Shown: positions 1-21,595 of the stretch, piece by piece
Numbering within the stretch: position 1 is the stretch's first letter
Layout: every line of letters starts with the position of its first letter
DNA from: a virus
Direction: 5' to 3' (one strand)
DNA: 21,595 nt
IMG/VR virus record: IMGVR_UViG_3300031658_000162
Coordinates: 1 to 21,595 of that record
Program-made: the position numbers and the translations under genes
The notes under the pieces: generated by a model
Database searches by the model: none
The model's input: the letters and a program-made list of their open reading frames with translations, nothing else
What the model was told of the DNA's origin: nothing

Positions 1-1536
1 AAAACCATTTATATCATCACCGATCACGCCATAAGGAGATGAAAGCAACGCGACAGGATAACCCTCGGCAGAAAGGACTGAGGGTGTGACCGTCATTGCA
101 AAGGATTGGCAAAGCGGTATTCCCGCAGCACCTACACCGCCAATAAAGGTCTCAATTAAAAGTGTGCCAGAGTATCTGACAGAAGAGTTTGCGACATAGG
201 GTACAAAATGAGTAAATGTGACGTTAGTAGTGTTGTTAATAGTATCGCCAGTCACAACATTTTCGAAGTCAAATTGCCGAACAGGATTCCCATTAATAAG
301 CAGTCCATTAGCATCAACCCTGATACGCTCCTGGCTACCAGAACCAATCCATACGGTTTGACTTAAATCGCTCGTCCCTGCCCAAGTCCCGATAATAGTG
401 TTTGATGCTCCAGTAGTAATAAGACTTCCCGCATTTTTTCCAATACCAATATTATTGCCAGCTTGCACAGTCGCTAACGTTAATGCATATGACCCGATAG
501 CAACGCTACTTTGTCCGTTCACGTTGTTCTTTAATGCTTCATTGCCGATAGCAGTATTGTCGACACCAACTGTATTTTCTTGGCATGCTCTACGTCCAAC
601 TGCGGTATTGCGTAAGCCTGAAGTATTTTCAAGCAGTGCTTCCTTACCTCCAGCAAAGTTAGTATCGATACTACTGCCACCAAACGAATGTAATGAACCA
701 TCAACCGTTAAGGCGGCAATGTTGTTCGTGCGGATACCTGCGTTCGTAACTCGTAGTCTCTCCGAGCTCTCGCCACTATATATGACTAATGTATTATCCA
801 TCGTTCCCGCAGTTTCAAACGGTGTAGGTTGCGCTCCCGACCCGATAATAGTGTTATTACCACCATCCAATAACCAAGTAGCAGCTTGCCTTCCAATAAC
901 AATATTATAACGAATCTGGTCTGAGGTAGTCATGTTTATCACACCTTTTAACGCCTCCGCCCCTATGACAGTATTATGCAGCCCACTTTCGATAAACTTA
1001 CACGCTACCGAGCCAACTACGGTGTTAGATAATCCATCAACCTCTCCCTGCAATGCTTGGTAACCTACTGCTGTGGAGTTGTCGCCTGACGTCTTGTTCG
1101 TCAAACTTGCTTGCCCAACTGTGGTGCAATTGTTAGCAGTATTACCTGGGTCGATAAACGAGTTTTTCCCAAAAATAGTGTTTGTCGCGAAACCTTCATT
1201 CCGGTGGCCACCGTTGTTATAGATTTCCCCACCAGGGGTTTCATCATTGCCAGTGAAGATACTACCAGCCGCTGAAATCGAACCGACAGTAACTTTCAAT
1301 CCAAGCGGAGTTTTGAGAACGAGCTGATCCAGTGGTTCCGTCACTGACTCTAAACGTATAGCATCAGTAGGTTGCCAATTGAGAAGACTAGTGTTCCATG
1401 CAGCCATATATCCAGATGAAGTACTGGGCTGGTCAGGATCGCTTATCACCGCATTTAAATTAGTAAAGTTATTATCTAACTCTGCGGCAGTGAGCGGGAC
1501 GGTTTTAGTTAGTCTTAGAGTTAAATTGGCTGACAT
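1..1536 (-). CDS. Phage tail fibre / adhesin with YadA-head-like repeats (partial, runs off left edge)
   Basis: The minus strand is open for all 512 codons from an ATG at 1536 to the window edge, so the C-terminus is missing. An AGGA Shine-Dalgarno lies 8 nt upstream. The N-terminus (LTAAELDNNFTNLN) is of the kind seen on phage fibre proteins. The body carries about a dozen copies of an N-T-(A/V/I)-(V/I)-G-x-x-A-L unit (for example NTAVGRRA, NTAIGNEAL, SVAIGSYAL, NTIIGTWAG). This is the left-handed beta-roll repeat of YadA/Hia adhesin heads, also found in phage fibres. Two E-R-(L/I)-R-V-x-x-x-G segments, also typical of fibres, interrupt the repeats. The likely role is host-surface contact as a trimeric fibre. 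Such proteins often end in an S74 intramolecular chaperone, which would lie outside the window. A TATAAATA late-promoter motif sits about 40 nt upstream. Confidence 0.85.
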   Translation of the reverse strand, partial: MSANLTLRLTKTVPLTAAELDNNFTNLNAVISDPDQPSTSSGYMAAWNTSLLNWQPTDAIRLESVTEPLDQLVLKTPLGLKVTVGSISAAGSIFTGNDETPGGEIYNNGGHRNEGFATNTIFGKNSFIDPGNTANNCTTVGQASLTNKTSGDNSTAVGYQALQGEVDGLSNTVVGSVACKFIESGLHNTVIGAEALKGVINMTTSDQIRYNIVIGRQAATWLLDGGNNTIIGSGAQPTPFETAGTMDNTLVIYSGESSERLRVTNAGIRTNNIAALTVDGSLHSFGGSSIDTNFAGGKEALLENTSGLRNTAVGRRACQENTVGVDNTAIGNEALKNNVNGQSSVAIGSYALTLATVQAGNNIGIGKNAGSLITTGASNTIIGTWAGTSDLSQTVWIGSGSQERIRVDANGLLINGNPVRQFDFENVVTGDTINNTTNVTFTHFVPYVANSSVRYSGTLLIETFIGGVGAAGIPLCQSFAMTVTPSVLSAEGYPVALLSSPYGVIGDDINGF

Positions 1537-1574
1537 GCTTTTTTCCTATGTATTTGTTTCTTTATTTATGCTTT

Positions 1575-1582
1575 TATTTATA
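1575..1582 (-). promoter_or_regulatory. T4-type late promoter (TATAAATA)
   Basis: On the minus strand this reads TATAAATA, the exact T4 late-promoter core recognised by gp55-containing RNA polymerase. It lies in the 72-nt intergenic gap about 39 nt upstream of the fibre start codon, where a late promoter is expected. A weaker CATAAATA copy follows. Confidence 0.6.
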
Positions 1583-1608
1583 TCAACAATCTGCAAGTGT
1601 AATAAGCA

Positions 1609-2508
1609 TTATCGTATATTATGATTACTTTTCTTTTTGATATCGATAAATTTTTTGGTGCCTGTCTTTTTTTCTTCGATGACGGGTTCGGTTTTCTCAA
1701 CGGCATTTAACCATTTCTTGACAGTACGGTTCTCATCAAGTTCAACCACAAGATAGTTTGTTCCAAAATGGGTAATGATGCCCATTTCGTCAGACTCTTT
1801 TATGATTACGGTGTCGCCAATTTCAAACAGTTTGCCTTGCACAAATTGCTCTCGTTCTTTGGATACAGATTCAAGTTCTATGTGTCGTTTAAATACTGTA
1901 TTTTCTTTTAGTCCCAATCCACTACGCACATCAATGAACAACTTCTTCGCATCTTTGTTTGCCATTGTGGTAGGTAGACCCTGATTAAATGAAGAAAAAT
2001 CATTCTCGCTTGCAAACTTACGCATCTTAGAAGCAGACATACCACTCACACCTTCTGCGTCAGGGTCTCGTTCACCAGCACTAACAACAGAGATAGACTT
2101 AAAATTATAGAAACCGTGTGCGCCTTTCACGCCATTGTATTTGTTAAGTAGAGTTTCAAACTCAAGAACTCGGTCGCTACCCGCAACGAATACTACGCTA
2201 CGGTAACCCTTATCATAAAGATATGCCGATGCATCAAATGCAGTACGGACCTTTTTATTAATCAAAACCCTTCGGGCATGACGAGGAAACATTTTTCGAA
2301 CATGCCTCACCTTCGAAGTGTAGTCTAAAGGATTTTTCTTACTATCCTGAGTTTGTGATAGAAATGCAAAGTAATTATTCTTACCTGCTTTCTGCGACAG
2401 AGCATCCAGAAGTTTACCATGACCAATCGTAGGAGGATTAAGTCTGCCAAACGCATAGTAGGCAACCTTATCTTCTTCAATTAAATAATCACTAAATGAG
2501 GATATCAT
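1609..2508 (-). CDS. Nucleotidyltransferase (cytidylyltransferase-like, HIGH fold) with C-terminal KOW/SH3-like domain
   Basis: The product has 299 residues. Residues 15-200 form a HIGH-superfamily nucleotidyltransferase: GRLNPPTIGH at 21-30 is the (H/T)xGH nucleotide-binding motif, and SGMSASKMRK at 155-164 matches the ISSTxxR-type signature. From memory, T4-like marine phages carry close relatives with the same NPPT-GH and SGMSASKMR blocks. Residues about 225-270 (LFEIGDTVIIKES, then NYLVVELDE) look like a small KOW/SH3 barrel. The substrate is unknown; NMN or phosphocholine/CTP-type chemistry is typical of the fold. The N-terminus MISSFSDYLIEE resembles a T4 capsid-targeting peptide ending in L-x-E. 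It is last in a six-gene late operon, and its ATG directly follows the upstream TAA. Confidence 0.8.
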   Translation of the reverse strand: MISSFSDYLIEEDKVAYYAFGRLNPPTIGHGKLLDALSQKAGKNNYFAFLSQTQDSKKNPLDYTSKVRHVRKMFPRHARRVLINKKVRTAFDASAYLYDKGYRSVVFVAGSDRVLEFETLLNKYNGVKGAHGFYNFKSISVVSAGERDPDAEGVSGMSASKMRKFASENDFSSFNQGLPTTMANKDAKKLFIDVRSGLGLKENTVFKRHIELESVSKEREQFVQGKLFEIGDTVIIKESDEMGIITHFGTNYLVVELDENRTVKKWLNAVEKTEPVIEEKKTGTKKFIDIKKKSNHNIR

Positions 2509-2808
2509 TTATGATTCTTCCCCTATGTTAGAACCAAAGAGACCTGAGTTTGCTCGGTTGGTTCGAATGTTTTTTGCCTTTCGCATTCCTTTAGCGCGGT
2601 CTTTCTTACTATCTTTCTTTGCGGCATCGGAATAGCGATTCAAAAGTTTGTTAGACATTTCATCAGTCTGCTCGACATCTTCTCCGACAGTTCCACGGTG
2701 ACGCTTCTGCGCTTGGTAGTTTGTATGCTGACCCATTCCAGGAACATAGTCAACGACTGTAAAGTCCTTGAAGGAAAGTCTTCGTGGTTCATCGTCTGTA
2801 TTTTTCAT
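2509..2808 (-). CDS. Small basic phage protein, unknown function
   Basis: The product has 99 residues and I do not recognise it. It is hydrophilic, with acidic and aromatic residues near the N-terminus (SFKDFTVVDYVPGMG) and a strongly basic, Lys/Arg-rich C-terminal half (residues 60-90). It overlaps the upstream gene by 4 nt (ATGA) and abuts the downstream nucleotidyltransferase, so it is cotranscribed with the putative head-protein operon. Unlike its neighbours it does not begin with MK(S/R)F, although SFKDF at residues 12-16 is reminiscent. A nucleic-acid-binding or structural role is possible but unsupported. Confidence 0.7.
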   Translation of the reverse strand: MKNTDDEPRRLSFKDFTVVDYVPGMGQHTNYQAQKRHRGTVGEDVEQTDEMSNKLLNRYSDAAKKDSKKDRAKGMRKAKNIRTNRANSGLFGSNIGEES

Positions 2809-3005
2809 GATGGATATTTCCCATTACCGATTTCTAGTTTATTTTTTGGCATATGCTTCTGTGTGCGTTTAACGTATGCTTTTGCTTCTTCTTCTGATTC
2901 AAACCTACCCATCTTACTGTTCGACTTAAACGAACTCGGTGAGTGAACATACCACGGATGAGACTTTATGGTCTTCGCTTCATTGAATTGTGCGAATCTT
3001 TTCAT
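2805..3005 (-). CDS. Small protein with capsid-targeting-like N-terminus
   Basis: The product has 66 residues. The first ten, MKRFAQFNEA, match the layout of T4 internal-protein targeting peptides (MKTYQEFIxE followed by A): M-K-x-aromatic, two residues, an aromatic, one residue, then Glu-Ala. The mature part would be a 57-residue basic protein with FESEEEAKAYVKRTQ as a predicted helix. It overlaps both neighbours by 4 nt (ATGA), indicating translational coupling. No enzymatic motif is visible. A packaged internal head protein is my inference. Confidence 0.75.
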   Translation of the reverse strand: MKRFAQFNEAKTIKSHPWYVHSPSSFKSNSKMGRFESEEEAKAYVKRTQKHMPKNKLEIGNGKYPS

Positions 3006-3493
3006 TTCCTGTCCAAATAGAATACGCTTCCAGTGGTAGTTGACTTGACCAATATCTTAAATTTGCTTCCAAAGAATTTATTCGCCATACGGAGATAGAG
3101 TTTCTCTCTGGTCGCCATTACCATCCTTGGTGCGCCACTGGGTTTCTCTGCTGCAAACGAAATGTATTTCGGGTCTTCTTTCTTCACAAAGTCTTGAGCA
3201 ATCTTCATGACAGTGGAAAATATTTTGAGAGCGTCACCCTCGCCAGTGACATCATATGATGCCTTTGACCCATTACCCCTTCGACTGAAACCAATATTCC
3301 ATATATAATAATCATCATCGTCTGCGTTTTCACTACCGACTATATCGACTTGGATGCGAGTTGTATTTATTTTCCCTTCGGCATTTTCGGTTTTTGAATC
3401 GAACCCGTATGAGTATTCATCATTAGAAACTTTCTTTCCATTGAACTTATAAGAAGAATCGAATGCTTCATTAAATTGTGTAAAAGATTTCAT
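3002..3493 (-). CDS. Conserved T4-like marine-phage protein with capsid-targeting-like N-terminus
   Basis: The product has 163 residues. It starts MKSFTQFNEA, nearly identical to the start of the next gene product (MKRFAQFNEA) although the remaining sequences are unrelated. That pattern fits a shared sorting peptide rather than shared ancestry. The central block (DVTGEGDALKIFSTVMKIAQDFV, then YISFAAEKPSGAPR and a KLYLRMANKF helix) is, from memory, a recurrent phage family of unknown function. It has some resemblance to acetyltransferase-like alpha/beta folds, but I see no catalytic motif. It overlaps both neighbours by 4 nt. Confidence 0.78.
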   Translation of the reverse strand: MKSFTQFNEAFDSSYKFNGKKVSNDEYSYGFDSKTENAEGKINTTRIQVDIVGSENADDDDYYIWNIGFSRRGNGSKASYDVTGEGDALKIFSTVMKIAQDFVKKEDPKYISFAAEKPSGAPRMVMATREKLYLRMANKFFGSKFKILVKSTTTGSVFYLDRK

Positions 3494-4065
3494 CGTACAG
3501 TACCATATGAGAATGATATTGGCATTTCTTTGATTCCGACTTCCTTTGCGATACCCAGTCTATGGTTGCCCTCTCCGAGTAGCACCTCAACGTCACCGTT
3601 CTTTCTCCGGTCAATGCTGACATGACCATACTCTTTGATACCGTTCTTCTTTATGTCTGCTTTGAGTTTCTTCATTTCAGACTCGGTGTTCTTACCAGTG
3701 AATCCACCGACCATCTTGCGGTCATATTCTCTTACCTTCCACAACTCGCTTATGCTAATCATGGGTTGGAAGTTATCGGCAACCTTCACGTTACCGTTCG
3801 CGAATATCTTGATGATGTTATCAAGGGTCACCTTGCCGCCACATTCTTTCTTTAGTTCGCTCTGTGAACGAACATATGTAGAGAAACCTTCTTGCTTTTG
3901 ACCACTGTACTTCCGTGGTTTATATCGTTTTTGTGTGGAATGCTTTGCGAGTACAGCATCCGACTTCTTCATCACCTTATCTATCTCTGCCTTAGAGACA
4001 GGTTCAAAGTCTGCGAGCATATCGTCAAGGAATCCTTCCTCAATGTATCGAGCGAATCGTTTCAC
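3490..4065 (-). CDS. ParB/sulfiredoxin-like domain protein with capsid-targeting-like N-terminus
   Basis: The product has 191 residues. Residues about 130-187 form a ParB/sulfiredoxin-type core: a helix (MKKLKADIKKNGI), a beta strand, then LLGEGNHRLGIAKEVG (163-177). GEGNHRL is the GxGxHR nucleotide-binding loop of the family. Proteins of this fold bind or hydrolyse NTPs, or bind DNA; the activity here is unknown. The first 120 residues are lysine-rich and unrecognised. The start MKRFARYIEEGF resembles a T4-type head-targeting peptide, with possible processing after a Glu at position 9 or 10. There is a 4-nt overlap downstream and a 3-nt gap to the upstream gene. Confidence 0.72.
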   Translation of the reverse strand: MKRFARYIEEGFLDDMLADFEPVSKAEIDKVMKKSDAVLAKHSTQKRYKPRKYSGQKQEGFSTYVRSQSELKKECGGKVTLDNIIKIFANGNVKVADNFQPMISISELWKVREYDRKMVGGFTGKNTESEMKKLKADIKKNGIKEYGHVSIDRRKNGDVEVLLGEGNHRLGIAKEVGIKEMPISFSYGTVR

Positions 4066-4068
4066 TGT

Positions 4069-5304
4069 TTAACCACGCCCCTTAGAGTCCCAACCCTTTA
4101 AGATATCGGGAGAGAAGTTGTTGTAACTGAATTCCATTCGGTCAACAAGTTTAACAGCATCTCCACCAAGTTTATCAATGGCAACGAAACCCTCTTGACC
4201 AGTAACCTTATACCCCTTACTTGTCTTGACAAATGTGTCAATACTTGCAAGGTCATTGAGTTTATTTATAAGGATTAGTTTTGCCGTTACCAACTGCTTT
4301 TGCAACTCAAACATGTTAATAAGACTTGCACTGTTTTCCTTTGAGAAGAATGACAATATCTCTGCGAGTTTCTTCTGCTGGACTTTCTTACCAGCATCAC
4401 TTGAACGCTTGTCCTCTTCCTTCTTGTATTTTGCTTTCAACCAGTTCTGTAATGCGATGGTATGTCTGCGCGAGTCTTTGATCATTTCGCCCTTACGAAC
4501 AAAGGTATTGTTGAACTGCTCTATCAGTTGGGCAAGTTGTGGGTTTGCTTCTAGTTGACGCAGAGTGCTTCCCGCTACTTTAGAAAACAACTTACCCGCA
4601 TTAGATAAGGCAGCATCAACCGCCTTAGTTTCCTTTTCCGTTAGCGTAGCAACCGAGACATCACGCAGCATGGCATCCTGAGACCATACCTTACTTGTGG
4701 TTTTCAGTATGTTTACGTTAACACCATAGGATGCTTTCAGTGTTTCAAATGAAGAACCTGTGTATGTTGTGTGCCAAACGATTCCTATGGTCGCCTTCTT
4801 AACTTCCTTTGCACCTATGGACTTGGCAGGGAACGCATACACAATAGTGTTGGGGTGAAATGTTGTATACTTTTCTCCACCGATACCTTTATTCTGCACA
4901 TCACCAGGACCGAACAAGAAGTCGCCCTGTATGACACCTTTGATTCCAAGCAGTGGTAGTAACTCAAGTGCAGCATTCATTTTTGTGTTGAGGTCGCCAG
5001 ATGTATCGGCATCAACATCTGCTTTTGTTTTATAAACTTTGGGGTTCTTATTGAAGACACCTTTCTTGGCGACAAAGAACTCTCCATCGCTTGGGTCAGT
5101 GCCAGCAAAGATTGCTGGTGCGCCATCCCACTTTACAGAGATGTCTTGCTTGTGCTTACCCTGCAACATATCACGGAGTTCCCTCAAGGCATTGATTGCC
5201 TGTCGGGTTCCGTCCACACCACCATAGATAACCTGATCTTCCAAGTGTGTCATGTGGGTATTCTTCTGTTCAGACAGAATCTGTTGGTGTAGAAATGATT
5301 TCAT
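4069..5304 (-). CDS. DUF6267-type protein, covalent-nucleotidyltransferase/ligase-like
   Basis: The product has 411 residues. It matches from memory the DUF6267 family of T4-like cyanophages and other marine phages (THLEHLED-like start, VKWDGAPAIFAG, FFVAKKGVFNKNPK). Several motifs are laid out as in the DNA/RNA ligase superfamily: K58-W-D-G61 (KxDG, candidate nucleotidylated lysine), VIQGDFLF at 124-131 (motif III-like), NTIVYAFPA at 152-160, EGFVA at 371-375 (EGxV, motif IV) and AVKLVDR at 383-389 (motif V, K385). A roughly 190-residue helical insertion separates the two halves. Ligase or capping activity is therefore an inference. It is the first gene after a TATAAATA motif and starts MKSFLHQQILSEQ, a divergent version of the targeting peptide. 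Confidence 0.8.
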   Translation of the reverse strand: MKSFLHQQILSEQKNTHMTHLEDQVIYGGVDGTRQAINALRELRDMLQGKHKQDISVKWDGAPAIFAGTDPSDGEFFVAKKGVFNKNPKVYKTKADVDADTSGDLNTKMNAALELLPLLGIKGVIQGDFLFGPGDVQNKGIGGEKYTTFHPNTIVYAFPAKSIGAKEVKKATIGIVWHTTYTGSSFETLKASYGVNVNILKTTSKVWSQDAMLRDVSVATLTEKETKAVDAALSNAGKLFSKVAGSTLRQLEANPQLAQLIEQFNNTFVRKGEMIKDSRRHTIALQNWLKAKYKKEEDKRSSDAGKKVQQKKLAEILSFFSKENSASLINMFELQKQLVTAKLILINKLNDLASIDTFVKTSKGYKVTGQEGFVAIDKLGGDAVKLVDRMEFSYNNFSPDILKGWDSKGRG

Positions 5305-5335
5305 ATCGGGTTGGTCGCCTTCTTATTCGTAAGAC

Positions 5336-5343
5336 TATTTATA
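5336..5343 (-). promoter_or_regulatory. T4-type late promoter (TATAAATA) of the head-protein operon
   Basis: The minus strand reads TATAAATA in the 44-nt gap between two genes, 32 nt upstream of the ATG at 5304. It precedes six genes joined by 4-nt overlaps or gaps of at most 3 nt, so it probably drives the whole unit down to 1609. Confidence 0.6.
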
Positions 5344-5348
5344 ATTAA

Positions 5349-6362
5349 TTATTTCCACGGATCACCACTGAATTTAACAGATGATGCCATTGCTTGTGAT
5401 TCATACTTAACTCTCATTTTCATTATTCTATAAGAACCTGCCATTATTCCTATAGAATCATTACCAACTTTTGATATTATAATTTTTTCCTTATTCATAT
5501 ACCCCATCTTACTATTTTTCAATGGGTCTAATAATGAAGCAGTGTATGGAGATTTAGAACCATGTCCGGTAACTTTTATATAAGCAGGTCTGATAATATC
5601 ATCAGCGTCCAACCAATCACTAAGCACATATTGTTTTAAATCTTTTTGAGATAATTTTTTTAATTTTTTAAAAAAAGAATCTCTTGTTTTACCTAATATC
5701 ACATCCCTTGCTGTATTTGATGCTTCTATTAATTTTTTATTTTTTCTTATTTCGTTTTTTCTAGTGCTTTTTGATTTAGATAAATTATATGTTTCGGCAA
5801 AATTGTTTTCGTGTTTATCTATTTCGCTTTTTAAATTAATACTAAGTGAAGTTTCTATTGTACCAACGCCAGGATTTTTAAATCCTATATCACCTTTACC
5901 AGCAGTAGATTTTGCAGATATTCCTAAAAATAATTTGGTAGTATTAAATTGTACCAATGTATCTGTCGGATTCTTTCTCGAATCTACTTCATATCCTACA
6001 GCTTTAGATAATACACCAGGTCTTGCAGTCCACCAAACTTTGGATACCGATGAACCATATTTATTTTCTTTAGCCCATTTTAAAGATTCAACCGACATAA
6101 CTTTAGCTCTGTCGTCTTGTATTTTATAATCCTTTTCACCAATTTGCTTTCTTCGTTTTTCAAGTTGTTTTTTAACTTCTAATTGATCTTGATAACCAGT
6201 CCATTTACCACCAAGAAGATAATAACCAAGTAGTATTTCGTTTACATCCGCTTTTAATGTTTCTGCTGCCATCTCTTTACCTATTTGTCCTACTGGATTA
6301 TACAATACTTTAAGTTTATTTATACTCCCTATTCCATAATATAAACTGGGTATAGATTTCAT
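5349..6362 (-). CDS. AT-rich gene of unknown function, possible PD-(D/E)xK-like nuclease
   Basis: The product has 337 residues, is Lys-rich, and I do not recognise it. Composition is unlike its neighbours: the 60-base lines starting at 5641 and 5701 are 17% and 23% G+C, against 42% for the line at 4741. A block NPTDTLVQF (about residue 130) followed by FLGISAKST and GDIGFKNPG could be a D-Xn-(S)xK variant of a restriction-endonuclease-like active site; this is weak. The start is uncertain. The ATG at 6362 has AGAGG with no spacing and overlaps the upstream gene by 47 nt. The ATG at 6272 has AGG 7 nt upstream and lies downstream of a TATAAATA at 6317-6324. Recent acquisition is likely from composition. 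Confidence 0.7.
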   Translation of the reverse strand: MKSIPSLYYGIGSINKLKVLYNPVGQIGKEMAAETLKADVNEILLGYYLLGGKWTGYQDQLEVKKQLEKRRKQIGEKDYKIQDDRAKVMSVESLKWAKENKYGSSVSKVWWTARPGVLSKAVGYEVDSRKNPTDTLVQFNTTKLFLGISAKSTAGKGDIGFKNPGVGTIETSLSINLKSEIDKHENNFAETYNLSKSKSTRKNEIRKNKKLIEASNTARDVILGKTRDSFFKKLKKLSQKDLKQYVLSDWLDADDIIRPAYIKVTGHGSKSPYTASLLDPLKNSKMGYMNKEKIIISKVGNDSIGIMAGSYRIMKMRVKYESQAMASSVKFSGDPWK

Positions 6363-6756
6363 CCTCTAGTCGGGTTGCCTCAAGTTCCCAAGGCATCTTG
6401 CTTTCATCCTTTGGTTCATAAACAATATCAACACCATGCCACTTTTCGCAATGCTTTGGTGCGTTGGGCGCAACCAGTTCACGCTTGAGATACTGCCTTG
6501 CGTGAACCAGTTCGTGACCAAGAGTTTTTAGTTTATCTTCACGACTGATTGACTCACCACAAGTCACAGTCGCAATATCAATCTCTGCTCCGTAGTTATC
6601 TCCCCAACAGAGACCGTAAGAGTCATAATCGATGGTTCCGTATTTTAATTTAACACATACCTCACCACGCAGTTTATCAAGACCGATGTAGTTTGATGCA
6701 AAGTCAGCATATACTCTCATGTATGCTGGCATATTTTTAGACAGGTAAAGGTTCAT
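6316..6756 (-). CDS. Putative zinc metallopeptidase (HExxH)
   Basis: The product has 146 residues. LGHELVHARQYL contains HELVH at 81-85, the zinc-binding HExxH motif. About 40 residues later, PWELEATRLED (122-132) offers a downstream Glu as third ligand, as in gluzincin-type small peptidases. No signal peptide is seen, so it probably acts in the cytoplasm or in the virion. The target is unknown; phage metallopeptidases can process structural proteins or degrade host factors. It overlaps the upstream nuclease gene by 20 nt. The start lacks a clear Shine-Dalgarno, and in-frame ATGs at codons 9 and 13 are possible alternatives. Its final residues are encoded in the segment that also contains the TATAAATA motif. 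Confidence 0.7.
   Translation of the reverse strand: MNLYLSKNMPAYMRVYADFASNYIGLDKLRGEVCVKLKYGTIDYDSYGLCWGDNYGAEIDIATVTCGESISREDKLKTLGHELVHARQYLKRELVAPNAPKHCEKWHGVDIVYEPKDESKMPWELEATRLEDEIYTQFILWNREYK
6317..6324 (-). promoter_or_regulatory. Possible late promoter (TATAAATA) for the AT-rich gene
   Basis: The minus strand reads TATAAATA, overlapping the stop codon of the protease gene and lying 45-52 nt upstream of the alternative ATG at 6272. The same octamer also occurs inside clear coding sequence elsewhere, where it encodes Ile-Asn or Ile-Lys, so chance is a real alternative. Confidence 0.35.
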
Positions 6757-7366
6757 GAGTCTGTGTCATCCTGTAGTACTGTTGAAGGTCACAAAGAAAC
6801 ATTTGCTTCAGTCCGTCATTTAAGTCATAAGTGGTGACTCTAGTGCTGAGACCTTCTTCAGTCTTACCACCTATATTTAATACGGCAATCTGTTCTATCT
6901 CAGTTCCGTACATCTCATCGTGTGCGATAGCGTATGCCGCGCATTGCTTGACATAGTTTTTCATTTGAGATGGCGATTTGATTTGGTTGGTTTTCTTGTA
7001 ATCCCAAACTGTGGTCTTACCGCGAAATACTCCAACTCCGTCAAACTGACCACGAAACTTATTTTCCTTAGAGATAACACCTTTCTCTTTCGCCCAGACT
7101 TCATCAATATCAATCCCGATTTCCCTGTTAAAGATATCAAGAATCGCCTGTTGATATTCGTCCTTCGCAGAATTATCCTCAAGGGTTTTGTGTGCCTTGC
7201 GACCTTCGCGAACTGCTTTGCCCAAAGGAGAATACTTGTCCTTCATCATACGTTGCATGATTGCATTTTCTTTAGCATTGAGAGTCCTCCACACTTTACT
7301 AGGTGAGGGATATCCCATGCAGTTAAACATCTTACTCAACTTTGGAAGTGGTAGGTATTCATACAT
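6737..7366 (-). CDS. PD-(D/E)xK exonuclease, RecB/Cas4-like (copy 1)
   Basis: The product has 209 residues. The active-site order of RecB-family nucleases is visible: REGRKAH (53-59, the G-x-x-x-H helix), E94, FRGQFDGVG (D109), VWDYKK (D122, K124) and QCAAYA (Q141, Y145). Such phage proteins are usually called exonucleases and act on DNA ends in recombination, packaging-linked processing or host DNA degradation. The start ATG overlaps the upstream stop (TAATG at 7366-7368), implying translational coupling with the 93-residue gene and expression from the early promoter near 7713. A second, diverged enzyme with the same signature lies at 8603-9280. Confidence 0.82.
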   Translation of the reverse strand: MYEYLPLPKLSKMFNCMGYPSPSKVWRTLNAKENAIMQRMMKDKYSPLGKAVREGRKAHKTLEDNSAKDEYQQAILDIFNREIGIDIDEVWAKEKGVISKENKFRGQFDGVGVFRGKTTVWDYKKTNQIKSPSQMKNYVKQCAAYAIAHDEMYGTEIEQIAVLNIGGKTEEGLSTRVTTYDLNDGLKQMFLCDLQQYYRMTQTHEPLPV

Positions 7367-7647
7367 TATATATTCTCCAGTTCTTTCGCTGGGTCAACGA
7401 ATACAACATCTTCCGATGTGTCTTCAATATCAACCTTAGAATTTTCACCAACAAACTTTTTCAGTGCTACGACTCCACCAAGAACTTCGATGGGCAGACT
7501 ATACTGCTCTTCGATTTTTTCTCGTTTAGAATTTGATAAACTGACATAGTCTTCTGGGTGAAGAAGAATGCGAGTAAGATTTGATCCTGTTGAAATCCAC
7601 CGCTCAATACGTTCTGAGAGTGGTCGTGTGAATTCGGCAATTGCCAT
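7366..7647 (-). CDS. Hypothetical protein (93 aa) at head of an early operon
   Basis: I do not recognise this protein. The N-terminal 60 residues look helical and mildly basic (LSERIERWISTGSNLTRILLHPEDY, KREKIEEQY); the C-terminal third is acidic (VDIEDTSEDVVFVDPAKELE). A GGAG Shine-Dalgarno lies 7 nt upstream of the ATG at 7647. It is the first gene after early promoter module A and is translationally coupled to the exonuclease at 6737-7366, which suggests a role with that enzyme. Confidence 0.7.
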   Translation of the reverse strand: MAIAEFTRPLSERIERWISTGSNLTRILLHPEDYVSLSNSKREKIEEQYSLPIEVLGGVVALKKFVGENSKVDIEDTSEDVVFVDPAKELENI

Positions 7648-7700
7648 AGGTAATCTCCATTGAATAATCGGAAGCCACGTTATTGCGGCCTATTCCTCCA

Positions 7701-7771
7701 TTCAATGTAACCATTATACTCTTTTGAGGGTCAAATACAAGACCTAAAATGTCAATGTAATCAACGACTTA
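7701..7771 (-). promoter_or_regulatory. Early promoter module A (sigma70-like)
   Basis: The minus strand has TTGTAT (7735-7740), a 16-bp spacer and TATAAT (7713-7718), about 65 nt upstream of the start at 7647. It is the most diverged of nine repeat modules; the dyad over the -35 is reduced. Confidence 0.75.
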
Positions 7772-7866
7772 CGATGTGGGCATTAATGCCCTTATGGGGT
7801 TTCTGATGTTGGTGTGGGTCTGGGTAGGATGTGGGGTACTGTGGTCTTGTAGGGCATCACTGCCCC
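7772..7866. other. Intergenic G-rich stretch with palindrome and hairpin
   Basis: This is the upstream part of the 209-nt gap between 7647 and 7857. It contains a perfect 14-bp palindrome (GGGCATTAATGCCC, 7778-7791) and a GGGCA-TCAC-TGCCC stem-loop (7852-7865) overlapping the stop codon of the next gene. The second could slow or terminate minus-strand transcription, but no U-run follows. A 21-codon ORF starting in TGATG is present but not convincing. Confidence 0.4.
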
Positions 7867-8096
7867 CCGATCATAGCATGAATGTTAACGAACATCGGGA
7901 GTAGTTGAAGGAATATCAATCCACCCAGTAGCAGATAAGTTGTGCGTTCGAGTTTTCTAACCCTATGCTCTACCTCATTGATCTGGTTTATTATAGATTT
8001 CAGCGCGGCATTGGTTTGGTCGCCTTTAGTTTTTAACACCGCTATCTCTACATTGAGTCGAGAATATCCCTGTTCTACTTTATCGTTATCTGTCAT
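7857..8096 (-). CDS. Tail-anchored coiled-coil protein, XhlA-like (copy 1)
   Basis: The product has 79 residues: a heptad-rich coiled coil (about residues 8-52, with VEHRVRKLE at the end) and one C-terminal transmembrane segment (YLLLGGLIFLQLLPMFVNI). The architecture matches the XhlA family of phage lysis-associated membrane proteins, although that assignment is by shape and not motif identity. It is homologous to the next gene upstream (8110-8295): both share VE-RV-K-E---Y...QxLP...N around the membrane entry. The two genes are 13 nt apart. A holin-accessory or membrane-scaffold role is plausible. Confidence 0.7.
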   Translation of the reverse strand: MTDNDKVEQGYSRLNVEIAVLKTKGDQTNAALKSIINQINEVEHRVRKLERTTYLLLGGLIFLQLLPMFVNIHAMIGGQ

Positions 8097-8109
8097 GGAA
8101 ATTTAAATC

Positions 8110-8295
8110 CTAGTTTGTTAGTACGGGAAGAAATTGAATAAGCACTAAAACGATAATAAAAAAATAAACAGACTTTTCGATTTTCATAACTCTATTCTCG
8201 ACTCTGCCTATATGGTATCTCAAATTTTGAAGAGTCGCATCCATGTCATCTTCATTTACCCTCTTAGTCTTTCTCCTATCTCGTCCCCTATTCAT
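8110..8295 (-). CDS. Tail-anchored coiled-coil protein, XhlA-like (copy 2)
   Basis: The product has 61 residues: a basic N-terminus (MNRGRDRRKTKR), a short coiled coil (LQNLRYHIGRVENRVMKIEKS) and a C-terminal membrane segment (YFFIIVLVLIQFLPVLTN). It aligns with the downstream 79-residue protein across the coil-membrane junction, so the pair looks like an ancient tandem duplication. The N-terminus would face the cytoplasm by the positive-inside rule. It is the first gene after a TATAAATA late motif at 8333-8340, which fits a lysis-time membrane function. Confidence 0.7.
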   Translation of the reverse strand: MNRGRDRRKTKRVNEDDMDATLQNLRYHIGRVENRVMKIEKSVYFFIIVLVLIQFLPVLTN

Positions 8296-8331
8296 CCTTG
8301 AAACACTCGACTATTATTATTATTCTACAGA

Positions 8332-8631
8332 TTATTTATATTTTTTTTCATCTCCAATCATCATTTTTCTAACTTTTATTAAGTGATCTACATAGTTTAA
8401 ATTCAATGGGTCAAGGTTAAATGCGTCATGCATGAGGGAAAGGTCAACCTGACATTCTTCTACCGTATCCCCTATTGCTGCTATCGCTGCCACACTGTAG
8501 AGGGTTACGCGACCTTCGTCATCGTAATAGACTTCGTGTATACTGTAGCATGTGTCCTCTGACCCAGGACGATGTGCTACTCTATAGTTCCAACTCACAT
8601 CGTTACTCCAGTCTGCCTTGCTCTTCTGCAT
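8332..8631 (-). CDS. Conserved-looking phage protein (99 aa), unknown function
   Basis: The product has 99 residues and no recognisable enzymatic motif. An N-terminal beta-rich half (WNYRVAHRP, YSIHEVYYDDEGRVTLYSVAA) is followed by a helical segment (TVEECQVDLSLMHDAFN) and DPLNLNYVD. The pattern is that of a small alpha/beta domain. It overlaps the upstream nuclease gene by 29 nt, so the two are likely cotranslated. Its stop region contains the late-promoter motif of the next unit. Confidence 0.68.
   Translation of the reverse strand: MQKSKADWSNDVSWNYRVAHRPGSEDTCYSIHEVYYDDEGRVTLYSVAAIAAIGDTVEECQVDLSLMHDAFNLDPLNLNYVDHLIKVRKMMIGDEKKYK
8333..8340 (-). promoter_or_regulatory. T4-type late promoter (TATAAATA)
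   Basis: The minus strand reads TATAAATA, overlapping the last codons of the 99-aa gene and lying 38 nt upstream of the ATG at 8295. The position fits a late promoter for the two tail-anchored proteins. Confidence 0.5.
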
Positions 8632-9280
8632 ACAATTTCCTCAACTCCATGAACCCTTCAATCCAGTTATCACGATGTTCAACGAATACCTGAGTTCCTT
8701 CTGGATGTGTGATAATAGTAACCAACTGGTCAACTGGTATCTTTGTTCTTTCCTCAAACATAACTGCATATGCAGACTCTTGCTTGAAGTAATTATTTAT
8801 AAACTTTCGCGGTTTCTCCTTTGATGAGGTCTTCCAATCAATGATAGAAAGTCTACCATCAAACTCTGCAACAAGGTCAACCGTTCCTGCAACTTCAAGA
8901 TGATGAGAGAACAACTGTCCTTCCACCATCCTAACATTATTTATACGCGCATCCGCAACATCTCGCAGACCAGCAAACAATGCTTTAACATTAGGCATCA
9001 TTTTCGTTTGCTCTTCACCAAGGATGTGTCGTTCAATCATTTCGTGAACATCGTTACCCTTAGAGAGTGCCTGTGTGGAGACCCTGTTTGCCTCCACTTC
9101 ACCGACACGCTTACGCCACCTATCTAGTCCTTTCTTACTGGAAGGGTCAGCAGACAGCACTGTGGTGACCGAGGGATAGGGTTTGCCACCTGTTCCTGAG
9201 TAGTGCCGTTTGCCTTCGATCATGATCTGTTCTAGTGCTGGGATGTCAGTTATTAAATCTAAATTATACTTCTTTGTCAT
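8603..9280 (-). CDS. PD-(D/E)xK exonuclease, RecB/Cas4-like (copy 2)
   Basis: The product has 225 residues. The active-site order is clear: GNDVHEMIE (75-83), E120, VAGTVDLVAEF (D135), IIDWKTSSKEK (D148, K150) and KQESAYAVMF (Q167, Y171). The N-terminal YPSVTTVLS and WRKRVGEVEAN blocks are typical of phage exonucleases of this class. It likely processes DNA ends in phage recombination or host DNA breakdown. It differs from the copy at 6737-7366 in nearly every non-catalytic position, so the two may have distinct jobs. The start is 1 nt from the upstream stop. Confidence 0.87.
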   Translation of the reverse strand: MTKKYNLDLITDIPALEQIMIEGKRHYSGTGGKPYPSVTTVLSADPSSKKGLDRWRKRVGEVEANRVSTQALSKGNDVHEMIERHILGEEQTKMMPNVKALFAGLRDVADARINNVRMVEGQLFSHHLEVAGTVDLVAEFDGRLSIIDWKTSSKEKPRKFINNYFKQESAYAVMFEERTKIPVDQLVTIITHPEGTQVFVEHRDNWIEGFMELRKLYAEEQGRLE

Positions 9281-9281
9281 T

Positions 9282-9599
9282 CTATCTCCGCATCCTAGCT
9301 ATTTCTAGGATGTCTTCTTTATTTAGTATTGGCACAGCGTTGCTCTTATGAAGAACGCTAATACCCTTGATAAGAGTTCCTGTGTATTTCTTGACTGGTG
9401 GACCGACACATGCTCCTTTGCTCTGGTCTGAGTCAACAGACCTGTACTGGGATGTATCGCCACGCACTGGTCTAACTGGTGCGTCTGCCATCGTTTTGAA
9501 CTCTTGGGACGGATGCTTTTGAAATCGCTCACCCCCAAGAATCTTTTTCTTCTTTACCTTGCGACCATTGAAGTCGTGTGATGTTGAATAATATTTCAT
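9282..9599 (-). CDS. Conserved phage protein with HKSNAVP motif
   Basis: The product has 105 residues and is basic at the N-terminus (RKVKKKKILGGERFQKHPS). The C-terminal block (YTGTLIKGISVLHKSNAVPILN and EIARMRR) is, from memory, a signature shared by small proteins of T4-like marine phages; no function is known to me. The middle is low-complexity and probably disordered. The ATG overlaps the stop of the alarmone-hydrolase-like gene (9599), and the next gene starts 1 nt after its stop, so it is in one transcript with both. Confidence 0.75.
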   Translation of the reverse strand: MKYYSTSHDFNGRKVKKKKILGGERFQKHPSQEFKTMADAPVRPVRGDTSQYRSVDSDQSKGACVGPPVKKYTGTLIKGISVLHKSNAVPILNKEDILEIARMRR

Positions 9600-10090
9600 T
9601 AAACTCCCTCACCAAACATTGCATGCATCAAGTCATCTCGTTCTTTGCTGTAAACTTTATAAAACTGTGGGTCATTCATTTCTATTGACTCAGTGTTGTG
9701 CTTTAGGTCAAACCTCTTTACCAGTTTAACCAATAACGGAGCATTAGAAAGTCTGCTCCTTGTTATCGCTTTTCTGGTTTTTCGGTTACCAACATATGCT
9801 GGAGGGTCTGTCATAAACCAAACACCAGCAGCAACTTCTGGACTAAACTTTTCTTCTATATCTTCCTGAGTAAGTTTAGTGTCTTCCACAGTATCGTGAA
9901 GAACTGCTATGGTCATCGCAGTCAATATTTCGTCTTCACTGAATGAACCATCGTTCTCCATATATTCTTCGACAAGATCAGAAACTTCGACTGGATGATT
10001 AAAATATGGTTCACCAGTAAACTTTCTTTCTTGCCCTTCGTGTGCTGCCATCGCTACTACTAGTGCGTGACTTAGTTCTTCGTAATACAT
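9599..10090 (-). CDS. HD-domain small alarmone hydrolase-like protein (MESH1/SpoT-type)
   Basis: The product has 163 residues. It matches the HD_4 domain of (p)ppGpp hydrolases: AHEGQERKFTGEPYFNHPVEV (H32), AVLHDTVEDT (H65-D66, E69-D70) and VKRFDLKHNT (D128, N132), all catalytic positions present. It lacks the synthetase, TGS and ACT parts of RelA/SpoT, so it is the length of a stand-alone hydrolase. The likely role is removing host (p)ppGpp or a related nucleotide during infection, keeping transcription and translation running. It is the first gene after early promoter module B. A different pyrophosphohydrolase substrate cannot be excluded. Confidence 0.82.
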   Translation of the reverse strand: MYYEELSHALVVAMAAHEGQERKFTGEPYFNHPVEVSDLVEEYMENDGSFSEDEILTAMTIAVLHDTVEDTKLTQEDIEEKFSPEVAAGVWFMTDPPAYVGNRKTRKAITRSRLSNAPLLVKLVKRFDLKHNTESIEMNDPQFYKVYSKERDDLMHAMFGEGV

Positions 10091-10104
10091 AGGTTATCCT
10101 TTAT

Positions 10105-10166
10105 TTGATGAACCATTATACCCTATCTGGGGTCAAATGCAACCCCCAAAACTTCAATGAAATTAA
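10105..10166 (-). promoter_or_regulatory. Early promoter module B with dyad
   Basis: TTGCAT (10137-10142), 16-bp spacer, TATAAT (10115-10120), driving the HD hydrolase gene. The dyad GGGGT-N8-ACCCC spans 10129-10146 and covers the -35. The upstream end overlaps the TAA of the 39-residue gene. Confidence 0.88.
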
Positions 10167-10282
10167 GGGATTGCGATACTGTGTCTTTGGATTGAGTCTG
10201 GTTCAATCTCACCGCCCACCCCGCACCAAATAGTCACACTTAGTGGAATTAGTATCGCGATTATTATTACAAGTTTATTCAC
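10163..10282 (-). CDS. 39-residue single-span membrane microprotein
   Basis: This is a short ORF with a GTG start overlapping the DNA ligase stop as GTGA, the junction type used elsewhere in this phage. The product begins VNKLVIIIAILIPLSVTIW, one hydrophobic span, followed by CGVGGEIEPDSIQRHSIAIP. The Cys just after the span could suggest a lipoprotein, but it is not in a canonical lipobox. It ends with TAA exactly at the boundary of promoter module B. The overlap and the clean membrane-peptide composition support coding; the function is unknown. Confidence 0.6.
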   Translation of the reverse strand: MNKLVIIIAILIPLSVTIWCGVGGEIEPDSIQRHSIAIP

Positions 10283-11382
10283 AGTTCCACTTTCCACTGC
10301 AATGCTATTGGTAGTTGTGGTATGCCATCCTTGGAGTAATTATGGTACTTTACTGTCAAGATGTTGCCGATACATTCATCACGGTGTTTCCACTCCAGTG
10401 CTTTCTCATGCATGTTCCCTGCTGCTGTGACATTGAATGTCGCACCAGACTCGGTCTCGCATATCCAGACAGGAACACGATATGTCTTGTGATTGTCTGC
10501 GCGGATGCGCGGGGTTCCTTCCTCGTATCCTATGACTTTGAACTCTGCGTCATGAAACTCTTTGACCTTGAGTAGTTTGCGTGACCGCTTATCAACCTGA
10601 TAACCATCGCTGCCAAATCGCAACATGGTTCCTTCGTAACCTTCTTCGCGCCAATCTGCATGGTGTTCCATTAGTTCTTCCATGTTGTCGATAGCGTATG
10701 TTGGATTGGCAACAATCTTTGGATGGAACGGAAAACATCCTTCCTCAAATTCATCAGTCCTATCTAAGAAAGAAGCATGCTCGTCAACAACATCATAGAT
10801 ATGATATTCAATATCAAGTGCCGCTTCTGGATTCTTCTTCGCTCCCTTGATAAGACTTGATACTTCTTGTAGAGTTTTACCATGCAGATATAACTCACCG
10901 TCAAGATGTAGATGCTGTAAGGAAGAAGATTCTATTGCCTCAATTATATGTGGTAGGTCGATAACTTTACCAGACCTAGAATATAAAACACCATCAAGAA
11001 ATAATGCACGATGCCCATCCAACTTTGGTTGACAGAGTGCCGTATCCCAATCGATAGTTTCTGGTTTGACTTTATCAAGTGATGCGGCAAGCATAGGTTT
11101 AGGTAAACCCAATGCGTTAGTCGATGTGACCTCTGCTGCCTTGATGCTATCAACATACCCCTTGTCAATTTTCAACCGTGACTTAGATTCCAGTTCAAGA
11201 ACCGCTTGCTCTTCGGGTGTAGTCTCATTAGACTTACCGATGTTTTTACCAGTCGCAGTGTGTTGACTTGTAACTGCTTTGCCACCTATGACTGTTGCAC
11301 TGCGAGAGAAAACAATATCTCCCTCCGTCCAACCTTCCCAGATGCCGACTCGACCGTTGTGATTTTTGTATAATGTAATCAT
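10279..11382 (-). CDS. ATP-dependent DNA ligase with WGR-like N-terminal domain
   Basis: The product has 367 residues with the start at 11382 (MITLYKNHNG, AAGGGA 5 nt upstream). An in-frame ATG at 11418 would overlap the previous gene and looks spurious. Residues 1-80 resemble a WGR domain (GRVGIWEGW, GKNIGKSNETTPEEQA). The catalytic core shows every adenylation motif: I QPKLDG (K120), Ia RSGK (136-139), III DGELYLHG (161-168), IIIa YHIYDVV (193-199), IV EGTMLR (250-255) and V LLKVKEF (270-276). A C-terminal OB-fold-like segment follows. It seals nicks during phage replication and recombination. It is cotranscribed with the 69- and 64-residue genes from module C. Confidence 0.93.
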   Translation of the reverse strand: MITLYKNHNGRVGIWEGWTEGDIVFSRSATVIGGKAVTSQHTATGKNIGKSNETTPEEQAVLELESKSRLKIDKGYVDSIKAAEVTSTNALGLPKPMLAASLDKVKPETIDWDTALCQPKLDGHRALFLDGVLYSRSGKVIDLPHIIEAIESSSLQHLHLDGELYLHGKTLQEVSSLIKGAKKNPEAALDIEYHIYDVVDEHASFLDRTDEFEEGCFPFHPKIVANPTYAIDNMEELMEHHADWREEGYEGTMLRFGSDGYQVDKRSRKLLKVKEFHDAEFKVIGYEEGTPRIRADNHKTYRVPVWICETESGATFNVTAAGNMHEKALEWKHRDECIGNILTVKYHNYSKDGIPQLPIALQWKVEL

Positions 11383-11383
11383 A

Positions 11384-11593
11384 TTATCCCTTTGGATAAA
11401 TTGCGAATGTGGTTGCATGTTCTACGAGACAAGTTGCCTGACCTCGAACACCGGGTCGCCTTGGACCGCGATACTTTAATCTGCAACCAGAATATGCGAG
11501 TGCGCGAATGACAATGTTATCGCGGTATCTCATTGGGATGCCTTTGTAAATTGAAGATTCACTTTCTGGTGAAATGTAATCAAAAATATTCAT
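11384..11593 (-). CDS. Small basic conserved phage protein (RYRGPRR motif)
   Basis: I chose the ATG at 11593 (MNIFDYISPES), preceded by GAGGTGG at good spacing. The longer reading to 11671 overlaps the upstream gene. The product has 69 residues. The C-terminal block LKYRGPRRPGVRG, then TCLVEHATTFAIYP is, from memory, recurrent in small T4-like phage proteins. It is basic and Gly/Arg-rich, so nucleic-acid binding is possible. It ends 1 nt before the DNA ligase start, so the two are likely translated together. Confidence 0.75.
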   Translation of the reverse strand: MNIFDYISPESESSIYKGIPMRYRDNIVIRALAYSGCRLKYRGPRRPGVRGQATCLVEHATTFAIYPKG

Positions 11594-11594
11594 T

Positions 11595-11789
11595 TTATGC
11601 CACCTCTGCTTGGAGATTTTTGAAGTCAGTTGCGACATAGTTAAATGCCTCTTGCAATTCTGCATTTTCACTTTTCAGATTTGCGACTTGATCCATCAAC
11701 CTTGCGATTTCTCCATCCTTGGTGATGATGCGTTGATTCTGGACATCCATTGTGTCCTTCATAATTTTCTGGATTAGTTCATTGTTCAT
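11595..11789 (-). CDS. Short coiled-coil protein
   Basis: I chose the ATG at 11789 because the longer reading from 11813 would start only a few nt after the predicted transcription start of promoter module C. AGAGAG lies upstream. The product has 64 residues. It is predicted to be nearly all helical, with heptads (IARLMDQVANLKSENAELQEAFNYV), so it is likely an oligomeric coiled coil. It is first in the operon that includes DNA ligase. The function is unknown. Confidence 0.7.
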   Translation of the reverse strand: MNNELIQKIMKDTMDVQNQRIITKDGEIARLMDQVANLKSENAELQEAFNYVATDFKNLQAEVA

Positions 11790-11813
11790 AATAAAGTTCT
11801 CTCTGTTTCTCAA

Positions 11814-11883
11814 TTCTTACAACTATTATACCCTATCTGGGTTCAAATGCAACCCCTAAAACTTCAATGAAATCAGTGGGTTA
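11814..11883 (-). promoter_or_regulatory. Early promoter module C with dyad
   Basis: TTGCAT (11847-11852), 16-bp spacer, TATAAT (11825-11830). The dyad is GGGGT-N8-AACCC, slightly imperfect. It drives 11595-11789, the RYRGPRR gene and DNA ligase. The upstream end coincides with the stop of 11881-12060. Confidence 0.88.
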
Positions 11884-12060
11884 GCGCACTTCCTCAACCA
11901 TGATGCTGAAACTGTCGTATCTTGGATACCATTCGCCTTGGATCAACTCGCCATCCTTACTTTCCTCAATACGCAGTTCCGCCTTCTCGCGAGTGCTGAA
12001 CACTCCAACAATTTCAGAACCTTCGTAATCCCAGTTACCATGTACGATGTATACTTTCAT
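11881..12060 (-). CDS. Small protein resembling DUF7336-type domains
   Basis: I chose the ATG at 12060 (MKVYIVHGNWDYEG); a longer reading from 12183 overlaps most of the upstream gene. The product has 59 residues in a compact beta-alpha-beta layout: strand MKVYIVHG, loop with WDYEG, strand IVGVFST, helix REKAELRIEES, strand FSIMVEEV. This layout (GVFSTREKAE) is like the DUF7336 family of phage and bacterial proteins, a resemblance from memory. The 5-nt gap to the upstream gene indicates one transcript from module D. Confidence 0.7.
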   Translation of the reverse strand: MKVYIVHGNWDYEGSEIVGVFSTREKAELRIEESKDGELIQGEWYPRYDSFSIMVEEVR

Positions 12061-12065
12061 TTTCT

Positions 12066-12260
12066 TTACGCCTTGCTCGCGTCTAACAATTCTCTCATCG
12101 GGAACTGTCCTATTTCCTGGAAGTCGCGAGAGACACCCTCTGGAGAATTGGCAACCCACTCGCGTACCATATCTGCGAGACAATCCGCAGGGAAATGCCC
12201 CACCATTACATCATTTTCCAGCAGGACTACGATTCTTTTGCTATCAGATTCTTTGTTCAT
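12066..12260 (-). CDS. Hypothetical early protein (64 aa)
   Basis: The product has 64 residues and I do not recognise it. It begins with a charged segment (MNKESDSKR), then a beta strand (IVVLLEND), then helices (CLADMVREWVANS, MRELLDASKA). It is first after module D and shares with 12348-12599 an almost identical purine-rich leader directly before the ATG. Confidence 0.68.
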   Translation of the reverse strand: MNKESDSKRIVVLLENDVMVGHFPADCLADMVREWVANSPEGVSRDFQEIGQFPMRELLDASKA

Positions 12261-12350
12261 TTTCTTTCTCTCTTTCTCAATTCTTACAACTATTATACCT
12301 TATCTGGGTTCAAATGCAACCCCAAGAACTTCAATGATATCAATGACTTA
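12261..12350 (-). promoter_or_regulatory. Early promoter module D with dyad
   Basis: TTGCAT (12314-12319), 16-bp spacer, TATAAT (12292-12297), with the dyad over the -35. The leader GAGAAAGAGAGAAAGAAA up to the ATG at 12260 is the same as in module E. The upstream edge is the stop of 12348-12599. Confidence 0.88.
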
Positions 12351-12599
12351 TCCCCAAGGGTCAGAGATGACAATGACTCGGTTAGGTTCTATCAGAGCAG
12401 CAGCAGCATACAATGCATCCTTGACCATCTGTCGGTCAACTCCGTCTTCGCCTTGTGGTATGTTTTCTTTAAAGCATCGCGCAGAAAGTTGAAGGTTGAC
12501 ATCCCATTGAACCCAATCCCAATTCACTAAACCGTTTTGGATGTTCGCTGGAACTGCTGCTAACTCCTGTGCTAATTCTAATAACTGTGCTGCTTTCAT
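12348..12599 (-). CDS. Hypothetical early protein (83 aa)
   Basis: The product has 83 residues and is not recognised. The N-terminal helix is Ala/Leu-rich (AAQLLELAQELAAV), followed by a Trp-rich strand region (VNWDWVQWDVNLQLSA) and an Ala-rich helix (VKDALYAAAALIE). It is a single-gene unit between module E and module D, so it is probably expressed early and alone. Confidence 0.7.
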   Translation of the reverse strand: MKAAQLLELAQELAAVPANIQNGLVNWDWVQWDVNLQLSARCFKENIPQGEDGVDRQMVKDALYAAAALIEPNRVIVISDPWG

Positions 12600-12690
12600 T
12601 TTCTTTCTCTCTTTCTCTAATTGATGTAACCATTATACCGTATCTGGGGTCAAATGCAACCCCAGAAACTTCAATGAAATCAATAACTTA
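12600..12690 (-). promoter_or_regulatory. Early promoter module E with dyad
   Basis: TTGCAT (12654-12659), 16-bp spacer, TATAAT (12632-12637), perfect GGGGT-N8-ACCCC dyad, upstream CATTGA-rich segment. It lies directly downstream of an intrinsic terminator and drives 12348-12599. Confidence 0.9.
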
Positions 12691-12696
12691 CAGGCA

Positions 12697-12725
12697 TAAA
12701 AAAAGTCCTTTGGAATCAAGGACTT
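12697..12725 (-). terminator. Intrinsic terminator
   Basis: On the minus strand an 8-bp stem AAGTCCTT / AAGGACTT (12718-12725 and 12703-12710) with a 7-nt loop is followed by a run of T (12698-12704). It ends the operon whose last gene stops at 12761. The same stem occurs at 20396-20421. Confidence 0.88.
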
Positions 12726-12730
12726 AGAGA

Positions 12731-12763
12731 ATGGTATGCATAGTTAAACCACGCCACCGCTCA
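12731..12763 (-). repeat. 3'-end hairpin repeat, copy 1
   Basis: Begins at the TGA of 12761-13066 and reads GCGGTGGCG then GGTTTAACTATGCATACC on the minus strand, between stop codon and terminator. The GGT...ACC arms can pair. Related copies lie at 17702-17734 and 20424-20455. Confidence 0.6.
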
Positions 12764-13066
12764 CTCGGTATGCTCGTCATCGTGTACGTGCAATGCGATA
12801 ATGCCGTAGTGCAAGACCTTCAACAAATCCTTGCGGTTCCATCCGTCTTTCTTTCCGTATCGCTGGGAATATTTCATTATGTTCCCGATGCAGAATCCAG
12901 TTCCGTGTCCACCATCAATAATAAATTCTGTGGACTGGATTTTATCTTGCGCGTAGTGTTCGCCATAGGTCGCATCGATGTACTTGGTCAACTCTTCAAT
13001 TAATTTATCTTCACTGTAACGATAATCTATTTCAGTTGTTTTTTTAATAATCTTCTCCTTCAACAT
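12761..13066 (-). CDS. DUF3310-like phage protein
   Basis: I place the start at the ATG at 13066 (MLKEKIIKK), 101 residues; the longer reading from 13141 lies inside the upstream gene. The conserved core resembles DUF3310 (often labelled nucleotide-kinase-like, function unproven): an IIDGGHGTGFCIGNIMKYSQRYGKK segment (Gly-Asn-x-x-KY-x-x-R-x-x-x-K) followed by a DLLKVLHYGIIAL helix. The start is odd: a strong AAGGAG lies downstream of the ATG, 6 nt before an in-frame ATT, so a non-canonical start at about 13051 is conceivable. It overlaps the ribbon-helix-helix gene by 23 nt and ends the operon at a terminator. Confidence 0.75.
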   Translation of the reverse strand: MLKEKIIKKTTEIDYRYSEDKLIEELTKYIDATYGEHYAQDKIQSTEFIIDGGHGTGFCIGNIMKYSQRYGKKDGWNRKDLLKVLHYGIIALHVHDDEHTE

Positions 13067-13271
13067 ATTGTGTCCGTATTGAGTCAAGTGGGTCTTTTGA
13101 TTTTGCGTTCTTCCTTCGTCCTTCTTCGGGAGTATCCTCACTCCCGTCTAACAGTCTATCGATGTATCCGTTTAGTAACGCACCCATAGAGATATTGTGC
13201 TGACTTGCATACCGCTTAAACTGCAAATGCTTGTCGGGTGTTATCCTGATATTGAATAATTTAGTTGTCAT
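13044..13271 (-). CDS. Ribbon-helix-helix DNA-binding protein
   Basis: The product has 75 residues. The first 43 have the Arc/MetJ/CopG layout: strand KLFNIRIT (ribbon, with alternating contact residues), helix PDKHLQFKRYASQHN, turn, helix SMGALLNGYIDRLLDG. Such proteins dimerise and bind short operator dyads, often their own. The C-terminal tail is charged and probably flexible. It is the only obvious transcription-factor-like protein in the window, so it is a candidate for binding the GGGGT-N8-ACCCC dyads of the early promoters; this link is inference. It overlaps the gene upstream by 4 nt (ATGA). Confidence 0.8.
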   Translation of the reverse strand: MTTKLFNIRITPDKHLQFKRYASQHNISMGALLNGYIDRLLDGSEDTPEEGRRKNAKSKDPLDSIRTQYVEGEDY

Positions 13272-13924
13272 TCTATTCCTTGTTCTTTTCTGTATGCATC
13301 AATTTCTGCATTAAATTCTTCAACGGTCTGTCCGTAAGAGTGCGCCAACTCTGCCATCCTAAATCTTTTCGTTGACTCAAACCAAGAAGGTTTCTCTCGC
13401 TTAGTCCAGACCATAGAAAAGTTATCACGCTTTGACCAGTAGTAATCTCGGTATGACTGTATGGGATTTTCTTCGTCAATGCAATAAGGTGCTGCACCCA
13501 TCGCCAAAGGGAAAGGTGTCAACTCAAGACTTGGGTCTATGTTCTTTGGGGGACTCTTAATCAACCAGTTCAGTTTGTAATAGGTCTTGTGGGTTCTATT
13601 ATCGTATCGCCAATTGTATTCTTTGGCAACTGCCTCAAAGAAACGTGCTGCCCACTTGTAATTAGCGGTAGTCTCTCGCGCCCATACTGTGCAAGGATGG
13701 TTAACGTGACATGCTTTGTAGAGAAACTTTTCGCGCTTGTCAGGAAGAACCCACTGCTTCTGGTTGCGTCCTGTTTTGGTCTTACCAGTTATCTCTTTGC
13801 CGTCAAGAACACGATGCACTGTAGATAGCATCTGTCCTTCCTCAAGAACCATCTTGACCACATGCGAATCGCAGAGCGACCTCGCGCATGCTTCTGGTGT
13901 ACTTTCAATTTTAAATCTATTCAT
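13268..13924 (-). CDS. Pyrimidine-dimer glycosylase-like phage protein
   Basis: The product has 218 residues. It resembles a widespread phage family often annotated pyrimidine dimer DNA glycosylase: CARSLCDSHVVKMVLEEGQML (13-33), VNHPCTVWARETTANYKWA (74-92), PPKNIDPSLELTPFPLAM and a Y-R-D-Y-Y-W block. The invariant-looking residues are D19, H21, K24, N75 H76 P77, W81, N88 and Y89. A role in DNA repair or base excision is the usual annotation; I cannot verify catalysis. It is first in a three-gene unit with the ribbon-helix-helix and DUF3310 genes, with a 4-nt overlap downstream. Confidence 0.7.
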   Translation of the reverse strand: MNRFKIESTPEACARSLCDSHVVKMVLEEGQMLSTVHRVLDGKEITGKTKTGRNQKQWVLPDKREKFLYKACHVNHPCTVWARETTANYKWAARFFEAVAKEYNWRYDNRTHKTYYKLNWLIKSPPKNIDPSLELTPFPLAMGAAPYCIDEENPIQSYRDYYWSKRDNFSMVWTKREKPSWFESTKRFRMAELAHSYGQTVEEFNAEIDAYRKEQGIE

Positions 13925-14001
13925 ATTGTAGTTGTCTCATTCACTTTGTACTTGTAAAGTTTAAATGCTTCCTTATCCTATTTACTTCTGCTTGAGAAAG
14001 A

Positions 14002-15021
14002 TCATACTTTGACTACGCCCACTCTACCACAATGTTTGGGACTCGTTTCTTCTTCTTCATCGATAGCGTCATATGTATCTTCGGGAATATCATCGACCTC
14101 CTCAATAAGTTGGTCTTCAAAATACTCGGATTCCTTAATTACTTGTTCTTGTATAATCGGTTCATACTGTGGCATCACTCTAGGTTGCACGATAGGAATT
14201 TCTATCTCTTCATCCAAGTTTGTAACATTGTCTGGTGAGACCTTCATGTTGCCGTCATCATAAAAGACCTTCGCCAACTGCTTATCACGGAATCCCATTG
14301 ATGCTGCAAGTAATAGAACAATCGCCAGTGGGTCAAATGTAATAATCAATAGTATGATAACCCATCGCACTGCTTCATCAAAGTGGTCTGTGGCAGCATC
14401 GCCATAGATTAACTCTGCAATGTATTTCAACGGACCGACTTCAACTTCCAACTCTATTTGTGACTGTTTTATTGGCAGTAGTTTTTCTTGAAACAATTCT
14501 ATGCTGGCATATGAATCATTGATATCGTCATTGAGTGCTGCGCGTTCTTCTGCCTGATTCTTACGCACTGCCATCGCGCCATCTTTGCCGCGTACCCTAT
14601 CATAGTCTATCAGGGTCTGCACTTGAGCATCTAACTGCCCCATAACAATCTCTGCATCGCCTATTTTTCGTTGCTCATTATCTATCTGCCTTTCAAGATT
14701 TTCTATTTTCAGTTCGTTATTTCCACCACTTGAAATCGTTGTTTCGAGATGCGCTTTAGATAAGAACCCAAAGATGCCGAGGGATGTAACTACCATAAGC
14801 AATACAACTGCCGATGTTAGATAAGACTTCATCAGTAGTGGTGCTTTGCTCCAGTTACGATGTAACCAAGTTGCAGTTACAAGTTTACCAACTTCAAGGA
14901 CTCCACCCATAATAGCAATCGCTAAGACTGCTCCAGAGAATATTGCAATGAGACCAAGGATAGAGTACCATGCTGCAACGGTGGCAATTGCCAATGCTGT
15001 TATTAGTGTTAGATATCGCAT
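14002..15021 (-). CDS. Membrane protein with long coiled coil, T4-like marine-phage type
   Basis: The product has 339 residues. Predicted membrane segments lie at about 4-22, 23-44, 63-87 and 219-241. Between the third and fourth is a roughly 100-residue coiled coil (ENLERQIDNEQRKIGDAEIVMGQLDAQ and following). The tail from 265 is strongly acidic (repeated Glu/Asp). From memory, a GVLEVGKLVTATWLHRNW-type segment is conserved in T4-like marine phages; the function is unknown. It directly follows the SleB lysin gene (1 nt), so a role in lysis timing or envelope remodelling is possible. A +1-frame open stretch after the stop is discussed in the findings. Confidence 0.8.
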   Translation of the reverse strand: MRYLTLITALAIATVAAWYSILGLIAIFSGAVLAIAIMGGVLEVGKLVTATWLHRNWSKAPLLMKSYLTSAVVLLMVVTSLGIFGFLSKAHLETTISSGGNNELKIENLERQIDNEQRKIGDAEIVMGQLDAQVQTLIDYDRVRGKDGAMAVRKNQAEERAALNDDINDSYASIELFQEKLLPIKQSQIELEVEVGPLKYIAELIYGDAATDHFDEAVRWVIILLIITFDPLAIVLLLAASMGFRDKQLAKVFYDDGNMKVSPDNVTNLDEEIEIPIVQPRVMPQYEPIIQEQVIKESEYFEDQLIEEVDDIPEDTYDAIDEEEETSPKHCGRVGVVKV

Positions 15022-15540
15022 TTAATTTCCTGCTATGTAAAAAATGTGACTGCCTTCCTGTTTAACTTTCTGCATACTACTAACCCAGTATGGATCGACT
15101 TGTGTGTTGTGATACCACATTGCACCATTCACACTATCGTCCCATCTACTGTCTGTAATACTTTGTTCAACTCTGTGGGCATAGACATGATATGCCACAC
15201 GCCACGCAGAGTCCCATGCATCAGGTTCGAGAATTTCATCAACCCTACCATCGCAATACCAAGAGAACTGACATTTATTTTTTATTGGTATTGGTCTGCC
15301 ATCTTTCCAAGAAGGTTTTGTATACCCTTGCCTTACCACACCACAAAGTGTATTGGGGAACCGCTTAGATTCCATTCTATTTATACTTACATGGGCGACC
15401 GCGACTCTTCCTTCAATATCTTGACCACGCGCTTCGTGATAGATATTTTCTGCGAGGCATAAGACTTCAGGGTCACCATGCTCAACAGCATTGCTACCCA
15501 ATGAAATAGAACATGCAATAGTAAAGAGTAATACTCTCAT
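15022..15540 (-). CDS. Secreted cell-wall hydrolase, SleB family (endolysin)
   Basis: The product has 172 residues. Residues 1-18 form a Sec signal peptide with a probable cut after SNA. The mature enzyme is a SleB/Hydrolase_2 domain: VLCLAENIYHEARGQ (26-40, with E31 and E36), EGRVAVAHVSINRM, KCQFSWYCDGR and a late NGAMWYHN. Four Cys (28, 66, 90, 96) fit disulfides in the periplasm. It cleaves peptidoglycan as a lytic transglycosylase. Export by a signal peptide means it may not need a large-hole holin, as in pinholin-type lysis. Its ATG overlaps the upstream TAA (TAATG), and the downstream membrane gene starts immediately after it. Confidence 0.9.
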   Translation of the reverse strand: MRVLLFTIACSISLGSNAVEHGDPEVLCLAENIYHEARGQDIEGRVAVAHVSINRMESKRFPNTLCGVVRQGYTKPSWKDGRPIPIKNKCQFSWYCDGRVDEILEPDAWDSAWRVAYHVYAHRVEQSITDSRWDDSVNGAMWYHNTQVDPYWVSSMQKVKQEGSHIFYIAGN

Positions 15541-15917
15541 TAGGATTCTGCAATCATCCTTATTTTTTTTAAGTCTTCGTGATCACCTGACATCTTTAAT
15601 ACTCTACCATCGCCCAACTCAACCGTGATGGTTTTATGATACTCGCGTGAATGCGGATACTCTGGATTCTCCGGTATTCTTAAATCCATACGAACTCCTA
15701 TCACTTCGCCAAATAGAATATCCGAATTTGGATTCGGTCTAAATGAAACCATTTTTCCTGGGACATCAACTGACAGTGGAATGTTTTTACGCATTTTTTT
15801 TGCTGGTTGTCTGTTTCGTAGTTTCGCACTTCGCTTCGCTTTACGATCTTTCATTCGTTGACGTTGATCTTTGCGTTTTTTGCATTCTTCCTGAATGCGT
15901 TCTGGTGACATGCCCAT
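15540..15917 (-). CDS. Basic N-tail protein with beta-rich C-terminal domain
   Basis: The product has 125 residues and is not recognised. The first 45 residues are extremely basic (RIQEECKKRKDQRQRMKDRKAKRSAKLRNRQ in part), probably a helix that binds nucleic acid or an acidic partner. The C-terminal 75 look like a small beta barrel (MVSFRPNP, LFGEVIGVRMDL, KTITVELGDGRVLKMSG). ATGs at 15917 and 15911 are both possible; the first overlaps the upstream stop as TAATG. Confidence 0.7.
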   Translation of the reverse strand: MGMSPERIQEECKKRKDQRQRMKDRKAKRSAKLRNRQPAKKMRKNIPLSVDVPGKMVSFRPNPNSDILFGEVIGVRMDLRIPENPEYPHSREYHKTITVELGDGRVLKMSGDHEDLKKIRMIAES

Positions 15918-16204
15918 TAGAAATAACTCTCCAGTGAATTGTAACTTGTATTATTCCAAGGATCATCTTGGAATGGTTTGATGAATGAAGAAGGAATCTC
16001 TTCCTTCAGGTTTTTGAACTTTCTTCGCGTCTTACTGAATGTTAAAGGTTTAGTAAACTTCTCCCATTCGGTTGACCCATTTTTACGATACGCTATTAAC
16101 TTCTCTTGAGTACTATTCAAGAGGTAGTCGTGATTAGGGACTGCATAGGGTGCTTCATTCCATACAGTAACTTCTCTCAACATTCTAAACTCGGTTTCTA
16201 TCAT
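15917..16204 (-). CDS. Conserved-looking phage protein (95 aa)
   Basis: The product has 95 residues. The segment VPNHDYLLNSTQEKLIAYRKNGSTEW with TKPLTFSKTRRKF resembles, from memory, small proteins of T4-like marine phages with an N-H-x-Y-L and a F-S-x-x-R-R-K-F block. The function is unknown. It overlaps the upstream membrane gene by 4 nt (ATGA) and the downstream gene by 3 nt, in one continuous unit from 16938. Confidence 0.7.
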   Translation of the reverse strand: MIETEFRMLREVTVWNEAPYAVPNHDYLLNSTQEKLIAYRKNGSTEWEKFTKPLTFSKTRRKFKNLKEEIPSSFIKPFQDDPWNNTSYNSLESYF

Positions 16205-16383
16205 GGTAACATATTATCCTTACTCAAAACTTTATTCCATCCGAATATCAGGTAACCGATCCCGATTCCAAGCATAAGAGACAAACCGAATGCTGGGTAC
16301 ACTATTCCAGATACCACGCCCAAAGTAATAACCATAGTCAAGATGATTCTTAATACTGATAATCTATTGTATTTGTTAAACAT
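16201..16383 (-). CDS. Small two-span membrane protein
   Basis: The product has 60 residues. A basic start (MFNKYNRLSVLR) is followed by two hydrophobic spans (IILTMVITLGVVSGIVYPA and SLMLGIGIGYLIFGW) and a short charged tail. This is a holin-like size and shape, but without specific motifs. It overlaps the upstream membrane-protein gene by 8 nt and lies about 660 nt upstream of the SleB lysin, so a holin role is a reasonable but unproven guess. Confidence 0.68.
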   Translation of the reverse strand: MFNKYNRLSVLRIILTMVITLGVVSGIVYPAFGLSLMLGIGIGYLIFGWNKVLSKDNMLP

Positions 16384-16612
16384 TATTTAAAATTCCTACT
16401 CCAAGAACAAACAAACTCACCGCATTCAGCATTATCATTGCTCGGTCTTTCCATACGATACTCACTACCGACCATCCCAACACTCCAAAGAATGTTACTA
16501 TCAAGTCGTAACTTTTATAGTCTCCCTCTGCTGACCGGAATGCTATTCCTATCAGTATCAAAGTAGACGCAGTCCACTTCAATACCCAGAGACTTTTTGA
16601 TTCACTATGCAT
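16376..16612 (-). CDS. Small three-span membrane protein
   Basis: I chose the ATG at 16612, which overlaps the upstream stop as TAATG; an ATG at 16630 lies inside that gene. The product has 78 residues with three spans: about 8-26, 36-57 and 61-77 (WVLKWTASTLILIGIAF; YDLIVTFFGVLGWSVVSIVW; MIMLNAVSLFVLGVGIL). The layout resembles small SemiSWEET- or PnuC-like triple-helix units, and similar proteins are common in T4-like marine phages. The function is unknown. It forms a membrane-gene pair with 16201-16383. Confidence 0.7.
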   Translation of the reverse strand: MHSESKSLWVLKWTASTLILIGIAFRSAEGDYKSYDLIVTFFGVLGWSVVSIVWKDRAMIMLNAVSLFVLGVGILNNV

Positions 16613-16938
16613 TAGATTCCTGCCCAACACAATTTCAAGTTTTCTTCTTCAACATGTCCACGCGCAAAGTTCAATGCGGGTGCGTTCCAAGATGATGCTT
16701 TGAGGATATCCCCAACTTTGAATCCCTTGTTTGCTTTCTTCACGATGAACCCGACAACCGACTGGCGACTCCCGCCATCCTCGCTACGGATTATTTTGAT
16801 ATATTTTTGACCTTCTTTGAAGATAACATTATATTTTTCTTTGATGTCAATATCATAAGCAGTCCTACCACCCCATTGTGCATAGTCGCTTTCTAATGCT
16901 TCTTTGACTCGCGCCATTCCTACTTCTAAATCACACAT
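16612..16938 (-). CDS. Conserved phage/plasmid-type protein (108 aa)
   Basis: I chose the ATG at 16938 (MCDLEVGMARV) with GAAGGAAG upstream; the reading from 16974 would start inside the -10 box of module F. The product has 108 residues: an N-terminal helix, then a beta-rich domain with YNVIFKEGQKYIKIIR, VVGFIVKK, FKVGDILKASSWNAPALNFARG. The last motif recurs, from memory, in unnamed proteins of many phages and plasmids. The function is unknown. It is the first gene of the early unit driven by module F, which leads into the membrane and lysis genes. Confidence 0.75.
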   Translation of the reverse strand: MCDLEVGMARVKEALESDYAQWGGRTAYDIDIKEKYNVIFKEGQKYIKIIRSEDGGSRQSVVGFIVKKANKGFKVGDILKASSWNAPALNFARGHVEEENLKLCWAGI

Positions 16939-17031
16939 ATTTTCTTCCTTCATTTCTCTAGTTGATGTAACCATTATACCGTATTGGGGTTCAAATGCAA
17001 CCCCAGAAAATTCAATGAAATCAATAACTTA
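16939..17031 (-). promoter_or_regulatory. Early promoter module F with dyad
   Basis: TTGCAT (16995-17000), 16-bp spacer, TATAAT (16973-16978), with the dyad in slightly altered form. The predicted transcription start is near 16966, leaving a leader of about 28 nt before the ATG at 16938. The upstream end is the TAA of 17029-17196. Confidence 0.88.
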
Positions 17032-17196
17032 GTCCTGCGCCTTAACATTCTTGGGGGAATAGAGTCCTTCAAGACTACGAACCTCGTTGAATACCCTTAT
17101 TCGTTTGGCAGTAAATCCAAGAATCTCACCTTGTCCCCAACAATCAGTTCCAGCACATTTGACCCACACTATTTGACCAATCTCGAAATCTTTCAT
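17029..17196 (-). CDS. 55-residue KOW/SH3-like small protein
   Basis: A short ORF with an ATG at 17196, 4 nt after the upstream stop, ending in TAA exactly where module F begins. The product reads MKDFEIGQIVWVKCAGTDCW, then GQGEILGFTAKRIRVF and a short polar tail. The pattern G-x-x-V-W-V, C-x-x-x-x-C, G-x-I-L-G-F, R-I-R-V-F is that of a tiny SH3/KOW-like barrel. No strong Shine-Dalgarno is seen, so it probably relies on coupling. The protein-like composition and exact fit between neighbours support it. Confidence 0.7.
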   Translation of the reverse strand: MKDFEIGQIVWVKCAGTDCWGQGEILGFTAKRIRVFNEVRSLEGLYSPKNVKAQD

Positions 17197-17200
17197 ATCT

Positions 17201-17566
17201 TTACTTCTTGTAAGTAGAGTGAAACAGTGAAATAGCAGTGTAATGCGAACAATGAAAGTAATCGGTCATCGCATCGCTATGATCAAAGTATTCTTTGCCA
17301 AGCATAGCATCGTGCAATTCATTCAAAAACTTAGCGTATTTGGTAAAATGTGAATCAATATGATACTGGTTAACGTCCAGACCATAAGACCCAATCCAAG
17401 GATCATCTAGTGCATAATCTTCGATAATAAGGTCAGCATCTTTGATCTTTGCGACAATGGTGCTGTGATGTTTAACAGATACACTCAACTTAAAACCGTA
17501 TTTCTTTGCAACTGCTTTCATTGCTGGTGCGAGGTCTGCTTTCTTTTCTTTGCTTACATATGCCAT
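17201..17566 (-). CDS. Conserved mobile-element protein, resembles LPD29-type domain
   Basis: The product has 121 residues. The start MAYVSKEKKADLAPAMKAVAKKYG, then VSVKHHSTIVAKI, VNQYHIDSHF, FLNELHDAML and YFDHSDAMTDYF, matches a protein common in phages and plasmids. I associate it with the LPD29-type (large polyvalent protein) domain, from memory. It is a small alpha/beta protein with many His/Tyr residues; the molecular role is unknown. It is the first gene after module G and is followed by the 55-residue gene. It may act in host takeover as an early protein. Confidence 0.75.
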   Translation of the reverse strand: MAYVSKEKKADLAPAMKAVAKKYGFKLSVSVKHHSTIVAKIKDADLIIEDYALDDPWIGSYGLDVNQYHIDSHFTKYAKFLNELHDAMLGKEYFDHSDAMTDYFHCSHYTAISLFHSTYKK

Positions 17567-17670
17567 GATAAAATCTCTCTCTCTTCTCTAGTTGATGTAA
17601 CCATTATACCCTATTCAGGATGAAATGCAACACCAGAAACTTCAATGGAATCAAGGACTTAGGAGGGGTG
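17567..17670 (-). promoter_or_regulatory. Early promoter module G (dyad degraded)
   Basis: TTGCAT (17625-17630), 16-bp spacer, TATAAT (17603-17608). The arms flanking the -35 are mutated, so it may escape whatever binds the other copies. Upstream, the CTTGATT-type segment is present twice in tandem (about 17638-17662 and 17675-17700). Confidence 0.83.
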
Positions 17671-17701
17671 GAAAACTTGAGGGAAATCAATGACTTAGGT
17701 G

Positions 17702-17734
17702 GTGGTATAACTATTCATACCGCGCCACCGCTTA
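17702..17734 (-). repeat. 3'-end hairpin repeat, copy 2
   Basis: The minus strand reads TAA, GCGGTGGCGC, then GGTATGAATAGTTATACC and ACCACC. GGTAT pairs with ATACC and GGTGG with CCACC, giving the best-formed hairpin of the three copies. The TAA (17732-17734) is in frame with the gene that stops at 17753. Confidence 0.65.
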
Positions 17735-17752
17735 CTTTTGGGTTATGAGAAG

Positions 17753-17992
17753 TCAACCGCCTCTCGTAGATTTTGGGAATGTTAGATATGCATATTGCTT
17801 GAACATTTTTGACCTTACAGCATAGTCTCTCTTTTGTTTGATACGCCATCCAAAGAAACGGTTAGGACGATGTTTTCTCTTGATCATCCGGAACGTCTTG
17901 TGCTGGCGAGGTTTGATGATGTATTTTCCCAGACATCGACCTGCTCGTCTTCTGTGTGGTGGTTTGATACTTCTATCTGTCTTTGCAATCAC
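17753..17992 (-). CDS. Highly basic small protein (79 aa)
   Basis: The frame is open from 18049, but a GTG at 17992 that overlaps the upstream stop (TAGTG) with GGAAGAGA ahead of it is the more sensible start. The product has 79 residues and about one third Lys/Arg (PPHRRRAGRC, KTFRMIKRKHRPNRF, WRIKQKRDYAVRSK), so it probably binds nucleic acid or membrane lipids. The gene stops at TGA 17753-17755, with a second in-frame stop 18 nt on, exactly where the other copies of the 3' hairpin place their stop. It is coupled to the secreted Cys-rich gene upstream. The function is unknown. Confidence 0.55.
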   Translation of the reverse strand: MIAKTDRSIKPPHRRRAGRCLGKYIIKPRQHKTFRMIKRKHRPNRFFGWRIKQKRDYAVRSKMFKQYAYLTFPKSTRGG

Positions 17993-18318
17993 TAACAATC
18001 TCTTCCGTATCGACCGCAGTTGTATGCATTGGAATTCTGCTTGTCCCATTGATCTTTGTTTCTATCATAAATGCCTTGCTGATAAGAACAATCTACTGGG
18101 TCTGAATTGCAGACAAAATTAGGGTAGTCCGAACGATTCGATGATTGATACTGCCTCTGTCGCTGGACAGACGGGTCAGTCTGTCGGTTAGTAATAATCC
18201 AACTAACTGCCGACTGAACTCCAACGTTGATAAGTGCGTCTTGCACTTGGTCATTCATCGCATATACTGGTGCTGATACCAATGCGGTAAATGCTATAAC
18301 GATACTTAATCTTTTCAT
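17992..18318 (-). CDS. Secreted Cys-containing early protein
   Basis: The product has 108 residues. It has a clear Sec signal peptide, MKRLSIVIAFTALVSAPVYA, cut before MNDQ. The mature 88 residues begin with a helix (VQDALINVGVQSAVSWII), then a Gln/Arg/Ser-rich linker, then a compact region with four Cys (FVCNSDPVDCSYQQG, YNCGRYGRDC), probably two disulfides in the periplasm. No enzyme motif is seen. It follows module H, so a periplasmic protein is made at the start of infection; superinfection exclusion or envelope modification are possible roles (inference). Confidence 0.75.
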   Translation of the reverse strand: MKRLSIVIAFTALVSAPVYAMNDQVQDALINVGVQSAVSWIITNRQTDPSVQRQRQYQSSNRSDYPNFVCNSDPVDCSYQQGIYDRNKDQWDKQNSNAYNCGRYGRDC

Positions 18319-18400
18319 TTTATTTCTCTTTCTTTATTTAATGTAACCATTATACCGTATTTGGGGTCAAATACAACCCCAGAAACTTCAATGGAATCAA
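18319..18400 (-). promoter_or_regulatory. Early promoter module H with dyad
   Basis: TTGTAT (18371-18376), 16-bp spacer, TATAAT (18349-18354), and an intact GGGGT-N8-ACCCC dyad. It drives the secreted protein at 17992-18318. Confidence 0.88.
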
Positions 18401-18630
18401 TTGGTTAGATGCGCTGCGAGACCTGCCTCAACCTCTACCACTGCCAAACGCAATTCTATAACTTCTTGGGTCTCACTATAAGTACCCCACTCGTCTTCAC
18501 CTGTAGAGATAATTCGTTTAATTACGAATTCTTTTCCTGCCACTTCGCCTTCACAATCTTCTCTAATATATTCTATACAATCTTTAATATTGTCAAACTT
18601 GGTGTCTTTAAACTGAAAAATCTCACTCAT
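18397..18630 (-). CDS. Hypothetical acidic protein (77 aa)
   Basis: The product has 77 residues and is not recognised. An acidic helical N-terminus (FDNIKDCIEYIREDCEGEV) is followed by a two-strand region (EFVIKRIISTGEDEWG, QEVIELRLAVVEVEAG) and the tail LAAHLTN. It starts 1 nt after the stop of the 48-residue membrane gene and ends at the module H boundary, the last gene of the ACP/GNAT unit. Confidence 0.68.
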   Translation of the reverse strand: MSEIFQFKDTKFDNIKDCIEYIREDCEGEVAGKEFVIKRIISTGEDEWGTYSETQEVIELRLAVVEVEAGLAAHLTN

Positions 18631-18631
18631 A

Positions 18632-18778
18632 TTATTTACTCACTGACAGGTATAATCCGATGTTGGCAAATGCATAACCTGCATAGCATAGTGCCATTGG
18701 TATGTTCTCTTTATACGCTTGTTCCGCGCATATGTAAAAATAAATGATACCTGTAACTGCTACTAACCAACCGCTCAC
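18632..18778 (-). CDS. 48-residue two-span membrane microprotein
   Basis: The start is a GTG that overlaps the upstream stop as GTGA (TGA at 18775-18777). The product has 48 residues with two membrane spans (SGWLVAVTGIIYFYICAEQ and ALCYAGYAFANIGLYLSV) and a short loop KENIPM. From memory, similar SGWLVALTGLIY/GYAFSNVGLY peptides occur in T4-like marine phages. The overlap on both sides (next ATG 1 nt after its TAA) and the peptide pattern support a real gene. Membrane function is unknown. Confidence 0.75.
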   Translation of the reverse strand: MSGWLVAVTGIIYFYICAEQAYKENIPMALCYAGYAFANIGLYLSVSK

Positions 18779-19020
18779 TTTCCATCTCCGTGTATCTGCG
18801 CCTGTTGTGCTGATACTTCATATAGGTTCCATTTATGGATAAGGTATGTCATTGACAGATTCTCTATTGTGTAACAAAACGCCCACTGGTCACCTCGTAT
18901 TTCAAAAATCTTTCTACGACAATCTTCATCATCATCACCTTCAACAATCAGGAAACACTTGTGGAGTCGTTCTCCACCCAATGTCATATGTTCCCTGCCA
19001 AAAGTGACCATGATTTTCAT
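18775..19020 (-). CDS. Hypothetical protein (81 aa) in the ACP unit
   Basis: The product has 81 residues. Strand-helix pattern: MVTFGREHM, KCFLIVEGDDDEDCRRKIFEIRG, QWAFCYTIENLSMTYLIHKWNLYEV. The segment with F-L-I-V-E-G-x-D-x-x-x-A/C-x-x-K looks like a small alpha/beta fold. It overlaps the acyl carrier protein gene by 4 nt (ATGA) and the 48-residue gene by 4 nt, so all three are translationally coupled. The function is unknown. Confidence 0.7.
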   Translation of the reverse strand: MKIMVTFGREHMTLGGERLHKCFLIVEGDDDEDCRRKIFEIRGDQWAFCYTIENLSMTYLIHKWNLYEVSAQQAQIHGDGK

Positions 19021-19229
19021 ATCGCTTCCATTAACCTCTCTACTAATGCGGTTCTTTCTGTAACGCCTTCGAGAATATTTAGGTCAAGGTTGATATCAAA
19101 ATGATCTTCTACATCGGTAATTATCGTCATAGCAGTTAGACTATCGAATACATTGTGCATATCGTATCCCTCCTCTTCCAATACTTTGTCTATAATATTA
19201 TTTATCGCTTTTTGCTTAATTTCATTCAT
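19017..19229 (-). CDS. Acyl carrier protein
   Basis: The product has 70 residues. FDSLTAMTIITDVEDHFDINLDLNILEGVTERTALVERLMEAI has the ACP layout: the DSL motif (D29-S30-L31) where Ser30 would carry 4'-phosphopantetheine, helix II with acidic residues (VEDHFDI), then helix IV at the C-terminus. Length is normal for ACPs (about 70-80). It would need a host phosphopantetheinyl transferase. It lies directly next to the GNAT-fold transferase (15-nt gap), suggesting an acyl-ACP substrate for that enzyme. A TATAAATA motif lies at 19242-19249, 13 nt before the start, too close to be a convincing promoter. Confidence 0.82.
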   Translation of the reverse strand: MNEIKQKAINNIIDKVLEEEGYDMHNVFDSLTAMTIITDVEDHFDINLDLNILEGVTERTALVERLMEAI

Positions 19230-19244
19230 CGCCCTGTCCTCTAT

Positions 19245-19799
19245 TTATAAATCTATATAATATGCGTATGCGGTAAAGTTGCCAGAATCATAACAGTTAA
19301 CGTCATCAATTCCTGTAGACATTTCTCGCTCCTCTCCTGCTTGCATATCGTAACAATCTCTATTTTTCTTGCCCACTACCTGCACATCTTTGTATTTGGC
19401 AAGGTCATTCCAGACAGACCTACCACCATAGGACTGTTGAGTCCCTGCCTTGAGTGTAATACCCATTCTCTTCATTAGGTATCGGTAGATTTTTGGTGCA
19501 AGACCATAACCTTGGTAAGTGCTATCTACCAGAACCATTGATATCTCATAGGAATCTTTGAATAGTCTTGCCCTTGACTTTTCAAGGTCAACGGTCATAA
19601 CACGGTCATAACTCGCTTTGTTACCAAAAAGTCTGGCAATGTTCGAACGCTTTTCACAACAGATTTGAACATTCATAAATCTATCTTCTTGCGCCAACCA
19701 CAAAGACAATCCCTTGTAGGAACCAATCTTTTCATATCGATTATCGGGTTTGAATTTGCCCAATTTCTGTCTTCCTTCACCATAAACAATTCTATCCAT
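19245..19799 (-). CDS. GNAT-fold acyltransferase
   Basis: The product has 184 residues. The central block EISMVLVDSTYQGYGLAPKIYRYLMKR (85-111) has GNAT motif A: strand 4 (ISMVLVD), then Q96-G-Y-G-L-A101, the pyrophosphate-binding loop and helix. KAGTQQSYGGRSVWNDLAK (117-135) is a phage-typical continuation. The N-terminal region is beta-rich, as expected. Substrate is unknown; the adjacent ACP suggests it could use acyl-ACP rather than acetyl-CoA, as some GNAT relatives do (for example N-acyl amino acid synthases); this is inference. The ACP gene starts 15 nt after its end. Confidence 0.72.
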   Translation of the reverse strand: MDRIVYGEGRQKLGKFKPDNRYEKIGSYKGLSLWLAQEDRFMNVQICCEKRSNIARLFGNKASYDRVMTVDLEKSRARLFKDSYEISMVLVDSTYQGYGLAPKIYRYLMKRMGITLKAGTQQSYGGRSVWNDLAKYKDVQVVGKKNRDCYDMQAGEEREMSTGIDDVNCYDSGNFTAYAYYIDL

Positions 19800-19810
19800 A
19801 GTAAAGTCCT

Positions 19811-20131
19811 CTATCGCTGATTTTCGTATTGACGCTTCTGGCGTTTACGGTCAGCATAGACAAGGTCGAATATCACATCAATTTCTTGCGCGACCAAGTC
19901 TGGATCAACCATTACTCGCACGATATCCGACTCAAGGTCCATCCACGCTTTTCTGTTCGCAAACCTATCGCGTGAGTTATCGTAGTAATACTCTACAACA
20001 CCTTCTCCACCGACACCGAAAAGTTTTTCTGGTGTTGGTCGGGTAAAGTCGTAAGTAGGGAATGCGCCATCTTTAGCGTAGTAGTAATCTTCTGCGCCAA
20101 CATTTCGTGACATGATATTTTGGTCTAACAT
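19811..20131 (-). CDS. Hypothetical protein (106 aa), Tyr-rich
   Basis: The product has 106 residues and is not recognised. The N-terminal half has Tyr clusters (EDYYYAKDG, VVEYYYDNS) and GVGGEG; the C-terminal half is helical and charged (PDLVAQEIDVIFDLVYADRKRQKRQYENQR). AGAGAG lies upstream of the ATG at 20131; ATG 20113 is an alternative without a better site. It lies between the 61-residue gene and the GNAT gene in one unit from module I. Confidence 0.68.
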   Translation of the reverse strand: MLDQNIMSRNVGAEDYYYAKDGAFPTYDFTRPTPEKLFGVGGEGVVEYYYDNSRDRFANRKAWMDLESDIVRVMVDPDLVAQEIDVIFDLVYADRKRQKRQYENQR

Positions 20132-20144
20132 AATATAGTTCTCT

Positions 20145-20330
20145 CTATTGCTCGATTCTTTTTACAACTTTGGCAATCTTGTCGATCACCTTAGTGTTAC
20201 GGATTGACGCTCCGGTCTTCCTGCGATACTTGACCGCGTTCCATCGCGCCAGTGCTTCTGCATCGCGCTGTTCAACACAATAGTCCAGATCGACTCCTAG
20301 TGCTTCTGCTTCTTCTAAACTCATTTTCAT
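20145..20330 (-). CDS. Small basic protein (61 aa)
   Basis: The product has 61 residues: an acidic first half (SLEEAEALGVDLDYC) and a basic C-terminus (AVKYRRKTGASIRNTKVIDKIAKVVKRIEQ). It is possibly a helix-turn-helix-sized nucleic-acid binder, but I see no definite motif. It is first after module I and probably leads an operon with 19811, GNAT, ACP and the downstream small genes. Confidence 0.68.
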   Translation of the reverse strand: MKMSLEEAEALGVDLDYCVEQRDAEALARWNAVKYRRKTGASIRNTKVIDKIAKVVKRIEQ

Positions 20331-20395
20331 CTTTCTATCTCTGTTTCTCTATTCAATACAACCATTATACCCTATCTGGGGTCAAATGCAACCCC
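20331..20395 (-). promoter_or_regulatory. Early promoter module I with dyad
   Basis: TTGCAT (20386-20391), 16-bp spacer, TATAAT (20364-20369), perfect GGGGT-N8-ACCCC dyad. The terminator of the upstream gene ends right at the dyad, replacing the usual CATTGA segment. It drives the unit ending at 18397. Confidence 0.9.
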
Positions 20396-20421
20396 AAAAA
20401 GTCCTTAAAAATCAAGGACTT
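20396..20421 (-). terminator. Intrinsic terminator
   Basis: On the minus strand AAGTCCTT (20414-20421) and AAGGACTT (20399-20406) form an 8-bp stem with a 7-nt loop, followed by T residues. It has the same stem as the terminator at 12697-12725 and ends the unit of the coiled-coil and PEP-CTERM-like genes. Confidence 0.87.
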
Positions 20422-20423
20422 GA

Positions 20424-20455
20424 GAGTATGAATAGTCATACCAGACCACCGCTCA
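20424..20455 (-). repeat. 3'-end hairpin repeat, copy 3
   Basis: Begins at the TGA of the coiled-coil gene and reads GCGGTGGT, then GGTATGACTATTCATAC on the minus strand; GTATG pairs with CATAC. It is followed directly by the terminator. Confidence 0.62.
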
Positions 20456-20860
20456 CCACTGCCCGGGACAACGCTGATAGAATTTAAAATCCCCTCCGCC
20501 ACTGACATCTCTGATAGTCTGTTCTGTAAAATCCTTCGGCATTATCTTATCCTCAACTGGTAGATCACCAAACAGATCTGTCAACTTCTCAACCTGTTCT
20601 TCGAGTGCGCCAACACGATAAACAAGCATATTATCGTGATAAGGACTTTTAGTCTCTTTGTCGATTATTTCCTGTTCCAACTCAGCACACTCTTCACGGA
20701 GTGTATCGTTTTCTTCTTCTAGGGTAGTGATGCAATTTTTGTAGTCTTGCTGCCATCCTTGGAGGGTTTCAACCTTCGCTGACATATCGGCAAGTTGCGA
20801 CATCAGGTCACGGATAACAAGGGTACACTCTAGGTGTAATATTTCGTTATTTTTACTCAT
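20453..20860 (-). CDS. Coiled-coil protein (135 aa)
   Basis: The ATG at 20860 is preceded by GGAGG at 9 nt, which lies within the last codons of the upstream gene; the longer reading from 20893 overlaps that gene too far. The product has 135 residues. A long acidic coiled coil (about 15-95: LMSQLADMSAKVETLQGWQ, TLEEENDTLREECAELEQEII, VGALEEQVEKLTDLFG) ends in a Gly-rich segment SGGGDFKFYQRCPGQW. It resembles spacer or scaffold proteins; no function is known. It is translated with the PEP-CTERM-like gene. Confidence 0.72.
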   Translation of the reverse strand: MSKNNEILHLECTLVIRDLMSQLADMSAKVETLQGWQQDYKNCITTLEEENDTLREECAELEQEIIDKETKSPYHDNMLVYRVGALEEQVEKLTDLFGDLPVEDKIMPKDFTEQTIRDVSGGGDFKFYQRCPGQW

Positions 20861-21461
20861 TAAAAAATCCTCCATTGTTTTTTCTTCTTGCAATACCTAA
20901 TAGTCCAACCAGTGCGCTACCGAATAACCATGCTGCTGCTGGAATTGGGACGGGGGAAGGAGTGTAGTTATACTCTGTGATGTATTGTCTACACGGTCTG
21001 AAACCAACGCCATCACACGGAATTCCTGTTATTTCAGTCGGCATGCCGTTGGGATTGTTACTAAAAAACCAGGTCTTACTGTTATCCATAGACAGACTCC
21101 AGAAAGGTGCAGCAGTTGTTATACTAGTGCTTTCAAATGTATCAATGGCGGTACTCCTCACTTTATAACCAGTTACAGGTTCAATACCAGAATTCACAAG
21201 AACGATATTTATATAGTAAACTGTCCTATCAAATAATGAACTGAGTGGCAACCGCCAAGTCTCTTCTATTCCAGTGGCATCCGTTAAACTCCAATCAAAA
21301 TTTGCCGAATTATCAATACTTGTTGATACGACCAATCCATCGCATGCGGGACTACAATGTACATCATCACTATTCCATGTATCCAAATTAATTGTATTGG
21401 CATTCGTGCCAAAGGAAACAGCAGCAAACATTGCTGCACTGCAAAAACTTAACTTGTTCAT
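20853..21461 (-). CDS. Secreted protein with PEP-CTERM/VPxPA-type exosortase tail
   Basis: The product has 202 residues. The signal peptide MNKLSFCSAAMFAAVSFGTNA is probably cut after A21. A beta-rich mature region follows (WSLTDATGIEETWRLPLSS, YYINIVLVNSG, FWSLSMDN) with Cys at 36, 40, 149 and 157. The C-terminus is VPIPAAAWLF (171-180), GSALVGLLGI, ARRK: a VPxPA motif, one membrane span and a basic cluster, the PEP-CTERM-type sorting signal processed by exosortases in EPS-producing Gram-negative bacteria. Eight residues (NNGGFFNE) follow the basic cluster, probably because this stretch encodes the next gene's ribosome site. I know of no phage function for such a protein. ATGA overlap with the upstream gene. 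Confidence 0.85.
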   Translation of the reverse strand: MNKLSFCSAAMFAAVSFGTNANTINLDTWNSDDVHCSPACDGLVVSTSIDNSANFDWSLTDATGIEETWRLPLSSLFDRTVYYINIVLVNSGIEPVTGYKVRSTAIDTFESTSITTAAPFWSLSMDNSKTWFFSNNPNGMPTEITGIPCDGVGFRPCRQYITEYNYTPSPVPIPAAAWLFGSALVGLLGIARRKNNGGFFNE

Positions 21462-21595
21462 ATCAATTCTCCATCATCATTAAATTCCATTGTGCCTTCG
21501 ATCATCCTGCGACCTATCTCATTCGCGCATGATGTAACTATCCTCGAAACTGAGGTTTTACTGCCATACCTCCAAGCACTCGCTTTTAATCGCAA
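21458..21595 (-). CDS. C-terminus of an unidentified gene (runs off right edge)
   Basis: The minus frame is open from the window edge to TGA at 21458-21460, overlapping the next ATG as ATGA. The visible 45 residues include SAWRYGSKTSVSRIVTSC, ANEIGRRMIEGTM and a final EFNDDGELI. The overlap with the PEP-CTERM-like start and the coding-like composition support a real gene end. I do not recognise the family. Confidence 0.65.
   Translation of the reverse strand: MRLKASAWRYGSKTSVSRIVTSCANEIGRRMIEGTMEFNDDGELI

Follow-up and report, generated by a model that had tools for sequence, protein, structure and literature searches.

The window, by which we mean the whole stretch of DNA analysed, is the complete 21.6-kb viral record (21,595 nucleotides), itself a fragment from a marine T4-like phage. 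On its minus strand, from 5304 to 1609, lie six tightly packed ORFs with junctions of +3, -4, -4, -4 and 0 bases and stop/start overlap at three of them, which confirms the six consecutive, coupled genes described in an earlier sequence-only reading. The operon was also said to be late, and a T4-type late promoter, TATAAATA (5336..5343, minus strand), indeed stands 32 bases 5' of its first ATG. Ten such promoter sites occur in the window, every one on the minus strand (1.34 expected, both strands), and the same element is found 5' of the DUF6267 gene in related locus L003 and in other loci.

All six genes are on the minus strand. The first (4069..5304) encodes a 411-aa DUF6267 protein (Pfam PF19782, E 1e-100; phrog_455). 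It is followed by a GTG-initiated gene for a 191-aa protein (3490..4065) and by genes for a 163-aa DUF6934-like protein (3002..3493; PF22028, E 1.9e-6), a 66-aa protein (2805..3005) with no Pfam or phrog-type family match above noise, a 99-aa protein (2509..2808; homologs of 338 aa in locus L133 and 448 aa in L132) that we call the sixth protein, and a 299-aa nucleotidyltransferase, or NTase (1609..2508; phrog_3041/395). A peptide-pattern scan for relatives of the protein at 3002-3493 returned none; its orthologs surfaced in loci found by other queries.

The enzyme identities proposed earlier fared unequally. The NTase matches PF01467 just over the cut-off, and the HxGH-type fold and nucleotide-binding motifs are present (GRLNPPTIGH and SASKMRK, seen by eye). 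A PDB sequence search gave no match, but a fold search with the AlphaFold model (pLDDT 83.7) placed NaMNAT/NMNAT folds at the top. The model supports an NMNAT-like fold; NMN adenylyltransferase is a candidate activity, and cytidylyltransferases share the NMNAT-type fold. The 191-aa protein is weakly ParB-like by sequence, in its C-terminal half (phrog_723, E 4.5e-4; no Pfam hit). The assignment of DUF6267 as a ligase did not stand: we found no PDB sequence, fold or profile match, and the sole hint is a KWDG motif. Specifically, a fold search with its modest model (pLDDT 70.5) gave no PDB match at E <= 0.001, and hhalign comparisons with T4 RnlB and with the ligase-like ORF at 10279-11418 of the window, both single-sequence targets, gave none either.

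A shared leader was noticed before on five of the six proteins and is seen again in the ORF translations; it follows the pattern F-x-x-[F/Y]-(I/L)-x-E, in two of them in a short FNE form. In four of the six the leader is about 10 residues long and its aromatics are three apart, the spacing of positions 4 and 7 in T4; DUF6267 has F4 in a longer leader, and in the sixth protein the aromatic pair lies further in. By sequence, (I/L)-x-E is present in DUF6267, the 191-aa protein and the NTase. The DUF6267 leader, MKSFLHQQILSE (5269..5304), has a predicted cut before QKNTHMTH. Among 43 homologs F4 and E12 are at least 90% conserved, the only leader residues kept are F4, the second aromatic, I/L and E, and the body is near-invariant from K14 while most other leader positions vary. 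Mean entropy is 1.64 bits for residues 2-12 versus 0.54 for residues 13-60; leader and body evolve differently.

The NTase leader, MISSFSDYLIE (2476..2508), would be cut before E12. F5, L9 and E11 are invariant and position 8 is Y or F throughout its 36 homologs, and block pLDDT in the AlphaFold model is 54 for residues 1-10 versus at least 83 for residues 11-200. The 191-aa protein begins, at its GTG start, with VKRFARYIEE (4036..4065; predicted cut before GFLDD), and its orthologs carry MKSFSQFIEE/GFLDD, VKRLKSYLVQE/GFLDD and MKTFSQFMQE/GFLDD (a slash marks the cut here and below). The short forms are MKSFTQFNE on the 163-aa protein (3467..3493; predicted cut before AFD) and MKRFAQFNE on the 66-aa protein (2979..3005; predicted cut before AKT). 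Both are one residue shorter than the standard leader (MKSFTQFNEA and MKRFAQFNEA with the following residue), and their orthologs carry the standard form: MIGFDHYLTE/AFD and MIKFSQYIEE/AFN for the former, MIKFAKYLGE/AKT, MIKFAKYLRE/AKT and MIKFSQYIEE/AKT for the latter. A short form also opens gp15 of cyanophage S-CREM2 (MNFSEFNE), a protein detected by mass spectrometry (MS). The sixth protein had been set apart as lacking a clear leader. It does lack the cleavage Glu, replaced by V/D, and has no (I/L)-x-E, but an aromatic core, LSFKDFTVVD (2749..2778), is present and is common to at least 25 homologs with the pattern [LG][SGN]FKDF[LMV]xVD.

Across about 80 related contigs, the leader is variable except at positions 4 and 7 and at positions 8 and 10. 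In T4, mutagenesis identified positions 4 and 7 as targeting residues and 8 and 10 as processing residues (PMC9026906), so that alignment of homologous N-termini places conservation on the T4 functional residues. The targeting sequence of T4 internal proteins IPI, IPII and IPIII (MKTYQEFIAE/A) resembles these leaders in length, in aromatics at 4 and 7, in I/L at 8 and in E at 10. The two systems are also alike in having unrelated mature parts, a gp21-type protease (here seen in relatives) and a late promoter. They differ in that the T4 internal proteins are a few small cargo proteins in two loci, whereas the window has six genes in one operon, including an NMNAT-like enzyme and DUF6267, with two leaders one residue shorter and one without Glu.

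Leaders this short invite the objection that the resemblance is accidental, since AT-rich phage genes often start MK-x-F, and one or two false matches do arise in an individual genome. Using a scoring matrix trained on DUF6267 leaders only, we found N-terminal scores of at least 8 in 122 of 1,156 same-strand neighbours (78 related loci) versus 9 of 4,821 internal Met sites; the loci are related, and a p-value would be inflated. A stricter regular expression, scanned over five long genomes, a T4 stretch and the window, matched 17/1,155 N-termini versus 2/4,716 internal Met sites. Leader-bearing neighbours cluster within about 5 kb of the DUF6267 gene, and the pattern is kept across orthologs despite changed residues. 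The isolate Melnitz EXVC044M bears leaders on its genes at 12203, 13272 and 21306. In the whole T4 genome (1,258 start candidates) the same matrix ranks 61.1 first, IPIII third and IPII fourth. For the leader set as a whole, chance resemblance is excluded, and we give that explanation practically no weight.

A second objection is that the shared N-termini reflect a DNA or mRNA feature, such as a translation start context or a recombination seed, with a functionless peptide. ATGAAA starts are common, the genes overlap, and in the L130/L138 locus leader DNA is nearly the same, agreeing at 27-29 of 30 bases, while its flanks agree no better than by chance. However, identical leader residues share codons equally within a locus (0.56) and between loci (0.55), and conservation, which falls on the T4 functional residues, predicts virion proteins. 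We reject a shared nucleic acid element as the cause because codon identity is equal within and between loci, the exception being recent copying in L130/L138; this explanation is highly improbable.

In T4 the leader is removed by the gp21 protease. A Pfam search of the 21.6-kb record gave no gp21-type protease, which is unsurprising in a fragment, and no head gene turned up there; the protease is present in all seven of the long relatives searched. The T4 gp21 motifs GELNHP and GVS[ST]RG are conserved in those relatives' proteases that were aligned. The MCP cleavage sites of the long relatives (FLNE/A, FLTE/T, FMTE/T and FLSE/A; FLTE/A in T4) are similar to the end of the leader.

Cyanophage proteomics connects the leader with virions. 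Orthologs of the operon NTase are found in published virion MS data for four cyanophages, all with the leader: S-SM1 (MKKFSAFLNE), S-SZBM1 (MRFRQFIIE), S-SCSM1 (MKSFLQFLKE) and S-CREM2 (MKNFSSFLTE). A cut behind the leader Glu would give predicted mature N-termini of AVAAAAK in the S-SZBM1 NTase and ADEKQQQ in S-CREM2 gp154. When 219 S-CREM2 proteins were scored with the DUF6267 matrix, five of the top six belonged to the published 52-protein virion proteome (p=0.003; p=1.7e-4 without structural proteins and endolysins); S-CREM2 was picked after the presence of its NTase in virions was known, and that single match was not blind. The five are a cytidylyltransferase, a SAM hydrolase, a kinase and two unknown proteins. 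DUF6267 homologs that lack the leader do not appear in the virion lists of S-SZBM1 or S-CREM2. The correspondence is imperfect in S-SZBM1, where the top scorer (105 aa, MKSFKSFLSE/S) is not reported in the virion and some virion proteins of the same region (S-SZBM1_139) have no leader, and the proteome authors note that co-purified protein may be among the detections. Virion MS does not resolve location, and the leader might sort proteins elsewhere in the particle or cell, to tail, baseplate or membrane. This is very unlikely: the T4 peptide that the leader matches directs proteins to the head, and the leader ends like the MCP site that the head protease cuts.

The proposal that the common leader sorts these proteins into the head is thus strengthened: it matches T4 functional residues, it recovers T4 internal proteins and MS-detected virion proteins untrained, the long relatives have both a protease of the gp21 type and an MCP site that matches, and NTase orthologs in four virions bear it. 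We consider it very likely that the operon is packaged cargo, each protein bearing a T4-type N-terminal capsid-targeting sequence. This short leader, with its two aromatics three apart, would attach each protein to the prohead core at the time of late expression, after which the gp21-type protease would cut behind the Glu of (I/L)-x-E and free the mature protein inside the head. Leaving together with the DNA, the cargo proteins would become active as infection begins, when the NMNAT-like enzyme would likely hold or restore NAD+ ahead of phage gene expression. It counts against the cargo reading that P3 is neither L nor I in two leaders and that the cleavage Glu is missing from the sixth protein. 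We predict from their sequences that these three are targeted to the head; cleavage is uncertain for the two short forms and unlikely for the sixth protein.

Alternatively, the leaders could dock proteins on the prohead core for assembly only, as core or scaffold, so that they would work inside the cell that makes the phage, or be trapped, and not be delivered. Virion MS reports presence and not delivery, and the sixth protein seems targeted yet has no cleavage site. Arguing against this, several leader-bearers are enzymes and not scaffold (the NMNAT-like fold, the S-CREM2 SAM hydrolase and kinase, and further RimK-like and zeta-toxin-like proteins), and T4 internal proteins with this leader, once injected, block restriction by the host. 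An assembly-only role is unlikely, and the tagged enzymes of the operon probably enter the head and reach the host cell along with the phage DNA.

Cyanophage virions hold metabolic and regulatory enzymes, and published papers could not separate packaging from contamination. The cyanomyovirus virion enzymes include NMNAT/cytidylyltransferase, SAM hydrolase, APH-like kinase and Cas9-like nuclease; the operon NTase is of the same family, and the accessible portions of the source papers consider contamination and give no targeting mechanism (PMC10665884, PMC9602691, PMC9146016). The S-CREM2 enzymes share the operon's leader, which in the Cas9-like nuclease lies at residues 17-25. Judged by its sequence, the leader supplies a targeting mechanism for these enzymes. 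Tags of this kind were already known. What appears to be new is the occurrence of one on an operon of enzymes among marine T4-like phages, and the account it gives of cyanophage virion enzymes that had lacked an explanation. A literature search, with most subscription journals outside it, found no paper naming capsid-targeting leaders in marine T4-like phages.

We lean, with some reserve, towards a broader proposal, in which marine and freshwater T4-like phages use T4-type capsid targeting as a general code for cargo. Its modular leader would be gained, lost and copied among unrelated genes, and would load the head with NMNAT-like enzymes, SAM hydrolases, kinases, nucleases and many proteins of unknown function, to be delivered when the phage infects. 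If so, leader scans would predict many injected effectors of T4-like phages. A predictive sequence tag makes packaging versus contamination testable, and allows candidate injected effectors to be listed from sequence, also for uncultivated phages. The NMNAT-like cargo would point to NAD+ control at the first moments of infection. All three T4 proteins with this tag block type IV restriction enzymes of the host (PMC12373910), which makes the uncharacterised proteins of these operons good candidates for counter-defence.

Packaging of proteins is known from other systems. The T4 Alt ADP-ribosyltransferase is likewise an enzyme that is head-packaged, gp21-cut and injected; its N-terminus (MELITELFDE), unlike the operon leaders, gives no score with the DUF6267 matrix. 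In the giant phages phiKZ and SPN3US, of another phage group, the prohead protease strips propeptides off many packaged inner-body proteins (PMC9026906).

The short leader carried by the operon proteins, in which two aromatic residues are followed by (I/L)-x-E, is, we conclude with high confidence, a T4-type capsid-targeting sequence. The sequence-only reading had claimed as much, and the claim is upheld by residue matches to T4 IPIII, by recovery of T4 IPIII and IPII with a matrix trained on DUF6267 leaders, and by virion detection in cyanophages. Packaging of the operon proteins in the window phage is predicted and very likely.

The window spans an entire IMG/VR record (21,595 bases), from a T4-like marine phage; among annotated genomes, Phage C48C1 and Methylophilales phage Melnitz are closest to it. 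The operon comprises six minus-strand genes, from 5304 to 1609, with junctions of +3, -4, -4, -4 and 0 bases. A late promoter, TATAAATA, lies upstream (5343-5336, minus strand), and a second of the same type (1582-1575, minus strand) precedes the next gene downstream. That gene (1-1534), with repeated NTAIG/NTVIG motifs resembling YadA-type head repeats, probably encodes a tail fibre. Family searches identified DUF6267, a weakly ParB-like protein, a DUF6934-like protein, two small unknowns and an NMNAT-like nucleotidyltransferase. Because a single profile, phrog_455, covers both DUF6267 and the nucleotidyltransferase, and their genes lie near each other in most related loci, the two belong together.

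Homologous N-termini, once aligned, agree with a targeting role: leaders vary save for F, a second aromatic, I/L and E, and the predicted mature start is kept. Across roughly 80 relatives of DUF6267 from IMG/VR, the opening ~10 residues otherwise vary freely, directly before an almost invariant KNTHMTHIED; one DUF6267 gene (contig L010, 3544-4752) starts MAEKNTHMTH, without a leader, right after the upstream stop codon. All 36 nucleotidyltransferases share F5, L9 and E11, and have Y or F at position 8. GFLDD persists in orthologs of the 191-aa protein behind differing leaders (VKRFARYIEE, MKSFSQFIEE, MKTFSQFMQE, VKRLKSYLVQE), as does AKT in orthologs of the 66-aa protein, where it follows MIKFAKYLGE or MIKFSQYIEE (MKRFAQFNE in the window). 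Window 5349-6362 has no leader; its relatives begin MHSFIKFLSE/ (L011, 8230-9225; slashes mark cuts) and MQRFLTYIDE/ (L032, 1161-2207).

The eight-column matrix, built from 50 distinct DUF6267 leaders, was then run on other proteins. Around DUF6267, a score of 8 was reached by 122 of 1,156 N-termini versus 9 of 4,821 internal Met sites, counts that are not independent since these loci are kin; high scorers concentrate at -2 to +5 kb. At a score of 6, leader-bearing proteins form 19 BLAST clusters, the weakest marginal, including DUF5824, HAD-phosphatase-like and zeta-toxin-like proteins and, in Melnitz, a RimK-like protein. Among 1,258 start candidates in the whole T4 genome, gp61.1 (MKTFKEFIKE), IPIII and IPII rank 1, 3 and 4; rank 2, gp44, is a false match, and IPI and Alt score lower. 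Gene 61.1 (AF158101, 18966-19130), starting MKTFKEFIKE/D, has the best leader score in that genome, and its product may be an unrecognised internal head protein. Similar leaders are also present on small proteins of relatives (L129, 4704; G001, 18981-19142; L061, 11083).

Could a DNA or RNA element underlie the similarity instead? Codon identity for identical leader residues is 0.56 within loci versus 0.55 between them, so this explanation is not supported, even though at one locus (contig L138/L130) leader DNA appears to have been copied recently onto unrelated genes, with 27-29 of 30 bases the same and unrelated flanks. Five consecutive genes there (L138, 348-2395) have nearly identical leaders, which suggests recent copying of tag DNA between genes for unrelated proteins.

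A gp21-like protease was sought, as the earlier reading proposed, and Peptidase_S77 was present in all seven long relatives searched. Aligned long relatives keep the T4 gp21 motifs GELNHP and GVS[ST]RG, and their MCP site is FLNE/A, FLTE/T, FMTE/T or FLSE/A (T4, FLTE/A), the same kind of site as the leader ends FITE, FLTE and YLIE. Three of the six leaders are probably cleaved; for two others cleavage is uncertain. In T4 IPIII, mutagenesis indicates that residues 4 and 7 serve targeting and 8 and 10 processing, and Asp at 10 stops processing with targeting unaffected (PMC9026906); the sixth family (FKDFLTVD) resembles a naturally occurring variant that is not processed. Its window copy (2509-2808, 99 aa) seems shortened, same-start homologs in L133 and L132 having 338 and 448 aa.

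The S-CREM2 virion proteome holds 52 of 219 proteins (PMC10665884 Table 3). Its top matrix scores belong to gp154 cytidylyltransferase, gp13, gp6 SAM hydrolase, gp1, gp14 kinase and gp136, all in the virion except gp1 (hypergeometric p=0.003; p=1.7e-4 with structural proteins and endolysins removed). Virion protein gp15 starts with the short leader form that also occurs in the window (MNFSEFNE), and Cas9-like gp12, also in the virion, has LRFASFMAE/A at residues 17-25. In gp12 (OR473000, 7704-10313) a CTG codon precedes RFASFMAE/A (residues 18-25) and might be the true start. Nucleotidyltransferases occur in virions of S-SM1 (PMC3037559), S-SZBM1 (PMC9146016), S-SCSM1 (PMC9602691) and S-CREM2, all four with the leader. 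The DUF6267 homologs encoded by S-SZBM1 and S-CREM2 lack it, and neither virion list includes them. Counting against a strict equation of leader with packaging, the top S-SZBM1 match (105 aa) is not among its reported virion proteins, and S-SZBM1_139 is a virion protein without a leader. The proteome authors left packaging versus contamination of enzymes open (PMC10665884, PMC9602691).

Injection of the operon proteins into the host is plausible. Of the enzyme identities first proposed, the nucleotidyltransferase stands: its model (pLDDT 83.7, leader poorly ordered) best matches NaMNAT and NMNAT structures in the PDB. ParB similarity is weak, and a ligase-like DUF6267 is not borne out, PDB fold search and profile comparison giving no assignment. 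Since phages answer NAD+ depletion with NAD+ synthesis (reviewed in PMC9503650), delivering the predicted NMNAT-like enzyme with the DNA would be beneficial. T4 Ip1, Ip2 and Ip3 bear such a signal and block GmrSD restriction enzymes, a different one each (PMC12373910); for the small operon proteins of unassigned function, this is the best model.
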